Assembly: GCA_003166865.1 (NCBI GenBank)
Contig: PMUP01000051.1
Location: 43,419 to 107,418 of the forward strand
Direction of reading: 5' to 3'
Origin: Bryobacterales bacterium
Lineage (GTDB): Bacteria > Acidobacteriota > Terriglobia > Bryobacterales > Bryobacteraceae
DNA length: 64,000 bases
Part shown: positions 1-64,000 of the stretch, piece by piece
How the letters are laid out: every line of letters starts with the position of its first letter
Numbering within the stretch: the stretch's first letter is position 1
Translations under genes and position numbers: made by a program
Notes under the pieces: generated by a model
The model's database searches: none
Seen by the model: the letters and a program-made list of their open reading frames with translations, nothing else
What the model was told of the DNA's origin: nothing

Positions 1-2031
1 GGCAATCTGCGGCTGGCCCAGCGGGTCCAGGACTCGGGCGATCAGGAAATACTGCGCGTGGACGCCGACAGTTTCACGCCGATCTATACCTGCAATGTTT
101 TTGAGACTTGCGATCCGGTGCAATTTCACAGAGACGCCCAGCGTGTCTATATTCAAACCAACAAAGGCGGCCTGGATCTGACCACGCTGGCGTTGCTCGA
201 TCCGGCGACGGGCAAGCTCGAAACCGTGGAATCCGATCCGCTGCATCGCGTCGATCTCGGATCGGCGTGGTTCTCCGAAGCCACCGACGAACTGGTCGGG
301 ACCCTTTACTCGGACGATCGCGAACGCCGGTATTTCAAGGACCAGGCGTTTGAAGCGGATTATCGATGGCTGGAGAAGAAGTTTTCCGGCCGGGAGATTT
401 CGGTGGTCTCGAGCACGTCGGACGACCAGCAGTGGCTGATCAGCGCGCATGGCGATGTCGAGCCGGGCGAGACATATTTGTTCAACCGCGATAGCCAGGC
501 CCTCGCGTTTCAGTACAAAGTCCGCGAAAAATTGCCGCGCGAATCGCTCGCGCCCATGCAGGCGGTCCGCTACAAATCGTCCGACGGCTTGGAAATCCCC
601 GGCTATTTGACCTTGCCGAAGGGCCTTCCGGCGAAAGGTGACGCCAAGGCTCTCCCGGCGCTGCTCGTTCCCCACGGCGGACCTTGGGTGCGCGACGAGT
701 GGGGCTACAATGCACTGGCGCAGTTCTTCGCGAATCGCGGCTACGCCGTGCTCATGCCCAATTTTCGCGGCTCCACGGGCTACGGGAAGAAATTCCTGAA
801 CTCCGGCAATGGCGAGTGGGGCACGAAGATGCAGGACGACCTCACCTGGGGCGTGAAATATCTGGTGGCCGAAGGCATCGCCGATCCGAAGCGTATTGGG
901 ATTCTGGGCGGCTCCTACGGTGGATACGCGACCCTGGCCGGTGTCGCTTTCACGCCCGATCTCTATTGCGCGGCCGTCGATATTGTCGGCCCATCGAATT
1001 TGCTCACGCTGCTCGCGGCGATTCCACCCTATTGGGAAGCCGGACGCAAAATCATGTACGCGCGAATGGCCGATCCGGATACGCCGGCCGGCAAAAAGTG
1101 GATGGAGGAGCGATCGCCGCTGCATTCCGCCGCGAAAATCAAGACGCCGCTGATGGTGGTGCAGGGGGCCAATGACCCGCGCGTGAATCGCAGGGAGGCC
1201 GAGCAGATTGTGATCGCGCTGCGCGATCGCGGATTCCCCGTGGAGTACCTGTGCGCGCCCGACGAAGGGCACGGCTTTGCGCGCCCGGTGAACAATCTCG
1301 CGATGTTCATGGCGGTGGAGAAATTCCTGGCGGCGCATCTGGATGGACGCTATCAGGAGGGCGGAACGCCCGAAGTAACGGCACGCCTGAAGGAAATCAC
1401 GGTGGATCCGAAGACGGTGGTGATTTCGAAAAAGCTGGATGCGGCCGCGGTCGGCGTTCCCAAAGTGACGGCGGATCTGAAACCCGGCACTTACAAATAC
1501 GAAGCCAAGCTGGCGATGGGCGGCCAGCAGATGGCGCTCAAGCTTTCAACCACCATTCAAGATGGCGGCGGCGCTTGGACCGTGGTGGAGAACGTCGATA
1601 CGCCCATGGGCGCGATGCTCGACACAACAATTCTGTCGAAGGACAGCCTTACCTTGAAAAAGCGGGCCGTGGAGGGTGGCGGTGATAAGCCGATCTCCGC
1701 AGATCTGGATGGTACGACCTTCGCGGATGGGGCCGGTTCCAGTTTCGTGATCGGTTGTCTACCGCTCGCGGAAGGCTACACCACCGCCTTCCGCAATTTC
1801 GACCTGCAAAGGCAAAAAGTCAAACTCATGCAGCTCGGGGTGGCCGGATCGGAGAGCGTCACCGTTCCGGCCGGTACGTTCGACGCCTTCAAAGTGGAGC
1901 TTTCCTCGGCCGATGGGGGCCCGGACAAATCCACGGTCTGGATCGCGAAGGATAGCCGCACACCGGTGAAGATATCCACGGTGCTGGCGGAAATGGGCGG
2001 AGCCGTCCTGACCGCCGAGCTTTTGCCGTAG
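1..2031 (+). CDS. S9 family prolyl oligopeptidase-type peptidase (5' partial)
   Basis: The reading frame is open from the first base, so the start lies outside the window; the GTG at 58 is only an internal candidate. The protein has an alpha/beta-hydrolase peptidase domain with an HGGP oxyanion motif and the GGSYGG nucleophile elbow (Ser codon 913-915), followed by Asp (codon 1174-1176) in a GANDPR context and His (codon 1270-1272) in DEGHGF. This is the S9 triad in the right order. The truncated upstream part should be the beta-propeller that gates the active site. After the catalytic domain there is a roughly 190-residue C-terminal extension of beta-rich character (from about base 1440) resembling DUF3108-like lipocalin-fold domains, which is not part of a standard S9 peptidase. 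Family assignment is firm; the extension's identity is inference. The protein is probably exported, but the signal peptide is not visible. Confidence 0.9.
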   Translation, partial: GNLRLAQRVQDSGDQEILRVDADSFTPIYTCNVFETCDPVQFHRDAQRVYIQTNKGGLDLTTLALLDPATGKLETVESDPLHRVDLGSAWFSEATDELVGTLYSDDRERRYFKDQAFEADYRWLEKKFSGREISVVSSTSDDQQWLISAHGDVEPGETYLFNRDSQALAFQYKVREKLPRESLAPMQAVRYKSSDGLEIPGYLTLPKGLPAKGDAKALPALLVPHGGPWVRDEWGYNALAQFFANRGYAVLMPNFRGSTGYGKKFLNSGNGEWGTKMQDDLTWGVKYLVAEGIADPKRIGILGGSYGGYATLAGVAFTPDLYCAAVDIVGPSNLLTLLAAIPPYWEAGRKIMYARMADPDTPAGKKWMEERSPLHSAAKIKTPLMVVQGANDPRVNRREAEQIVIALRDRGFPVEYLCAPDEGHGFARPVNNLAMFMAVEKFLAAHLDGRYQEGGTPEVTARLKEITVDPKTVVISKKLDAAAVGVPKVTADLKPGTYKYEAKLAMGGQQMALKLSTTIQDGGGAWTVVENVDTPMGAMLDTTILSKDSLTLKKRAVEGGGDKPISADLDGTTFADGAGSSFVIGCLPLAEGYTTAFRNFDLQRQKVKLMQLGVAGSESVTVPAGTFDAFKVELSSADGGPDKSTVWIAKDSRTPVKISTVLAEMGGAVLTAELLP

Positions 2032-2045
2032 CTACAATATTGGGA

Positions 2046-3638
2046 ATGCAATCCAAGCTAAGCGTGGCCGCCTGCCTGTTCTGCTCCATTCTTCTGTCCT
2101 TGCCGATTGTCGCCGCAACATGCGATAGCCTGGCATCGCTCAAGCTGGAAAACACCTCCATCACCTCGGCTCAGATCGTGACGCCGGGAACATTTGTGCC
2201 GTCAGGCCCGGCGCCCAATCCCGCTGCTCTGGCGCTCTACAAATCCCTGCCCGCGTTTTGCCGCGTGCAGGGAGTGATCCAGCCGTCGAGCGATTCGCAC
2301 ATTGAGTTTGAGGTGTGGCTGCCGGCGTCCAGCTGGAACGGCAGGTACATGGGCACCGGCAATGGCGCTTACGCAGGAACCATCGGCTACTCCAGTGGAC
2401 CGGTGGCCAGCGCCATTCCCGGTTTGGCGGAAGCTTTGCTCGGTGGGTACGCGGGCTCTGCCACCGACACTGGACACAAGGCGCGCGGCGATGACGCACA
2501 GTGGGCGCTCGGGCATCCGGAAAAGATTGTGGATTACGGCTACCGCGGCATCCACGAGACCGCGGAGAAGTCGAAAACGATCATCCGCGCCTTCTACGCA
2601 GACGGTCCGAAGCATTCGTACTTCAACAGTTGCTCCACTGGCGGTCGCCAAGCGTTAATGGAAGCGCAACGATTCCCCGCCGATTACGACGGAATCGTCG
2701 CCGGCGCGCCCGTATACTATTTCACACACGGAGCCGCCGGTACAATCTCTAGCGTTCAGGCGACGGAGGTGGATCCGGCCAGCTACATTCCTGCGGCGAA
2801 ATTGCCGGCCATCGAGTCGGCGGCGCTGGCGGCCTGTGATGCGCTCGACGGATTGAAGGATGGCCTGATCGACGATCCAAGAAAGTGCCACTTCGATCCC
2901 GCCACGCTGCTTTGCCAGGGGCCCGAATCCGACCGTTGCCTCACGTCGCCCCAGGTGGCAGCTCTCAAGAAACTTTACTCGGGTGCCCGCACGTCCAAGG
3001 GGGAACAGATCTATCCTGGCTACTTTCCGGGCGGAGAAACAGGCGCGAATGGTTGGGGCTCGTACATCACCGGCAGCGGCCCGGGCAAGAGCATGAGCTA
3101 CGCATTAGCGACGCAGTGGGGCTATTTCCTCCAAAATCCCGCATGGGATTATCGCTCTTTCAACCCCGACCGCGATGTCAAAATCTTCGACGACGCCTTG
3201 GGGCAAAGATTCAACGCGGCCGACCCCAATCTGAAAGCCTTCAGGAGCCGGGGCGGAAAGCTGATTCTGTTCCAAGGCTGGAGTGACGCTGTCATCGCGC
3301 CGTCCGGCACTGTGGACTATTACGAGAATGTGGCTGCGAAGATGGGCCGGAAGGATGCAGAGAGTTTCACTCGTCTCTACATGGTCCCCGGAATGGATCA
3401 TTGCTTCTTTGGTCCCGGCCCAAATAGCTTTCGCGAGCCGATGACGGCGGCGCTGGAACACTGGGTGGAACAAGGCTCGTCGCCGGACGAAATTGTCGCG
3501 ACGAAATACAAGACTAACGGCGATCCATCCAGCGGCGTCGCCCGCACGCGGCCTCTCTGCTCCTATCCACAGGTTGCGCGCTATCAAGGCTCGGGCAGCA
3601 TTGACGACACCGCGAATTTCGTTTGCCGGATGCCGTAG
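2046..3638 (+). CDS. Tannase/feruloyl esterase family protein, exported
   Basis: This 530-residue protein belongs to the tannase/feruloyl esterase family, which hydrolyses ester bonds of plant phenolics such as gallate or ferulate esters. The family's CS-D-HC signature is complete: CSTGGR with the nucleophilic Ser, a GWSDAVIAP segment carrying the Asp, and GMDHCFFG carrying the His-Cys pair whose Cys normally forms a disulfide with the first motif. The N-terminus has a clear Sec signal peptide (hydrophobic core at about residues 6-20, cleavage near VAA-TC). ATG at 2046 is preferred over the in-frame TTG at 2040 because the signal peptide begins there. A -10-like TACAAT lies at 2033-2038, so the transcript could be nearly leaderless. 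Substrate specificity cannot be read from sequence. Confidence 0.9.
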   Translation: MQSKLSVAACLFCSILLSLPIVAATCDSLASLKLENTSITSAQIVTPGTFVPSGPAPNPAALALYKSLPAFCRVQGVIQPSSDSHIEFEVWLPASSWNGRYMGTGNGAYAGTIGYSSGPVASAIPGLAEALLGGYAGSATDTGHKARGDDAQWALGHPEKIVDYGYRGIHETAEKSKTIIRAFYADGPKHSYFNSCSTGGRQALMEAQRFPADYDGIVAGAPVYYFTHGAAGTISSVQATEVDPASYIPAAKLPAIESAALAACDALDGLKDGLIDDPRKCHFDPATLLCQGPESDRCLTSPQVAALKKLYSGARTSKGEQIYPGYFPGGETGANGWGSYITGSGPGKSMSYALATQWGYFLQNPAWDYRSFNPDRDVKIFDDALGQRFNAADPNLKAFRSRGGKLILFQGWSDAVIAPSGTVDYYENVAAKMGRKDAESFTRLYMVPGMDHCFFGPGPNSFREPMTAALEHWVEQGSSPDEIVATKYKTNGDPSSGVARTRPLCSYPQVARYQGSGSIDDTANFVCRMP

Positions 3639-3640
3639 CC

Positions 3641-4468
3641 ATGGCTACTCAGACTTTCGCCGCACCCGCCGACCAGTACTTCGATTCCGACGGTGTTCGC
3701 ATTCGTTACGTCGAGCGAGGCAGTGGCGAAGCCGTCGTATTGATCCACGGCCTCACCGACTACATCGAGCGAGCCTGGATCGAGGCCGGCACATTTGATC
3801 GGCTGGCCGAGCATTATCATGTGATCGCACTCGACTGTCGCGGCCACGGCAAAAGCGGCAAGCCGCATGATCCCGGAAGATACGGGCTCGAGGTCTCCCA
3901 AGACGTGATCCGGCTCCTCGATCATCTTGGTATTGAGAAGGCGCACATCGTGGGCTATTCGATGGGCGCGGGCGTCACCGCTTCTCTTCTCGCGCGATAC
4001 CCGGAGCGATTTCTCACCGCGACCTTGGGAGGCGCGGCACCAGGGCGATCCCTCCCCGCCGCGATTTTGGAAGCTTGGGCCGCTGAGATGGAACGGGGAT
4101 CGATGGCTTCGCTCATCGTCGCCGCGATTTGGCCAAACGACCAACCCCCGCCAACCGAGGAGCAGTTCCAGGAGACGTCGGCATTCTTGATCGCCGGCAA
4201 TGATCCGGTTGCCCTCGCGGCTTTATTGCGTGGGGCCCTAACGGTACAGCCGGCGGATCTGACCTGGGCCAAGGTGCCCATTCTGGGTGTCTGCGGTAGC
4301 GCCGATTCACCGCTGGCCAGGTTGAAAGAGATGACCCTGAGCATGCCACATCTCGAACTGGTTGAGATTCCAGGCGCCGACCACCGGGCGGCTCGGTTGC
4401 GGCCCGAGTTTGGAGAGGCTGTGGAGAGATTTCTGGCCGCTCACCCGGCCACCTTTCCGGTAGTTTGA
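3641..4468 (+). CDS. Alpha/beta hydrolase
   Basis: A 275-residue single-domain alpha/beta hydrolase without a signal peptide, so probably cytoplasmic. Visible elements are the oxyanion strand VVLIHGL (about 33-39), the nucleophile elbow GYSMGAG with Ser107, a probable acid in the GSADSP segment (about 228) and the catalytic His in GADHR (about 251). The ATG at 3641 begins two bases after the stop of the tannase-like gene, so the two are likely co-transcribed and coupled. An in-frame TTG at 3623 inside the upstream gene is a less likely start. The family covers esterases, haloperoxidase-like enzymes and C-C hydrolases; the substrate is unknown. Pairing with an aromatic-ester hydrolase suggests action on a released product, which is inference. 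Confidence 0.85.
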   Translation: MATQTFAAPADQYFDSDGVRIRYVERGSGEAVVLIHGLTDYIERAWIEAGTFDRLAEHYHVIALDCRGHGKSGKPHDPGRYGLEVSQDVIRLLDHLGIEKAHIVGYSMGAGVTASLLARYPERFLTATLGGAAPGRSLPAAILEAWAAEMERGSMASLIVAAIWPNDQPPPTEEQFQETSAFLIAGNDPVALAALLRGALTVQPADLTWAKVPILGVCGSADSPLARLKEMTLSMPHLELVEIPGADHRAARLRPEFGEAVERFLAAHPATFPVV

Positions 4469-4501
4469 ATCCGCCAGTACCGTCTCGTCATCACATACGT
4501 G

Positions 4502-4507
4502 TATAAT
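4502..4507 (+). promoter_or_regulatory. Probable -10 element for the rimP-nusA-infB operon
   Basis: A perfect TATAAT hexamer lies 20 bp before the rimP leader hairpin and 56 bp before rimP. No convincing -35 hexamer is found at 16-18 bp spacing, so it may rely on an extended -10 (TG directly precedes it, one base off the usual TGn position). The position fits the expected promoter of this operon. Confidence 0.5.
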
Positions 4508-4526
4508 GAGATTGTCGGTAGTGTCC

Positions 4527-4549
4527 AGTGGGCGAAAGCCCACTTTTTT
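4527..4549 (+). promoter_or_regulatory. rimP leader hairpin, terminator-like
   Basis: A 7-bp perfect stem AGTGGGC/GCCCACT closed by a GAAA tetraloop (4527-4544) runs directly into a T tract (4544-4549). It ends 14 bases before the rimP start codon. This matches the known rimP-leader motif seen ahead of rimP in many bacteria and has the form of an intrinsic terminator. It probably acts as an attenuator of the operon, which would let NusA or another product feed back on its own expression; the mechanism is inference. Confidence 0.75.
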
Positions 4550-4563
4550 ATTGCATTAAGCAA

Positions 4564-5070
4564 ATGTCTGTCGTCGCCAAGGAAGAGATTGTGGCAAAGA
4601 TCGCGGAAATCGCCGAGCGAGTCGCCGAGCCGGAAGGCCTCGAGATCGTCGACGTGCAGTTGCTGGGCGCGGGCCGGGGCCGGCTCCTGCGTATCTACAT
4701 TGACCGGGCCACTTCCGGGGATGGGGCGGGCGTCACGCATGCCGACTGTGAGTTTATTTCGCATCAGGTAGGAACTATTTTGGACATCGAGGACGTCATA
4801 CCTGGGGACAGTTACACGCTGGAGGTCAGCTCGCCTGGCCTGGAGCGTAAGTTGTCAAAAGCGAAAGACTTCGAGAGATTTGTGGGCCAGAAAGCAAAAG
4901 TCGTACTGCGGGAGCCGGTGGAAAACCAGCGTAGCTGGGTAGGCAAGCTGGCCGGTATTTCGCAGGGCGTCGTTGCCATGGAAATTGCCGCGCTGGAGCC
5001 AAGCACCGGAAGGGTCATCCATTTCCCGCTCGCGCAGATCGAAAAAGCCAACCTGAAGTTTGACTGGTAA
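4564..5070 (+). CDS. rimP: Ribosome maturation factor RimP
   Basis: 168 residues, the usual RimP length. The protein shows the N-terminal alpha/beta domain with LEIVDVQLLGAGRGRLLRIYID (continuing to about residue 45), the family motif DCEFISHQVG, then SYTLEVSSPGLERKL, and a C-terminal SH3-like barrel ending in the typical IEKANLKFDW. RimP is needed for maturation of the 30S subunit. ATG at 4564 is chosen because the longer in-frame start at 4528 would lie inside the leader hairpin. It is the first gene of the rimP-nusA-infB-DUF503-rbfA operon, with nusA 32 bp downstream. Confidence 0.95.
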   Translation: MSVVAKEEIVAKIAEIAERVAEPEGLEIVDVQLLGAGRGRLLRIYIDRATSGDGAGVTHADCEFISHQVGTILDIEDVIPGDSYTLEVSSPGLERKLSKAKDFERFVGQKAKVVLREPVENQRSWVGKLAGISQGVVAMEIAALEPSTGRVIHFPLAQIEKANLKFDW

Positions 5071-5102
5071 TTCACTCCCAGACAGTTTGAGAAGAGGAAA
5101 CA

Positions 5103-6566
5103 GTGGCTAGCATCTATCAGTCCATTGAGATTTTGAGCAAGGAGAAGGGCATCGATCCGCAGATCGTCATCGACGCGGTGAAGGACGCCATGCTGGTGGC
5201 GGCCCGCAAGCACTTCCGGACGGCCGAGGATCTGGTCGCCGCATTTAACGATCAGACCGGCGCGCTTGAAATCTACGGCGTGAAGAAGGTGGTGGAAGCC
5301 GTCCAGGACCCGGACAAGGAAATCTCTCTGGAAGACGCGCAGCGGATGGATCCCACCGCTCAACTGGAATCCGAAGTTCATTTCCCGAAGCCCACCGAGG
5401 CCCTGGGCCGCATCTCTGCCCAGACCGCCAAGCAGGTGATTCTACAAAAAGTTCGGGAAGCCGAACGGGAGACGATCTTTGCGGAATACTCGGGCCGCGT
5501 GGGCGAGCTGGTCAACTGCATGGTGAAGCGCATTGAGGGTCAGGACCTGGTGGTGGATCTCGGCAAAACCGAGGCGCGTCTGCTCAAGAAGGAGCAAAGC
5601 AAACTCGAGAACTTCAGTGTCGGCGACCGCGCCCGTTGCGTCATCCGCAGCGTGGAAAAAGCCGGCAAGAACGCCGGAGTGATAGTGTCCAGAGCCGCGC
5701 CGGAGCTGGTGATGCGCCTGTTCGAGCAGGAAGTGCCCGAAATCTACGACAACACGGTGGTGATCAAGGGCTGCGCCCGGGAAGCCGGCGAGCGGACCAA
5801 GATCGCCGTGTCCAGCCGGGACCGCGACGTGGACAGCGTGGGCGCCTGCGTCGGCATGAAGGGCATGCGCGTGCAGTCCATCATCCGGGAGTTGCGTGGC
5901 GAGAAGATCGACATTATCGAATTCTCCGAGGACTCGGTGGTTTTCGCGACGCACGCGCTTAGCCCGGCTAAGATCACGCGTGTGTCCATCATCGATCCGG
6001 TGGACAAGCACATGGAAGTGATTGTCGACGATACGCAGCTTTCGCTCGCCATCGGCAAGAAGGGGCAGAACGTCCGGCTGGCGGCCAAGCTGCTAGGCTG
6101 GAAAATCGACATCAAGAGCGAGGAAGAGAAGCGTCAGGAAGTGGAGTCGGCCATGGCCGCTCTGGTTCCGGCGGGCGCGCCAGTATCGGTTCTGATCGAT
6201 CTTGGCCTGGCTGAGAAGATCGTCGAGAAGCTCTTCGAATCGAGCGTCGGCACCGTGGAAAAACTCGGCTCCATGACGCCCGAGGAGCTGGAGGCAATCC
6301 CGGGGATCGGTCCCACGGTTGTCGAGAAGATTCTGGTCGCGGTGAACGCCTACTACGCGCAGTTTGAGCCGAACGCTGCAGCGGAGGGGGCCGAAGGCAG
6401 TGTTGAAAACGCGGCCGAATTGCCGGAAGAAGCTCCGCTCGAGGCCGAATCGAGCGCCGCGCCCGAGCCGTCCGAAGCACAGGAAACCGCTTCTGTTGCC
6501 GCCCGAAACGGGGCCGAAGAGAAAAAGGAATTTGATACCATAGAGAACTCGGAGGGGGTCGGCTAA
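5103..6566 (+). CDS. nusA: Transcription termination/antitermination factor NusA
   Basis: 487 residues. The N-terminal RNA-polymerase-binding domain (about 1-125) is followed by an S1 domain (about 130-200), two KH domains (about 215-345, with the conserved VGACVGMKGMRVQ and AIGKKGQNVRLAA loops), and a helix-hairpin-helix segment near 370-415 (IPGIGPTVVEKIL). The last 70 residues are Ala/Glu-rich and low complexity. NusA binds RNA polymerase and nascent RNA to control pausing, termination and antitermination. The start is GTG, with a purine-rich GAAGAGGAAA just upstream. The YlxR gene that often follows nusA is missing; infB starts 17 bp after the stop. Confidence 0.96.
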   Translation: MASIYQSIEILSKEKGIDPQIVIDAVKDAMLVAARKHFRTAEDLVAAFNDQTGALEIYGVKKVVEAVQDPDKEISLEDAQRMDPTAQLESEVHFPKPTEALGRISAQTAKQVILQKVREAERETIFAEYSGRVGELVNCMVKRIEGQDLVVDLGKTEARLLKKEQSKLENFSVGDRARCVIRSVEKAGKNAGVIVSRAAPELVMRLFEQEVPEIYDNTVVIKGCAREAGERTKIAVSSRDRDVDSVGACVGMKGMRVQSIIRELRGEKIDIIEFSEDSVVFATHALSPAKITRVSIIDPVDKHMEVIVDDTQLSLAIGKKGQNVRLAAKLLGWKIDIKSEEEKRQEVESAMAALVPAGAPVSVLIDLGLAEKIVEKLFESSVGTVEKLGSMTPEELEAIPGIGPTVVEKILVAVNAYYAQFEPNAAAEGAEGSVENAAELPEEAPLEAESSAAPEPSEAQETASVAARNGAEEKKEFDTIENSEGVG

Positions 6567-6582
6567 GCACCGCGTTTTACTG

Positions 6583-9471
6583 ATGGTGCAGTTAACTATG
6601 ACGAAAATCCGCATCAACGAGCTGGCAAGGCAACTCGAAGTTCCATCGCACGCGATCATCGACATGTTGCCCGAGCTCGGTGTTTCCGAGAAGAAAACAC
6701 ACTCCAGCTCCATCGACGAACCCGTCGCGTTGATTATTCGCGATCGGTTGCAAGGCGGAGGGGGCGACGCGGCGCGCCGGGAATCCGACAGCTCCGTAGC
6801 GGTTGCCGAACCTGAAGCGATCGAGGAGCACACCCGGCCTGAGCCCGCGCCCGAGCGTGCTCCGGCCGCAAAACTCGCCGCACCCAGTATCGAACCACCC
6901 GCCACAGCAGCTTTCCAGGAGGACACCGTTACCACCGTTGAAGAACCGCTTCGCAGCAAGCCTGCGCCCTTGAGGCCGCCCCTGTCCGCAGGTGGCACCG
7001 CGCCGCTGCATCCCCCGTTGCGCACGGGTCCGATTCCGGCCCGTCCCGTTCCGGCGCCACGTCCTGGCCAAATCTTGTCGGGACCGCGACAGCCCATACC
7101 GGCGGCTCCTCCCGCCCCGCCGGCTGCGTCCCTCACGATTCCAGCTCTTCCGGTGACTAGGACCGCTCCGCCACCAATGGTTGAATCGGCGGGGTCTTCG
7201 ATGGCGACTCCGGGGGCGATGCCAACGCCTGGAGCGCCCTTGCGGCCGCAGCCGCGTCAAACTCTGGCCGGTCAACCCGCCGCGCGTCCCGTGGTCCCGC
7301 CTCGTCCCGACATGGTGGCGAGGCTACAGCAGACGCGTCCGGCTCCCGGTCAAGTACAGCAGCCTCCGCGGCCTGGGTTGCCGACCCGTAGTTCGACACT
7401 GGTGCCGGGCCAGCCCATCTATCGTGGTCCGATTCGCCCCGGCCAGCCCGTCATGCGCGGGCCCGGAGTGGGTACCGGCGCGCCCGGAGGCGGATCGATC
7501 GGACCAGGGGGGCCAGGAGGCTTTCGCCGGCCGCGCACTCTGCATCCTACGTCGCCGCTGCGCGCCGAGCCCGCCACTCCGATCCCAGCCGAACAGCAGC
7601 GCCGCCATCAAGGCAAGCCAGTCAGCCGCGACCGGCATCGCGATCAGGAACAGGAAGAGGGTCGGCTGCGGATGCCGATGCGCCGCGAGCAATCCGCCGC
7701 GCCGCCGCCCATCGATCGCGAAATCACGATTTCGGAAGGCGTCACGGTCAAGGAGCTTTCCGAAAAACTCGGCATCAAAGCCAACCTGGTGATCAAAAAG
7801 CTGGTGGAGAAGAAAATCTTCGCCAGCATCAACCAGAACCTCGATGTCAAGATGGCCGAGGACCTGGCGCGCGAATTTGGCGCTTCCACCAACAAAATCA
7901 GTTATGAAGAAGAAAGCACGCAGGAGATAGCGCAAGCCGAAGAGACCACCGATCGCGTAAAGCGCGCGCCCGTGGTCACCATCATGGGCCACGTCGATCA
8001 CGGGAAGACGTCGCTGCTGGATGCGATCCGTTCCGCGCACGTGGCCGACCGCGAAGCCGGCGGTATTACGCAGCACATCGGCGCTTATTACGTGGAGAAG
8101 AACGGCCGCAAGATCGTGTTCATCGACACGCCCGGCCATGAAGCGTTCACGCGCATGCGCGCCCGCGGCGCCAAGGTTACCGATATCGTCATCCTGGTTG
8201 TGGCCGCCGACGACGGCGTGATGCCGCAGACGCTGGAAGCCATCGATCACGCCAAAGCGGCCGGCGCGCCCATCATCGTCGCCATCAATAAGGTGGATAA
8301 ACCCGATGCCCACCCGGAGCGCGTCAAGCAGCAGCTCGCCGATCGCGGCCTGCTGGCCGAGGATTGGGGCGGCGACGTAGTCATGGTGCCGGTCTCCGCC
8401 AAGACCAAGACCGGTCTCGACCTCCTGCTGGAAATGATCCTGCTGGTAACCGACATGCTGGATCTGAAGGCCAACCCCGACCGTCCCGCCGTTGGTAACG
8501 TTCTGGAAGCCAATCTTGACCGCGGGCGTGGACCGGTTGCCACCGTACTAGTGCGCAACGGCACGCTACGCGTTGGCGACTACTTCATCTGCGGCTCGGT
8601 GTTCGGCAAAGTCCGCGCGATGTTCGATGATCGTGGCGGGCCCATCCGGGAAGCCGAACCGTCCATGCCAGTGGAAGTGCTGGGTCTCGATTCGCTACCC
8701 GAGGTCGGAGATATGTTCCAGGTGGTCACCGACACCGCCAAGGCTAAACAGATCGTCATCTATCGCGAAGCCAAGGCGCGCGACGTAGCCATGTCCAAGA
8801 GCGGCCGCATGACGCTCGAACAGTTTCATGAGCAGTTGAAGGAAGGCGAAGTCAAGGAGCTCAACATCATCCTCAAGACCGACGTCAGCGGAACCGCCGA
8901 AGTACTTTCCGACATGATGCAAAAGCTTTCCACCGACAAGGTCCGCATCCGCGTGCTGCGCAGCGCCGTGGGCGCGATTAATGAAAGCGACGTGCTGCTG
9001 GCCTCTACTTCCAACGCGATCATCGTCGGGTTCAACGTCCGTCCTGAGAGAAACGCCACCACGCTGGCGGAGCAGGAAAAAGTCGACATCCGGCTGCACA
9101 CCATCATTTATGAGCTCTCTGACGAGTTGAAGCGCGCCATGACCGGCATGCTGGAGCCGGTGTTCAAAGAGGTCTATCAGGGCCGCGCCGCGGTGCGCGA
9201 AGTGTTCCGTATCAGCAAGGTCGGCAACGTGGCTGGCTGCATGGTGATAGACGGCATGATCAAGCGCGATAGCGAAATACGCCTGCTGCGCGATAACGTG
9301 GTCGCCTTCACAGGCAAGATCGAGTCGCTGAAGCGATTTAAGAACGACGCGAGCGAGGTGAAGAACGGATTCGAATGCGGTGTCACGCTTCGGAATTTCT
9401 CCGACGTCAAGCCGGGCGACATCATCGAAGCCTTCGCCACCGAGCGCGTCGCCGTGGAGGCCATGGCGTAA
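6583..9471 (+). CDS. infB: Translation initiation factor IF-2
   Basis: 962 residues. An IF2 N-terminal domain (about 5-55) is followed by a long Pro/Ala/Arg-rich linker (about 80-375), a second IF2_N-like domain (about 380-435), and the GTPase domain with GHVDHGKT at 469-476, the DTPGHEAF switch II and NKVD around 569. Domains II, III and the C-terminal fMet-tRNA-binding C2 domain follow. IF-2 brings initiator tRNA to the 30S subunit and promotes subunit joining. A second ATG at 6598 gives MTKIRINEL, the more usual beginning, so the first five residues are uncertain. The linker is compositionally biased, but long linkers are normal for this factor. Confidence 0.96.
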
Positions 9472-9491
9472 GCGCCCCTGGCCGGATTGCC

Positions 9492-9779
9492 ATGCCGAGC
9501 GTCGGCGTATTAACCCTTGAGCTTCACATCGAAGGCGCGCTCTCACTTAAGGACAAGCGCCACACCGTGAAGAGCTTGAAGGACCGGCTGCGCGCCAAGT
9601 TTAACGTAGCCGTGGCCGAGATCGGCTATCAGGATCTTTGGCAACGCTCGCTCGTTTCCGCCGTCACGGTTTCCGGCGACCACGCACACGCTGAACAAGT
9701 GCTCCAACGCGTGGAGCGCGAGGCCGCGGGGCTCCTGGGTGGCATTCTCGTGGGGTCGAGCGTGGAGTGGATTGAATAG
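9492..9779 (+). CDS. DUF503 domain-containing protein
   Basis: 95 residues of the DUF503 (YlxP-like) family: the motif SLKDKRHTVKSLKDRLRAKF (residues about 18-37), then VAEIGYQDLWQRS and a terminal VEWIE segment. The family is small, cytosolic and of unknown function; it sits between infB and rbfA in many bacteria, exactly as here (20 bp after infB, 18 bp before rbfA). A role linked to translation or ribosome assembly is inferred from that conserved position only. Confidence 0.88.
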   Translation: MPSVGVLTLELHIEGALSLKDKRHTVKSLKDRLRAKFNVAVAEIGYQDLWQRSLVSAVTVSGDHAHAEQVLQRVEREAAGLLGGILVGSSVEWIE

Positions 9780-9797
9780 AAACCAAGTCGGGTAAGC

Positions 9798-10148
9798 ATG
9801 CCACATCGTACTGAGCGGGTTTCCGAAGCGCTCCGCGAAGAACTGACCGAGCTGATCGGCTACGAACTTTCCGATCCACGCATCAGCTCGGCCATCGTCA
9901 CTGGCGTCGAGGTCTCGCCCGACAAACGACACGCGCTCGTCCGGATCGGAGTAGCCGAAGGATCCGATGCCCAGCAGGCGCTGGCCGCGCTCGAGCACGC
10001 CGGCCCATTTCTGCGCCACCAACTTGCCATCCGGCTGGAGCTTTTCCGCATCCCGGAACTGCATTTCGAAGCCGACGTCGCCACCGAACTGGGCGGCCGC
10101 ATGGACCACCTGCTTAAGCGCATCAAAAAAGGCCGTCCGCGCGAATAG
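9798..10148 (+). CDS. rbfA: 30S ribosome-binding factor RbfA
   Basis: 116 residues, normal for RbfA. The N-terminal RTERVSEALREELTELI helix, the SDPRISSAIVTGVEVSPD strand and the conserved VRIGVAE segment form the single KH-like fold; the family element RIPELHFEAD is also present. RbfA associates with 16S rRNA late in 30S maturation and is needed for cold adaptation in other bacteria. It is the last gene of the rimP operon; 180 bp separate it from hemE. Confidence 0.93.
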   Translation: MPHRTERVSEALREELTELIGYELSDPRISSAIVTGVEVSPDKRHALVRIGVAEGSDAQQALAALEHAGPFLRHQLAIRLELFRIPELHFEADVATELGGRMDHLLKRIKKGRPRE

Positions 10149-10228
10149 CGGCCGGTCCGCTAAGTCGCTGAATTTAAACATCCAGCTCACTGAATGTTCC
10201 GGCGGCCCCACAATTTAAGCCCAAACTA

Positions 10229-10263
10229 TTGACAGTAGGGCTTGGTCCAAGCGCTACTATAAT
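10229..10263 (+). promoter_or_regulatory. Possible promoter region upstream of hemE
   Basis: A perfect TTGACA (10229-10234) and a TATAAT (10258-10263) lie in the gap before hemE, but 23 bp separate them, too far for a standard sigma-70 promoter. TACTAT at 10255-10260 would give 20 bp. The -10 region may work with a different, non-consensus -35. Confidence 0.3.
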
Positions 10264-10327
10264 TTAGGCCGTTTAACGGCTCACGTCACTTACACATGCT
10301 CAAATACGAAATCACGCCAGGTTCACG

Positions 10328-11365
10328 ATGCGAATGGCCTCAATGAATAGCCGGTTCCTGGAAGCCTGCCGCCGCCGCCCGACCGATGTCCGGCCGGTTT
10401 GGTTCATGCGGCAAGCGGGCCGTTATATGAAGCAGTATCGCGATATCCGCGCCAAGGCGGGGATTCTCGAAATCTGCAAGCGCCCCGATTTGGCCGCCGA
10501 GGTCACGTTGCAGCCGGTCGAATTTCTGGATGTCGACGCGGCCATCATTTTCGCCGACCTGCTGCTGCCGGTGGAGCCGATGGGATTGAAGCTCAAGTTC
10601 CTGGCAGGTGAAGGGCCGCACATCGACAATCCCGTTCGAACTTCCGATGACGTCGATTCACTCTCGATTTCCAACACCGACGATCTGAATTACGTCGGCG
10701 AGTCGATTCAGCTGGTGACCCGGCAACTGGCTGGCCGCGTGCCGCTGATCGGCTTTGTGGGCGCGCCGTTTACGCTTGCCAGCTACATGATCGAAGGCGG
10801 ACCTTCCAAGAATTTCGTGCGCACCAAGTCCATGATGTACAGCGACGAAACGCTCTGGCGGCGCCTGATGGGCAAGCTGGTGGACGTGCTGGGGCCGTTC
10901 GCTCTCAGCCAGGTGACCGCTGGCGCGCGCGCCATCCAGGTGTTCGATAGTTGGGTGGGCGCTCTCAGCCCGGACGACTACGTCCGCTTCGTCGCACCCT
11001 ATTCACGCGCGTTGATTGAGCGGATCCGCACCGCGAGCGTCCCGGTGATTCATTTCGGCACGGGAGCGGCGGGATTCTTTCGCGAGCTTCACGCCGCCGG
11101 CGGCGATGTGATGGGCGTCGACTGGCGCATCAACATCGATCAAGCCTGGATGGACATCAGCTATCGTTCCGCCGTCCAGGGCAACTTGGATCCGGCCGTC
11201 CTGTTTGCGCCGCTTCCCGAGTTGAAGATGCGCGTCCATGAGCTGTTGAAGCGCACCGGCTCGCGTCCCGGACATATTTTCAATCTCGGCCACGGCATCT
11301 TGCCCGAGACTCCGCCGGACAATGTGCGCGCCGTGGTGGATTTCGTGCGCGAATTCAAGATGTAA
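10328..11365 (+). CDS. hemE: Uroporphyrinogen decarboxylase
   Basis: 345 residues. It carries the HemE signature RPVWFMRQAGRYM near the N-terminus, the catalytic Asp-containing FADLLLPVEPMG segment, the conserved GFVGAPFTLASYMIEGG stretch, and C-terminal FNLGHGILPETPPDNV. The enzyme removes four acetate carboxyls of uroporphyrinogen III to give coproporphyrinogen III in the haem pathway. Several in-frame ATGs lie at the start (10328, 10334, 10343); the last (MNSRFLEAC) matches the usual family beginning. hemG follows 24 bp later; a ferrochelatase gene, often between them, is not present here. Confidence 0.96.
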   Translation: MRMASMNSRFLEACRRRPTDVRPVWFMRQAGRYMKQYRDIRAKAGILEICKRPDLAAEVTLQPVEFLDVDAAIIFADLLLPVEPMGLKLKFLAGEGPHIDNPVRTSDDVDSLSISNTDDLNYVGESIQLVTRQLAGRVPLIGFVGAPFTLASYMIEGGPSKNFVRTKSMMYSDETLWRRLMGKLVDVLGPFALSQVTAGARAIQVFDSWVGALSPDDYVRFVAPYSRALIERIRTASVPVIHFGTGAAGFFRELHAAGGDVMGVDWRINIDQAWMDISYRSAVQGNLDPAVLFAPLPELKMRVHELLKRTGSRPGHIFNLGHGILPETPPDNVRAVVDFVREFKM

Positions 11366-11389
11366 AATTGCGGAGCGAGCTTGCTCGCC

Positions 11390-12781
11390 ATGCGGCACAA
11401 GGCACTGATCATCGGCGGCGGAATTTCCGGTCTCTCGGCTGCCTACTACCTCTCGAAAGCCGGCATCCATCCCAGGTTGCTCGAGCGCAAGCCGCGCATC
11501 GGCGGCGTGATCCAAACGTCGGTGCGGCAGGGATGCGTGCTCGAAGAAGGCCCCGACGGATTCCTTGGCGCCAAACCGTGGGCGCTGAATCTGATTCGCG
11601 AGCTCGGCTTGGCGGACCAGGTCATCGGCTCAAACGACCATTCCCGCATCACCTACATCGTCAAGAAGGGCAAGCTCGTTCGCATGCCCGAAGGCCTCAT
11701 GATGATGGTGCCGACCAAACTCATGCCCATCGCGGCGACGCCGCTGCTCAGTTGGAGCGCGAAGATCCGCATGGGTCTGGAGATTTTCCGTAAGCCGAAG
11801 TGCGCGCAACCGGACCGCTCCGTGTACGATTTTCTGCTCGACCATTACGGGCAGGAGTCCATCGACTATCTGGCCGAGCCTCTTCTGGCTGGCGTCTACG
11901 GAGGCGATCCGCGCGAGATGAGCGTGAACAGCGTGCTGGCTCGCTTCGTCGATCTCGAGACCAGATACGGAAGCCTGACGCGCGGAGCGCTTGCGCAACC
12001 GCGGCCTAAGGGGACGAGTTCCTTTTTGCAGACGCTCAAAGGCGGGCTCGGCCAGTTGATCGAAGCTCTGTGTCCCAGCGCCGACGTGAAACAAGCCAAT
12101 GTTGAGACAGTGGAACAGACGCCGGGCGGCTTCCGGGTTCGAGCGGACGGAAGTTGGCTGGAAGCTGACCACGTCGTGGTCGCCACGCCGGCTGGAGATG
12201 CCGCAAACATTCTGGAATCTCTGCAGCCCGAGCTTTCCCATCTGCTCGCGGGCATTCCCTACACAACTTCCGTTACGCTGTCGCTTGGATATCGCAAAGC
12301 GACCTTCGATCATCCGCTGAACGGTCACGGATTTTTGGTTCCCAAGAAGGAGCGCAAATACATTTTCGGCTGCACCTGGGTGGGCAACAAGTTCAACCAT
12401 CGCGTGCCGGACGACATGGTTGTGCTCCGATGTTTCCTCGGCGCCGATGCCATGCCGCTCTCCGATGGAGCGCTGGTGGGCGCCGCGCGCGCCGAATTAC
12501 GCGGCATCATGGGTCTCGAAGCCGAGCCTGTGTTTCACAACATCGCCCGCTGGCCCGATTCAATGGCGCAATACACGGTTGGGCATGAGCAGCGCGTCGC
12601 GCGAATCGAAGAAATCGTGCGTGCGATCCCGGGTCTCTATTTGGCCGGCAACGCGTATCACGGAATCGGGATTCCGGATTGCGTTCGCATGGGCCAGGAG
12701 GCTGCCACACGCATCATTGCCCGATTTGAACAGGCCGGACATGAGCCGGCCGGATATAAACCCGCGCTTCGACCAGCGTGA
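11390..12781 (+). CDS. hemG: Protoporphyrinogen oxidase (FAD-dependent)
   Basis: 463 residues of the FAD-dependent HemY-type protoporphyrinogen oxidase family. The N-terminal dinucleotide-binding motif IIGGGISGLSAAYYL is followed by LLERKPRIGG and the second FAD motif LYLAGNAYHGIGIPDCV near the C-terminus. It oxidises protoporphyrinogen IX (or coproporphyrinogen III in the CPD branch) in haem synthesis, next to hemE. ATG at 11390 is preferred over TTG at 11381. A GCGAGC-TT-GCTCGC inverted repeat (11375-11388) sits immediately before the start codon and overlaps the ribosome-binding region. The 3' 68 bp overlap the convergent gene on the minus strand. Confidence 0.93.
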   Translation: MRHKALIIGGGISGLSAAYYLSKAGIHPRLLERKPRIGGVIQTSVRQGCVLEEGPDGFLGAKPWALNLIRELGLADQVIGSNDHSRITYIVKKGKLVRMPEGLMMMVPTKLMPIAATPLLSWSAKIRMGLEIFRKPKCAQPDRSVYDFLLDHYGQESIDYLAEPLLAGVYGGDPREMSVNSVLARFVDLETRYGSLTRGALAQPRPKGTSSFLQTLKGGLGQLIEALCPSADVKQANVETVEQTPGGFRVRADGSWLEADHVVVATPAGDAANILESLQPELSHLLAGIPYTTSVTLSLGYRKATFDHPLNGHGFLVPKKERKYIFGCTWVGNKFNHRVPDDMVVLRCFLGADAMPLSDGALVGAARAELRGIMGLEAEPVFHNIARWPDSMAQYTVGHEQRVARIEEIVRAIPGLYLAGNAYHGIGIPDCVRMGQEAATRIIARFEQAGHEPAGYKPALRPA

Positions 12782-13307
12782 TTACGATGCGATCTACGTT
12801 GCCGGCCAGCGCAAACGGCTCGTCGATCTTGGCGTCGGGATAAAACGGCAGCAAGAAGTTCTGGATCAGAAAATCGAGCGGCGCGCCCGTCACCGCCAGG
12901 CCGCCGATCTCCACACGTAATACATGCACGGTGGCTCGACCATTGGCGGATTGAATGCGGGCTTTTGCCGTGACCAGCTTCTCGCCTTGGATCAGCTTGG
13001 CAATCAACCAATTCGTTTCGATGCCTTCGGAGTGCCGCACCTTGACGAAGTCGATGCGCGCGGATGCGGTGGCCGTGCCGTTTCCCAATTCAAGCCGCGG
13101 CTCGCGGAAACCATCGTGGATAATGCCCGGCGCCTTCACGCGTACCCAGGCGTTGAGCTCCGCGGGCGTGAAGTGAAACGTCGCTCCAGGCTTGGCCTTG
13201 CCGCTCTCGATCAGATCCAATTTACGGCTGACGTTCATCGGCTGCGGATCGGCCGCCGAAAGCGCCACCGCGCTCGCCAGCACCAAAATCAAAAACCGCA
13301 AGCTCAA
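12714..13307 (-). CDS. Exported hypothetical protein
   Basis: 197 residues with an N-terminal signal peptide (MSLRFLILVLASAVALSAA, cleavage after ALSAA). The mature part looks like a beta-rich globular domain with no cysteine or obvious catalytic motif; I do not recognise the family. The only usable start in this frame is a TTG at 13307; an ATG at 13314 is in another frame and gives no signal peptide. An in-frame stop lies just upstream of the TTG. The 3' end overlaps hemG by 68 bp in antisense, so both C-terminal tails are encoded by the same DNA. It is divergent from the SYLF-domain gene. Confidence 0.72.
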   Translation of the reverse strand: MSLRFLILVLASAVALSAADPQPMNVSRKLDLIESGKAKPGATFHFTPAELNAWVRVKAPGIIHDGFREPRLELGNGTATASARIDFVKVRHSEGIETNWLIAKLIQGEKLVTAKARIQSANGRATVHVLRVEIGGLAVTGAPLDFLIQNFLLPFYPDAKIDEPFALAGNVDRIVITLVEARVYIRPAHVRPVQIGQ

Positions 13308-13348
13308 CTTTCATGATATAGCTGCTAGAATCGTGCCTGGGAGATCTG

Positions 13349-14020
13349 ATGAAAACAGCTCACATAGCACTTCTTTTGGCGACCGGCGGTCTGCTGTACG
13401 GGGCCGGCGACGCAGCGAAGCGACTGGACGATTCAGCCGAGATGCTGACCGAAATCATGTCCGCGCCCGATAAGGGAATTCCGCAAGACCTGCTCCGAAG
13501 GGCTCAGTGCGTTGTTCTTGTTCCCGGCCTCAAGAAGGGCGCCTTCATCGTTGGCGCGAAATATGGCAAGGGCTTCATGCTGTGCCGCAAGGCCAGTGGA
13601 GTGGGTTGGTCGGCCCCCGCGGCAGTTCGCGTGGAAGGCGGGAGTGTCGGATTTCAGATCGGCGGCTCGGAAACCGACGTCGTGATGCTGGTGAACAGCG
13701 AACCGGGCGTGAAGAAGCTGCTCCAAGACAAATTCACTCTCGGCGCCGATGCATCCGTCGCAGCGGGTCCCGTGGGCCGCACTTCATCGGCTGAGACGGA
13801 TGCGCAGCTTCACGCCGAGATTCTAACCTGGTCGCGTGCGCGCGGCGTCTTTGCCGGAATTTCACTGGAAGGCGCCACCCTGCGCCCGGATGAAGACTGG
13901 AATACGGAGCTCTACGCCAAGCCGCTCACCAACAAAGAAATCGTGATGGGCGACATTCCGGCTCCGCCCGCGGCGGCCAAGCTGATCGTGGTGCTCGACA
14001 AATACTCCAGCCGCAGGTAG
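13349..14020 (+). CDS. SYLF (Ysc84) domain lipid-binding protein, exported
   Basis: 223 residues with a signal peptide (MKTAHIALLLATGGLLYGAG). The mature protein is a complete SYLF domain: an N-terminal helix (AKRLDDSAEMLTEIM), IPQDLLRRAQCVVLVPGLKK, then GAKYGKGFMLCRK, SVGFQIGGSETDVVMLV and TWSRARGVFAGISLEG. Bacterial SYLF/BPSL1445-like proteins bind lipids and are found in the cell envelope; the exact role is unknown. A TAGAAT -10-like element (13326-13331) and a GGAG Shine-Dalgarno precede the ATG. Its stop codon directly abuts the stop region of the convergent gene, leaving no intergenic space. Confidence 0.88.
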   Translation: MKTAHIALLLATGGLLYGAGDAAKRLDDSAEMLTEIMSAPDKGIPQDLLRRAQCVVLVPGLKKGAFIVGAKYGKGFMLCRKASGVGWSAPAAVRVEGGSVGFQIGGSETDVVMLVNSEPGVKKLLQDKFTLGADASVAAGPVGRTSSAETDAQLHAEILTWSRARGVFAGISLEGATLRPDEDWNTELYAKPLTNKEIVMGDIPAPPAAAKLIVVLDKYSSRR

Positions 14021-16093
14021 CTACTTTCCTGCGGCACTGATAGCCTGATACGGCGCAGGCGACGCTTGCTGCGAAAAACCGGCAATCATGGGGCGCGCAC
14101 CGGCGTCGAAATGCGTCATCGGCCGCAAGTGCAGGATCAGCTCCATGGTGCGCAGCACGGAGGTGGTGTTGTACATGTTGCTGTCAGTCGCGCCGGTGTG
14201 TGTGTAGGGAGAAATCAGAAACGCGGGCGACCGGCCCTTCTGCGCGGCGGATTCCACAACAAGAATCGCGGTGCTCCCCCAGAACTTGCTGCGCGACACC
14301 GCATCCACAATCGTCCCGAGCGCCTGATCGTCGCTGCCCAGCCGCATTAAGATCAGCGCGGGCATCTGATTGGCGGAGCTGAACTCTGCAAGATCGTCCA
14401 AGAACGCCTGCGCGCGCTTGACGTCCGGATAATCCGGATCGAAGCCGCGGTATTTCAGGTTCGTGACTTTGCCCAGGGTGGAGTCGAGCACTGCTTCGAT
14501 CTCGACCCCGTCCGGGCCTGCTTCTTTTTTGTTGACCACCCAGAAGCCGCAATTCCGCATCGAAATGCCGGCTGCAGCCGCGTTCGTCCACAGGTAACCC
14601 GCAGGCGGAAGCGCAGCCGGTTCGCCGCCTTCGAAACCGGGGTTGAGGTTGCGGCCCGCTGAGTTGCTGGGCGCCATCTTTTCCACATAGTCGTTGGCGA
14701 TCGCGGAGGTGGACCAATTGAGTCCGTCGGCGCCGGCGTCGCCATTGGCGTAGAAGTTGTCGAACGTTACGAACTCGCGGGCTAGCTTCCGATGATTGGG
14801 GCTGACGTTTTCGGCCCCGCTGACGATGTAGATGACGTGCTGGATCGCGGCCGGAATGCCCGCCGGAATCTCATCCAGCTTCTCGTCGGTGTATGGCGAG
14901 TTGGATTTCACTTCAGCTGTGTAGCTCGCGAGCGCGTCGTCGGTCAGCGCGGGAATGAAAGACGCCGATCCAGTCTGGATGCCAGAGCCTTTGCCATTCA
15001 ACACCACCAAACGGCCATCAGCCAGGGCCCGGGCGGCAGTGGGATACCAGCCGGTGGGAACGAAGCCCAGCACCTGGCTGCGCGCCGCGGTGACGTCGAC
15101 TACCGCTGCAGCGTTCTCGCCGGAGCAGACGACGTACAAACGGCTTTGATCGGGACTGAGCGCCAGCGCGCTCGGCGTCATGCCCAGTGGATGTTCCGGA
15201 GTGGTGGACACATTGATGGTCTCCACCACGCGCAAGTCGCCATTGTCCGAAACGCCGGCGGCATAAACATTGTTCGTGTTCGCGGCGGAGACGAAGATAC
15301 GGGCCTTGAATCCGGCCCCTTCCCCCTCGCCTTCCTCGGCGCGACTGGCGCGTTCGCGCCAGATCATATCGGTGGGATGCGCGCCCAGCCGCAGAGCCTG
15401 TAACAATGTACCGTTGCTGGTTTGGTGATGATACAGCGAACCATCGGCCCAACTGGTCACGTAGAACGATTTGCCGTCGGGATTGAACAATATCCGATAG
15501 GGTCGGCGGCCGGTTTTAAACCGGTCGATCACGATGCCCGTCTGCGTATTCACCACCACGATCGCATCGTGATACAGGTCGCAGGCGTACAGCAGATGGC
15601 CATCCGGATCGATCGCTACATCTCCGATGAAATCGCGCGTGGACCGCGCCGCGCCCTTGACGATCTCGAACGTCCGCGCGGGCGCGAGCTTTCCGTTCTC
15701 ATCGAATGAAAACTCATAGACAGCCGCTTGCGATCCGCCGCCTACCCACAGCGTGCGGCCATTGGGCGACAAGGCCAAGCCGAGCCAGGCATCGGTTACG
15801 GGTGTGCGGCCAACCTCGTGGCCATCCTTGGTATCTAGCACGCTCAGCGACGGCGGATTGTAGCCGCCGTTCAGCGCCACCAGAAAGCGGCCGTCCTTAG
15901 AGAGCAGCGATGACATCGGCAATGTGTCGAGCGGAATCTGCGCACCGGCGGGCTTCACGCGCCAGCCGCTATTGAGTAGGAATCCGCCTCCAGCGAGCGG
16001 TCCCACTTGTTCGCGCGGTGGAGGCTGTGAAGAAGAGACCAGCGCGGCGGCAAACAGAATGAGTGCAGCGAAGATGACGCGTCGTGGTCTCAT
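14021..16093 (-). CDS. YncE-like beta-propeller fused to a degenerate phosphoesterase domain, exported
   Basis: 690 residues with a signal peptide. The first two thirds are a YVTN/YncE-type propeller (repeated segments such as FNPDGKSFYVTSWADGSLY and LSPDQSRLYVVCSGENAAAV). The last third aligns by eye with the alkaline-phosphatase/phosphoesterase domain usually fused to it: HVIYIV, then SPNHRKLAREFVTFDNFY, WSTSAIANDYVEK and ISPYTHTGATDSNMYNTTS. The loops that carry the catalytic and metal-binding residues in this family (ENRTYDQ, NDHT-x-G, and a DHVDAHR segment) are all missing, each as a clean in-frame gap, so it is predicted to be enzymatically dead. It overlaps nadE by ATGA and is therefore co-translated with it. 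The motif comparison is from memory of the family. Confidence 0.82.
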   Translation of the reverse strand: MRPRRVIFAALILFAAALVSSSQPPPREQVGPLAGGGFLLNSGWRVKPAGAQIPLDTLPMSSLLSKDGRFLVALNGGYNPPSLSVLDTKDGHEVGRTPVTDAWLGLALSPNGRTLWVGGGSQAAVYEFSFDENGKLAPARTFEIVKGAARSTRDFIGDVAIDPDGHLLYACDLYHDAIVVVNTQTGIVIDRFKTGRRPYRILFNPDGKSFYVTSWADGSLYHHQTSNGTLLQALRLGAHPTDMIWRERASRAEEGEGEGAGFKARIFVSAANTNNVYAAGVSDNGDLRVVETINVSTTPEHPLGMTPSALALSPDQSRLYVVCSGENAAAVVDVTAARSQVLGFVPTGWYPTAARALADGRLVVLNGKGSGIQTGSASFIPALTDDALASYTAEVKSNSPYTDEKLDEIPAGIPAAIQHVIYIVSGAENVSPNHRKLAREFVTFDNFYANGDAGADGLNWSTSAIANDYVEKMAPSNSAGRNLNPGFEGGEPAALPPAGYLWTNAAAAGISMRNCGFWVVNKKEAGPDGVEIEAVLDSTLGKVTNLKYRGFDPDYPDVKRAQAFLDDLAEFSSANQMPALILMRLGSDDQALGTIVDAVSRSKFWGSTAILVVESAAQKGRSPAFLISPYTHTGATDSNMYNTTSVLRTMELILHLRPMTHFDAGARPMIAGFSQQASPAPYQAISAAGK

Positions 16094-17754
16094 TCGGAAA
16101 ACCTTTGTGCAATCGGGAAACGGCGTCCGATGCCGAACGCCTTGGTGGTCACCTTCAGGCCCGGGGCGGCCTGCTGGCGCTTATACTCATTGCGATCCAC
16201 CTTGTTGACGATGTCGCGCACCAGGGTCACAGGGAAATCTAGCGCGTCGGCAATCTGCCGCGGGCTCTCATTGTTTTCGATGTAGAGACGCAAAATCTGG
16301 TCGAGCATTCCGTAGGGCGGGAGCGAGTCGCTGTCCTTCTGGTCGGGCCGCAGCTCGGCCGACGGCGGTTTGACGAATGTGTTTTCCGGGATTGCGTTGG
16401 CGTGGCGTTTGTTGGCCACTCGCGCCAGCGAATAAACCAGCGTCTTGGGCACGTCGCTGATGATCGCCAGACCGCCGCACATGTCGCCATACAGCGTGCA
16501 ATAGCCCACCGCCAATTCGCTCTTGTTACCAGTGGTGAGCACCAACGCGCCCCACTTGTTCGAGAGCGCCATCAATGTGACGCCGCGCAGACGCGATTGC
16601 AGGTTCTCCTCGGTCACGCCGATTGTTGATCCATCCTGGGTTGATCTATCGAAGAGCGGCTCCAGAATGCCGAGGAACGCCTGGTATTGATCTCGAATCG
16701 GGATCAGTTCGAAGCGAATGCCGAGATTGTGAGCCAAATCGCGCGCGTCCGTGACGCTGTGCTCGGACGAATACGGGCCAGGCATGCCTACGCCGATGAC
16801 GTTTTCCTTGCCGACTGCATCCACCGCGATGGCCACCGTCAGCGCCGAATCGATGCCGCCGCTCAATCCAACGATGACGCGCTCGAAGCCGCACTTGCGG
16901 ATGTAATCGCGCGTGCCCATGGCAAGCGCTTGATAGACGGCGTCACATTCGTCGGACAAGTTGGCATGATGATCGCCAATCAACGTCTCGGTGTCCAGCA
17001 TCACAAGATCTTCTTCAAACGAAGCCGCGCTCGCGATGACCTCACCGTCCGGACTCATCGCGAAGCTGGTTCCGTCGAACAGCAGTTGATCGTTGCCGCC
17101 CACCTGGTTCACGTAGACGATCGGCACGCGAAAATGCCGTGCCGTAGCTGTGAAGATTTCTGCGCGTTGCGCGCGCTTGCCCATGTGATACGGCGACGCG
17201 TTGATGCTGATCAGGATGCGCGCACCGGCCGAGGCCAGTTCCTCCACCGGATCGCGGCTGTAGCGGCGGCGTTCCCAATACTGCTTGTCGTTCCAGGCGT
17301 CTTCGCAGATGGTGAGCGCCGTGACCGAGTCCCCGACCATCAAAGCCGACTGCTTTGTCGCAGGCTCGAAGTAGCGCGCTTCATCGAAAACGTCGTACGT
17401 GGGCAATAGCATCTTATGTTGCCGAAATGCGATGCGGCCGCCTTGGAGCACCGCGGCGCTGTTGTAGATAGGGTGTCCCGCGGGCGACCCCGTGCGCGTC
17501 ACCGTGCCGCAAATGATGGAGACGTTCAACGGCCCGGCGTCAGCTGCCAGGCGCTCCAGGTGCTGCTCGGTGCGATCAAGAAAGCTCTCTTTTTCGAGAA
17601 GGTCGCGCGGCGGATAACCGGTCAAGGAAAGTTCCGGGAATACCACTACGTTCGCGCCCGCTTCAGCCGCGCGCCGCGAGAACGCCAGGATACGCTTGGC
17701 ATTGCCACAAAGATCGCCGACCGTGCTGTTGGTTTGTGCGAGGGCGATCTTCAT
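16090..17754 (-). CDS. nadE: Glutamine-dependent NAD+ synthetase
   Basis: 554 residues with two domains. The N-terminal nitrilase-type glutaminase (about 1-260) has the Glu41-Lys114-Cys150 triad in the contexts FPELSLTG, FRQHKMLLP and TICEDAW. The C-terminal synthetase (about 280-554) has the P-loop GLSGGIDSALTVAI of PP-type ATPases and the LTTGNKSELAVGYCTLYGDM segment. It makes NAD+ from nicotinic acid adenine dinucleotide, ATP and glutamine-derived ammonia in the cytoplasm. The downstream exported propeller protein begins inside its stop codon (ATGA), an odd partner for a cytoplasmic cofactor enzyme. Confidence 0.96.
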   Translation of the reverse strand: MKIALAQTNSTVGDLCGNAKRILAFSRRAAEAGANVVVFPELSLTGYPPRDLLEKESFLDRTEQHLERLAADAGPLNVSIICGTVTRTGSPAGHPIYNSAAVLQGGRIAFRQHKMLLPTYDVFDEARYFEPATKQSALMVGDSVTALTICEDAWNDKQYWERRRYSRDPVEELASAGARILISINASPYHMGKRAQRAEIFTATARHFRVPIVYVNQVGGNDQLLFDGTSFAMSPDGEVIASAASFEEDLVMLDTETLIGDHHANLSDECDAVYQALAMGTRDYIRKCGFERVIVGLSGGIDSALTVAIAVDAVGKENVIGVGMPGPYSSEHSVTDARDLAHNLGIRFELIPIRDQYQAFLGILEPLFDRSTQDGSTIGVTEENLQSRLRGVTLMALSNKWGALVLTTGNKSELAVGYCTLYGDMCGGLAIISDVPKTLVYSLARVANKRHANAIPENTFVKPPSAELRPDQKDSDSLPPYGMLDQILRLYIENNESPRQIADALDFPVTLVRDIVNKVDRNEYKRQQAAPGLKVTTKAFGIGRRFPIAQRFSE

Positions 17755-17876
17755 GGGGAACCCCTATTTTAGCGTGCTCGCCGCCGGCGAAGTGAAGTAA
17801 CTCAGGCGAATTCCCTAGCGCTCCTCAAGTGATTCCCCTGTTTTCGGCCTCCGGCCAACGCCCTTAGACTGGGATC

Positions 17877-18362
17877 ATGAGAGTCGAGGCGCCCTCCATG
17901 GCGACTGATGTCTCCGCGGAGCGGACGGTCTGGCTCTCCGGTGAATTCGTCACGCTGTTCAACAAGCTGTTGTTTCCCGTGGTCTGGCTGGCTTTGATCT
18001 CAGGGATTCTCCTCAGCGTGTTCGTAAGAACCGGCCACATCTCCATCGCCAGTAATTCCCGGTACCTGGTCGGCTTCTTTCTCATTGGGACGGCCTTCAT
18101 GGTGTGGTTCAGCTTGCGTGTGCAGCGGGTCGGCTATTCCGGCAAGGAACTGGTGATTTCGAATTACTGGCGCGAAGCGAGAATTCCTTTCGATCAGGTG
18201 GAAGCCGTAGAGCCGGTGTGGTGGTATCGCGGACGCCTGGTGCGAATCCAGCTGCGTTCCGAGAGCCCGTTCGGGCAAGTCCTTTACTATTTGCCGAAAT
18301 GGGGGTTCATCCGCTGCCTGTGGTCATCGCCGGACAAAGAGCTGAGAGAGCTAATTTCTTAA
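17877..18362 (+). CDS. Hypothetical membrane protein
   Basis: 161 residues. Two predicted membrane helices (about 27-51 and 62-81) are followed by an 80-residue soluble tail rich in beta strands and aromatic residues (ISNYWREARIPFDQVEAVEP and LVRIQLRSESPFG). The layout resembles bacterial PH-like domain membrane proteins, but I cannot confirm the family. A second ATG at 17898 could also be the start. The gene stands alone between divergent nadE and a convergent exported protein. Confidence 0.7.
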   Translation: MRVEAPSMATDVSAERTVWLSGEFVTLFNKLLFPVVWLALISGILLSVFVRTGHISIASNSRYLVGFFLIGTAFMVWFSLRVQRVGYSGKELVISNYWREARIPFDQVEAVEPVWWYRGRLVRIQLRSESPFGQVLYYLPKWGFIRCLWSSPDKELRELIS

Positions 18363-18367
18363 AGTCC

Positions 18368-18385
18368 AACCGCTTGCTCACGCGC
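18368..18385 (-). repeat. Dispersed 18-bp intergenic motif, copy A
   Basis: On the minus strand it reads GCGCGTGAGCAAGCGGTT, identical over all 18 bases to a copy at 34287-34304 and 16/18 to one at 50707-50724. It lies six bases after the stop of the upstream gene. No transposase or coding sense is associated with it. Confidence 0.6.
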
Positions 18386-18465
18386 CACCCGTCCGGTCTT
18401 CTTCGAGTCGATGTTCTCCAGTGCACGACCTCCGGTCGTCTCCGGGTGTGCTGCTGGCGCGCGGC

Positions 18466-19299
18466 TCAGGGCTGGCGCCGGAACAACGATTCGTTCTTCA
18501 GCAACTCCTCAAAACGCACGATGTCCTCGTTGTTCTCAATGCATTCGTACTCGTGCAGGCGCTCGCCCGGCCGCAGCGATAGGAACGATGGCGCGAGGCT
18601 CCAGGTCTTCGTGAACGCCTTGGGATCGTCGATGGTCACTTCGTAAGTGATGGTGTCGTAGTCCACGCGCGTATAGCGCTCGATCACATGCAGCGCGTCG
18701 GTATGAAGGCTCGCGCCGCCCACGCCCAGCCAGGTTTTGTCGTTGAACCCGATTACGTCCACCACCAGCGTGTCGCCTTCCCAGTGCGCCACCGAATCGC
18801 CCAGGAACGACGGGTCGATATCGTCGGGATGCTTGCGCCCGTCGGTTGGGATCACGCGAAATGCGTGAAATGTTTCGTACAGGAACGTGATCTCGCCCGG
18901 TGTCTGGATGATCTTGATGGGCAGCGGCATGTTAGTGATACGCGGGACTCCCACCAGCAGGCAGCGCGCGCTCGGATCGTCGATGTTGCGCCGGTCACGG
19001 ATTTCCTTGAGCTTGGACAGCATCCAATCCTGATATGGCGGCCGTGCGCGGCTCACCTGAGGGGCAGCCGGCGCGGCTGCTACCGCTGTGTCACCGGGAC
19101 GCGCCGCTTTCGCGTTGTCAGATCCGATGGCGAAGGCCAGTCCGCCTGCTCCACCGCCCTGCCAGATCCCGGACATGTCGGGCTTGCCATCCGCGGTGCG
19201 AGGGATGGGAGGCTTGGTTGGAGCTGCTGGCTTGGCTGCATCTTGTGCGAGAAGCGGTACTACGATAACTAGCGATGCAATTATTGTGATGCTTCGCAT
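18466..19299 (-). CDS. Exported protein of the 'DGKPDLSG' acidobacterial family
   Basis: 277 residues with a signal peptide (MRSITIIASLVIVVPLLAQ). The mature N-terminus carries IPRTADGKPDMSGIWQG, a motif recurring in exported acidobacterial proteins. The C-terminal half shows AHWEGDTLVVDVIGFNDKTWL and a series of beta strands. The same WEGD-L-V pattern occurs in the genes at 55099-55980, and the PDLSG motif occurs in the partial gene at 63614-64000. No catalytic motif is recognisable; function unknown. It ends 103 bp from the convergent membrane-protein gene and starts 21 bp downstream of an M20 peptidase gene on the same strand. Confidence 0.8.
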   Translation of the reverse strand: MRSITIIASLVIVVPLLAQDAAKPAAPTKPPIPRTADGKPDMSGIWQGGGAGGLAFAIGSDNAKAARPGDTAVAAAPAAPQVSRARPPYQDWMLSKLKEIRDRRNIDDPSARCLLVGVPRITNMPLPIKIIQTPGEITFLYETFHAFRVIPTDGRKHPDDIDPSFLGDSVAHWEGDTLVVDVIGFNDKTWLGVGGASLHTDALHVIERYTRVDYDTITYEVTIDDPKAFTKTWSLAPSFLSLRPGERLHEYECIENNEDIVRFEELLKNESLFRRQP

Positions 19300-19320
19300 C
19301 GCCTCAGTCTATCGTATCTG

Positions 19321-20712
19321 TCAGTGTTTCGTGCCCGCGATCGAGTTCACCGCCTGCCAGAAAAACTGCACGTGCTTGTACAGTGCGCTCTCGAGAATCC
19401 GTTCCTGATCGCTGTGCGGTCCGAAACCCTTCGGCCCGTCCTCTTCGTCCACCATCGCACCGACGCCATAGCACTCGACGCCCTTCGCGCGCAGAAACGC
19501 CATGTCGGTTGCGCCGGTCTGCATCAACGGTATCGTGATCACGCCATAAATGTTCTTGTAGGCTGCTTCGATGGCCCGATAAGCATCCGAATCCAATTTC
19601 GACGGCGCTGAGCCCGGGCGCTGATTGGTGGTCTCCGGTACCAGTTCGACTGAAGGGTCATTGATCACCTTGCGCATCATGTCGTAGAACGCGGCGATGT
19701 TCTCGTCCGGCAGCGCGCGAATGTCCAGCGTCGCTTCCGCCTCTGACGGAATCACGTTCACCTGATAGCCGCCCTTGATGACGTTGGGCGAAATGGAGGT
19801 GTGCAGCATCGAGTAGTCGATCGGATCGTGCTCGGCCAGATACTCGCGCACGGCTGGCGCCTTCTGCGCATCGAATAAACCTTTGAATCGCGCCGCCTCT
19901 TCGGGACTGCTGACCGCCGCCATCTTTTCGAAATAGAAACGCGTCGTGTCGTTGAACCGCATGGGCGGGTCCCAAGCCGCGATGGTCTCCACCGCCTTCG
20001 CCAGATGCACCACGGCGTTGGTTCGCAGCGGACGCGATCCGTGCCCCGAGATACCTTTTGCGACCAGGCGCGCGGCCCTGGGTTGCTTCTCCGTGGTTTC
20101 GATCAGCGCGTATCGCGCCTGTCCATTCTTCAGCCGCACTCCGCCAGCTTCCGCAAGACAGAACTCGGCGTCGATGTCGCTCCAATGCTCGTTCACCAAA
20201 TATTGGATGCCAGGCCCGGTGGAACCCTCCTCGCCGGCTTCCGAGACGAAGATCACGTCGCGATCCAGCGGCGTCTTCTGCCGCTTCAGCATCAGCATGG
20301 TCATCATTGTCGCCAGCAGATCGCTCTTGTCGTCGAGCGTGCCGCGCCCATAGACATAGCCGCCCTGCCGTGTCGCGCTAAAGGGCGGGAAGGTCCATTT
20401 GGCGGGGTCAACGCGCACCACGTCGCTGTGACCCATGATCAGGAGCGGCTTCTTGGAACCGTTGCCCTTCAACCGCGCGATGATATTGGCTCGCGCCGGG
20501 TCCTGCGCCACCATCATCACCTGGATGCCGTCGGCCTCCAGCGTTTTCTTGACGTACTCGGCTACCCGCGTCTCGTTGCCGACGCTGCTATCGATTTGTA
20601 CCAGCGCCTGAAAATGGCGCATGGCTTCGTCGTTAATTTTGGACCAATCGGGAGTCTGAGCGCCCGCAGGCAGCGCCCAAATTAGAAGGGCGAACACGAA
20701 GAGGTTTCGCAT
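19321..20712 (-). CDS. M20-family metallopeptidase, exported
   Basis: 463 residues with a signal peptide ending near PAGAQ. The di-zinc M20 motifs are present: GHSDVV (His95), GRGTLDDK (Asp127), SEAGEEGS (the catalytic/metal Glu pair 161-162) and a C-terminal His in GPHSDQE. A dimerisation lid domain lies at about 210-330. It should act as a periplasmic or secreted aminoacylase or dipeptidase; the specificity is unknown. It is upstream of the DGKPDLSG-family gene by 21 bp and may share its transcript. Confidence 0.92.
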   Translation of the reverse strand: MRNLFVFALLIWALPAGAQTPDWSKINDEAMRHFQALVQIDSSVGNETRVAEYVKKTLEADGIQVMMVAQDPARANIIARLKGNGSKKPLLIMGHSDVVRVDPAKWTFPPFSATRQGGYVYGRGTLDDKSDLLATMMTMLMLKRQKTPLDRDVIFVSEAGEEGSTGPGIQYLVNEHWSDIDAEFCLAEAGGVRLKNGQARYALIETTEKQPRAARLVAKGISGHGSRPLRTNAVVHLAKAVETIAAWDPPMRFNDTTRFYFEKMAAVSSPEEAARFKGLFDAQKAPAVREYLAEHDPIDYSMLHTSISPNVIKGGYQVNVIPSEAEATLDIRALPDENIAAFYDMMRKVINDPSVELVPETTNQRPGSAPSKLDSDAYRAIEAAYKNIYGVITIPLMQTGATDMAFLRAKGVECYGVGAMVDEEDGPKGFGPHSDQERILESALYKHVQFFWQAVNSIAGTKH

Positions 20713-20751
20713 CCGCCTAGTCTAGCGTACCCGTGGTCCGGGTTTTTGTAA

Positions 20752-22083
20752 TTACTTGGTCAGCCCCAAGGCCAGCGTGGGCCCCGACTTTCCGCGCGGC
20801 AACAGGCTCGGTCCCGAGGGTATGAAGATCTGGGCGGTATTCGTGTTCACATCCACCACCAGGCCCAAGAACCCCGACTGCATCTCGTCCCAATTCTGGT
20901 CGCCCCAATGCACTTCCTTGGTGGCATCTGGATTGTACTTATTGTTCAGCGAATTGTCGTAGTGCGCCACCGCGACCAGCCGCGTGCCCTTCGGCAGCAA
21001 CAGCGGCTTCTCCAGTTGGTATCCGACCTGCCAGTCGAAATTCCACTTGCCCTTGAAGATGACCTGCGATTCGCCCGTCGGGTAGATCGCGCGCAGCTCA
21101 TAATCTTTGCCGCGCAGGTGCATGTGCGGCTGGATGTACACCAACTCCGCGTGGTCCACGCCCACGGTCGATTCGCTCACCACTTCGGCGTTTTCATCGC
21201 CCGGAGGGATCACCAGATTGAAGGCCGCCGGCGTTCCGGGTGACATCCAGTAGCGGCGCTTTGGTGGCTCTTTCGCGAATACCAGTCCGACTTTGGACAG
21301 ATCGTCCTGTTCCGTGCCAACCGCCGTGTAGTGGATATTGAATACGATGTCCGAGCCCTTCGGCACGAACTTGGCCGAGCCGTCCACGTCGAATCTCTGC
21401 GCGCCCAGCCCAGGGTTGAACTTGCCCAGAAGATCCGTGCCTTCCTTCGCCCCGCCCATCGCTTCCGAGCCTTCTTCGTACGACTCGCCGTACACGGCAT
21501 GAGCCATCCATGTTGAACCGGGCGGTAAAACGATGGCTCTCATGTGATGCACCACCTTCGGATTTCCGGCGCGCATCTCCGCTGCCACTACCCAGGTGTC
21601 CTCCGGAAAATTAACCTTCACGCGGATGTTCTGGTAATTCACGGTCCCGGTAGCCTTCACGTGGAACGGCTTGGGCATTTCAATGATCATGTCGGGCTTG
21701 ATCTGCCAGCCCTCGGGAAACGTCAACGGCGGCGGCGCATCCTTGGTGTCGCCCTCAGGCGACCCATTGTTCGCCCAGGCCACCAGAGTGTTGACATCGG
21801 CGGCGCTCAGCCTGCGGTCGTTCGCGAAGTGGCCGAAGTTCGGATCGGCGAACCAGGGCGGCATCTTTTCGGTGACCACCGCCACCTTCATGGCCTTGGC
21901 CCACGGTCGCGCGTCCTTGTAGGTGATCAGCGACATCGGCGCCACTTCGCCCGGCCGGTGACAACCCTGGCAGTTCTTCTGCAGGATGGGCAGAACATCT
22001 TTATTGAAGGTGGGCGAACCGTTGTCCGTCGCGGCCACGGCGGCCATCGCAAATGCCAAACCGACCACAGAAATGCGCAGCAT
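20752..22083 (-). CDS. Cytochrome c domain fused to a copper type II (PHM-like) monooxygenase fold, exported
   Basis: 443 residues with a signal peptide. An N-terminal c-type cytochrome domain has one haem motif CQGCH (38-42) and a probable Met ligand at about 74 or downstream. The remainder resembles the two-domain copper type II ascorbate-dependent monooxygenase fold: all usual copper ligands can be placed, with HHM (His179, His180), IHY (His251), HMH (His320, His322) and DEM (Met401). A redox link from haem to copper, replacing ascorbate as electron source, is an attractive inference. The ligand pattern is seen directly; the substrate is unknown. It lies 39 bp upstream of the M20 peptidase gene. 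Confidence 0.82.
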   Translation of the reverse strand: MLRISVVGLAFAMAAVAATDNGSPTFNKDVLPILQKNCQGCHRPGEVAPMSLITYKDARPWAKAMKVAVVTEKMPPWFADPNFGHFANDRRLSAADVNTLVAWANNGSPEGDTKDAPPPLTFPEGWQIKPDMIIEMPKPFHVKATGTVNYQNIRVKVNFPEDTWVVAAEMRAGNPKVVHHMRAIVLPPGSTWMAHAVYGESYEEGSEAMGGAKEGTDLLGKFNPGLGAQRFDVDGSAKFVPKGSDIVFNIHYTAVGTEQDDLSKVGLVFAKEPPKRRYWMSPGTPAAFNLVIPPGDENAEVVSESTVGVDHAELVYIQPHMHLRGKDYELRAIYPTGESQVIFKGKWNFDWQVGYQLEKPLLLPKGTRLVAVAHYDNSLNNKYNPDATKEVHWGDQNWDEMQSGFLGLVVDVNTNTAQIFIPSGPSLLPRGKSGPTLALGLTK

Positions 22084-22169
22084 ATCGAACCCTCCTAGGG
22101 GGCAAAACCACTGCCAGTATTATATTTTAGTGCTGCATGCAACGCAATGGGCCGGTGTAAGCTAGGGTT

Positions 22170-23930
22170 GTGCGCCAGCGGTTTTGGTTAGCCATACTTG
22201 CCGTCCTTGCTATTCCGGCGTTCGCCGCCCCCGATGCGCCGTGGCGACTCGTGCGAAGCGAGCACTTCGAGATCTACGCGCAAGCGAGCGACCAGAGCGC
22301 CCGGGCTATCCTGACTTGGTACGAGCAACTCCGCGCTTTTTTCCTGCAGCAGAGCGGATGGAAAAACCAGTCTTCGAACCCAGTGCGCGTGATCGTGTTC
22401 GCGTCAGAGAGCGAATACCAGCCTTACCGCCTGCGAGCCACCTCCGACGCCTACTATGTTGGCTCCCTCGATCAGGATTACATCGTGATGGCCGGCGCCG
22501 ATCCCCCAGATTTCGCCACAGCGGCGCATGAATACGCGCACCTGGTGCTGCGGGCGTCCAGTCTGCAACTTCCTCCCTGGCTCACCGAAGGGCTGGCGGA
22601 ACTGTACTCCACGCTCCGAATGGACGACCGTGGCACCGAATTGGGCGGCCCACTGCCCGCGCGTCTGGACGCTCTGCGCAGGCGGGCTTGGATGCCTCTG
22701 GCGGACCTGACGGCTCTCTCCGTCGCGTCGCTACAGCAGGCGGAACGCAGCACAGTCGACCTGTTTTATGCCGAAAGTTGGGCGCTGACCGGAATGCTTG
22801 CACTTTCGCCCACGTACGCGGCTGGTTTTCAACAGCTCATCGCTCGGTCCGGCGCCAGCTTGCTGAGCCTGGAAGTCTTGACCAAGCACTACGGGAAATC
22901 GGCCGATGCGATCGCAGGCGATCTTCGCGTGTGGGTGGATCAGCGGGCAGCATCGTCTGTTCAGCTCGCGCGAGTGTCTCCCGAATCCGGAGCGGTGGAA
23001 ATCTCTGATGTTCCGCCGCTCGTCCCGCGCGTGCTGCTCGCACAGTTACTTTTGACTGCCGGCGAATTCGATCGCGCCGAAGCGCTTTTCCATGCTTTGG
23101 CGGACGCTTTGCCCGATTCCGCCGAGGTTTCCGCCGCACTCGGCTTGATCGCGCTGCACAAAGGCGATTCCGAGCGCGCGCGTCTCGGTTGGAAGCGAGC
23201 GATGGATCAAGGCATCACCGACGCCAAGCTCTGTTACCACTACGCGATTCTCGCCGATCAGGGCGGCCTGAGCCCGGATGATATCCGTCCGGCGCTGGAG
23301 CGCGCGGTCGCTCTGCAGCCTGATTTTGACGACGCTCATTACCAATTGGCGCTGATCGAGAAGAACGCCGGCCGATACGAAGCGGCGCTCCAACAGTTCC
23401 ACGCGATGCGCGTGGTGGCGGATGCGCGCGCGTACGCCTATTGGCTGGCGTTGGCCGACACGTTCAACGAGCTTGGACGCCGCGAAGAAGCTCAGTCGGC
23501 CGGCGGGCATGCCGCTGATCACGCCACCACCGCGGCCGAGCGCGCCCGCGCGGCGCAACAAACCTACATCGCTCAAACGGATCTCGGCGTTCAATTCGCC
23601 CGCGACCCAAGCGGCCATTTGCAGCTCAAGACCACGCGCATGCCGCACCAGACGGCGGACTGGAACCCCTTCATCGAGCCCGGCGACGACGTTCAACGCC
23701 TCCAGGGCCGCCTGCGCGAGATCGATTGTGGTAAGACGACCACCATTCGCGTGGAAGCGGCCGGTAAACTGATCACGCTTGCCATCCCCGATTTACAGCA
23801 CGTTCAGATGCGCCACGCGCCGCCGGAGTTCACGTGCGGTCCGCAAACACCGACACCCGTGACGATCGAATTCGCTCACGCCAGGAGCGGAAACGCCGAG
23901 GGTATCGTGCGAGGCATGGATTTCCAGTAA
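22170..23930 (+). CDS. HExxH metallopeptidase-like protein with TPR repeats, exported
   Basis: 586 residues, GTG start, signal peptide ending near AFAAP. A gluzincin-type zinc site is visible as HEYAH (120-124) with a downstream LTEGLAELY Glu about 20 residues later, in the arrangement of DUF1570-like peptidases. From about residue 280 there are at least four TPR-like helical repeats (for example RVLLAQLLLTAGEFDRAEAL, ALGLIALHKGDSERARLGWK, HYQLALIEKNAGRYEAALQQ). The C-terminal 110 residues are beta-rich. The product is probably a periplasmic protease with a protein-binding scaffold. The stop is 3 bp from that of the convergent fusion gene. Confidence 0.85.
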   Translation: MRQRFWLAILAVLAIPAFAAPDAPWRLVRSEHFEIYAQASDQSARAILTWYEQLRAFFLQQSGWKNQSSNPVRVIVFASESEYQPYRLRATSDAYYVGSLDQDYIVMAGADPPDFATAAHEYAHLVLRASSLQLPPWLTEGLAELYSTLRMDDRGTELGGPLPARLDALRRRAWMPLADLTALSVASLQQAERSTVDLFYAESWALTGMLALSPTYAAGFQQLIARSGASLLSLEVLTKHYGKSADAIAGDLRVWVDQRAASSVQLARVSPESGAVEISDVPPLVPRVLLAQLLLTAGEFDRAEALFHALADALPDSAEVSAALGLIALHKGDSERARLGWKRAMDQGITDAKLCYHYAILADQGGLSPDDIRPALERAVALQPDFDDAHYQLALIEKNAGRYEAALQQFHAMRVVADARAYAYWLALADTFNELGRREEAQSAGGHAADHATTAAERARAAQQTYIAQTDLGVQFARDPSGHLQLKTTRMPHQTADWNPFIEPGDDVQRLQGRLREIDCGKTTTIRVEAAGKLITLAIPDLQHVQMRHAPPEFTCGPQTPTPVTIEFAHARSGNAEGIVRGMDFQ

Positions 23931-23933
23931 AGC

Positions 23934-26150
23934 TTATTCCTGATCGAACAGTTCCGATCGGCTGATGCGCCCGCCTTTCAGAAACACCGCCTGAATGCTT
24001 TCAATCTGCTTGATGTCCTTGAGCGGATTGCCATCCACCAGCAAAAGCGTCGCTTCGTGTCCTTCTTTGACCAGACCAATCCGATCCGAGGCGCGCAACA
24101 GACGCGCCGCATTGTAAGTCGCGGCCTGCAGCGCCACTGCCGGCGGCAAACCCGCCTCCACCCACAGCTCCACTTCGCGTTCGATGGTGGGCCCGTGCAA
24201 CACCAGCGGATTACCCGCGTCGCTCCCGGTGACCAGCGTGACGCCGGCTTGCCAGGCCGCCACCAGATTTCGTTTTGCGATCCCCAGATCTATTCCATAT
24301 TTCTTGAGAGACTCGCCCATCTTCAGGCCGTCCGCCGATTGCAGAAACTTCTTCGAGGAATCGATCAGCCCCGGCGGCGCCACTTGCAAAACCAGAGGCC
24401 GCTCCAGCGGCTCCAGGCTGCCGTTTGCTGCGTCGGTGAATCCCTCCCACGCTGACATGGTTGGATCGTAGGTCACGCCGCCAGCCTTCATCTGCTCGAA
24501 AAGCGCCAGTGGGATCTCATCGCGCGACGATCCGTGCTCGATCCCGTTCACTCCCGCGCCCAGCGCATCGGCAACATCGCGCGAGTCTCCCGTGTGAACC
24601 ACAATCGGCAGCGCCTTGGCGCGCGCCTCCGCTGCCACCGCGCGAAAAACCGCCACATCCATTCGCTGGAACACAAAGCCGTTCTGTCCGGCCTCCAGAA
24701 TCGCCTTGATGCCGTCCACGCCGATCTGCTTCAGCGCATCCACCTGCTGCCGGGCTTCCTCCGGCGTACCCGGCGTGCGCACGATTTGAGCTTCGGCGGC
24801 CTTCCGATATGCCTCCGGAATGTAGCGAAGATACTCGGTGCCATGGCCACCCGGCGCCGTAAACATCGGACCAACCGCGAAAAGCTGTGCGCCCAGGCGC
24901 TCGCCGGAATTCACCAGCATGCGCGTCTTCAGAATGTCGTCCAACGGATCGCCAACGCTCTTCACCGCGGTGATCCCGCTGTAAAGATACGCGGCCAGTG
25001 CGCGCGGCATGGTCTTGCTATTCACATACGCGTCGGCGGATTGCGAGAATCCTCCGGGCGAGCTCAGGTGCACGTGCACGTCGATCAAACCTGGCAGCAC
25101 CGTCTTGCCTGCAGCCTCCACCGCCTCGGCGTGCAACTGCTTCGGATCGGGCGCCTCTCCTTCGTACACATGCTCGATCTTGCCGTTCTTGATCAGCACC
25201 GCGCCCGATTCGATCACGCGCCCGTCGCCCACGAAGATGCGCGCCCCGCGAATCAGCAGCGTGCGGCTCTGCTCGAATTGACGCTCCAGCAGTTTCGACT
25301 GCACAATGCTTTCCCTGCTGTGGGCTTGATACACGCCCAACACCAGGAACGGCGCAAGCACCGCCAGCAGCCACAGCTTGGCCGAGCCGGCGACCTTTTC
25401 TTCCTTTTCCCAGCGAAACAGCTTCACTCCCAGAAAAGTTGCCAGCACCGTGGTGAGGATCAGCGCCCCGGCCCCGGATGTGTTTTGCGCCAGCGTCTCG
25501 TTCTTCCCCACGATCGCTTGCATTCCATTCACCAGGTATGTCGACGGGATAAACTGCGCCACCAATTGCAGCCAATTCGGGAAGACGCTGATCGGAATCG
25601 TCATGCCGCTCAGGAACAGCATCGGAAAATACAGCATCTGAATTACGATCTGGCTTTCCTGCGCCGAGTTCACCACCGAGGCGATCATCAGCCCCAGTCC
25701 GCGAAACGCCAGCACTCCCAGCGAGATGAACACCAGTAGCGAGATCCAGCGCCGCGGAAATTCCATGCCGTAGATGAAGTGCGACAGCAGAATCATCAGC
25801 AGTGCCGAAGGAAGAAAGTTCAGCACGCCGGTGAGCAAGGACGCCACCAGCATGGGCGCGGCCGATATGGGCGCCACTTTGAACCGCCGCAGGATGTTCG
25901 CCTCGCGATCCTGTACCGCGCGGATTCCGGCACCGAAGAAACCAATCCCAAGAATCCCGATGCTCAGCACCATGGTGAGAACTTGAATGATCGCGCCGCC
26001 CTGCTCCGCATGGAACAATGTCGCGAAGATGAAAAAGAAAATCAGCGGGAACAGGTAGTTGAAAAAGATGACGGTCCTGTCCCGGTACGTCAGCTTGAGA
26101 TTGATCTCCGCCTGCGCCAGAAAGCCCTTTGTCATCTGCCCCAGCATCAT
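23934..26150 (-). CDS. ABC-2 type permease fused to a metal-dependent amidohydrolase
   Basis: 738 residues in one uninterrupted frame. Residues 1-250 are an ABC-2 (DrrB/YadH-like) permease with six membrane helices and the AVQDREANILRRFKVAPI loop. A seventh helix (about 258-275) follows, then an amidohydrolase (about 297-738) with metal and catalytic residues DVHVH (His359, His361), a candidate carboxylated Lys482 in DGIKAILEAG, His519, IEHGS (His539) and GSDAG (Asp644). With a cytoplasmic N-terminus, seven helices would place the enzyme in the periplasm (inference). The ATG at 26150 overlaps the ATPase stop (ATGA); the longer frame to 26249 lies inside the ATPase gene. This fusion is unusual; the substrate is unknown. 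Confidence 0.88.
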   Translation of the reverse strand: MMLGQMTKGFLAQAEINLKLTYRDRTVIFFNYLFPLIFFFIFATLFHAEQGGAIIQVLTMVLSIGILGIGFFGAGIRAVQDREANILRRFKVAPISAAPMLVASLLTGVLNFLPSALLMILLSHFIYGMEFPRRWISLLVFISLGVLAFRGLGLMIASVVNSAQESQIVIQMLYFPMLFLSGMTIPISVFPNWLQLVAQFIPSTYLVNGMQAIVGKNETLAQNTSGAGALILTTVLATFLGVKLFRWEKEEKVAGSAKLWLLAVLAPFLVLGVYQAHSRESIVQSKLLERQFEQSRTLLIRGARIFVGDGRVIESGAVLIKNGKIEHVYEGEAPDPKQLHAEAVEAAGKTVLPGLIDVHVHLSSPGGFSQSADAYVNSKTMPRALAAYLYSGITAVKSVGDPLDDILKTRMLVNSGERLGAQLFAVGPMFTAPGGHGTEYLRYIPEAYRKAAEAQIVRTPGTPEEARQQVDALKQIGVDGIKAILEAGQNGFVFQRMDVAVFRAVAAEARAKALPIVVHTGDSRDVADALGAGVNGIEHGSSRDEIPLALFEQMKAGGVTYDPTMSAWEGFTDAANGSLEPLERPLVLQVAPPGLIDSSKKFLQSADGLKMGESLKKYGIDLGIAKRNLVAAWQAGVTLVTGSDAGNPLVLHGPTIEREVELWVEAGLPPAVALQAATYNAARLLRASDRIGLVKEGHEATLLLVDGNPLKDIKQIESIQAVFLKGGRISRSELFDQE

Positions 26151-27079
26151 TCGCGCAGCCTCTTGCCGGTCAGCTCGATGAACACATCTTCGAGCGTCGG
26201 CCGCTTCAAGTGAATATCGGCCAGCCCGATGCCCAGTTGATCGATCCACTTCACCAATTCAACGATGGTCCGGGCCGGGTGCTCGGAATGCATTGTGAGC
26301 GATTTCCGGTCGTCCGAAAACGCGTGCTTCTCCGAGGTAAGAAACGCAGGCAGGCTCTCTGCGGGCACAGGTTGCTCGCATTCGATCTCAATGCGGCTTT
26401 GCCCCAGCGTGCGCTGCTGGATTTCGCGCGGGGTTCCGATCTCGATGATGCGTCCTTCATCGATGATGGCCACCCGGTCGCACACCCGTTCTGCCTCCTC
26501 GATATAGTGCGTGGTAAGCAGAATGGTGCGCTGGGCGTCGCGCAGCTCCTGAATCAGGCCGTGAATTTCCAGGCGGATTTGGGGGTCCAGGCCGCTGGTG
26601 GGCTCATCCAGAAACAGCAGCTGCGGATCGTTGATCAGGGCCAGCGCCAGTGCCACGCGCTGCTTCTGTCCGCCCGAAAGTTTCGAGTAATACTCGTCCC
26701 GCTTATCGCTGAGTTGGAGCCGCTCCAACAGCTTGTTGCGATCCACCTGATGCGAATAGAAGGACGCGAACAGCGCCAGCGCCTCGTGCACCTTGATCTT
26801 TTCCGGTAAGTTTGTCGCCTGCAGGCAAACGCCGATGCGGTCCTTGATTTCGCGCGCCTGGATGCCCGGATCAAGGCCCAATACCAGCGCCTCTCCGGAG
26901 CTGCGCGGCCGCAGGCCTTCCAGAATCTCGATGGTGGTTGTCTTGCCCGCGCCGTTCGGCCCCAGCAGGCCGAAGACCTCTCCCGCGCGCACTTCAAAAT
27001 CGACGCCGCGCACCGCTTCGAAGGTCCCGTAAAACTTGCGAAGTCCTCTTACGGAGATGACGGAGCCGTTGCCGTTCAA
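26147..27079 (-). CDS. ABC transporter ATP-binding protein
   Basis: 310 residues. Walker A GPNGAGKTT (40-48), the Q-loop LQATN, the signature LSGGQ (134-138), Walker B LLFLDEP (Glu159 catalytic) and the H-loop TTHYIEE are all intact. The C-terminal 80 residues form the DUF4162-like tail typical of DrrA/CcmA-type exporters. It powers the ABC-2 permease encoded by the immediately downstream gene, with which it overlaps by ATGA. The pair should form an exporter; the cargo is unknown. Confidence 0.95.
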   Translation of the reverse strand: MNGNGSVISVRGLRKFYGTFEAVRGVDFEVRAGEVFGLLGPNGAGKTTTIEILEGLRPRSSGEALVLGLDPGIQAREIKDRIGVCLQATNLPEKIKVHEALALFASFYSHQVDRNKLLERLQLSDKRDEYYSKLSGGQKQRVALALALINDPQLLFLDEPTSGLDPQIRLEIHGLIQELRDAQRTILLTTHYIEEAERVCDRVAIIDEGRIIEIGTPREIQQRTLGQSRIEIECEQPVPAESLPAFLTSEKHAFSDDRKSLTMHSEHPARTIVELVKWIDQLGIGLADIHLKRPTLEDVFIELTGKRLRE

Positions 27080-27086
27080 GCAGTAC

Positions 27087-27965
27087 TCAGTCTAGCAGCC
27101 GCTCCCGCACCGCGTTATACTCGCAGCCGAACAGCGAAATCACAGCCAGCACGTACATCCAAACCACCAACGCAATCACCGCGCCGATGCTGCCATACAG
27201 GACGTCGTAGTTGGCGATGTGCCGCACGTACAGCCCGAACAAGGTCGTCGCCAGCAGCCATAACACGGTGGCCAGAATCGCGCCCGGCAACACGCTGTGG
27301 AACTTGATCGGCCGGTTCGGGCCGGTGTGGTACATCAACCCGGTGACCAGTACGATGGCCGTGAGCGCCACCACATAACGCAGCAGGCCGAAAGCCAGGA
27401 TCACGGAGGTCCTCAAGTCTTCTTCCGGCGCCAGGCCGAGCGTCGCCAGCATCCACTGCTCCACGCGCGCGCCGAACACGATGAGCACCGAGGAGCCAAC
27501 CGCCGGCAGCGCCGCGATGAACACCAGCACAATCGCCACGCCGCGTTGCTTCAGGAATGGACGGCCCGATGGCAGCCGGTACGCCGCATCGAATCCTTCC
27601 ATGAGCGTCATCATCGCGCCGGAAGCCGCGAACGTCGAAAACAGCGTGGCCGACAGGATCAGCCAGGCGGACTTGTTCTGAGCCGTGAAGTGCGACCGCA
27701 CCAGCTCCTCGGTGCCCGGCGGTATCACCTGGAACAAAAGCCGGGAAAACACGCGCGCCACTGCATTGGCATTGACGCTCGCAAGGATCGCGGCCAGCGA
27801 CGCCAGCACCGGAAAGAACGCCAGCAGCGAGGAGTAGGCCGCCCCCTTGGCGATGCCGAAGCAATTGTCCTCGTAAGAGGCGATCGAGGCCTGACGAAAC
27901 AAGCCCCAAAAGCGCTGTACCGGGCCCGGGCGCTGCAGATAGAGGCTGGGAGGAGTTGAGATCAT
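27087..27965 (-). CDS. YihY/BrkB family inner-membrane protein
   Basis: 292 residues with about six membrane helices and the YihY/BrkB family hallmark segments: AAYSSLLAFFPVL near the N-terminus, GSIGAVIALVVWMYVLAVISL and a final FGCEYNAV near the C-terminus. The family was once mis-annotated as ribonuclease BN; its true function is unclear. ATG at 27965 is used; an in-frame TTG at 27971 is less likely. It lies 7 bp upstream of the ABC ATPase gene on the same strand, so the three genes probably form one transcript. Confidence 0.9.
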   Translation of the reverse strand: MISTPPSLYLQRPGPVQRFWGLFRQASIASYEDNCFGIAKGAAYSSLLAFFPVLASLAAILASVNANAVARVFSRLLFQVIPPGTEELVRSHFTAQNKSAWLILSATLFSTFAASGAMMTLMEGFDAAYRLPSGRPFLKQRGVAIVLVFIAALPAVGSSVLIVFGARVEQWMLATLGLAPEEDLRTSVILAFGLLRYVVALTAIVLVTGLMYHTGPNRPIKFHSVLPGAILATVLWLLATTLFGLYVRHIANYDVLYGSIGAVIALVVWMYVLAVISLFGCEYNAVRERLLD

Positions 27966-28032
27966 GCCCAACTTATTCTAATAAACAGCGCTCGACGCCG
28001 TTTCAGAGACCTGGCCAAGACTGCAATCCCAG

Positions 28033-29004
28033 TCACCGCCTGTGTTCAGCGATATGTGGTTGCCAGCGCGGCGCACATCCGACATCACTACACTGCACTC
28101 CTGTGCTGGTCTCACCACTGCCGTCCGGATTCATGGTCCACACCTCGGCATAGGCGTTGGGGTCGGACTGCTTCATTCCGTTGATGTCCCACTCGAAGGC
28201 GATCTTCTTTCCGTCGCTCGACCAATTCGTGTCGCCGGCTTCATAGGGCGGATCGAAGTGGGTCAGCTGCTCTAGCTGGCTGCCGTCGGCGTTCATCGCG
28301 AAGATGTTGAGCTTGTTTCCGCCCTCTCGATCGGATCCAAACGTGATTCGGTTCCCACCCGGAGACCACACGGGGTCACCATTGTTTGCCGCGCTGGTGA
28401 GTTGCCGGAGGTCGCTGCCGTCCGCGTTCATAACGTAGATCTGCAGATCGCTGCTGTTCATCAGGCTCATAAACACTATTTGGTCGTTGACGGACCACCT
28501 GGGCTCGACGCTGAACAGGGTGTTTGCCAGGATGACGTGATCGCCCGTACCGTCCACGTTCATCACTCGAATGTCGGTCATAGGCGGCTGGTTGGGTTGA
28601 GGAACCTCGAGAAGTCTTACGTAGACGATCTGGGCGCCGTCGGGAGACCAACTCGGGGTGGCATCGAACCCCGGCGTTGGAGAAAGACGCTGCTGGTTGG
28701 CGCCGTCCGCGTCGATCACGTAGATCGCGGAGCCATTGAAATCGCGCTGATAGACGAGGCGCTTCCCGTCGGGAGACCACGAGGGATAGTTTTCCGCGTC
28801 CGCGTCGTTGGTGAGCCTGGCCGGGTTGGCGCCCACACCCCAGGCGTCAACATCCATGAGGTAGATCTCGTTCACTGAACTCTGCCAGCTGACGAACGCT
28901 ATCCGGCCCGCCCCGGAAGCGGCGGCGCGCCCAGGCTGTGCGTGGAGTGGAGCGAAGGTTGAGAGGGCCAGGATAACGGCAAACGGACGATAGAACTGCC
29001 GCAT
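28033..29004 (-). CDS. TolB-like WD40/PD40 beta-propeller protein, exported
   Basis: 323 residues with a signal peptide (cleavage near LHAQP). The rest is built from about six PD40 blades, each with a W-S-x-D/G-G or related element: YPSWSPDGKRLVYQ, TPSWSPDGAQIVYV, EPRWSVNDQIVFM, DPVWSPGGNRITFG and TNWSSDGKKIAFE. The full length is a propeller without a further domain, unlike TolB, which has an extra N-terminal domain. It probably acts as a periplasmic binding scaffold; no partner is encoded nearby. Confidence 0.85.
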   Translation of the reverse strand: MRQFYRPFAVILALSTFAPLHAQPGRAAASGAGRIAFVSWQSSVNEIYLMDVDAWGVGANPARLTNDADAENYPSWSPDGKRLVYQRDFNGSAIYVIDADGANQQRLSPTPGFDATPSWSPDGAQIVYVRLLEVPQPNQPPMTDIRVMNVDGTGDHVILANTLFSVEPRWSVNDQIVFMSLMNSSDLQIYVMNADGSDLRQLTSAANNGDPVWSPGGNRITFGSDREGGNKLNIFAMNADGSQLEQLTHFDPPYEAGDTNWSSDGKKIAFEWDINGMKQSDPNAYAEVWTMNPDGSGETSTGVQCSDVGCAPRWQPHIAEHRR

Positions 29005-29048
29005 ACAACTTTAATGACGCGTCGGAAAGGCGAAAAGACGCGCACTCC

Positions 29049-30020
29049 TCAGGCCGTAACCGGCGCCGCGCTCGGCACGCGGAATCTCTCGATCTCCGCG
29101 ATCTCTTCCGCGCTCAGCCGGAACTGGGCCGCTCCAATTACGCCGTCCACTTGTTTGGCCGAGCGCATCCCCACGATCGCGCCCGTCACCGCCGGATGCC
29201 GCAGCGTCCACGCGATGGCCACTTCGCCCGCCGTTCTCCCGTGCCGCCGGCCAATCGCTCCCAATAGCCCGGCCAATTCCAGATTCCGCGAAAGGAGCGG
29301 CTCCTTGAAATTCGGCGTACGCTGGCGATAATCGTCCTCCGGCATCGCGGCTACGCGCTCGCGCGTCATCGCGCCGGTGAGCAGTCCGGACTTCATCGGC
29401 GAATAAACAATTACACCGATATTGTTGGCCAGCGTGTACGGCAGAATCTCCTTCTCGATCTCCGGCGAAATGATCGAATAGGGCGGCTGCAGTGAAGTGA
29501 TCGGCGCGATCGCGTGCGCGCGCTGCATCTGCTTAACACTGAAATTCGAAACCCCAATGTGCCGCACCTTGCCCTGCTCTTTCAGCTTGGCCATCATCGC
29601 CCAGGCCGCCTCGATCGCATCATCCGGCTCCGGCCAATGGATCTGATACAAGTCGATCACGTCCAGCTTCAGCCGCTGCAGGCTCTGCTCCACTTCCTTG
29701 CGGATCGATTCCGGCTGGATGGTCCGCCTCGTTTCGCGCCGCTCGTCCCAAACGATCCCGCATTTGGTGAACACCAGCGGTTTTTGCGGCCGCCCCGCAA
29801 GCGCGCGACCCACCACTTCTTCGGAATGCCCCAGCCCGTAGATCGCGGCCGTGTCGATCCAGTTGATGCCTTGGTCGAGAGCCGCATGAATCGCGGCAAC
29901 CGATTCGTCATCATCCTGCGCGCCCCAGGCGAACTGCCATCCTCCGCCGCCCATGGCCCACGCACCGACGCCGATCGGAGTAATTTCCAGATCGCTCGCA
30001 CCCAGCCGTCTCTTCTGCAT
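29049..30020 (-). CDS. Aldo/keto reductase
   Basis: 323 residues of the aldo/keto reductase TIM-barrel family. The catalytic tetrad is complete: Asp56 (WIDTAA), Tyr61 (AIYG), Lys86 (FTKCG) and His128 (YQIHW). The NADPH-binding region GMRSAKQV is near the C-terminus. It reduces carbonyl compounds in the cytoplasm; the substrate is unknown. The start at 30020 (MQKRRLGASDLE) is the family-typical beginning; the frame is open to 30071 but that extension has no family similarity. Confidence 0.93.
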   Translation of the reverse strand: MQKRRLGASDLEITPIGVGAWAMGGGGWQFAWGAQDDDESVAAIHAALDQGINWIDTAAIYGLGHSEEVVGRALAGRPQKPLVFTKCGIVWDERRETRRTIQPESIRKEVEQSLQRLKLDVIDLYQIHWPEPDDAIEAAWAMMAKLKEQGKVRHIGVSNFSVKQMQRAHAIAPITSLQPPYSIISPEIEKEILPYTLANNIGVIVYSPMKSGLLTGAMTRERVAAMPEDDYRQRTPNFKEPLLSRNLELAGLLGAIGRRHGRTAGEVAIAWTLRHPAVTGAIVGMRSAKQVDGVIGAAQFRLSAEEIAEIERFRVPSAAPVTA

Positions 30021-30085
30021 TCCTCCATTTTGGCACTTTGGGTTGATTTGAGAATTTAGCCTCTCGCACACACTACCTTGCTCAA

Positions 30086-32605
30086 GTGAAGAACCCGTTA
30101 GTCGCGCCGCTCGTGGCCCTGGCCGCGGGCGTTGTCATCTCCCGGCTCGTTTCCTTCACGGTCCGCGACTTCCTCTGGGCCCTGCCGCTTCTGGCCGGCC
30201 TCACCTTTCTCGCCTGGAGGCTTTCCTCTCGAATGTTGGGGCTTTGCGCCCCTCTGCTGATGTTGCTTTGCGGGGCGCTGCTCGAGGCGTTGCACCGTCC
30301 CGGACTTCCCCCCGAAATCGACGCCGGCGCGCGCGAAAACGTGATTCTGGACGGCTGCGTCGTTTCTCCGCCCGCCTTCTATGAAGGTCGCGATCAATTC
30401 CTGCTCGAGCTGGCGCCGGAAGCGCGCGCCCATGTCACCCTGTCCATTAAGGATGGAGAAACCCCGCCGGATCTGCGCTATGGACAGCTGGTCGAACTCG
30501 AGGCTCGCGTGCGCCGCATCCGCAATTTTCAAAACCCAGGGGCTTTCGATTACGAAGGGTTCTCGGCGCGCAGCCATGTTTACTGGACCGCGGTCACTTC
30601 AGCCGGAAGCTCGGCCGGAAGTATGGTCACCGTGAAACCGGGCCGCTGCGGTTCGCGTTTCCAAGCCGCGGTCTTCGCCCTGCGCACCACGGCGCTGCGG
30701 CGTATCGAGCGGCTTTACCCCGACAATCCCTACGCCACCGCGATGATGGAGGCCACGCTCATCGGCGAATCCACGCGCATGGAGCGAATCTGGACCGATC
30801 GCTTCCGCCGCACCGGCACGTATCACATGCTGGTGATCGACGGCCTGCACATCACCGTTTTGGCGGCGTTTTTGCTGTTACTCCTACGCCTCTGCTTTTT
30901 TCCCGAGATGACCGCGCTCGCGATCACGGCCTCTGGCGCCTGGCTCTACGCTCTGGTCTCCGGTTTGAATGCCCCGTGCATTCGCGCGGCCGGCGGCTTC
31001 ACGTTGTATGTCGCGGCGCGCTACTTCTACCGGCGAGGCCGGCTGATGAATCTGCTGGCCGCCATCGCCATCGTGTACCTGCTCTGGGATCCGAGCCAAT
31101 TGTTCGAGGCAGGTTTTCAGTTGTCCTTCCTGGCCGTCGCGGCTATCGGCTTGCTCGCTACGCCGCTGCTCGAAGCAACGTCCTTGCCGTACGCCCGCGC
31201 GCTCGCCCGGATCAACGAACCGAGCCGCGATCCACGCCTTCCGCCGCGCATCGCTCAATTCCGCCTCGAACTACGGCTGCTGTCAGAAACTTTGAGTTAC
31301 TACGCTCCGATTTCCCAGGCCTGGGCCGCGCGCGCACTCGCTGCCGCGGTAAGAATCGCCATCTTCGGTTACGATCTCGCCGTGATCTCCGCCGCCATCC
31401 AGATCGGTCTCGCTCTGCCCATGGCCATCTACTTCCACCGCATCTCGCTCACCGGTCTCTCGGCGAACATTCTCGTCGTTCCCCTTCTCGCCCTGGTGGT
31501 TCCCCTGGGCTTCCTGGCCGTCTTCACCATGTGGCGAGTTCCCGCCATCCTGGCCGGCTGGCTCCTGCGCGCGGGAGAAGTGGTCGCCGGCTGGCATACG
31601 CATCTCGAACCCAACTGGCGGGTTCTCGCTCCTCCGCTGTGGTTGGGTGTTCTATTCTGCGCAACGCTGCTGCTGTTGGCTCTTGCGATGCGCTATTCCC
31701 GCCAGTGGTCTTGGGCCGCGTTCACCGCCGTCCTGGCCCTTTTTGCCCTTATCTTCTGGCATCCGTTCCCGCCCGCGCTGCACCCTGGCGAACTCGAACT
31801 CACGGCCATTGACGTCGGACAGGGCGACAGTTTGCTAGTCTGCTTTCCCGATTCCAAACTGCTGCTGATCGATGGCGGCGGTGTACTCTCGTTCGGACGC
31901 CGCGCAACCGCGCGCATCGATATCGGCGAAGATGTGGTCTCGCCCTATCTATGGAGCCGCTCCATCCGTAGGATCGACGTGGTTGCTCTCACCCACGCGC
32001 ATGATGACCACGCCGGCGGCCTGCCCGCCGTCATCGAAAACTTCCATCCCTCCCAGCTTTGGACCGGCGCCATGGCCCCCAGCGCGGCTTGGTCGGCTGT
32101 ACGCCAAAAGGCCCATGCCGAAAATGTCAAGATCCTTGCGCTCCCGGCCGGCCTCAGCTTCGATTTTGGAGGCGCTCGCATTCAGGTCATTTCGCCGCCC
32201 GCCGGCTACGTCCCCGGTGATAGTCCCACCAACAACGATTCCCTGGCGCTCCGCGTCACCTACGGGCAGCGCTCGTTGCTCCTCACCGGCGACATGGAAA
32301 AGCCCATGGAGCGCAGCGCGCTGGCCGGCGCGGAACCCCTGCGGGCCGACATTCTCAAGGTCGGGCACCACGGTAGTAACACATCTAGCATCGATCCGTT
32401 CCTGGATGCTGTCTCCCCGGAATTCGCCCTCATCTCCGACGGATACGAAAACACGTTTCGCCATCCCCATCCCCTGGTTCTACACCGTCTGGAGGCTCAT
32501 CACGCCAGGGTCCTGCGAACCGACCAGGATGGTCTTATCACGGTACGCACCGATGGCCGCCGCATATCCGTCGAAACTTTTCGTCTGAAACGGGCATCCG
32601 AATAA
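30086..32605 (+). CDS. comEC: DNA internalization-related competence protein ComEC/Rec2
   Basis: 839 residues, GTG start. The order is as in ComEC: N-terminal membrane helices with a DUF4131-type OB-like region (about 1-190), the Competence domain with many helices (about 215-560), and a C-terminal metallo-beta-lactamase domain with LTHAHDDHAGG and HHGSNTSS metal motifs. ComEC forms the inner-membrane channel through which single-stranded DNA enters during natural transformation. No other competence gene is in the window. The start lies 65 bp from the divergent aldo/keto reductase gene. Confidence 0.95.
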   Translation: MKNPLVAPLVALAAGVVISRLVSFTVRDFLWALPLLAGLTFLAWRLSSRMLGLCAPLLMLLCGALLEALHRPGLPPEIDAGARENVILDGCVVSPPAFYEGRDQFLLELAPEARAHVTLSIKDGETPPDLRYGQLVELEARVRRIRNFQNPGAFDYEGFSARSHVYWTAVTSAGSSAGSMVTVKPGRCGSRFQAAVFALRTTALRRIERLYPDNPYATAMMEATLIGESTRMERIWTDRFRRTGTYHMLVIDGLHITVLAAFLLLLLRLCFFPEMTALAITASGAWLYALVSGLNAPCIRAAGGFTLYVAARYFYRRGRLMNLLAAIAIVYLLWDPSQLFEAGFQLSFLAVAAIGLLATPLLEATSLPYARALARINEPSRDPRLPPRIAQFRLELRLLSETLSYYAPISQAWAARALAAAVRIAIFGYDLAVISAAIQIGLALPMAIYFHRISLTGLSANILVVPLLALVVPLGFLAVFTMWRVPAILAGWLLRAGEVVAGWHTHLEPNWRVLAPPLWLGVLFCATLLLLALAMRYSRQWSWAAFTAVLALFALIFWHPFPPALHPGELELTAIDVGQGDSLLVCFPDSKLLLIDGGGVLSFGRRATARIDIGEDVVSPYLWSRSIRRIDVVALTHAHDDHAGGLPAVIENFHPSQLWTGAMAPSAAWSAVRQKAHAENVKILALPAGLSFDFGGARIQVISPPAGYVPGDSPTNNDSLALRVTYGQRSLLLTGDMEKPMERSALAGAEPLRADILKVGHHGSNTSSIDPFLDAVSPEFALISDGYENTFRHPHPLVLHRLEAHHARVLRTDQDGLITVRTDGRRISVETFRLKRASE

Positions 32606-32690
32606 ACAGGGCCGCGACCATAGGGAGCCGGCTTCCCGCGCGTTCCTAAAACTATTGCTACTATAAAAGCACCCGAGGTCGAACTACTCT

Positions 32691-34265
32691 ATGTCATCGT
32701 TCCGCTGGTTCCTGGGCTCCCTTTTGCTCTGTGTCGCTAATCCGGCCTTTGTCTCGGCCCAATCGGAAGCGGACGTCAACGCAAGCCTGAAAAAGTTCAC
32801 GCAGGTATACGAAGCGGTGGAGAGCAACTTCGCCGACAAGCCGGATGCAGACAACACCGTGTTCAAGGGCGCCATCCCCAACATGCTGCGCGCCTTGGAT
32901 CCGCATTCGAACTTTTTCGATCCAAAGGCATACCAACTGATGCGGGAGGGCCAGTCCGGCCATTACTTCGGCGTCGGAATGTACGTTGGTTCGCCCGAGG
33001 GCAAAGTGATCGTGATGTACCCGTTCGTGAACTCCCCGGCCTACCGCGCCGGCTTGCGCCCGGCCGATCAGATTACCGCCGTCGACGACACGAATACGGA
33101 ACGCGCCACGGTCCCCCAGGTTTCCGGCATGCTTAAAGGTCCCAAAGGAACGCCGGTGACGATCACGGTGCGCCGCTCCGGCCACGCCGAACCGATGCAC
33201 TTCTCCCTGGTTCGCGACAACGTGCCGCGCGGCAGCGTGAACTATGCCTTCTGGCTGCATCCTGGAATCGCGTACATGCGCGTGGAAGCATTCAATGAAA
33301 CTACCAGCCATGAAGTAGACCAGGCGCTGTCGCGCTTTCCCGAAAGCGCCATCGACGGTCTGGTTCTGGATCTGCGCGACAATCCCGGCGGCCTGGTGCA
33401 GGAAGCCGTGAATGTAGCCGACCGTTTCCTGCGCAAGGGCCAGCTCATCGTGTCTCATCATGGCCGCGCCTCGGCGGAAACCAAGTTCATCGCCAAGAAA
33501 GGCGAGCGCGGGCGCGAATACCCCATCGTGGTGCTCGTCAACCGCGGCACTGCTTCGGCTGCCGAGATTCTGACCGGCGCGCTGCAAGATCACGACCGGG
33601 CTTGGGTGGTCGGCGAAAGCACCTTCGGCAAAGGGCTGGTGCAGGCACCCTTCCCGCTTTCCGGCAACAGCGCCCTGCTGCTCACCATCGCGAAATACTA
33701 TACTCCGAGCGGCCGCTTGATCCAACGCGACTATGAACATCAGGGGCTGTTTGAATACCTCAGCCGCAGCGAAGACGGCAAGGTCAACTCAAATGACATG
33801 CGAAAAACCGATGGCGGCCGGATCGTTTACGGTGGCGATGGCATCCGGCCGGACGAAAAATATGAAACTCCCAAGCTGACGCCGCTCGAAGCCGCGCTCA
33901 GCGATGATCTGGTGTTCTTCTTCTACGCTCCCCAGTTTTTTGCCGGCCGCACTGGTCCGCCCCTGGCCAAGGACTGGACGCCCGACGTTCAAGTGCTCGC
34001 GGACTTTCGCAACTTCGCCGCCATCCGCGGCGTCGTGTTCCCGCGCGCCGACTTCAACCGCGATGAATCCTGGATTCGCGAGCGCCTCCGCGAAGAGCTC
34101 TTCATCACTGCCTTCAGCAAGGAAGACTCTGACCGCTTGGCGTTCCAGAACGATCCGGAAGTGGCCAAGGGCGCAGGTTCTTTGCCCGCCTCCAAGGCCA
34201 TGCTCAATCGCGCCCACGAGGTCGTCAGTTCGAAGAAGGTCGCCTCCAACGAGCCCGTGCAATAG
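32691..34265 (+). CDS. S41 family C-terminal processing protease, exported
   Basis: 524 residues with a signal peptide (cleavage near VSAQS). A PDZ domain (about 88-170) precedes the S41 catalytic domain; the Ser-Lys dyad is visible as Ser289 in NRGTASAAEIL and Lys314 in GESTFGKGLVQ. The C-terminal 170 residues are a family-variable tail. CTP-type proteases trim or degrade periplasmic proteins from the C-terminus. A TATAAA (32662-32667) lies 23 bp before the ATG, within a GCTACTATAA block also found ahead of hemE. A probable terminator follows the stop. Confidence 0.93.
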   Translation: MSSFRWFLGSLLLCVANPAFVSAQSEADVNASLKKFTQVYEAVESNFADKPDADNTVFKGAIPNMLRALDPHSNFFDPKAYQLMREGQSGHYFGVGMYVGSPEGKVIVMYPFVNSPAYRAGLRPADQITAVDDTNTERATVPQVSGMLKGPKGTPVTITVRRSGHAEPMHFSLVRDNVPRGSVNYAFWLHPGIAYMRVEAFNETTSHEVDQALSRFPESAIDGLVLDLRDNPGGLVQEAVNVADRFLRKGQLIVSHHGRASAETKFIAKKGERGREYPIVVLVNRGTASAAEILTGALQDHDRAWVVGESTFGKGLVQAPFPLSGNSALLLTIAKYYTPSGRLIQRDYEHQGLFEYLSRSEDGKVNSNDMRKTDGGRIVYGGDGIRPDEKYETPKLTPLEAALSDDLVFFFYAPQFFAGRTGPPLAKDWTPDVQVLADFRNFAAIRGVVFPRADFNRDESWIRERLREELFITAFSKEDSDRLAFQNDPEVAKGAGSLPASKAMLNRAHEVVSSKKVASNEPVQ

Positions 34266-34307
34266 AACCGCGCGCCCCTTCCGAGCGCGCGTGAGCAAGC
34301 GGTTTTT
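34266..34307 (+). terminator. Possible intrinsic terminator (dispersed motif copy B)
   Basis: AACCGC (34266-34271) can pair with GCGGTT (34299-34304), and inner CGCG segments can extend the structure; it is followed by a short T run to 34307. The 3' half (34287-34304) is an exact copy of the 18-bp motif at 18368-18385. Confidence 0.45.
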
Positions 34308-34349
34308 GGTCTATTTCGCTAAAGTGAAGAAGCGGCCGGAGGTGAACGC

Positions 34350-35924
34350 ATGAACAAACTGGCACTCGCGCCTTTGAGGAACTCGCGCAAAACGGAGTGC
34401 GGCGCGAAGCAGTTCCTGGCCGGACTTGTGGTGCACGCCGCACCCTTCGCGCTACTGGCGGCTTCTCTTCCCCTGCTGGGCGCCGATGAAGCGCTTCCTA
34501 GCGTCCAAGCCGTCATGGACCACTGGATTGCCGCCACCGGCGGCCGCGCGGCTTGGGAGGCCCGGCACAATCTGGTGGAGCATGCCACGCTGGAGTTCGC
34601 AAAACAAGGACTCAAGGGCTCCCTCACCATATACGAGGCTGCTCCCGACAAATACCTGGGCATCACGGAGCTTCCCGGTATCGGAAAAATCGCGAGCGGA
34701 AGCAACGGTGAAGTCGCCTGGGAGAACTCCGCGCTCCAGGGCCCTCGCGTCAAGCAGGGCGCCGAAAGAGACGACGCGTTCCGTGAAGGCGCCTTCAACG
34801 GCTCCCTCAATTGGCAAAAGATCTACGTGAAAGGCGAGACGGCCGGAGTCGAAACCGTCGAGGGCCACGACTGCTACAAAATCGTGCTCACACCCAAGGA
34901 AGGCAAGCCCATGATCGAGTTCCACGACAAGACGTCGGGCCTGCTGGTCAAAACAACGACCACTGTCAGTTCGCAAATGGGCGAAATCAGCGCCGAAATC
35001 CTGTACAGCGATTATCAAAAAGACGGCGGCGTCCTGTCGCCCCACCATATGGTCAACCACGCGGCCGGGCAGGAATTCGTGATCCAAATTCAGAGCATCG
35101 AAACCAACGCCGACCTGCCCAAGGATCGCTTCGATCTGCCGCCCGAAATCCAAGCTCTGGTGAATAAGGGGGCGCAGGCCGCAAGCAAGCCCGCCGAAGC
35201 CAAGCCTGACACTCCCGCCGTCCATCAAACCTCATCCGCATTGCCCGATCAAGGCAAGCTGACCATCTATATGGCCGGCAACCCGGTTGCCACGGAAAAT
35301 TACACCGTCCAGAAGTCCGCCGGCGGGGGCGTCGACATCGATGGCTCCGGCTCGGCCAGCATCGGTACGATCAAGATCGATATCGAAAAATTCCAGGTGG
35401 TGACCAACGCCAACTATGAACCGGTCGACGCCATTGCGAAAGCCAAATTGGGCGCCATTCCGATGAACGTGCATGCTACCTTCGCCGACGGGCAGGCCAA
35501 GAACGAAATCGACACCGGGCAAGGTCCACAGACCAAGAACATCCCCGTACACGCCGGCGCCATCGTCGTCAACGCCAATCTGCCGCTCTATCCCTGGACC
35601 ATCCTCGCCATGCGAGCCAGCTTCGACACCCACGAGGCGCAGCAGTTTCCCGTTTACGTGATCGGGCAGGCTGAAGTGAACGCCAGCGTCGTATTCAAGG
35701 GCCGTGAACACGTGGAATTTGCCGGCAAGACCGCCGAGTTGAATCATCTGGCCGTCACCGGGACCACGCCGCAAGGCCAGCCCATCAGTCTGGATTTTTG
35801 GGTGGACGACAACCGCAAGCTCATCAAGATCGCGGTGCCGTCGCAGGGCGTGGAAGCGTTTCAAGGCGGTTTCGAGCCCATGGTTCCAGCCGCTGTTTCC
35901 GCGCAGCCAGCCCCGAAAGGCTAG
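34350..35924 (+). CDS. Exported two-domain protein, LolA-like N-terminal half
   Basis: 524 residues. After a long basic leader with a hydrophobic core (about 22-42) and a cleavage site near LLGA, the first half (about 48-270) has features of LolA/LolB-like lipoprotein-carrier folds: VMDHWIAATGGRAAWEA, then SLTIYEAAPDKYLG and YYK-type strands. The second half (about 295-510) is another beta-rich domain (KLTIYMAGNPVATENYTV and later strands) with a DUF3108-like look. It is acidobacterial in character; function unknown, perhaps lipid or glycolipid handling at the envelope. The assignments are by resemblance only. Confidence 0.68.
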   Translation: MNKLALAPLRNSRKTECGAKQFLAGLVVHAAPFALLAASLPLLGADEALPSVQAVMDHWIAATGGRAAWEARHNLVEHATLEFAKQGLKGSLTIYEAAPDKYLGITELPGIGKIASGSNGEVAWENSALQGPRVKQGAERDDAFREGAFNGSLNWQKIYVKGETAGVETVEGHDCYKIVLTPKEGKPMIEFHDKTSGLLVKTTTTVSSQMGEISAEILYSDYQKDGGVLSPHHMVNHAAGQEFVIQIQSIETNADLPKDRFDLPPEIQALVNKGAQAASKPAEAKPDTPAVHQTSSALPDQGKLTIYMAGNPVATENYTVQKSAGGGVDIDGSGSASIGTIKIDIEKFQVVTNANYEPVDAIAKAKLGAIPMNVHATFADGQAKNEIDTGQGPQTKNIPVHAGAIVVNANLPLYPWTILAMRASFDTHEAQQFPVYVIGQAEVNASVVFKGREHVEFAGKTAELNHLAVTGTTPQGQPISLDFWVDDNRKLIKIAVPSQGVEAFQGGFEPMVPAAVSAQPAPKG

Positions 35925-35928
35925 TCCT

Positions 35929-35958
35929 ATCGAGAAGAACTCCATCGAGAAGAACTCC
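35929..35958 (+). repeat. Perfect 15-bp tandem duplication at a gene junction
   Basis: ATCGAGAAGAACTCC occurs twice in a row (35929-35943 and 35944-35958), five bases after the upstream stop codon. In the frame of the downstream diguanylate cyclase gene it would read IEKNS twice, but no normal start codon precedes it. Confidence 0.85.
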
Positions 35959-36003
35959 AATGATCCGTGGCGCCCCAGATCACCCGACACCACGGCGGCA
36001 GCG

Positions 36004-36978
36004 GTGGAGTGTTATCTATCCGCGATTCTCGGCATCGCTGAAGCCATCGATGCAGTTTCGCCCGAGATCAGCCCTTCCTATCATGAGCGGTTGACGCGGC
36101 TGCATGCCAGCCTAGCCGAGCACACGGCGGCCCCATTGCCCGGCCCATCGCTCGCCCAATCTCTCGAAGACAGCCGCCAGGTCTTGCACGAAATCCTGGG
36201 CGATTTTTCCGGCAAGGCCCGCCACAACAACCAAACTTTGGCTCGCGATCTGAATCAAACCCTGGACATGATGGCCCGCACCGAGGATTCGCGTTCGGTG
36301 CGCAATGTCCAGTATGTGGAACGTTTAGTCGACTTCGCCGATCAGGTGGATGCGGCCATCCGCGCGGGCGACCTGCCACGGCTCACCCGCCAGACCTCGG
36401 AATTGCGCGGTTTCGCTGAATCCATCGAGCTCGACAGCCACGATGCATTCGCGCGCTTGCGCAAGAAGATGATCGAAATCCAGCTCCGCCTGCACGAGGC
36501 CGAGCTGCTTGCCACGCTCGATCCGCTCACAGGCGTCGCCAACCGCAGGGAGTTGGATCGCGAGCTCGCGGCCCGCGTCGCAGGCCAGCAGGAATTCTGT
36601 ATACTGCTGTTCGACCTCAATGGATTTAAGGCAGTCAACGATCAGTATGGGCATCTCTGCGGCGATGAAGTCTTGAAGCAACTGGGCGCCCGGCTCGGCG
36701 GTCAGGTACGCGCCCGCGATTTCGTCTGCCGCTGGGGCGGCGATGAGTTCGTCGCCATTCTTGCCTGTGAACAGGCCCACGCCGAAACTCGTTCGCGCCA
36801 GATCGCGGCCCGTCTCAATGGCCCCTACCACATCAACGGCGAGGGCCACGAAGTCCATGTCGATATCGCGGTTTCAGTGGGCCTGGCTCAATACGCACCC
36901 GGCGAATCACTCGCGCAGCTCTTTCGCCGCGTCGACGAATCCATGTACCGGAACAAGGATACGGCCACGTCTGGCTAA
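36004..36978 (+). CDS. Diguanylate cyclase (GGDEF domain)
   Basis: 324 residues. The N-terminal 165 residues are mostly helical, with no recognised sensor domain. The C-terminal GGDEF domain (about 168-324) has DPLTGVANRR, the substrate-binding DLNGFKAVND, an intact active-site GGDEF (245-249) and an intact inhibitory I-site RARD (236-239) five residues before it. It should therefore make cyclic-di-GMP with product inhibition. GTG at 36004 is the first usable start; the frame is open further upstream across the tandem repeat without ATG, GTG or TTG, so the N-terminus is uncertain. The enzyme is cytoplasmic. The SDR gene follows after 6 bp. Confidence 0.9.
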   Translation: MECYLSAILGIAEAIDAVSPEISPSYHERLTRLHASLAEHTAAPLPGPSLAQSLEDSRQVLHEILGDFSGKARHNNQTLARDLNQTLDMMARTEDSRSVRNVQYVERLVDFADQVDAAIRAGDLPRLTRQTSELRGFAESIELDSHDAFARLRKKMIEIQLRLHEAELLATLDPLTGVANRRELDRELAARVAGQQEFCILLFDLNGFKAVNDQYGHLCGDEVLKQLGARLGGQVRARDFVCRWGGDEFVAILACEQAHAETRSRQIAARLNGPYHINGEGHEVHVDIAVSVGLAQYAPGESLAQLFRRVDESMYRNKDTATSG

Positions 36979-36984
36979 TGTTCG

Positions 36985-37812
36985 ATGGACACTCTCATCC
37001 ATGCCGGTGTGCTCATAACGGGGGCTGGACGAGGCATCGGCAAACGTCTGGCGCTCGGCTTCGCGGCCGCCGGAAATCGCGTGGCCCTGCTCGCGCGCAG
37101 CAAAGCTGAATTGGACTTGGCGCACCTTGAAATCGAGCACGCCGGAGGCAACGCGCTTCGCATCCGCGCCGACGTCACCGACTTCGAACAAGTGAACGCC
37201 GCCGTCGACCGCATGCGCGTCCACTACGGCGAAGTCGACGTTTTGATTTGCGCCGCGGCCATTCCGGGGCCCATCGGACCCTTCGTCGATCAATCGCCGA
37301 AGGCTTGGATCGACACCATCCATACCAATCTGCTGGGCGTGATGAACGCCTGCAAAGCCGTGCTGCCGCACATGATCGCTCGCCGCGCAGGAAAGATCAT
37401 CGTCCTCAGCGGCCCCGGCGCAACCAGCGCGCGCCCGAATTTCTCCGCCTATGCCGCGTCCAAGGCAGCCGTGGTGCGCTTGGCGGAAACCATCGCCGAG
37501 GAAAACCGCGAGCACAACGTCCAGATCAACTGCATGGGCCCAGGCGGAACGTATACTTCCATGACCGACGAAATCCTGCGCGCCGGCGAACGCGCCGGAT
37601 GGAAGGAGACCGAGGAGGCGCTTCAAATCCGGCAAACCGGCGGCGTCGCACCCGAAAAACAGATTCAACTCGCGCTGTTTCTGGCGTCCGAACAGTCCAA
37701 TCACATCAGCGGCAAATTGATTCACGCCTCCGACGATTGGAAAAAACTCCGGTCAGAGAATATCCATCCCGAGGCTTACACCCTGCGCCGGACACAGAAG
37801 GTCGCCCCGTAG
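36985..37812 (+). CDS. Short-chain dehydrogenase/reductase with a variant active site
   Basis: 275 residues with the Rossmann motif TGAGRGIG (12-19), the CAAAIPG segment in the NNAG position and the YAASK catalytic Tyr156-Lys160. The catalytic serine, normally 13 residues before Tyr, falls on Gly143 in LSGPGATS; Ser142 is its neighbour. The enzyme may be active with a shifted residue or altered chemistry. It is predicted to be a cytoplasmic NAD(P)-dependent oxidoreductase of unknown substrate. It sits 6 bp after the diguanylate cyclase gene. Confidence 0.88.
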   Translation: MDTLIHAGVLITGAGRGIGKRLALGFAAAGNRVALLARSKAELDLAHLEIEHAGGNALRIRADVTDFEQVNAAVDRMRVHYGEVDVLICAAAIPGPIGPFVDQSPKAWIDTIHTNLLGVMNACKAVLPHMIARRAGKIIVLSGPGATSARPNFSAYAASKAAVVRLAETIAEENREHNVQINCMGPGGTYTSMTDEILRAGERAGWKETEEALQIRQTGGVAPEKQIQLALFLASEQSNHISGKLIHASDDWKKLRSENIHPEAYTLRRTQKVAP

Positions 37813-37933
37813 TTACGTCTATCACAATTCCAATCCTAAGTAACCGCCGCTAAGCTGCCGCTCGTGTCTGAATTGTGAAACGTTTGTAAACTCTGCGCTG
37901 CGCAGCCTAAAACGCTTGTGATTGCCCTCTCTG

Positions 37934-37962
37934 GCTGTTCCCATGAACTAGAAAGGAACAGC
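37934..37962 (+). promoter_or_regulatory. 5'UTR hairpin covering the Shine-Dalgarno of the PEP-CTERM gene
   Basis: A perfect 8-bp inverted repeat, GCTGTTCC (37934-37941) and GGAACAGC (37955-37962), has a 13-base loop and ends 7 bases before the ATG. The likely ribosome-binding sequence GAAAGGA (37951-37957) is partly inside its 3' arm. A shorter competing pairing GTTC/GAAC (37937-37940 with 37945-37948) would release it. Translational control is inferred. Confidence 0.5.
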
Positions 37963-37969
37963 AACCATC

Positions 37970-38557
37970 ATGCTCCGCTCATTTTTTGGCTTAGCCACAC
38001 TTGCCGTGGCAGGTTTACTTGCGACCGCAACCTCGCAGGGCTCTGAGATCGCGACCGCGACGATAAGCGACACCGAGATCAGTCCCGGAGAATTCCAATA
38101 CACTTTAACGCTCGACGACACCGGAACCACCACGCTCGGAACGTTCTGGTTTTCTTGGGTACCGGGCGACAACTTTATGCCGGTGGACCCAACTAGCATC
38201 ACTTCGCCCGCGGGATGGCAGGACATGGTCACCAGTGGCGGACCGTCCGATGGATTTGCCATTCAATGGACGGCCAAGATGCCGGCTAACGATCTGACCT
38301 CCGGAAAGACGTTGTCGGGCTTTAGTTTTGACAGTTCTTTGACTTTGGCACAGCTTGAGGGCGACTCCAGCGGACATCCCACAGATCCCGTTGATACAGC
38401 TTTTGTGTATAGCGGCGCGCCGTTTTCCGACGCCGGGTACCAATTGACCGCCCGCGCCGTCGCCACGCCGGAACCATCCACCACCCTGATCACGGCGTTC
38501 GCATTTGGTCTGATCGCGCTGGGCAGTGCCTTAGTGCGAAGACGCAAGAAAGCCTGA
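37970..38557 (+). CDS. PEP-CTERM sorting-domain protein
   Basis: 195 residues. An N-terminal signal peptide (MLRSFFGLATLAVAGLLATA) and the C-terminal sorting signal are both clear: a PEP motif (ATPEPST), a hydrophobic helix of about 18 residues (ITAFAFGLIALGSALV) and a basic end RRRKKA. Such proteins are cut by an exosortase at the inner membrane and delivered to the outer surface or exopolysaccharide matrix. The middle is a beta-rich domain with no cysteine. No exosortase gene is in this window. It is preceded by a hairpin that may hide its ribosome-binding site. Confidence 0.9.
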   Translation: MLRSFFGLATLAVAGLLATATSQGSEIATATISDTEISPGEFQYTLTLDDTGTTTLGTFWFSWVPGDNFMPVDPTSITSPAGWQDMVTSGGPSDGFAIQWTAKMPANDLTSGKTLSGFSFDSSLTLAQLEGDSSGHPTDPVDTAFVYSGAPFSDAGYQLTARAVATPEPSTTLITAFAFGLIALGSALVRRRKKA

Positions 38558-38603
38558 AGCCGCAGAAGCGGCAGAAGCGGCAGTGGCTCTGTGAATCCTG
38601 CCA

Positions 38604-38704
38604 CCAGCCACTAACCACCAGCCACGCCTTCTTTTTTCAACTGCCCGCAAGCCGCGAAGATATCCCGCCCTCTCGGCTTGCGGACGAAGCACGGCATCGC
38701 CCGC
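38604..38704. repeat. 101-bp direct repeat, outer copy: duplicated rlmN 3' end
   Basis: The sequence is 98/101 identical to 39217-39317. It contains the last 31 codons of rlmN on the minus strand, with the stop codon intact and the reading frame conserved ([17 protein letters not shown] is encoded), but without the rest of the gene. It looks like a duplicated attachment target or a segmental duplication scar. Confidence 0.9.
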
Positions 38705-38772
38705 GCAGAAGGTGAGTCCCTAGCACCGCTGACCGTTGACAGGAGCGGCCCCAACATCTACCCTGAAGGCGC

Positions 38773-39007
38773 ATGGACGTAATTCCCATCAAACCGGAAC
38801 GTAAGGCCCAATTGGAAGAGTACGCGCAACGTCGTGGCAAGGACACCGCCGCTGCGCTCGATGATGCCTTGGCCGAGTATCTGGCAGGATTATCAGGAAG
38901 CCATTGAAGGCATCCGGCAGGGCTATGAGGACGTGAAGGCTGGGCGCGCCCAATCCGCTGAGGAGGCGTTTGAAGAGTTGCGCGTAAAGCATGGTCTTCC
39001 ACGTTAA
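38773..39007 (+). pseudogene. Antitoxin gene disrupted by a frameshift
   Basis: The first frame from ATG 38773 reads MDVIPIKPERKAQLEEYAQR and ends after 44 codons at 38907. Shifting by one base near 38882-38888 restores a second part, with DYQEAIEGIRQGYEDVKAGR and a final VKHGLPR stop at 39007. Together they match the layout of small CopG/ParD-like antitoxins of RelE/ParE modules. The putative toxin start (38991) overlaps its 3' end, as in intact TA operons. It is either a true pseudogene (one base inserted or two lost) or, less likely, a sequencing error. Confidence 0.75.
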
Positions 39008-39155
39008 GACCACCACCAAAGCAAAACGCGACTGGCGCTACTATTTCAAGCGGCGCCATGTCACACAGATTCCTGTGATTAACCTTCGGGGAATAAGCGG
39101 AATTTGTCTCATCATGATGGCAACATCAATTTGGAGTTTGTTCCATTCGCGATGA
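38991..39155 (+). pseudogene. Truncated RelE/ParE-type toxin remnant
   Basis: The frame starts with MVFHVKTTTKAKRDW, typical of the first strand and helix of RelE/ParE toxins, then diverges into unrelated sequence and stops after 54 codons. The catalytic and most structural parts are missing. The rest of the gap up to 39216 shows no coding sense. Confidence 0.65.
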
Positions 39156-39216
39156 GCCGTCATCTGCGCGACCGGCCAATCCCTAATCGCCAATGCCCAA
39201 CGACCGTCGCCAGCCG

Positions 39217-39317
39217 CCAGCCACTAACCACCAGCCACGCCTTCTCTTTTCAACTGCCCGCAGGCCGCGAAGATATCCCGCCCTCTCGGCTTGCGGACGA
39301 AACACGGCATCGCCCGC
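39217..39317. repeat. 101-bp direct repeat, inner copy within the rlmN 3' end
   Basis: This copy forms the real end of rlmN (last 31 codons, stop and seven bases beyond). It differs from the outer copy at three positions and is separated from it by 512 bp that contain the decayed TA module. Confidence 0.9.
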
Positions 39318-40261
39318 CGCACGATCGCCTGAAACGCATGCACGCGCTCGTCGTCCGGCGTCTCAAAAGCGATTCCCGGCCCGGGATTCAGCGCGATCAG
39401 ATTCACCTTCGCGTTCAGATGCGCCAGCAGCTTCACCACCCGGCGCGCGTCGGCGTCCGAATCGTTCACGCCCTTCAGCAACACGTACTCGAACGTCAGC
39501 TTTTCCCACGGCCGCAGCGGATACGCCTTGCACGCCGCCAGCAAATCCTTCAGCGAATACTTCCGAGTGATCGGCATCAGTTCACGCCGCTGCTCTTCAC
39601 TCGACGCATTCAGCGAAATCGCGAGCTTCGGCCGCACCGGCTCCCGCCCCAACTCCGCCATCTTGGGAACGATTCCGGCTGTCGAGAGCGTAATCCGCCG
39701 GGGCGAAATTCCGATCCCCGCCGGATCGGCCAGCAAGCGCGTCGCCTTGATCACGTTCGGCAGGTTCAACAGCGGCTCGCCCATCCCCATCATGACGATG
39801 TTCAGCCGATCGCTCTCGGTCGAAATCCCATGCGCCCGCATGATAAACAGCACCTGACCGACGATTTCCCCGGCCGTCAGATTCCGCTCCAGGCCCATCA
39901 GAGCGGTCAGGCAGAACTGACAATTCACCGGGCACCCCACCTGGCTCGAGATACAAATCGTGTCGCGACCTTCTTCCGGCATCAGAACCGCTTCCACCGT
40001 CCGCTGGTCCTGTAGTTTCAACAGATAGCGCCGGGTGCCGTCCTTCGACTGATACTCAGCCGCCGCCTCCGGCAATCCCACTGCAGCCTTTGAAGCCAAT
40101 TCTTTTCTTAGATTTAGCGGGAGACTCGTGATCTGCGTCAGGTCCGTGACCTTCTGCCGGTAGATCGCGTCGTATACCTGGCGGGCGCGAAACGCAGGTT
40201 GGTCTTGCCCAAGGGTTTCTTGTAGATCTGGAAGTTCAAGGCCTACAATAGCTTGCGACAC
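39224..40261 (-). CDS. rlmN: 23S rRNA (adenine-2503-C2)-methyltransferase
   Basis: 345 residues of the RlmN/Cfr radical-SAM family. The 4Fe-4S motif CPVNCQFC (CxxxCxxC) lies near residue 108, with the SAM-binding GMGEPLLN; the C-terminal catalytic Cys is in FAACGQL. It methylates A2503 of 23S rRNA and A37 of some tRNAs. GTG at 40261 is the start. Its last 31 codons exist in a second copy 0.6 kb downstream. It is divergent from the M16 protease gene, with a short CCCGCC-CCC-GGCGGG hairpin between them (40280-40294). Confidence 0.95.
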
Positions 40262-40334
40262 TTTTCCCAGTATACCTCGCCCGCCCCCGGCGGGGAACGT
40301 GACAAAACCGCGATAAGATGGTGTTGAAGGTAAA

Positions 40335-41621
40335 ATGGCTGCCGCAGTTCAAACTATCCGCGATATCGAAGCAACGACTCTGAAAAACGGGGTCCGTGTA
40401 ATTAGTGAGGAGATGCCTCACGTCCGGTCCGTCTCCATGGGCGTCTGGATCAAGACCGGATCCCGCCGCGAAACTTCCGACGAGAACGGCATCTCGCACT
40501 TTATCGAGCACATGCTCTTCAAAGGCACCAAGAACCGCTCGGCCGAGGACATCGCGCGTTCGGTTGATTCCATCGGCGGCGGCCTGGACGCCTTCACCGC
40601 CAAGGAGATGGTCAGTTACAACACCAAGGTTTTGGACGAGCATCTGCCGCTCGCGTTTGATGTCCTGGCCGACATGGTGCGCAATCCATTGTTTCGCGAA
40701 GAGGACATTGAGAAGGAAAAGGGCGTCATCCTCGAAGAGCTGAAGATGGAAGTGGACAACCCCGAATATCTTCTGCACGATATCTTCTCCAGTAATTTCT
40801 ACAAGGATCATCCCCTCGGCAAACCCATCATCGGCAGCAAGGACACCATTCGCGCGTTCGATCGCCAGATGATCGGCGATTATTACCGGCGCTATTATTC
40901 GCCGTCCAATATCCTGATCACCGCCGCCGGTAATTTGAATCACGGGCATCTGGTGGACTTGGCGCGCCAGTATTTCGAGGATCTCCCCATGAACGGGACG
41001 CTGGCGCCGGAAGTTGCGCCGGTGCCGCACGCGCGTCTGGTGTTCCGCAACAAGACTTCGCTCGAACAGACGCACCTGTACATGGGCGTGCCCGCGTATC
41101 CCTTTTCGCACGAGCTGCGCTTCGCCTGCTATGCGTTGAACACCATTCTTGGCGGCGGCATGAGTTCCCGGCTGTTCCAGAACATCCGCGAAAAGCAGGG
41201 CTTGGCCTACGCCGTGTACTCCGAGCTCGCCATGTATCACGACACCGGCTGCATGGCCATCTATGCGGGTACGGCCGTCGAGACTTGCAGCCAAGTGATC
41301 CATTCCATCGTGAAAGAGCTGCGCGAGATCAAGGAGAACCTGGTGCCCGCCGAGGAGCTGCGGCGCGCCAAGGATAATCTCAAGGGGTCATTCATGCTCG
41401 GCCTCGAATCCACCTCCAGCCGTATGAGCAACCTGGCCCGCCAGGAACTGCATTTCAAACGCTTCTTCTCCCTGGATGAAATGATCGAGAAAATCGAAGG
41501 GGTCACGGCTGAACAAATTCGCGACATCGCACGGGAATTCTTCCATTCGAAGAACATCACGCTCGCTGTGCTCGGCAACCTGGGCGACTTCCGCATCAAA
41601 CGCGAGGAGCTCGACTGCTAA
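40335..41621 (+). CDS. M16 family zinc metallopeptidase
   Basis: 428 residues, single-chain pitrilysin/MPP-like. The inverted zinc motif HFIEH (His55, Glu58, His59) and the distal Glu135 in VILEE are at the usual spacing; the R/Y pair of the C-terminal half is suggested by [22 protein letters not shown] (from about residue 273). There is no signal peptide, so it is probably cytoplasmic. A GAGGAG near the end of the gene (41604-41609) appears to serve as ribosome-binding site for the overlapping next gene. Confidence 0.93.
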
Positions 41622-42403
41622 CTCCACCGCTCGGTAAATTAGCGCGAACTGCACTGGTTCTATGCGCGCTCACCGGGTCTCTCTCCGCACTCGATCTGAA
41701 ATCGCTCAAGCCGCAAGGCTACGTCAGCGATTTCGCGAACGTTCTCGATCCGCAATCGCGCGCGCGGCTGGAAGCCTATTGCGGCCGGGTGGAACAGCTC
41801 ACCGGCGCGCAAGTGGCGCTGGTTACCATCAAGTCGCTGGACGGCCAGCCGATCGAAGACGTCACCAACGCGCTCTATCGCCAATGGGGCGTCGGCAAGA
41901 AGGGCAAGGACGAGGGGATCATGTTTCTCCTCGCAATTCAGGACCATCGCGACCGCGTCGAAGTCGGCTATGGGCTGGAGCCGATCCTTCCCGACGGCCT
42001 CGATGGTAGCATTACGCGCAGCATTCAACCGCTCCTGCGGCAGGGAGCTTATGGGCCGGCCATGATCGCCGCTGCCCAGCGGATAGGTTCCACAATCGCC
42101 CGCGCCAAAGGTATTACGCCGCAGGCCAGCGCGCGTCCGCGATACCGCGAGACTTCCCGGGGCCGGGGTCTGCCGTGGCCGGCGATCATCATCGGCATCG
42201 TGGTCTTGCTTTTTCTTATGCGCAGCGGTGGCCGCGGCGGTGGTGGTTTCTTGGCCGGCATGCTTCTCGGTAACCTATTAGGCGGCGGACGAGGCGGTGG
42301 CTGGGGTAGTGGCGGCGGCTTCGGCGGCGGCGGTGGAGGCGGAGGCTTTGGCGGATTTGGCGGAGGGGATTCGGGCGGCGGCGGCGCCTCGGGAAGTTGG
42401 TAG
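41615..42403 (+). CDS. TPM-domain protein with Gly-rich tail, probable CTG start
   Basis: 262 residues if CTG 41615 is used. The TPM domain (about 30-155: GYVSDFANVLDPQSRARLEA, then VALVTIKSLDG and VEVGYGLEPILPDG) is followed by a membrane helix (LPWPAIIIGIVVLLFLM) and a Gly/Ser-rich tail. The first conventional start, GTG 41789, would cut off a third of the TPM domain. Upstream in frame there is a good signal peptide (LGKLARTALVLCALTGSLSA) but no ATG, GTG or TTG; CTG 41615 sits five bases after GAGGAG and overlaps the M16 stop. TPM proteins are often paired with LemA, as here. The start is inferred; the domain is clear. Confidence 0.8.
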   Translation: MLTPPLGKLARTALVLCALTGSLSALDLKSLKPQGYVSDFANVLDPQSRARLEAYCGRVEQLTGAQVALVTIKSLDGQPIEDVTNALYRQWGVGKKGKDEGIMFLLAIQDHRDRVEVGYGLEPILPDGLDGSITRSIQPLLRQGAYGPAMIAAAQRIGSTIARAKGITPQASARPRYRETSRGRGLPWPAIIIGIVVLLFLMRSGGRGGGGFLAGMLLGNLLGGGRGGGWGSGGGFGGGGGGGGFGGFGGGDSGGGGASGSW

Positions 42404-42408
42404 AGAAC

Positions 42409-43116
42409 ATGGAAGACAAACTTCAGGAACTCGTCGATCGTCTAAAGCACGCCCAGCAGCAGCGACTGCGCTCCGTCGTACTGTACGGATCCGCGGCTGC
42501 CGGCGAACACAACGAGCACTTCTCCGATCTCAATGTTCTGTGCGTGCTCACGCAGGTGACCCCCGCCGAGCTGGCCGATTCCGAGCCGATTTTCAAATGG
42601 TGGCGCGAGCAAGGCAACCCCTCGCCGCTGCTGTTTAGTGAAGACGAGCTGCGCACCTCGACCGACTGTTTTCCGGTCGAGTTCCACGACATGCAAGAGC
42701 GGCACCGCATCCTCTACGGGACCGATGTCATCAAAGACCTGGTGATCGATCGCACGTTCTATCGCGCGCAGGTGGAGATGGAGCTGCGCTCGAAACTGTT
42801 GCGCCTGCGGCAAAAGGCCGCTGAAGTACTTACCGAAAAGGCTCCGCTGCTGCGCTTGATGATCGATTCGGTGCCGAATTTCCTGGTGCTCGCGCGGCAT
42901 GCCTTGCTGCTTTCCGAGCAACCATCCGGCTGGAAAAAACGCGAGATCGTCCGGCATCTGCCGGATATTGGCGTGGATGGAACACCGTTCGATACTCTGC
43001 TCGATTTGCGGGAACAGAGCAAGCGAGCCGGTGACGTGGATCCGGCGCCCCTGTTCGCCGCTTACCTCCAGCAGATCCAGGCGCTGGTGGGCCACGTCGA
43101 CCAGATCGAGAAGTGA
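42409..43116 (+). CDS. Nucleotidyltransferase-like protein
   Basis: 235 residues. The N-terminus has the minimal nucleotidyltransferase motif VLYGSAAAGEHNEHFSDLNV, in which the usual GS-x-D-x-D reads D-x-N, so one metal-binding acid is replaced. The rest is largely helical (about 115-235), resembling a HEPN-like or helical substrate-binding half. Activity is uncertain. It lies 6 bp after the TPM gene and 24 bp before lemA in the same direction. ATG 42409 is preferred to TTG 42397, which is inside the TPM gene. Confidence 0.8.
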   Translation: MEDKLQELVDRLKHAQQQRLRSVVLYGSAAAGEHNEHFSDLNVLCVLTQVTPAELADSEPIFKWWREQGNPSPLLFSEDELRTSTDCFPVEFHDMQERHRILYGTDVIKDLVIDRTFYRAQVEMELRSKLLRLRQKAAEVLTEKAPLLRLMIDSVPNFLVLARHALLLSEQPSGWKKREIVRHLPDIGVDGTPFDTLLDLREQSKRAGDVDPAPLFAAYLQQIQALVGHVDQIEK

Positions 43117-43133
43117 CCCAGATCGAGAAATGA
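43101..43133 (+). repeat. Short tandem duplication including a stop codon
   Basis: A 16-base unit at 43101-43116 (last codons and stop of the nucleotidyltransferase-like gene) is repeated with one mismatch at 43118-43133. It is noncoding in the second copy. Confidence 0.75.
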
Positions 43134-43140
43134 GGGAACT

Positions 43141-43707
43141 ATGAAAATCGGATTAATCGTCATCGGAGTGCTGGTCTTGAGTGTCCTGTGCGTCTTCGGC
43201 TGGGCCGCGGGCTCGCGGAACACGCTGGTTACCGAGCGCGAAGCGGTCAACGCGGCTTGGGCACAGGTGGACGTCGCGCTGCAACGCCGTGCCGATCTGA
43301 TTCCCAATCTTGTCGAGACCGTCAAAGGTTTCGCCAAACAGGAACAGGCCGTGATAAAGGAAGTCACCGATGCCCGCGCGGCGCTGGGTGGCGCTCGCTC
43401 GCCGCAGGAAAAAATCCAGGCCAATGGGCAATTGGACGGCGCACTCAATAGGCTTTTGGTCGTCGTAGAGAACTATCCGCAATTAAGATCGAACGAGAAT
43501 TTCCTGCGCCTGCAAGACGAGCTCGCGGGTACCGAGAACCGCATCGCCGTCGAGCGCCGCAAGTACAACGAGACCGTGCAGCGCTATAACACCGACATCG
43601 AACTGTTCCCCAACAACGTCGCCGCTTCCATGTTCCACTTCCAGCGCAACGATGCGTATTTCAAGACCGCGCCTGACGCGCGCAACGCCCCCAAGGTTGC
43701 GTTCTAA
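43141..43707 (+). CDS. lemA: LemA family protein
   Basis: 188 residues with an N-terminal membrane helix (about 3-23) and a periplasmic-side helical bundle. Hallmarks are NAAWAQVDVALQRRADLIPNLVE-type sequence (about 36-58), LRLQDELAGTENRIAVERR and YN-x-x-V-x-x-YN. LemA proteins are envelope-associated with unclear function, commonly next to TPM genes. Start ATG with GAGGGAAC upstream. Confidence 0.92.
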   Translation: MKIGLIVIGVLVLSVLCVFGWAAGSRNTLVTEREAVNAAWAQVDVALQRRADLIPNLVETVKGFAKQEQAVIKEVTDARAALGGARSPQEKIQANGQLDGALNRLLVVVENYPQLRSNENFLRLQDELAGTENRIAVERRKYNETVQRYNTDIELFPNNVAASMFHFQRNDAYFKTAPDARNAPKVAF

Positions 43708-43730
43708 GCGATGGCTGCGTTCTAGGCGAT
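43698..43730 (+). repeat. Short tandem duplication including the lemA stop
   Basis: TGCGTTCTAAGCGAT (43698-43712, containing the lemA stop TAA) is repeated as TGCGTTCTAGGCGAT at 43716-43730, one mismatch, period 18. It is the same kind of end-of-gene duplication as at 43101-43133. Confidence 0.75.
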
Positions 43731-43737
43731 CCAGCGC

Positions 43738-44970
43738 ATGCCAGGCAAGTGCCTGCTCTTGATCGGCGCCACAACCGGTTATCAAACGCGCGTCTTCGCC
43801 GAAGCGGCCGAGCGCCTGGGATATGAGCTGATTCTCGCCACTGATCGCTGCCATGTGCTCGACGACCCGTGGGGCGATCGCGCCATCGCGCTACGTTTCG
43901 AAGATCCGACCGGCGCGGCTGAAACGCTGGCCGCCGAAGTCTCAATCGACGGCATCGTCGCCGTGGGCGACCGCCCGGCTTACATCGCGGCCCTCGCCGC
44001 CCAACGCCTCGGTATCCCCTACAACTCACCCGATTCGGTCAACGCCAGCCGCAATAAGTTTCTCGCTCGCGAGCGCTTTCGCGCCGCCGGATTGCTGGTG
44101 CCGGAGTTTCATCGCTTTCCGTTCTCCGAGGGTCCCGAGCGCGCGGCACAACAGGCGTGCTATCCCTGCGTCCTCAAGCCGCTCGGACTTTCCGCCAGCC
44201 GCGGCGTCATTCGCGCCGATAATCCCGCCGAGTTCGTCACTGCTTTCCGCCGGATCGAAAACCTCCTGGCCGACCCCGATATCGCGCGGCTCCATGAAGA
44301 TCAAGACCGATTCCTGCAAGTGGAATCGTTCATCGAAGGCCGCGAATTCGCGCTGGAGGGGCTTCTCACCTGCGGCCAACTGCGCGTCCTCGCGATTTTC
44401 GATAAGCCCGATCCCCTCAATGGTCCCTTCTTCGAGGAAACCATTTACATCACGCCGTCGCGCGAGGATTCATCCACGCAGCGCGCCATCATTCAAACCA
44501 CCGCAGCCGCCATCCGCGCGCTTGGCCTTAGCCACGGCCCCATTCACGCCGAAATGCGCGTCAACTCAGCCGGGGTCTGGATGCTGGAAGTTGCCGCGCG
44601 GCCCATCGGCGGTCTGTGCGCGCGAGTCCTGCCGGGACTCGAAGAGTTGATTCTCCGCCACGCCGCCGGTGTTGATCCGGGCTCCATCGCCCTGCCCGCT
44701 CCGGCGAATGGAGTCATGATGATCCCGATCCCGCGCGAAGGAATTTATGTGGATACCGAGGGCCTCGACCAAGCCCGCGCCCAGCCCGGCATTGAAGATG
44801 TGATCATCACCGCCAAGCAGGGTCAGAAGCTGATACCGCTTCCGGAAGGCGCCAGCTATTTGGGCTTCATCTTCGCGCGCGGTGAATCACCGGATGCTGT
44901 GGATCGTGCGCTGCGAAGCGCGCACCAATGCCTGCGCTTTGAAATCGTAACAGCGCTGCCGGTAATCTAG
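43738..44970 (+). CDS. ATP-grasp domain-containing ligase
   Basis: 410 residues of the carbamoyl-phosphate synthase L-chain/BL00235-type ATP-grasp family, which ligates carboxylates to amines, often amino acids. An N-terminal pre-grasp Rossmann-like part (LLLIGATTGYQTRVFAEAAE) is followed by the ATP-grasp core with PCVLKPLGLSASRGVIR, the FIEGREFALEG segment and metal-site residues in HAEMRV and LEVAARPIGG. The reaction is unknown. It is cytoplasmic and begins 30 bp after lemA; the stop lies 3 bp from the convergent YggX-type gene. Confidence 0.87.
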   Translation: MPGKCLLLIGATTGYQTRVFAEAAERLGYELILATDRCHVLDDPWGDRAIALRFEDPTGAAETLAAEVSIDGIVAVGDRPAYIAALAAQRLGIPYNSPDSVNASRNKFLARERFRAAGLLVPEFHRFPFSEGPERAAQQACYPCVLKPLGLSASRGVIRADNPAEFVTAFRRIENLLADPDIARLHEDQDRFLQVESFIEGREFALEGLLTCGQLRVLAIFDKPDPLNGPFFEETIYITPSREDSSTQRAIIQTTAAAIRALGLSHGPIHAEMRVNSAGVWMLEVAARPIGGLCARVLPGLEELILRHAAGVDPGSIALPAPANGVMMIPIPREGIYVDTEGLDQARAQPGIEDVIITAKQGQKLIPLPEGASYLGFIFARGESPDAVDRALRSAHQCLRFEIVTALPVI

Positions 44971-44973
44971 GAT

Positions 44974-45303
44974 CTAATTTTTCGCTTGCGGAGGCACGTA
45001 GCCCGGAGGCAGCGCAGCGCCCGCCCCGAAGAAATAGTCTTCCATTTGCTTGAGCAGAAACTCTTGCGCTTCCTGAGTGCCCAGGTTGAGCCGGTACTCG
45101 TTCATGATCATCTTCATCTGCTCCAGCCACATCTTCCAAGCTTCCTTGGAAACGTTCTCATAGATGCGCTGGCCTAGCGGATGGCTGTCGAAGGGCGCTT
45201 CGTCGAGTCCTGGCATCTCCCGTTGAAACTTGACGCAAAACACGGTCCGCTTGCCAACTTCTTCCACCTTGGGACCGCCTATGCCCCCGCTTCCACAACC
45301 CAT
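44974..45303 (-). CDS. yggX: Fe(2+)-trafficking protein, YggX family
   Basis: 109 residues. The YggX core is clear: RTVFCVKFQREMPGLDEAPF with the conserved Cys, LGQRIYENVSKEAWKMWLE and MIMNEYRLNLGTQEAQEFL, then YFFG. YggX proteins protect Fe-S clusters and handle labile iron in the cytoplasm. An N-terminal Gly-rich extension of about 18 residues with one extra Cys (MGCGSGGIGG) precedes the core and is not usual for the family; a later start is not available with a good site. It could chelate metal (inference). Confidence 0.88.
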   Translation of the reverse strand: MGCGSGGIGGPKVEEVGKRTVFCVKFQREMPGLDEAPFDSHPLGQRIYENVSKEAWKMWLEQMKMIMNEYRLNLGTQEAQEFLLKQMEDYFFGAGAALPPGYVPPQAKN

Positions 45304-45382
45304 TTCAGCGCCTCCTTGAAACTCCAGCTTACCAAAGGGGGACCAGCAGAGGGTTCCACGTTTCGTCTACGCGACGTTTTCG

Positions 45383-45703
45383 TTATGCCAAGCGTGTTTC
45401 GGATGCAGTCGTGTCTTCGGCGGGGGCGGTCCGCGCAGACGCGCTCTTCTTGGTGCCGAGATACTCCGACAGACGCAAGGGCATTTGCGCGCCCTTTTCC
45501 ATCGAGCGTTGTACCGCTTTCTGGTAGCGCCGCAGGGTCTCGCGCTTCACCGGCTCCCGGAGCTGGCAGGCCTCGATATCCAGGAGGATGTCTATCTCCC
45601 ACGGCTGGAACGTGTTACGGTTCATTACCCCGCGAATCAGTTCCTGCATCAGGCGGTTGAACCGATTCAGCCGGGCTTCGCTGTCAATAGTCTGCACGAG
45701 CAT
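45383..45703 (-). CDS. Hypothetical protein, helical
   Basis: 106 residues, no signal peptide or membrane helix. The central part (ARLNRFNRLMQELIRGVMNR, then EIDILLDIEACQL and RRYQKAVQRSMEKGA) is predicted helical; the tail is Ser/Ala/Thr-rich. I recognise no family with certainty. It is 79 bp upstream of the YggX-type gene on the same strand and divergent from the cobalamin adenosyltransferase gene. Confidence 0.7.
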   Translation of the reverse strand: MLVQTIDSEARLNRFNRLMQELIRGVMNRNTFQPWEIDILLDIEACQLREPVKRETLRRYQKAVQRSMEKGAQMPLRLSEYLGTKKSASARTAPAEDTTASETRLA

Positions 45704-45783
45704 AGGGCGCCTTTTTCTCTATCGGCGAAACTGCTCGAAAACTTGAACCAATATACAGGACAATAATACCGGAGCCCCCACTC

Positions 45784-46410
45784 ATGCCTGATGCCAAATT
45801 CGACCAACCCCGCCTCGCACTCAACCGTATCTATACCAAAACCGGCGACCAGGGCCAGACGCACCTCGCGGGCGGCCAGCGAGTCTCCAAGGACTCCGCG
45901 CGTATCGAGTGCTACGGCACCGTCGACGAACTGAACGCCTTCACCGGCATGGCCGCCATCTCGGCCGCCGAATGCGTGCCTTCCCTGGTGCCGATTCTGC
46001 GCCGGGTGCAGCATGAATTGTTCAATCTTGGATCCATCCTGGCCACCAAACCGGAGGATGTGCACCCCAAGCAGGCGCGCGTGACCGAAATTGAGATCCG
46101 GCAACTGGAGACGGAAATCGATCGCATGAATGCCACACTTGCTCCGCTTCGTTCCTTCGTGCTCCCCGGAGGCACGCGCTTGAACACTGAGTTGCACGCT
46201 TGCCGAACTATTTGCCGGCGCGCCGAGCGAATCGCCGTGGCGCTATCGCGCGAAGAACCGATCCCACCGGAAACAATTCAGTATTTGAACCGCTTGAGCG
46301 ATGCTTTCTTCGTCTGGAGCCGGTGGGTCAACCACGTGCTCGATGTTCCCGAGATTCTATGGGAGCCGAACCAATCCGCCTCCGGCACTAATTCTGAACC
46401 GCGACCGTGA
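45784..46410 (+). CDS. Cob(I)alamin adenosyltransferase, PduO type
   Basis: 208 residues of the PduO-type ATP:corrinoid adenosyltransferase family. Visible are the N-terminal ATP-binding RIYTKTGDQGQTHLAGGQRV (residues 15-34), GTVDELNAF, FVLPGGTRLN and the conserved CRRAERIAV with RLSDAFFVWSRW. It transfers the adenosyl group from ATP to cob(I)alamin to make coenzyme B12. The last residues (NSEPRP and stop) are encoded by a dispersed CCGCGACCGTGAGGGAG-type motif, so the C-terminus seems added by a repeat. No riboswitch is seen upstream. Confidence 0.93.
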   Translation: MPDAKFDQPRLALNRIYTKTGDQGQTHLAGGQRVSKDSARIECYGTVDELNAFTGMAAISAAECVPSLVPILRRVQHELFNLGSILATKPEDVHPKQARVTEIEIRQLETEIDRMNATLAPLRSFVLPGGTRLNTELHACRTICRRAERIAVALSREEPIPPETIQYLNRLSDAFFVWSRWVNHVLDVPEILWEPNQSASGTNSEPRP

Positions 46411-46422
46411 GGGAGTCGGCTG

Positions 46423-46824
46423 CTACCGCCCGATCTCGTGGCGATCGTACGCCGCACGCATCCGCCGAAGCTCCTCGACATCGTTCCACAGCGCGTCGCG
46501 CTCCCGGCCCGACAAATGATTGTCGTCGATCACCTTCTGAACGGTCGCAATGGCGCCGTCCAAATTGCCCTTGTCGAATTTGCCGTGCTGCCAGTGGTTG
46601 GCGAAATCCCGAAGCTGCCGTTCGGCATGCGTCAGCCGCTCGCGGTCACCCTTCCGTAGCTGCCAGACCGCGTATCCCCGGTTGAGATCCTCATGTGCGC
46701 GATCGACGATTGCCGCTACCGCCTCTGGCCGGTAGCGTCCTTCCGGGCCAAATTGCGCTTGGCCGGTGGCCGCCAACGCTACCAACATGACACCACCCAG
46801 AAATCCACGGAGCGTTTCTCGCAT
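46423..46824 (-). CDS. Exported hypothetical protein, helical
   Basis: 133 residues with a signal peptide (LGGVMLVALAATGQAQ). The mature part is a helical bundle rich in Arg, Asp and Glu (AIVDRAHEDLNRGYAVWQLR, LTHAERQLRDFANHW and LSGRERDALWNDVEELRR). It has no cysteine or catalytic motif, and I do not recognise it beyond that. Its stop is 12 bp from the stop of the convergent adenosyltransferase gene. Confidence 0.72.
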   Translation of the reverse strand: MRETLRGFLGGVMLVALAATGQAQFGPEGRYRPEAVAAIVDRAHEDLNRGYAVWQLRKGDRERLTHAERQLRDFANHWQHGKFDKGNLDGAIATVQKVIDDNHLSGRERDALWNDVEELRRMRAAYDRHEIGR

Positions 46825-46878
46825 CGGGTTCCATCCCCTCGCCTACATTACCGCGAAATGGGGTATTCTAACTGAATC

Positions 46879-46895
46879 ATGATGAAATTCATCAT
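46879..46895. promoter_or_regulatory. Palindrome upstream of the TonB-dependent receptor
   Basis: ATGATGAA-A-TTCATCAT is a perfect inverted repeat with 8-bp arms and one central base. It lies 94 bp before the receptor ATG and is A/T-rich in a GC-rich surrounding, as expected of an operator. The protein that binds it is unknown. Confidence 0.45.
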
Positions 46896-46989
46896 TCTGT
46901 AACTCTACGAGCGAGAGTGCCCCCAACGCCTAGTCTGCGTGCTATGCCGCGCCCGTCCGCGCGGTCCAAATATAACGAGGAGGATTCTT

Positions 46990-49900
46990 ATGACAAGCAG
47001 CCTTCGCTTTCTTCGGCCAGCCTTAATGGTCGCCGCCGTTCTCACACTGACCCTCACTGCTCACCTGCCATCTAACGCACAGCAGATTCTTGGCACCATC
47101 ACCGGGACCGTGCAGGACGCCTCGGGAGCCGCCGTGCAGGACGTTACCGCCTCGGCGCGCAACATCGCTACCAACCTGACCGTCACCGCGCGCACACAAT
47201 CCAGCGGATCGTATTCGATTTCAAATCTGCCGGCAGGTACGTACGAGCTCACATTCACCAAGGAGGGCTTCGACGCCGAGCGTCATACGGAAGTGGTCGT
47301 CAATGGCGATCGCACCACCACGGTCGACGGCAATCTCAAAGTCGGCACCGTGGCCACCAGCGTTGACGTCGTCGGAACGCCCCTAATGAACCAGACCGAC
47401 ATCACTACCGGCTATGTGGTGGATCAGACCACCATCGAACAGACCCCGCTCGGCACCGGCAGCTTCACGCAATTGGCCATCATGAGCCCGGGCGTTCACG
47501 CCGACTTCCTGTCGGGCGCCGGCACCAATGCCGGCCTTGGCAATCAAGCCATCTTCGCCAACGGGCAGCGCGACACCAGCAATAGCTTTTCGGTTAATGG
47601 CATCAGCACCAACAACGTGTTTAATGGAAACTCCACTAGTTCGGTCGGGGAGAACCGCTTCGTCCTCAATACCGGAGAGAGGTTCGGGGCGGGCGGCGAA
47701 ATTCAAACCAGCACTTCCGTTTATGGCGCAATCGGCCAGTCCATGCCCACGCCGCCTCCAGAGGCGATTCAGGAGATTGCCGTCAATTCCGCCATGTACG
47801 ATGCCAGCCAGGGCGCTAACAGCGGAGCACATATAAGCATCCTCACCAAATCCGGCAGTAACGGTCTGCACGGCGAGGTCTACGAGAAATACCAGGGGAA
47901 CGCCTTCAATGCCGCGCCGTTTTTCTACAACAACGATCCCGCCATCACTCAGAAGGTGCCGTTCTTGAATCGCAATCAATTCGGCGCCACGCTCGGCGGT
48001 CCCATCAAGAAGGATAAGCTGTTCTACTTCCTGTCTTATCAGGGAGTCCGAATCGCCGATGCCGCCGACGCCACCAGCGAGAACACGGTTCCGCTGACGC
48101 TCACCAACGACCGCAGCGCCCAAGGCATTATCAACGCCATCCAGGGCGCTTACGGAACAACCATCTCCGCCAGCCAGATCAGCCCCGTGGCCGCGGCCCT
48201 GCTCAACGCCAAGGCTCCCAACGGTCAATATTTCATTCCCAGCGCACAGATCACCAATCCAGCGCTTGCGACTTCGCTGGGCTACGACACTGTTCTGCAA
48301 GGTCCCAACGCACATTCCAGCGTCGATCAAGGAATCGCCAACGTAGACTACGCCGTTAGCGATAAAGACCGCCTCGGCGTGAAGTATTACGTCCAGGACA
48401 ATCCCACGTCGAGTCCTTTCGGTTCCGTCGGATCGCTGCTGGGTTTTCCCCAGCAACTTTCAGCGGGCAGCCAGGTAGGATCCGTCACTAACACGGTGGT
48501 TCTTACTCCCAATGTGACGTGGCAGCAACTTATCGGATTTACGCGCTTGCATGCTTTCGCTACCGCAACCCAGGCGTACACCCCGAGCGACTTTGGGATG
48601 AACCTGCTCGGTTCGGACACCTTCCCTCAGATTGAGATCACCCACGCCGATCCGACGATCTCCGATAAGCTGCAGTTCGGAGGGGATTCCAGTTTCGGCA
48701 ACGCCGGCATGTACCAAAACCAGTGGGAATATGGAACTTCGCTGAACTGGGTGAAAGGCCGCCATACCCTGAAGTTCGGCCTGTCCTGGGATCACACGCA
48801 GCTCAACATCATCAATAGGAACACCAACACCGACGTTATCGACTTCAACACCTTTGAAAACTTCGTGGAAGGCGCGGTGAAGACGGGCGTTGCCAGCGAC
48901 GCCATCATTGGTTCCGCCAATCGTTATTACCGCTCCGACACAGCCGGCGCGTTTGTCAACGACAACTACAAAGTGCGTAGCAATCTTACGGTCACGCTGG
49001 GCCTTCGCTGGGACTTCGATGGACCGCTCTCGGAGAAATATGGCAGGCTGACGGCGTTCAACGGCAACCAATACTCTTACGACGGCGCCACGGACACTAT
49101 CACGAATTCAGGACTTGAAATTGCCGGCAACAATCCCACCGCGGCCACCCCCGGCGCGAGCGACACGCTGATGAAGAACCACCAATGGGGTTTTGCGCCA
49201 CGCATCGGCATCGCCTGGAACCCACTCCCGAAACTGACCGTGCGCACGGGATTCGGCATCTACTACGACCGCGGCGAATTCTTCAGCTATCTTTCGCCCA
49301 GCGCCGGCGGAGGCTTCAATGGACCGTTTGGAGTCACATTAGAGCCGCCGTTCGTTCAGCCCATCGTGGCTCAAAAGGGCGCGACATTCTCGACCCCCTT
49401 TGGGACCTCCGTACCCCCGCAGCCATCCGGCACACTCGCTTCCTTCCAGGCTCTTCTTCCCAACCTCTCCCAAACCATCTCCGGAGATTACCCCGCCGGC
49501 AATGGGTTCGGACCGTTCCTGTTCGGCGGCTACGACATCAACAACAAGCTCCCCTACACCGAGAACTGGACCTTCGATCTTCAGTACCAGGCCGCTAACA
49601 ACTGGCTATTCAGCGCCGGCTACGTTGGCAACCATGGTGTGCACGAGATCCTACCCATTGCGTTCAACCAGCCCGGTATAGCCACGCCCCAGAATCCGAT
49701 CAACGGCCAGATCTATTCGTACGGCGGCGTAAGCCCGAATTACAACCTCGACCTGGAACCCATCTCCACCGGAGAGTACGCAGGCAATGCTCCGGTGCGC
49801 GTGCCTTATATCGGTTATGACATGAACTCGGTGCTCTTCAAAGCCGAGGGCATCTCCAACTACAATGCGCTCCAGTTGCAGGCTCGTAAGCGTTACTCGA

Positions 49901-50688
49901 ACGGTCTGCAATTCACCGCATCCTACACCTGGTCGCACGCGCTGGATGAACAAAGCGGACTGGGGCTCTTCTTCACCGGCAACAATCCCCTGGATCCGAA
50001 GCAGAGCTACGGCTCGGCCGATTTCGATCAAACCCACGTGTTCCTGATCAACTACAGCTATACGATCCCGAAGTTGACCTCGAACAAAGCCCTGGGCGCC
50101 GGAATCAATGGCTGGACTATCGGTGGACAGACCGTGGCGCAAAGCGGCGAGCCCTACAGCATTTACGACTTTTCCGGTTCTGTGGCGAGTTTGTACTTTG
50201 GCACCTCAAACTATATCGGAAATCCGATTGTTGGCCTGAAACCTGGCGTTACCGTGCAACAGGCCCAACTCCAAGGCACTACAGGAGTGAACGCCGGCAA
50301 ACCCGTTTTGAACGTGAACGACTTCCTCCCTCAATTTGTGGCGCCGGGACAGGACGGCGTCCCGCCCTGCGATGCCACCGGGTGCGACCTCTATGAATCG
50401 CTCTACGGCGACTCCGGCCGCAACATATTCCGGGCGCCATTCCAGGTCCGCTTCGACATGTCCTTGGGCAAGGAATTTCTCCTGAACGAACGATTCCGGC
50501 TGCGCTTCAACTTCGACGCGTTCAACGTCTTTAACCATCCGGATTTTGACGCGCCGAACAACAACGTCACGTTCTTCCCCTATTATTCGGGACCGCCATC
50601 GATCCCGCCGGTGGGCAGCCTGGGGATCATTCAGCACACTCTCGGAAGCTCGCGATTCCTGCAGCTTTCGCTGCACCTGCGGTTCTGA
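46990..50688 (+). CDS. Oar-like TonB-dependent outer-membrane receptor
   Basis: 1232 residues. A signal peptide (to about residue 31) is followed by a carboxypeptidase-regulatory Ig-like domain (about 33-115: ILGTITGTVQDASGAAVQDV), a plug domain (about 120-300) and a large outer-membrane beta-barrel ending in the terminal aromatic FLQLSLHLRF. Members of this acidobacterial family are thought to take up oligosaccharides or other large ligands; no SusD partner or hydrolase is adjacent. A strong Shine-Dalgarno AGGAGG (46978-46983) fixes the ATG at 46990; the frame is open to 46939. Substrate is not inferable. Confidence 0.92.
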   Translation: MTSSLRFLRPALMVAAVLTLTLTAHLPSNAQQILGTITGTVQDASGAAVQDVTASARNIATNLTVTARTQSSGSYSISNLPAGTYELTFTKEGFDAERHTEVVVNGDRTTTVDGNLKVGTVATSVDVVGTPLMNQTDITTGYVVDQTTIEQTPLGTGSFTQLAIMSPGVHADFLSGAGTNAGLGNQAIFANGQRDTSNSFSVNGISTNNVFNGNSTSSVGENRFVLNTGERFGAGGEIQTSTSVYGAIGQSMPTPPPEAIQEIAVNSAMYDASQGANSGAHISILTKSGSNGLHGEVYEKYQGNAFNAAPFFYNNDPAITQKVPFLNRNQFGATLGGPIKKDKLFYFLSYQGVRIADAADATSENTVPLTLTNDRSAQGIINAIQGAYGTTISASQISPVAAALLNAKAPNGQYFIPSAQITNPALATSLGYDTVLQGPNAHSSVDQGIANVDYAVSDKDRLGVKYYVQDNPTSSPFGSVGSLLGFPQQLSAGSQVGSVTNTVVLTPNVTWQQLIGFTRLHAFATATQAYTPSDFGMNLLGSDTFPQIEITHADPTISDKLQFGGDSSFGNAGMYQNQWEYGTSLNWVKGRHTLKFGLSWDHTQLNIINRNTNTDVIDFNTFENFVEGAVKTGVASDAIIGSANRYYRSDTAGAFVNDNYKVRSNLTVTLGLRWDFDGPLSEKYGRLTAFNGNQYSYDGATDTITNSGLEIAGNNPTAATPGASDTLMKNHQWGFAPRIGIAWNPLPKLTVRTGFGIYYDRGEFFSYLSPSAGGGFNGPFGVTLEPPFVQPIVAQKGATFSTPFGTSVPPQPSGTLASFQALLPNLSQTISGDYPAGNGFGPFLFGGYDINNKLPYTENWTFDLQYQAANNWLFSAGYVGNHGVHEILPIAFNQPGIATPQNPINGQIYSYGGVSPNYNLDLEPISTGEYAGNAPVRVPYIGYDMNSVLFKAEGISNYNALQLQARKRYSNGLQFTASYTWSHALDEQSGLGLFFTGNNPLDPKQSYGSADFDQTHVFLINYSYTIPKLTSNKALGAGINGWTIGGQTVAQSGEPYSIYDFSGSVASLYFGTSNYIGNPIVGLKPGVTVQQAQLQGTTGVNAGKPVLNVNDFLPQFVAPGQDGVPPCDATGCDLYESLYGDSGRNIFRAPFQVRFDMSLGKEFLLNERFRLRFNFDAFNVFNHPDFDAPNNNVTFFPYYSGPPSIPPVGSLGIIQHTLGSSRFLQLSLHLRF

Positions 50689-50727
50689 ACCGCTTTACCG
50701 AGCCGCGCGCGTGAGCGAGCGGTCTTT
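50689..50727 (+). terminator. Possible terminator hairpin (dispersed motif copy C)
   Basis: ACCGCT (50689-50694) can pair with AGCGGT (50718-50723), followed by CTTT that abuts the next ATG. The 3' part (50707-50724) matches the 18-bp dispersed motif at 16/18 positions. The stem is modest with a 23-base loop. Confidence 0.35.
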
Positions 50728-51336
50728 ATGAAGCTGCTCATTTTCTCGGACATCCACGGCGATAAGGCCGCGCTCGAAAAATTGATGGCCGTCGAAGCGG
50801 ATTACTACTTCGCCGCCGGCGACTTGGCGAATTTCGGGCGCGGTCTGGACGCCATGGGGCCGATCATGCAAAAGCACGCTGAACGAATGTACGTGCTTCC
50901 CGGCAATCACGAATCGGAAGCCGATATCGCCCGCTTCTGCCGCGAGTTCGGCTTTCACGATTTTCACGGACGCACCATGGAGATCGCGGGCTATCACGTC
51001 GCCGGGCTCGGCTACTCGAATCCCACGCCCTTCGACACGCCGGGCGAGTACAGCGAGCAAGAGCTAGCGGAGCGCCTCAACAAATTCAATGGACTGGAGC
51101 CGCTGGTGCTCATCTGCCACACCCCTCCCAAGGGTTCCGCGCTCGATCGCGTCGGACAAGGCAAACATTTCGGGAGCGCTGCAATCCGCGAATTCATCGA
51201 ACGCGAGCAGCCCCTTTACTTCTTTTGTGGGCACATCCACGAAGCCGCAGGCCAGCAGGCAACCATTGGGCGGACCCAGGGCTGGAACGTCGGAAAGCGC
51301 GGTCAGTTGCTGGAGTTGACGGCCCTGCTAAAATGA
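50728..51336 (+). CDS. Calcineurin-like metallophosphoesterase
   Basis: 202 residues with the five metal motifs of the superfamily: DIHGD (Asp8, His10), GDLANFG, GNHES, CHTPP and GHIHE. It is a single-domain cytoplasmic phosphoesterase of the small YfcE-like size class; the substrate is unknown. It starts 39 bp after the receptor gene and ends 7 bp before prfB, suggesting that it is co-expressed with prfB rather than with the receptor. Confidence 0.9.
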   Translation: MKLLIFSDIHGDKAALEKLMAVEADYYFAAGDLANFGRGLDAMGPIMQKHAERMYVLPGNHESEADIARFCREFGFHDFHGRTMEIAGYHVAGLGYSNPTPFDTPGEYSEQELAERLNKFNGLEPLVLICHTPPKGSALDRVGQGKHFGSAAIREFIEREQPLYFFCGHIHEAAGQQATIGRTQGWNVGKRGQLLELTALLK

Positions 51337-51343
51337 AACTTCC

Positions 51344-52484
51344 ATGACCTTCGAAGAACACGAAAAAGAGTACGCTTCGCTCCGCCAGCAAGCTGACGCT
51401 GTGCGGAGCTATCTTTGACTCCTCCAACAAGAAGCTTCAGCTAGGCAGGATCGAACACCAGATCTCTTCCGATTCCGACTTCTGGAATCAGCCGCCGGAA
51501 AAGAGCCAGAAGATCATGCAGGAGCGCAAGCGCCTGGAGCAGGCCATCGCGGATGAGGCCGATGTCTCGCGCCTGACGTCGGATCTGGACACGCTGTTCG
51601 AGCTGGGACGCGAAGGCGAGAACGTCACCGCCGATCTGGACCACGCGATGCAGAGCTTCTCCGAGCGCTTGGAAGTGCTCGAAACCGGTATGCTCCTTTC
51701 CGGCCCCAACGACGCCAAAAGCGCCATCATGGCCATCCATCCAGGCGCGGGCGGAACCGAGAGCCAGGACTGGGCCGAGATGCTGCTGCGCATGTATCTG
51801 CGCTGGGCCGAGCGCCACAACATGCAGGCTGTCGTCACCGATCGCCTGGAAGGCGAGGGCGCGGGCATCAAATCGGCCACGCTCGAGATGAATGGCGAAA
51901 ACGCGTACGGGCTGCTTCAGTCGGAAATCGGCGTGCATCGGCTGGTGCGGATCTCGCCGTTCGACTCCGCCGCGCGCCGCCACACTTCCTTTGCGTCGGT
52001 CTTCGTGTATCCGCAGATCGACGACGAAATTAACGTCGACATCAAGCCCGAGGACCTGCGCGTGGACGTTTTCCGCGCCTCGGGCGCCGGCGGCCAGCAC
52101 GTGAACCGGACCGAGTCGGCCGTGCGCATGACGCACATCCCCACCGGCCTGGTGGTCCAATGCCAGAACGAGCGCTCGCAACACAAGAATCGCGCCAGCG
52201 CGATCAAGCAAATGCGCGCGCGCCTGTATGAATACGAGCTGGAAAAGAAGCGCGCGGCGGACAAGAAGATCGAGGACTCCAAGCTCGAGATCAATTTCGG
52301 CAGCCAGATTCGCAGTTACGTGCTCGCGCCCTATCGCATGGTGAAGGATCATCGCACCAAGCTTTCCATCGGCGACGTGGACCGCGTTTTGGACGGCGAT
52401 CTGGATCGGCTGATGCACGCATTTCTGGTTTTCAAGCACACCGGAAAAATCGCGGGCGATGCGAAAGAGGATCTGCCTGAGTAG
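51344..52484 (+). CDS. prfB: Peptide chain release factor 2, with programmed +1 frameshift
   Basis: The gene is read in two segments: 51344-51415 (24 codons, MTFEEHEKEYASLRQ...) and, after skipping T51416, 51417-52484 (355 codons), giving 379 residues. The zero frame ends at TGA 51416-51418 in the classical slip site CTT-TGA-C, with an internal Shine-Dalgarno-like GGAG three bases upstream. RF2 then autoregulates: low RF2 favours shifting. The mature protein shows the SPF anticodon motif in RISPFDSAA and the GGQ hydrolysis motif (residues 249-251) in GAGGQHVNRTESAV. It terminates at UGA and UAA. The next gene overlaps it by 26 bp. Confidence 0.96.
51413..51419 (+). other. prfB: prfB +1 frameshift site
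   Basis: CTT-TGA-C at 51413-51419, with tRNA slippage from CTT to TTT-type pairing and resumption at GAC. GGAG at 51405-51408 is spaced like the stimulatory Shine-Dalgarno in other bacteria. Confidence 0.95.
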
Positions 52485-53382
52485 CGCGGCCGAACTCGAC
52501 ATAACTCGCGCTGGCGCGCTATTAAGAGCCGCAGAATTGGTCGCATTTCCGACGGAGACGGTTTACGGCTTGGGAGCCAACGCGCTCGATCCAGCGGCAA
52601 TCGAGAAGATCTACGTTGCAAAAGGTCGTCCGCCGTCGAGCCCGTTGATCGTTCACGTGAGTTCCCTCGAGATGGCTAAAGAACTCGTCCGCGAGTGGCC
52701 CGAGCGAGCCGAACAACTGGCCAGGATATTTTGGCCTGGGCCGCTGACGCTGGTGCTTCCCAAGAAGCCGCACGTTCCAGACCGGCTCACCGCCGGCTTG
52801 GATACGGTTGGAATTCGCATGCCAGCACATCCGATCGCGCAGGCCCTGATTCGCGAGGCCGGCCTCCCGATCGCCGCGCCCAGCGCCAATCTGTTCGGTG
52901 GGCTTTCACCTACCACGGCGCAACACGTGCGCGATGGTTTGGGCAATAGCGTCTCGATGGTGCTGGACGGAGGCCCGTCGAAGGTGGGCATAGAATCCAC
53001 CGTTCTTTCGCTCGCAGGTGCGGATGCAGTATTGTTGAGACTGGGCATGGTGACGCAGCACGAAATTGAAGCAGTGATCGGTCCCGTGCGAGTTCTGAAA
53101 CAGGCTACTGAGGGCGCTCATTCATCGCCCGGTCTGCACGCCCGGCACTATAGCCCGAAGACTCCGCTGATTCTGGTCGAACGAGGCCAAACCCCTCCGA
53201 GTGGGCGCGGAATCTACATTCAGATGCCGGCCGAACCGCGCGAATACGCGGCAGTCCTCTATGAGAGACTGCATCAAGCGGACGCCCAAGGCTGGGACTG
53301 GATCGCCATCGAACACCCGCCGCGCACCGAGGAGTGGTCAGCGATTTGCGATCGGCTCGAGAGGGCCAGTTACCGGCCGTAG
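52459..53382 (+). CDS. L-threonylcarbamoyladenylate synthase (Sua5/TsaC type)
   Basis: 307 residues: a YrdC/Sua5 catalytic domain (about 12-195) with VAFPTETVYGLGANA, the KGRPPSSPLIVHV binding motif and PSANLFGGLSPTTA, plus a C-terminal Sua5 domain (about 215-307, linked by SSPGLHARHYSPKTPL). The enzyme makes threonylcarbamoyl-AMP from threonine, bicarbonate and ATP for the t6A37 tRNA modification. The start overlaps prfB by 26 bp, so the two are translationally linked. Its end overlaps the convergent exported gene by 13 bp. Confidence 0.94.
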   Translation: MRKRICLSSAAELDITRAGALLRAAELVAFPTETVYGLGANALDPAAIEKIYVAKGRPPSSPLIVHVSSLEMAKELVREWPERAEQLARIFWPGPLTLVLPKKPHVPDRLTAGLDTVGIRMPAHPIAQALIREAGLPIAAPSANLFGGLSPTTAQHVRDGLGNSVSMVLDGGPSKVGIESTVLSLAGADAVLLRLGMVTQHEIEAVIGPVRVLKQATEGAHSSPGLHARHYSPKTPLILVERGQTPPSGRGIYIQMPAEPREYAAVLYERLHQADAQGWDWIAIEHPPRTEEWSAICDRLERASYRP

Positions 53383-54140
53383 CAGGCCGACGGGCTCCAA
53401 CCAGCGGCATCGGATTGCTTGCGGAAATGCGTGCTGGTGATCATGCTGCGGAAAAGATAAGTCGGATCGGAGACGATGGTCTTCACCACGATCCAATCAG
53501 CTTCGGGCTCCTTGATCACGTCGAAGAATTCCTGAACGGTCGTTTTATCGCTGTAGGGAACCCCATTGCGGCGCAGATATCCGGGCGCGAGATGGCTGGT
53601 GTTCACTTCCAGCGATCCGCCCTTGGTTGGATCGAACGCAGCTCCGAAATATCCGATGCCACCGGCCGGTCCAAGCCAGCGCGCGGCGGAATAACCTTGC
53701 AGCGTCGGCGGACCGCTAGGAGCCTGCGGCGGACCGAAGTGGAGCAAGCGAGTTTGCGTGCCCGCGTCCGCCTCGACCTTCAAAGTGTTGTCGTCCTGCC
53801 AGGTGATGTGCAAACGCGTGGGAATGCGCATCAGGCCAGCCGCGCCGTAAGCCTTGCACTGATTGCCCGCGGCTTCGTCCTTGGCCGGATCCCAAGCGTT
53901 GGCGGCCTTCATGCCTTCGGGATTCAGCGGCACGCCGGCGAAATCGCCCTTCGGCGCGGCGATCATGCGGAAGCGCCAATCTTCGGTCACGATGGAGACC
54001 CAGTAGCCGGTGAGCTCGATGGGCGCGACGGCTTTGGCGGGTTTGGGTGGGCCGGGAGGCGGGCCGAACGGAAATTGCGCGAAGAGCGCGGGCGCGAAGG
54101 CCAGAATTGCTAGAACTTTGACGGCTAAGAGCTTTTTCAT
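53370..54140 (-). CDS. Exported hypothetical protein, operon with MBL hydrolase
   Basis: 256 residues with a signal peptide (VKVLAILAFAPALFAQ) and a Pro-rich linker (FPFGPPPGPPKPAK). The mature domain begins LTGYWVSIVTEDWRFRM, followed by DWDPAKDEA-like sequence (AWDPAKDEAAGNQCKAYGAA), TRLHITWQDDNTLKVEADAG and APGYLRRNGVPYSDKTTV. The last element resembles EGWIRRNGLPRSDRAIV in the gene two places upstream, so the two are probably related. Function unknown. Its start overlaps the MBL gene stop by ATGA. The overall look is the acidobacterial exported-protein family of which several members occur in this window. Confidence 0.78.
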   Translation of the reverse strand: MKKLLAVKVLAILAFAPALFAQFPFGPPPGPPKPAKAVAPIELTGYWVSIVTEDWRFRMIAAPKGDFAGVPLNPEGMKAANAWDPAKDEAAGNQCKAYGAAGLMRIPTRLHITWQDDNTLKVEADAGTQTRLLHFGPPQAPSGPPTLQGYSAARWLGPAGGIGYFGAAFDPTKGGSLEVNTSHLAPGYLRRNGVPYSDKTTVQEFFDVIKEPEADWIVVKTIVSDPTYLFRSMITSTHFRKQSDAAGWSPSACYGR

Positions 54141-55102
54141 TTCTCACCCTTCAAACTTTTGTAAACGGCTTCGACGAACTTGTCCGTCGTCCAGAAGCCG
54201 GTGGTGGAACCGTATAAAGGATCGTAGTCCTGCGTCGGCCGGGCGGCCTTCACTTGTTCGAGCGTCATGCCTTTCTTGATCATGTCGCGCACGCGATCGC
54301 GAATGATGATGGTCATTTCGCGGAAATTCAGCACGTCCCCGAAGTCGCACAAGCGTCCGTGGCCGGGGACCACCATCGTGCCGCCCTCCTGGCCGTAAAT
54401 CGGGATGATCATGTCGACGATCTTCTGCAGCGCGTCGATGGTGCCCTGAATGCTGCCGCCGGCGGCGAGATCGATGATCGGATAGTTGGTAGTGGTGAAG
54501 ATGTCCCCGGTCGCGATGACATCGTCGCGGCGGAAGAACACAATGCTATCGCCATCGGTATGGGCCGCGGGCTGATGCAGGATGTCGACGCCTTCGCCGT
54601 TGAAGTACAGCTTCTTTTGGTCACCCAGGAACGTGTCGGTGGGCCAGCCCTTCTCGGGACTCGGGGCCTGCGTCCCTGTCGGCGCGCTCATGCGATTGAG
54701 GACGTTGATGTGCGAAATGACCGCCGCGCCCACGCCCGCGTCCTGAATGTCACCCGTTACGTTGGCGCCGACGATGGTACTGCCGGCCAGGCGAATTTTA
54801 ACATTGCCGCCGGTGTGATCGGCATGATAATGCGTGTTGATGACATAACGGATGGGCCCGTTGGAAATCGTCTTGATGGCGGCCAGAACCTTGTCGGCCA
54901 TCGGCTCCAGGCCAGTGTCGACAACCAACACGCCGTCTTTGCCGGTTTGGACCGTAATGTTGCCGCCCGCGCCCACAATCATGTAGATGTTGCCCTGCAC
55001 GGGCAGCACGTGGACTTCAGCGCTCTGATTTTGCGCGCAGACCAAGCCGGCGGTTGCGATTAGCCCTCCGGCCGCGATTAAAGAGGCAAAGAGGGTTCTC
55101 AT
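54137..55102 (-). CDS. MBL-fold metallo-hydrolase, exported
   Basis: 321 residues with a signal peptide (cleavage near VCAQN). The metallo-beta-lactamase motif THYHADHTGG supplies His91, His93, Asp95 and His96; further ligands are in AAHTDGDS, TGDIF and VVPGHGR. It is a periplasmic zinc hydrolase of the broad MBL superfamily; lactamase, lactonase or other activity cannot be told apart. Both neighbours overlap by ATGA (55099-55102 and 54137-54140), making a strictly coupled three-gene operon with two exported proteins of unknown function. The frame is open to 55300 but the extension lies in the upstream gene. Confidence 0.9.
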   Translation of the reverse strand: MRTLFASLIAAGGLIATAGLVCAQNQSAEVHVLPVQGNIYMIVGAGGNITVQTGKDGVLVVDTGLEPMADKVLAAIKTISNGPIRYVINTHYHADHTGGNVKIRLAGSTIVGANVTGDIQDAGVGAAVISHINVLNRMSAPTGTQAPSPEKGWPTDTFLGDQKKLYFNGEGVDILHQPAAHTDGDSIVFFRRDDVIATGDIFTTTNYPIIDLAAGGSIQGTIDALQKIVDMIIPIYGQEGGTMVVPGHGRLCDFGDVLNFREMTIIIRDRVRDMIKKGMTLEQVKAARPTQDYDPLYGSTTGFWTTDKFVEAVYKSLKGEK

Positions 55103-55980
55103 TTTGCGTCCGCCTTGGCAGCCGGGGCCGTTCCACGAATTTTGTTTTGATACTCGGGATACATCGTGTCGGCTCCGCCGCGCGCGGCTTTGGGCGGAAT
55201 GCCGTGCTTGGCCGGGAATTCGTCGAGGAAGGTGTTGGTGCCGGGCACGTGATGCGGGATCACGCCCTTGGCCCGGATGACCTCTTCCACGCTTTCGCAT
55301 GGATAGGGCGCGATCTGGCCGCCGATTTCATAAAGGTAGTCGCGGGTGCGGATGAAGGGCTCGGTGAGATAGGGGGGATCGCGAATGACCGTCATGATCG
55401 TCAGATTGTCGCCATGCCGGATGAAGTGCTCGGTGACGATGGCACGATCGCTACGCGGCAGACCGTTGCGGCGGATCCAGCCTTCCTTCAAATGCGTGGT
55501 GGTGACGGCGAGAACGTCGCCTTCCCATTTGCCGGTGGAGAAACCCTGCGAGGTGTGCAGCGCGTACTCGGGCGGATGGGGGCGGCCGTCCATCCATATG
55601 GTGCGCTCGGTGCCCCACGCGAAGTGGTGCGTGTGGATGGCGATGAGCGTCTGCGAATCCTTGTCGAATTCTTCCCAGATGCGCATGCCGGCGAAGCTGG
55701 GGACGTAATCGGACGGATGGACGCGGCACTGATATTCGGGCAGCGTGATGAGCGATGCATCCCAGGCGTCGGCGCGGTAGCGCGCGGCATCGTTGACGGG
55801 GACGCCGAGGTAATCGCCCAGCTCGGGGCCGGGCAGGCGTTCAGGCTCGTCTTCGTGCAAAATTTGCAGATTGTTCCAGACGCCGCCGAGATTGACCTGG
55901 CCGAAGGCGGGAGCGTGGGCCAGCGTCAGCATCACGGGGAACAGCCAGGCAAAGCTGGCCATTCGATGGGTTCTTTCCAT
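55099..55980 (-). CDS. Exported hypothetical protein with WEGD motif, operon with MBL hydrolase
   Basis: 293 residues with a signal peptide ending near AFGQV. The mature protein begins NLGGVWNNLQI, has EYQCRVHPSDYVPSFAGM, then GKWEGDVLAVTTTHLKEGW and RNGLPRSDRAIVTEHFIR. The WEGD-L-V segment is shared with the gene at 18466-19299. It is the first gene of the three-gene MBL operon. No enzymatic motif is recognisable; the family could bind or modify a ligand at the envelope. A second ATG at 55962 (MASFAW) may be the true start. The family relationship is by eye. Confidence 0.8.
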   Translation of the reverse strand: MERTHRMASFAWLFPVMLTLAHAPAFGQVNLGGVWNNLQILHEDEPERLPGPELGDYLGVPVNDAARYRADAWDASLITLPEYQCRVHPSDYVPSFAGMRIWEEFDKDSQTLIAIHTHHFAWGTERTIWMDGRPHPPEYALHTSQGFSTGKWEGDVLAVTTTHLKEGWIRRNGLPRSDRAIVTEHFIRHGDNLTIMTVIRDPPYLTEPFIRTRDYLYEIGGQIAPYPCESVEEVIRAKGVIPHHVPGTNTFLDEFPAKHGIPPKAARGGADTMYPEYQNKIRGTAPAAKADAK

Positions 55981-56054
55981 AAACCTTCCTATTTTTGAAG
56001 CCCGGCCACCGGCCGAGCGAGTATTAGAGCGTGACTGACATGATTGTATACAGG

Positions 56055-56555
56055 TCAGGGCGGTTTGTCGATTGGCGCCGGGGGGCGGTGGGGCACGGCA
56101 GGTTTCCGCCGAGCCGTGGGGTTCTTGGCGGCCGCGCTGCGGGTTTTTACCACGCTCCTGCCGGTCCCGCGCGCGCCGGCTGGCGCTGCTTGCTCCACCG
56201 CCGCCTGAATGTAGCGGCGCACGAACGGCCGCTCCACATCGCCCAGGCTCGCGAATTTGATGTGGCGCATGGTCTTGCCATCGCCCTCCAGCACGCGATT
56301 CGGATCGGCGAGCGATGTTCCAAGCGGGAAGCCGAGGTTCACGTGCTTCGCGTTGGTCGCGATGTAGCAGAACATATCCTTCATCTTTCCGCTGAACCCG
56401 AACCATATCGCGACCGTATAGACCTGGTAAACCGATTCCGACGCCTCGGGCGCCTCCTCCAGAACGATCTCCCGCAGCGCCAGTGCCAGGTCTGAAATGT
56501 GCCGGTCGTACGCTTCAAGGAAACCGAGCAGTTGGGGATCGGGCGGCCGGCGCAT
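56055..56555 (-). CDS. DUF1801 domain-containing protein
   Basis: 166 residues. The YdhG/DUF1801 core (about 10-120) contains VAIWFGFSGKMKDMFCYIA, VNLGFPLGTSLADP and MRHIKFASLGDVERPFVRR. The C-terminal 45 residues are a basic, Pro/Ala/Arg-rich tail (VVKTRSAAAKNPTARRKPAV), possibly nucleic-acid binding. Function unknown. ATG 56555 lies only 10 bp after a good -10 element, so the message is probably leaderless or nearly so. Confidence 0.85.
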   Translation of the reverse strand: MRRPPDPQLLGFLEAYDRHISDLALALREIVLEEAPEASESVYQVYTVAIWFGFSGKMKDMFCYIATNAKHVNLGFPLGTSLADPNRVLEGDGKTMRHIKFASLGDVERPFVRRYIQAAVEQAAPAGARGTGRSVVKTRSAAAKNPTARRKPAVPHRPPAPIDKPP

Positions 56556-56565
56556 GATCGGACCG

Positions 56566-56594
56566 AATATACACTGAAAGTCTATGGACCGCAA
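56566..56594 (-). promoter_or_regulatory. Promoter of the DUF1801 gene
   Basis: On the minus strand TTGCGG (56594-56589) and TATATT (56571-56566) are separated by exactly 17 bp. The -10 ends 10 bp before the ATG at 56555, which places the transcription start only a few bases before the codon. Confidence 0.55.
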
Positions 56595-56706
56595 TCAGGC
56601 GTGAGTAGCGATGTGGGCGGGGTAATCGGGTTGAGAAAAGCGCTGGGCCCTGGCTGATCGGATACACTAAGTTGTCTCGCAATATGCCGCTTTCAGCAGG
56701 CCCCAC

Positions 56707-58023
56707 GTGAATGTGCCCACGCGCCCGCCACTGCGCTTTTGCATGATCACTAGCTTTTACCCCCCTTACAACTTCGGGGGGGACGGCATCTACGTGCACC
56801 GCCTGTCAAATGAGCTGGCGCGGCGTGGGAACCTGGTGGACGTCATCCACTGTATTGACGCCTACAATTTCGCAGCTCCGCCGCCGTCAACCGGCTATCG
56901 GGATCACCCCAATGTCACGGTCCACGGCCTCAAGAGCGGACTGGGAATGCTTTCTCCGTTAGCCACGCAACAGACCGGCTTTCCGCTCATGAAGTCCAGG
57001 CGAATCCGGGAAATCCTGAGCAAGGGCTTCGACGTAATCCACTATCACAACATTTCTCTGGTGGGCGGACCGGGAGTTCTCGCGTTCGGAGATGCGATCA
57101 AGCTCTACACCATGCACGACTACTGGCTCATTTGCCCGACGCACGGCTTGTTCAGGTTCAACCGTGCTCCGTGTGCCCGGCCAACGTTCTGCGCGGCATG
57201 CACTCTGGTTTACAAACGGCCGCCACAGTTATGGCGCTATTTCGGATTGATGGAGAGCGCGATCAAGAATGTGGATGCCTTCATTGCGCCGAGCTTGACG
57301 AGCCAGCGCAAGCATGAACAGCTGGGGCTCAAAGGGCGCATTGTGCATCTGCCCAACTTTGTTTCGCCCAGCTTCGCTTCGATGGATACCGGCGACTCCG
57401 CGCCAGCCAAGCCCGATGACCCGCCGCCAGAGGAGCGCTATTTTCTGTTTGTCGGGCGCCTGGAAAAGCTCAAGGGCTTGCACACCCTGATACCGGTATT
57501 CCTGCGTCAATCGAAGGTGCAGCTATGGATTGCGGGCACAGGGAGCGAAGAGGCTGCGCTGCGCGAGTTGACGCGAGGAGACTCGAAAATACGTTTCCTG
57601 GGCCATCAATCCGCGCCGGCTCTAAGACTCCTTTATCGAGACGCCATCGCGGTGCTGTATCCCTCGATCAACTTCCAGGTGGGTCTTCCGGAATCCAGCA
57701 CAAGCAGCGGACAGGGCGCCCCGCTGGTGATCATGGAAGCCTTCAGCCAGAAGACCCCGGTAATTGCGAGCAACATCGGCAGTATACCGGCGCTGCTGGA
57801 GCAGACCGGCGGCGGACTGGTCTACTCCACCGAGCAGGAGCTGCTAGCGGCCATGGACCGGCTCCTGTCGGATCTGGCGCACAGACGCGAATTGGGTTTG
57901 CGAGCGTACGCTGCCTATCGCGCCAATTGGACCGCGGAAGCGCATCTGGATCGTTACTTCGGGCTGATTGACGAGATCGCTGCCACGCGCAGCCGCACTT
58001 CACCCTTGCCATCTGCGCCGTAA
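56707..58023 (+). CDS. Glycosyltransferase family 4
   Basis: 438 residues, GTG start. A GT-B fold enzyme: the N-terminal domain begins FCMITSFYPPYNFGGDGIYV, typical of GT4; the C-terminal domain has YFLFVGRLEKLKGLHTLI and the donor-binding segment GAPLVIMEAFSQKTPVIASN with the E-x7-E type Glu. A Cys-rich loop (RAPCARPTFCAACTLVYKR) in the acceptor domain, like those in some GT4 proteins with CxxC-type motifs, may bind metal. It uses a nucleotide sugar to build a polysaccharide or glycolipid; acceptor unknown. It stands alone, with no other polysaccharide genes nearby. Confidence 0.9.
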   Translation: MNVPTRPPLRFCMITSFYPPYNFGGDGIYVHRLSNELARRGNLVDVIHCIDAYNFAAPPPSTGYRDHPNVTVHGLKSGLGMLSPLATQQTGFPLMKSRRIREILSKGFDVIHYHNISLVGGPGVLAFGDAIKLYTMHDYWLICPTHGLFRFNRAPCARPTFCAACTLVYKRPPQLWRYFGLMESAIKNVDAFIAPSLTSQRKHEQLGLKGRIVHLPNFVSPSFASMDTGDSAPAKPDDPPPEERYFLFVGRLEKLKGLHTLIPVFLRQSKVQLWIAGTGSEEAALRELTRGDSKIRFLGHQSAPALRLLYRDAIAVLYPSINFQVGLPESSTSSGQGAPLVIMEAFSQKTPVIASNIGSIPALLEQTGGGLVYSTEQELLAAMDRLLSDLAHRRELGLRAYAAYRANWTAEAHLDRYFGLIDEIAATRSRTSPLPSAP

Positions 58024-58028
58024 TATGA

Positions 58029-58046
58029 GAACCTGAATTCAGGTTC
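58029..58046. promoter_or_regulatory. Palindromic operator for the DUF5367-TetR pair
   Basis: GAACCTGAATTCAGGTTC is a perfect 18-bp palindrome ending five bases before the ATG of the DUF5367-like gene. The flanks are A/T-rich (TAATATGA left, ATATTATG right). Its position on top of the translation start and promoter region fits repression by the TetR protein encoded next but one; that link is inferred. Confidence 0.7.
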
Positions 58047-58051
58047 ATATT

Positions 58052-58405
58052 ATGCGCCGCCGTCTCGTGCTTTACGGTTTCGTTGGCTGGATGGCCGCCA
58101 CCATTGCGCTACGGGCCGGGGGACAGTATTTGCTGCGTCCCGGCGATTGGAGGGGAACGCTGGTTCTGTTCGCCGTCAGCTTTCCGATCATGGCTTTCCT
58201 GGTACGGCGCCTATGCAGCGGGCTCGGCGGCGCGGTGCTGGTCCTCGCGCCCACCCTCCTGCTGGATCCATTTTCGAGTGCGTTCTTCCCGGTGGTTTTT
58301 CCGAATATGGCGCCGGAAGTGGCCGGCGTTTTTGGCGGCTGGATGCTGTGGTGTTGCGCCGCCGGCCTGCTGGGAACAACCTTCGGCAGGTCAACGCCAG
58401 CGTGA
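58052..58405 (+). CDS. DUF5367-like small membrane protein
   Basis: 117 residues with four hydrophobic stretches (about 5-25, 34-52, 58-75 and 88-108), consistent with a four-helix membrane protein. The beginning RRLVLYGFVGWMAATIALRAGGQYLL resembles DUF5367 proteins (recognised by eye). It overlaps the following TetR gene by GTGA, and a palindromic operator precedes it. The layout is that of a self-regulated membrane-effector/repressor pair, but the effector's function is unknown. Confidence 0.78.
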   Translation: MRRRLVLYGFVGWMAATIALRAGGQYLLRPGDWRGTLVLFAVSFPIMAFLVRRLCSGLGGAVLVLAPTLLLDPFSSAFFPVVFPNMAPEVAGVFGGWMLWCCAAGLLGTTFGRSTPA

Positions 58406-59061
58406 AGAAGCGTCCGAACCTGCTCGCGGATGAAGACCTTCCGCCAGCACCGCATCAAAAGCGAAGTATCCACAAACGGGCGCGATTGAAGGCGGCCGGC
58501 CTCGCCCTGTTCGGGGAAAAAGCTTATGAAGCCACATCGATCGACGATATTGCGCGACGCGCGAAACTCGCGGTCGGGGGTTTCTATCAGCACTTCCGTT
58601 CCAAGCGGCAACTGCTGCTGGCGTTGATGGACGAGTTGCTCGAACACTTGAGCCAGATCGACCTTCGTCCAAAAGCGTTCGCCAATGTCCAGGCAGGCTT
58701 GCGCGAATTGTTGTCCACCGCGTTTTCCAGGGATCTGAAATACCTGGGAGCCTACCGCGCCTGGCAGGAAGCGACGCTCTCCGATCCGGACCTGGCGCGG
58801 AAGGAAGCGCAGATTCACGCGTGGACAACGGCCCGAGTCCTTAGGGTGTTTCAGCTACTGCGGCAATTGCCCGCTGCGCGGCCGGATGTTGACATTCGAG
58901 TGCTGGCGCGCGTGATGGACGGTTTTTTCTGGAGCCTTCTGGCGCGAGCCGTGAAAATGCGCAGAGCGGAGCTCGATCAGTGGATCGATACGTCCGCGCA
59001 TCTCATCTTTCATGCGATGTTTTCGGACGCCAGGGCGGACCGCCGTCGTCCCCGCACTTGA
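58402..59061 (+). CDS. TetR/AcrR family transcriptional regulator
   Basis: 219 residues from GTG 58402, which overlaps the stop of the membrane-protein gene. The N-terminal helix-turn-helix is clear (about 28-75: AAGLALFGEKAYEATSIDDI, then KLAVGGFYQHFRSKRQLLLA). The C-terminal ligand domain (about 80-219) is helical; no ligand can be inferred. It probably represses its own operon through the 58029-58046 palindrome. A longer frame begins at 58147 but is the shadow of the upstream gene. Confidence 0.9.
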   Translation: MKKRPNLLADEDLPPAPHQKRSIHKRARLKAAGLALFGEKAYEATSIDDIARRAKLAVGGFYQHFRSKRQLLLALMDELLEHLSQIDLRPKAFANVQAGLRELLSTAFSRDLKYLGAYRAWQEATLSDPDLARKEAQIHAWTTARVLRVFQLLRQLPAARPDVDIRVLARVMDGFFWSLLARAVKMRRAELDQWIDTSAHLIFHAMFSDARADRRRPRT

Positions 59062-59130
59062 CAGGGTTGCAGAAATCCTGCAAGCTTCAACGAAAGGCGC
59101 CGGAGCTACGCGCCTGGCCAAAGGATCCCC

Positions 59131-60780
59131 ATGCCATTCAATCGCCGGCAATTTGTTGGAATTCTGGGAGCGGCCACAGCCCTCCGAGGGGCAACCGTCC
59201 GGGCCGATGTCGTTTTATATAACGGCAACATTCATACCATGGACCCGGCCAATCCTCAGGCTGCGGCCGTCGCCATCTCGGGCGGACGCTTTCTCGCGGT
59301 AGGCGCCAAGGATGAAATCGACAACCTGGCATCGGCGAACACCAAGCGGATCGATCTGGGCGGCCGCACCGTGCTGCCCGGATTTATCGACGCCCACTTG
59401 CACACGGCGTCCTCGGGATTGCGGCATCTCAAGGAAGTGGACTGCGACTTGCGATCCATCGCCGCCATCCAAGCAGCCATCCGCGAGCGCGCCGCCAAAA
59501 CTCCGCCGGGCCAGTGGGTAGTTGGCTTCAAGTACGATGACACCAAGACATCCGACGGCCGCGCTCTCACCATCGCGGATCTCGATGCCGCGGCGCCCAA
59601 TAATCCGGTACTCATCAATCATCGCGGCGGCCACACGTCGTGGGTTAACTCGAAGGCTCTGGCCTCGGCCGACGTAAATCAGAAGACGCCCGATCCGCCG
59701 GGAGGCAAGTTCGAGCGCGGTCCCGACGGCAAGCTGACTGGACGCGCGATGGAATCGGCGAACGATCCATTTCGAGCGAAGATTCCCAACACCGCGACGC
59801 GCGCGGAACGGCAAGAAGGCGTCAAGCTCATCACCAAAATGATCGTGCGCAGTGGGATCACGTCGGTCAACGACCCCACCGGCCAGCCCGAAGATCTCAT
59901 CGCGTATCAGGACGCGTATGCGGCCGGCGACCTCAGCGTACGGGTTTACGGCTTCATCAGCCAGCCTTTTATAAAGAAGATGCTTCCTTCGGGAGTCCAT
60001 TCCGGATTGGGAAACGAGTGGGTGCGCGTGGGCGCCATGAAGATGTTCTGCGACGGATCCATCTCGGAGCGAGATGCGCGGGTTTCCGAGCCTTACGTCG
60101 GACGGCCGAACGACTTTGGCATCTTGGTCAACAACGAGGAGCAGCTTTTCGAAATGGCGCGGGAACCGTACAAGGCGGGTTGGCAGATCGGCACGCATGC
60201 CAACGGCGACGTCGCCATCGACATCGTGTTGCGCGTCTATGAGCGATTGCAGCGCGAGACGCCCAAGAAAGATCCCCGCTTCCGCATCGAGCACTGCACC
60301 ATCATCAACGACGATCTGGTCCGCCGCATCAAGGCCCAGGGCGTCATCCCGCTTCCCTTCTCGAGCTACGTGTACTATCACGGCGAAAAAATGAAAGCGT
60401 ATGGCGCCCAGCGATTGAATTCGATGTTTGCGCTGCGCAGTTTCCTGGATGCCGGGATTCCCTGCACCATGTCGTCGGATTATCCGCCGGGTCCCTTCGA
60501 GCCGATGATGTTCCTGCAATCGGCGGTTACGCGCACGGATACGATGGGAAATGTTTGGGGACCCAAACAGCGCATCACGATCGCGGAAGCCCTGCGCGTC
60601 GGCACAGTGAACGGCGCGCATGCGTCCTTTGAAGAAAAGCTGAAAGGTTCCATCGAAGTGGGCAAGCTGGCCGACCTGGTGGTTCTTGGCCGCGATCCGC
60701 TGAAGGAAGATCCATCGTCGCTGGTGACGATTCCCGTCGAGCGCACCATGGTCGGCGGAGATTGGAAATTCGAAGCATGA
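59131..60780 (+). CDS. YtcJ-like metal-dependent amidohydrolase, probably exported
   Basis: 549 residues. The N-terminus NRRQFVGILGAATALRGA has a twin-arginine-like start (RRQF) and a hydrophobic stretch, suggesting Tat export. The amidohydrolase core has DAHLH (His89, His91), IGTHANGD, the RIEHCTI segment with a His and SSDYPPGP with the catalytic Asp. The YtcJ group includes N-substituted formamide deformylases and related enzymes; the substrate is unknown. The ATGA overlap with the downstream PQQ-type dehydrogenase at 60777-60780 couples their translation. Confidence 0.9.
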   Translation: MPFNRRQFVGILGAATALRGATVRADVVLYNGNIHTMDPANPQAAAVAISGGRFLAVGAKDEIDNLASANTKRIDLGGRTVLPGFIDAHLHTASSGLRHLKEVDCDLRSIAAIQAAIRERAAKTPPGQWVVGFKYDDTKTSDGRALTIADLDAAAPNNPVLINHRGGHTSWVNSKALASADVNQKTPDPPGGKFERGPDGKLTGRAMESANDPFRAKIPNTATRAERQEGVKLITKMIVRSGITSVNDPTGQPEDLIAYQDAYAAGDLSVRVYGFISQPFIKKMLPSGVHSGLGNEWVRVGAMKMFCDGSISERDARVSEPYVGRPNDFGILVNNEEQLFEMAREPYKAGWQIGTHANGDVAIDIVLRVYERLQRETPKKDPRFRIEHCTIINDDLVRRIKAQGVIPLPFSSYVYYHGEKMKAYGAQRLNSMFALRSFLDAGIPCTMSSDYPPGPFEPMMFLQSAVTRTDTMGNVWGPKQRITIAEALRVGTVNGAHASFEEKLKGSIEVGKLADLVVLGRDPLKEDPSSLVTIPVERTMVGGDWKFEA

Positions 60781-62816
60781 TGAGTGTCAAACCGTACGTC
60801 TTTGTAATCGCTGCTGCCGGCATCCTGATCGCCGCCACCCAAACCAAGCCGGGCGATGTTACCGAAGCGAGGGTCATCGCCGAAGCATCCGCGGGCGACA
60901 ACTGGCTGGTGGGCGGACGCTCCTTCGATGAGCAACACTTCAGTCCTTTAAAACAGCTGACCGACCAGAACATCGGGAAACTGGGCCTGGCGTGGGCCAC
61001 CGACATCGAGAGCGCGATGGGACTGGCGACGGAACCGATCGTCGTGGACGGCATCATCTACGTGAGCGCCCCGCAATCCAGGGTCTACGCCGTGGATGCT
61101 CTCTCCGGGAAAGTGCTGTGGAGATTCGATCCCAAGGTGCGGCTGGACAGGATGCGGAATTCCTGGTCGGCGCACAGCAATCGCGGACTGGCGGTGTGGG
61201 CGGGCAAAGTGTATGTGGGTACCGGTGATTGCCGCCTGGTCGCAATCGACGCTGCTTCCGGCCAACAAGCGTGGGAGTCGCCCGTTTGCGACGGCTCCAA
61301 AACCGGCATCACCGGAGCGCCCCACGTCGGCAAGGGCAAGGTGTTCATCGGCTACAACGGTTCCGACATCGGTGTGCGCGGATCGCTGGCGGCCTTCGAC
61401 GCGGCCACGGGCAAAGAAGTCTGGCGCTTCTGGACCGTTCCCGGAGATCCGGCCAAGGGATTTGAATCGAAGGCCCTTGAGATGGCCGCCAAGACATGGT
61501 CCGGCGACAAATGGTGGGAGGTGGGCGGTGGCGACGTGTGGGACCCGATCACCTACGATCCTGCCAGCGGGCTGGTGATTTTCGGCACGGCCGGAGCTGA
61601 GCCTGAGACGCTCTTCGGCGATAAGGCGGACAAGAAAGTCGGCGGCGACCGGCTTTTTGCCGGATGCGTGATCGCGGTGAACGCGGACACGGGCGAGTAT
61701 GTCTGGCACTTTCAAACCAGCGCACCCGATTATCACACCGAGAACATGCACATCCTGCTGGCCGATCTGGTAATGAATGGACAGAAGCGACGAGTGGCGA
61801 TTACAGCGCCCAAGAATGGCTTCATCTACGTGCTGGATGCCGGAACCGGCTCACTGCTAGAGGCGAAGCCCGTCGCCAAAGTGAGTTGGGCCACGTCCAT
61901 CGATCTTAAGACTGGGCGCGCGATAGAAGTGCCTGCGCCCTCGGACGGCCGTCGGGGAATAACCGGCGGCCACAACTGGTGGCCCATGAGCTACAGCCCG
62001 ATCACGGGCCTCGTTTATCTTCCATTGCACGACGTCAAGGAAAAGCCACTTGCGCCGGATGAGTTCCCGGAAGAAGGAAAGCTGGTGGCGTGGGATCCGC
62101 GCAGCCAGTCGGCACGATGGTCCGTCACGGAGCCGATCGCGACCAACGGCGCTGTGCTTGCGACTGCCGGAAACTTAGTGTTTCAAGGCGAGGGCACCGG
62201 CGAATTCGCGGCGTATGCGGCGGACAGCGGGCGCAAAGTCTGGTCGATCAAAACAGGCTCGGCGATTCACTCCGTCCCGGTGAGCTTTGCCGTCCATGGC
62301 GAGCAGTACATCCTGGTGCCGGTTGGCTGGGGCTCCGGTTCAAGACTGTTCAGCCGTGGCAGTTCGATGGCGACTCCGGAGGCCAAGCGAGGACCGGCGC
62401 GCCTGCTGGCCTTTAAGCTGGGAGCTACCACGCCTTTCCCAACAGTGACCGTGCGAATCCCGCCGGTGCCACGGCCACCCGATCAGACATTCAGTAAGGA
62501 GACGATTCAACTGGGCGCGGCGCTCTTCGAGAAGCACATTTGCTTCGACTGTCACGGCCCCGGCGCGGACGGGAGCGGCGCGTTTACAGAAGACGGGGCG
62601 ATTCCGGATCTGCGTTATTTGCCCGCGGAATCTCACCGGCTATGGAATGCGACGGTGCTGGGCGGCAGTCATCAGAAGCAAGGCATGCCTGGCTTTGGCA
62701 ATCCTCCGGGCTTCCCCATTGTGGTTAGAAAGATGAGCGCGCAAGAGTCCGACGCGATTCACGCTTATGTGATCGAGCAGTCCTGGAAGGCTTACAACGC
62801 AGAACAGAAAAAGTGA
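60777..62816 (+). CDS. PQQ-dependent dehydrogenase-like quinohaemoprotein, exported
   Basis: 679 residues. A signal peptide (VKPYVFVIAAAGILIAAT) is followed by an eight-bladed PQQ-type propeller (about 35-550) with the Trp-docking repeats (for example YAVDALSGKVLWRFDPK, AAFDAATGKEVWRFWTVPG and YAADSGRKVWSIKTGS) and the active-site region WWEVGGGDVWDPITYDP. A C-terminal cytochrome c domain has CFDCH (589-593) and a probable Met in GMPGFG. The adjacent-cysteine pair next to PQQ in many alcohol dehydrogenases is not present (WSAHSNRG instead). It would oxidise an alcohol or sugar in the periplasm and pass electrons through haem. Start at the ATG ATG pair of 60777/60780. Confidence 0.9.
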   Translation: MMSVKPYVFVIAAAGILIAATQTKPGDVTEARVIAEASAGDNWLVGGRSFDEQHFSPLKQLTDQNIGKLGLAWATDIESAMGLATEPIVVDGIIYVSAPQSRVYAVDALSGKVLWRFDPKVRLDRMRNSWSAHSNRGLAVWAGKVYVGTGDCRLVAIDAASGQQAWESPVCDGSKTGITGAPHVGKGKVFIGYNGSDIGVRGSLAAFDAATGKEVWRFWTVPGDPAKGFESKALEMAAKTWSGDKWWEVGGGDVWDPITYDPASGLVIFGTAGAEPETLFGDKADKKVGGDRLFAGCVIAVNADTGEYVWHFQTSAPDYHTENMHILLADLVMNGQKRRVAITAPKNGFIYVLDAGTGSLLEAKPVAKVSWATSIDLKTGRAIEVPAPSDGRRGITGGHNWWPMSYSPITGLVYLPLHDVKEKPLAPDEFPEEGKLVAWDPRSQSARWSVTEPIATNGAVLATAGNLVFQGEGTGEFAAYAADSGRKVWSIKTGSAIHSVPVSFAVHGEQYILVPVGWGSGSRLFSRGSSMATPEAKRGPARLLAFKLGATTPFPTVTVRIPPVPRPPDQTFSKETIQLGAALFEKHICFDCHGPGADGSGAFTEDGAIPDLRYLPAESHRLWNATVLGGSHQKQGMPGFGNPPGFPIVVRKMSAQESDAIHAYVIEQSWKAYNAEQKK

Positions 62817-62828
62817 GACCGGACCTCA

Positions 62829-63164
62829 CTACGGCTCCGGCAGAGAAACACAAATGGCCGCGCCATCGAAGGACGCGGAACCACCCACGCTCACCGTCAG
62901 ATTCGTGGCAACCAGGCCCGGACCTTGTCCGGAAACACACGGAGGCAAACCGGCCGGGACCCCCGGAACGACAAAGTTGATCTGATACAAGCCGGAATAT
63001 CCGGCTGTCAGTCCCGTGAACAACGGAATCGGGGGCCGGTAGTTCGCTGGAACCACGTTCGAAGGGAACGGTTTGGACGCCAGTGCATCGGGATGGAAAT
63101 TGAAATCCAGTCCGAAGGTCTCCACGGTTGGCACGGGCTGCGCCGGCGGTTCACCGGCCTGCAC
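62829..63164 (-). pseudogene. TIGR03437-type C-terminal domain remnant
   Basis: The only usable start is GTG 63164; the frame reads for 111 codons and has an in-frame stop just upstream. The sequence (LFTGLTAGYSGLYQINFVVP, then PPCVSGQGPGLVATNLTV and SVGGSASFDGAAICVSLP) matches the C-terminal domain that ends many Solibacter-type exported proteins. It lacks the signal peptide and the large N-terminal part expected of them, so it is probably the tail of a lost gene. Confidence 0.6.
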
Positions 63165-63227
63165 TATGGGTTTGGTGGCGCCGCGCTACGGATCGCTTGC
63201 GGGTATGGTAATCGTGGTGGAATGGCC

Positions 63228-63590
63228 ATGACGTTTGAAGCCGTTCGTAAAATTGCACTGGCGCTGGACAATGTCGAAGAGAGCACGTCGTACGGCACGC
63301 CGGCGTTCAAGGTGCGAGGAGCGCTGATGGCGCGCCTGCGCGACGATCTGGGGGCGCTGGTGGTGCGCATGAGCATCGAGGATCGCGAGGCGCTGATGGC
63401 GGCCGATCCCCACACCTACTTCATCACCGATCATTACCTGAACTACCCGTGGATTCTGGTCAACCTTGCCCGCGTGCATCCGGACGCGATGCGGGATTTG
63501 TTGCACGGGGCGTGGCGGTCGGCTGCCGCGGAGAAGAAGGGAACAGGTGGGTCCAAGAGGCCGCAACGTGGAGGTAAGCTAGATAAGTAA
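63228..63590 (+). CDS. MmcQ/YjbR family DNA-binding-like protein
   Basis: 120 residues (ATG 63228; another in-frame ATG at 63222). The family core is visible: MTFEAVRKIALALDNVEEST, TPAFKVRGALMARLRDDLGA, LVVRM and HPDAMRDLLHGAW. MmcQ/YjbR proteins have a double-wing-like DNA-binding fold but no known role. The C-terminus is basic (GGSKRPQRGGKLDK). It is separated from the TIGR03437 remnant by 63 bp and is divergent from it. Confidence 0.85.
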   Translation: MTFEAVRKIALALDNVEESTSYGTPAFKVRGALMARLRDDLGALVVRMSIEDREALMAADPHTYFITDHYLNYPWILVNLARVHPDAMRDLLHGAWRSAAAEKKGTGGSKRPQRGGKLDK

Positions 63591-63613
63591 TTCTCGTAGA
63601 GGAAAGCTGTGAA

Positions 63614-64000
63614 ATGACGAGGACTCATAAGATGAAATCCCTGGTCAGCAGAGTGGTCAATACGGCCGCGCTCTTGATTGTCTTCGGCGGACTTCCTGAC
63701 GCCCTGTCAGCACAGTGGCCGAATTATCCGACGCCGGGCGTTCCGAAGGGCCCCGATGGAAAGCCGGATCTAACCGGGCCTGTGCCGAGGACGGCCGACG
63801 GGCATCCGGATCTGTCCGGGATGTGGACCATTGCCAGCAGGCCGCGACCGGTGCCAACCGATGGAAGCATCCCTGGGCAACTGCCGCTCTCGCCGACGCC
63901 CGCATCGCCCGCGTCGGCTGGATCGACCACGCCGGGAGCACTGCCGGCTGGATCGCAATTTGGCGTGGGCGGGATTGGTCTGGGACCGCCTCCCCCTGGT
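63614..64000 (+). CDS. Exported 'DGKPDLSG' family protein (3' partial)
   Basis: The frame runs off the window, so only the first 129 codons are seen. ATG 63614 or 63632 starts a signal peptide (VVNTAALLIVFGGLPDALSA). The mature N-terminus contains GPDGKPDLTGPVPRTADGHP and DLSGMW, the same motif pair as in the gene at 18466-19299, followed by a Pro/Ser/Gly-rich region. Function unknown. Confidence 0.78.
   Translation, partial: MTRTHKMKSLVSRVVNTAALLIVFGGLPDALSAQWPNYPTPGVPKGPDGKPDLTGPVPRTADGHPDLSGMWTIASRPRPVPTDGSIPGQLPLSPTPASPASAGSTTPGALPAGSQFGVGGIGLGPPPPG

Follow-up and report, generated by a model that had tools for sequence, protein, structure and literature searches.

An ABC-2 permease fused to an amidohydrolase is conserved in Bryobacteraceae, with repeated loss of the enzyme's metal ligands

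We analysed a window of 64,000 nucleotides from a Bryobacterales bacterium (contig PMUP01000051.1, positions 43,419 to 107,418 of the forward strand). Its minus strand carries a gene in which an ABC-2 permease, a seventh hydrophobic helix, a linker and an amidohydrolase follow one another in one frame, preceded by genes for an ABC ATPase and a BrkB/YihY-family membrane protein (Table 1). The frame has zero internal stops across its 738 residues, the Amidohydro_1 match spans residues 350-726 (85.2 bits, cut-off 25), and all six metal ligands are there (H359, H361, K482, H519, H539 and D644). Translation, Pfam and the ligand table thus bear out an earlier note, made from the sequence alone, that had described an uninterrupted permease, seventh helix and amidohydrolase with the metal ligands placed; the ATGA overlap that it reported is likewise present at 26150-26147, where the TGA of the ATPase gene overlaps the ATG of the fusion. 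The brkB stop (27089-27087) lies 7 nt from the TTG start of the ATPase gene at 27079. As in an ABC-2 exporter, permease and ATPase both score above their Pfam cut-offs and their genes are adjacent, and the C-terminal part qualifies as a member of the amidohydrolase superfamily by its above-cut-off Amidohydro_1 match and complete set of ligands.

Table 1. Features of the fusion locus, in positions of the window.
Feature	Position	Strand	Evidence
Fusion gene: ABC-2 permease, TM7, linker and amidohydrolase, 738 aa	23934..26150	-	Translation, Pfam
ABC2_membrane domain, residues 17-213	25512..26102	-	Pfam PF01061, 90 bits (cut-off 26.9)
TM7, the seventh hydrophobic helix; follows the FRWEKEEK loop and spans roughly residues 257-277 (limits judged by eye)	25320..25382	-	Hydropathy peak 261-270
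Linker, residues 278-295, with R290 and the Arg column at 294 (Q in the window copy)	25266..25319	-	Alignment
Amidohydrolase domain with all six metal ligands, residues 296-738	23937..25265	-	Pfam PF01979
Barrel core, residues 426-565, holding K482, H519 and H539	24456..24875	-	Mostly gone in 36 shortened homologues
DrrA-like ABC ATPase gene, TTG start, ATGA overlap with the fusion	26147..27079	-	ABC_tran, 105.8 bits
BrkB/YihY-family membrane protein gene	27087..27971	-	Pfam PF03631

The system shares its permease and ATPase domains, and the ATPase-permease order in one operon, with DrrAB/NodIJ-type ABC-2 exporters; the best-scoring model is drrA for the window ATPase and, among exporter models, drrB for the permease part. 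Unlike DrrAB, it adds a seventh helix and a C-terminal amidohydrolase, and neither protein reaches the cut-off of the daunorubicin-type subfamilies (drrA TIGR01188, 271.6 vs 312.45 bits; drrB TIGR01247, 64.5 vs 223.05 bits). The amidohydrolase domain is complete (HxH, K, H, H, D), as in the Xaa-Pro dipeptidase, Cc2672 and imidazolonepropionase-like amidohydrolases, and its best solved relatives include PDB 2qs8 (1.5e-30) and 3mtw. It differs from the Xaa-Pro dipeptidase-like group in being joined to a permease instead of exported by itself and in having homologues that have often lost ligands, and with 178.3 bits it stays below the cut-off of 500 for Xaa-Pro dipeptidase itself (NCBIfam NF051886). 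Amidohydrolases of the same type, 39-40% identical to that of the window, occur with a C-terminal CIA30 domain, for instance in the unfused protein L304 and the fused protein L287. The latter has the permease-TM7-amidohydrolase order of the window protein, which itself lacks CIA30 by Pfam. Bacteroidota have fusions of an ABC permease to an M1 aminopeptidase, which also join a permease and a hydrolase but differ in both the hydrolase and the permease family.

We searched Acidobacteriota genomes and a plasmid collection for the fusion and found that it recurs, a point that the earlier note had wanted checked. Among the soil bacteria of the family, a related permease (E ≤ 1e-15) is present in 162 of 237 Bryobacteraceae genomes, three of these matches being far weaker and possibly paralogues (G107, G192, G259). 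The note had held that the fusion would be an accident or an error if relatives all had separate permease and amidohydrolase genes; instead, 152 of the 156 distinct Bryobacteraceae loci read are fused. Since the fused frames come from 46 genera and also stand in genomes of 1 to 4 contigs (G208, G209, G250, G012, G256, G163), the fusion is neither chance nor an assembly error but an old and kept join. The four loci that are not fused comprise a gene that would be fused but for a split in its frame (L072, genome G002), an in-frame TAG near the junction (L111, G261) and two permease frames that stop shortly past TM7, with the amidohydrolase absent (L073 and L237). The frame breaks in the otherwise fused genes L072, L111 and L175 (G115) may be assembly errors or young pseudogenes. 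The plasmid collection yielded 12 weak hits to the junction query, and in none of these records did a match reach 80% coverage of the query. A search for related loci in a collection of genome contigs gave one locus, L039, which carries no information on spread.

The ATPase gene travels with the permease. Of 186 permease loci, from the family and beyond, six were removed as duplicates (L039, L042, L043, L045, L162, L178); 173 of the remaining 180 have a same-strand ATPase upstream, 164 of them at a distance of at most 60 nt. In five of the seven loci lacking one, less than 300 nt can be read upstream; L269 and L238 extend 3.6 and 4.2 kb in that direction and have no ATPase match within 1.5 kb. 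The fused permease of L238 and its full copy L162 (G216) is divergent (43% identical), and the amidohydrolase joined to it is of full size but lacks two ligands, K482 and H539.

A typical ABC-2 permease has six helices and a cytoplasmic C-terminus. The family average of the fusion is predicted to depart from this type, with seven main hydropathy peaks, of which the last is at 261-270. When the helices are delimited by eye, the loops before TM1 (K+R 5.2), between TM2 and TM3 (4.0) and between TM6 and TM7 (mean 3.8) are rich in lysine and arginine, and those between TM1 and TM2 (0.6) and between TM3 and TM4 (0.1) are poor in them; the segment past TM7 is likewise rich (3.6), which counts against a clear call of its side of the membrane. 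Of 25 permease rows that lack an amidohydrolase, 24 also show the seventh helix, and the remaining one is frameshifted. Among unfused amidohydrolase relatives, 23 of 25 have a hydrophobic N-terminal stretch just ahead of the domain, and seven of the 25 show a lipobox-like motif. Such stretches are those of exported proteins and make a periplasmic side likely; the loop charges, apart from the segment past TM7, fit a cytoplasmic N-terminus and a periplasmic C-terminus for the fusion. The seven helices counted in the earlier note are thus upheld by hydropathy, and the periplasmic orientation of its enzyme is likely on hydropathy, charge and the N-termini of unfused relatives. An AlphaFold2 model with the window protein and one orthologue (L039) reached a mean pLDDT of 38 and a pTM of 0.24 and was left unused.

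Outside Bryobacteraceae, we read 23 permease loci from the relatives and class searches, and their C-termini vary. Thirteen stop shortly past TM7, at 285-325 aa. Eight have frames of 467-492 aa (L269-L274, L281, L285), and Pfam found CIA30 in both of those scanned (L269 and L281). Two, from family f6, also match the amidohydrolase: L267, which Pfam reads as permease-amidohydrolase-CIA30, and its near copy L268. A further locus, L279 (f9), was set aside; it resembles a Bryobacteraceae contig, in a genome with 9% contamination, and was not counted as a separate case. A phylum sample of 396 genomes added a permease-TM7-amidohydrolase-CIA30 protein outside the class (L287) and a divergent permease-amidohydrolase (L290, 25-27%). 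In L295, L300 and L301, an ABC-2 permease of this kind continues into a linker rich in proline and then another C-terminal region, which has no Pfam name in L301, the one scanned. L276-L278 (f11, g138) are unfused permease orthologues, 51-55% identical to that of the window, that nest among Bryobacteraceae in a FastTree phylogeny, for which transfer followed by loss of the amidohydrolase is a possible history.

The amidohydrolase tree argues for separate origins of the Bryobacteraceae and f6 fusions. L267 and L268 group with the unfused L321 and L323 (support 100), and a single amidohydrolase clade of the Bryobacteraceae and f6 fusions was rejected by the AU test (p = 4.2e-5; 1.7e-4 with L287 added), for groups named after a first tree had been seen and with the long branch L335 removed beforehand. 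Together, these two results indicate at least two origins of the fusion, involving different amidohydrolases.

We then scored the metal ligands in 147 of the 152 fused family proteins, five being cut by contig ends (L170, L171, L173, L174, L227). All six ligands are intact in 86 of the 147, and at least one is lost in 61. The earlier note had proposed that cargo could be processed on exit; as a general rule this does not hold, since fusion and frame persist in the 61 proteins with ligand loss. These degenerate proteins divide into 23 of full size and 38 shortened ones (fewer than 230 residues where the window protein has 299), two of which, L175 and L187, may be broken genes. Leaving L162 outside the count, 32 of 60 degenerate proteins have lost all six ligands. 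A second alignment agreed on the ligand call in 149 of 151 rows and again gave 86 intact, and an alignment-free search with four strict motifs found all four in 72 of the 86 intact proteins and in none of the 60 degenerate ones (L162 again outside the set). Walker A, LSGG and Walker B are all found in 164 of 173 ATPase rows overall and in 55 of the 59 that accompany a degenerate domain.

On the best tree, built from ATPase and permease with the C-terminal domain excluded (143 rows), the catalytic state changes 21 times, 17 of them forced by well-supported (starred) branches, and the short state changes 14 times, 10 of them forced; these counts carry no direction. We infer that the direction was loss because unfused relatives and the fusions outside the family have intact ligands: 30 of 30 unfused Bryobacteraceae amidohydrolases scored (the best 29 of a ranked list plus the query, hence biased to one query's close relatives, with the query copy L338 excluded), 23 of 25 in a wider unfused set and four of four fusions from outside. 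Live and degenerate versions mix within a single genus in six of 46 genera; L061, from a congener of the window organism, has lost ligands, and L182 and L231 are examples of shortened versions. Shortened versions are common to every member read in several genera (five in g44, eight in g47, four in g12 and three in g90) and also stand in genomes of 1-3 contigs (G208, G209, G250, G256).

What remains of the domain is constrained. To compare intact, full-size degenerate and shortened proteins, we used a three-class alignment that left out L175, L187 and edge-cut rows and whose 85 intact rows include L279. The 36 shortened proteins mostly miss residues 426-565, and with them K482, H519 and H539. 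The arginines at 290, at the 294 column and at 731 are kept at 96-100% in all three classes; the first two lie in the junction region whose conservation the earlier note had wanted checked. The named positions of the HGPxxxxExxL helix stand at 82-100% in the same three classes, and the strands of the sandwich are filled in each of them. Within the 85 intact rows, G434, G435, H436, T438 and E439 are conserved at 81-100% and may be active-site residues.

We calculated dN/dS for 35 pairs hand-picked among near tree neighbours, some of which share a member. For the C-terminal domain, the median was 0.165 (range 0.06-0.23) in 19 degenerate pairs and 0.101 (range 0.06-0.26) in the 15 of 16 intact pairs that could be measured, the one without a C-domain dS being skipped; permease medians were 0.091 and 0.083, respectively. 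The degenerate C-terminal domain is somewhat relaxed yet clearly under purifying selection. Ligand loss with open frames and continued selection points to a role of the fused domain that does not need catalysis, and catalysis is probably not all that the domain contributes to the pump.

The genes around the operon were also compared. The commonest neighbour upstream is a DJ-1/PfpI-family gene (TIGR01382, 165.8 bits, cut-off 139.05), which precedes the ATPase gene on the same strand in 53 of 138 loci able to show it, from 20 genera; another 42 loci do not extend far enough. The operon repeatedly has this PfpI/DJ-1 deglycase-family gene as its third member, as in L044, L061, L066 and others. It is absent from the window operon; elsewhere in the window genome, just two genes are weakly related to it (31% and 34%). 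In two congeners, G002 and G003, the order is brkB-pfpI-ATPase-fusion, so brkB probably came to adjoin the ATPase gene in the window through loss of pfpI. Upstream sequence of 2.6 kb or more, enough to judge the presence of brkB itself, is available for 30 family loci, the other 126 being too short; three of the 30 have brkB, namely the window and the two congeners, all of one genus. The idea that brkB belongs to the operon, raised in the earlier note, is therefore weak, and brkB is probably not part of the system. PfpI presence was associated with a dead amidohydrolase in a raw Fisher test (p = 5e-5, 108 rows), but pairs chosen to be phylogenetically independent showed no significant association (median p of 0.625 and 0.375), and we do not claim it.

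We read the architecture, its conservation, the repeated ligand loss and the purifying selection as those of a seven-helix exporter with a periplasmic gate or docking module derived from an amidohydrolase, for which catalysis is optional; we put the chances of this reading at about even. The exporter, of DrrAB type, would be a homodimer of half-transporters, each made of an ATPase and a fused permease, and the seventh helix would bring each permease C-terminus to the periplasm. An exported amidohydrolase would have been captured at that C-terminus, the permease taking the place of its signal peptide. The constant part (the linker, the composite beta-sandwich and the last barrel helices) would form a periplasmic module over the exit that serves for docking or gating. 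An optional extra would be the metal-dependent barrel, intact in about three fifths of the proteins, including that of the window; in these, it probably acts as a hydrolase on the exported compound or on a related amide. In the others it would have decayed repeatedly until, in the extreme, most of it was excised, with the module retained. Against the gate reading, the larger group keeps all six ligands, so catalysis matters there, and the domain is absent from L073, L237 and the 13 outside loci that stop past TM7, so the transporter can do without it; a further point against is that one degenerate member (G216) shows no ATPase match in the nearest 1.5 kb upstream.

A tentative alternative, which we hold to be roughly half as probable, is that export and processing are coupled, with the amidohydrolase cleaving the cargo as it leaves and the 61 decayed copies marking lineages in which the cargo changed or the hydrolase moved to another gene. 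The 86 intact proteins, the conserved G434, G435, H436, T438 and E439 of the intact rows and the ATGA coupling of the operon all agree with this, but the fusion was kept through 21 changes of catalytic state, decayed domains are still under purifying selection, and the unfused amidohydrolases among the matches listed are at most 37% identical, which offers no obvious replacement gene. Coupled processing and a structural role may both hold, in different lineages. It is rather improbable that the permease merely tethers a secreted amidohydrolase as a cheap periplasmic anchor, replacing a lipoprotein or signal anchor while the two functions are unrelated: the hydrophobic N-termini and lipobox-like motifs of unfused relatives would suit such a tether, as would at least two fusion events with different amidohydrolases, but domains with dead ligands should then be deleted, and their remainder is conserved instead. 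It is very improbable that the family is simply one of active fused enzymes whose degenerate members are pseudogenes or products of faulty assembly, for the few broken copies (L072, L111, L175) stand against shortened versions with open frames and C-domain dN/dS of 0.06-0.23, shared by every member read of several genera and found in genomes of 1-3 contigs.

A broader reading is that a captured periplasmic enzyme became a non-catalytic exporter part more than 12 times in one family, often with the same middle of the barrel excised and the beta-sandwich shell kept, and that TM7 is a general mount that has come to carry an amidohydrolase, an amidohydrolase with CIA30, CIA30 or an unnamed domain; we are evenly divided on this broader claim. 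It would be a large case of repeated conversion of an enzyme into a pseudoenzyme within a fixed architecture, useful for asking which part of the fold a transporter needs. Where an enzyme domain sits on an ABC exporter, one must ask whether export and hydrolysis are coupled, and closely related exporters with a live, a dead or a shortened domain are natural controls that make the coupling directly testable. The component families are known; among the listed titles and abstract openings of open-licence PMC papers we found no description of the permease-amidohydrolase architecture with repeated pseudoenzyme conversion, which weakly hints that the combination is new. Finally, one contig (L324:1508-4117, genome G871) has a frame of 869 aa in which an MFS transporter, recognised by eye, runs into a secreted-type amidohydrolase; this one case is possibly a second kind of transporter-amidohydrolase fusion.
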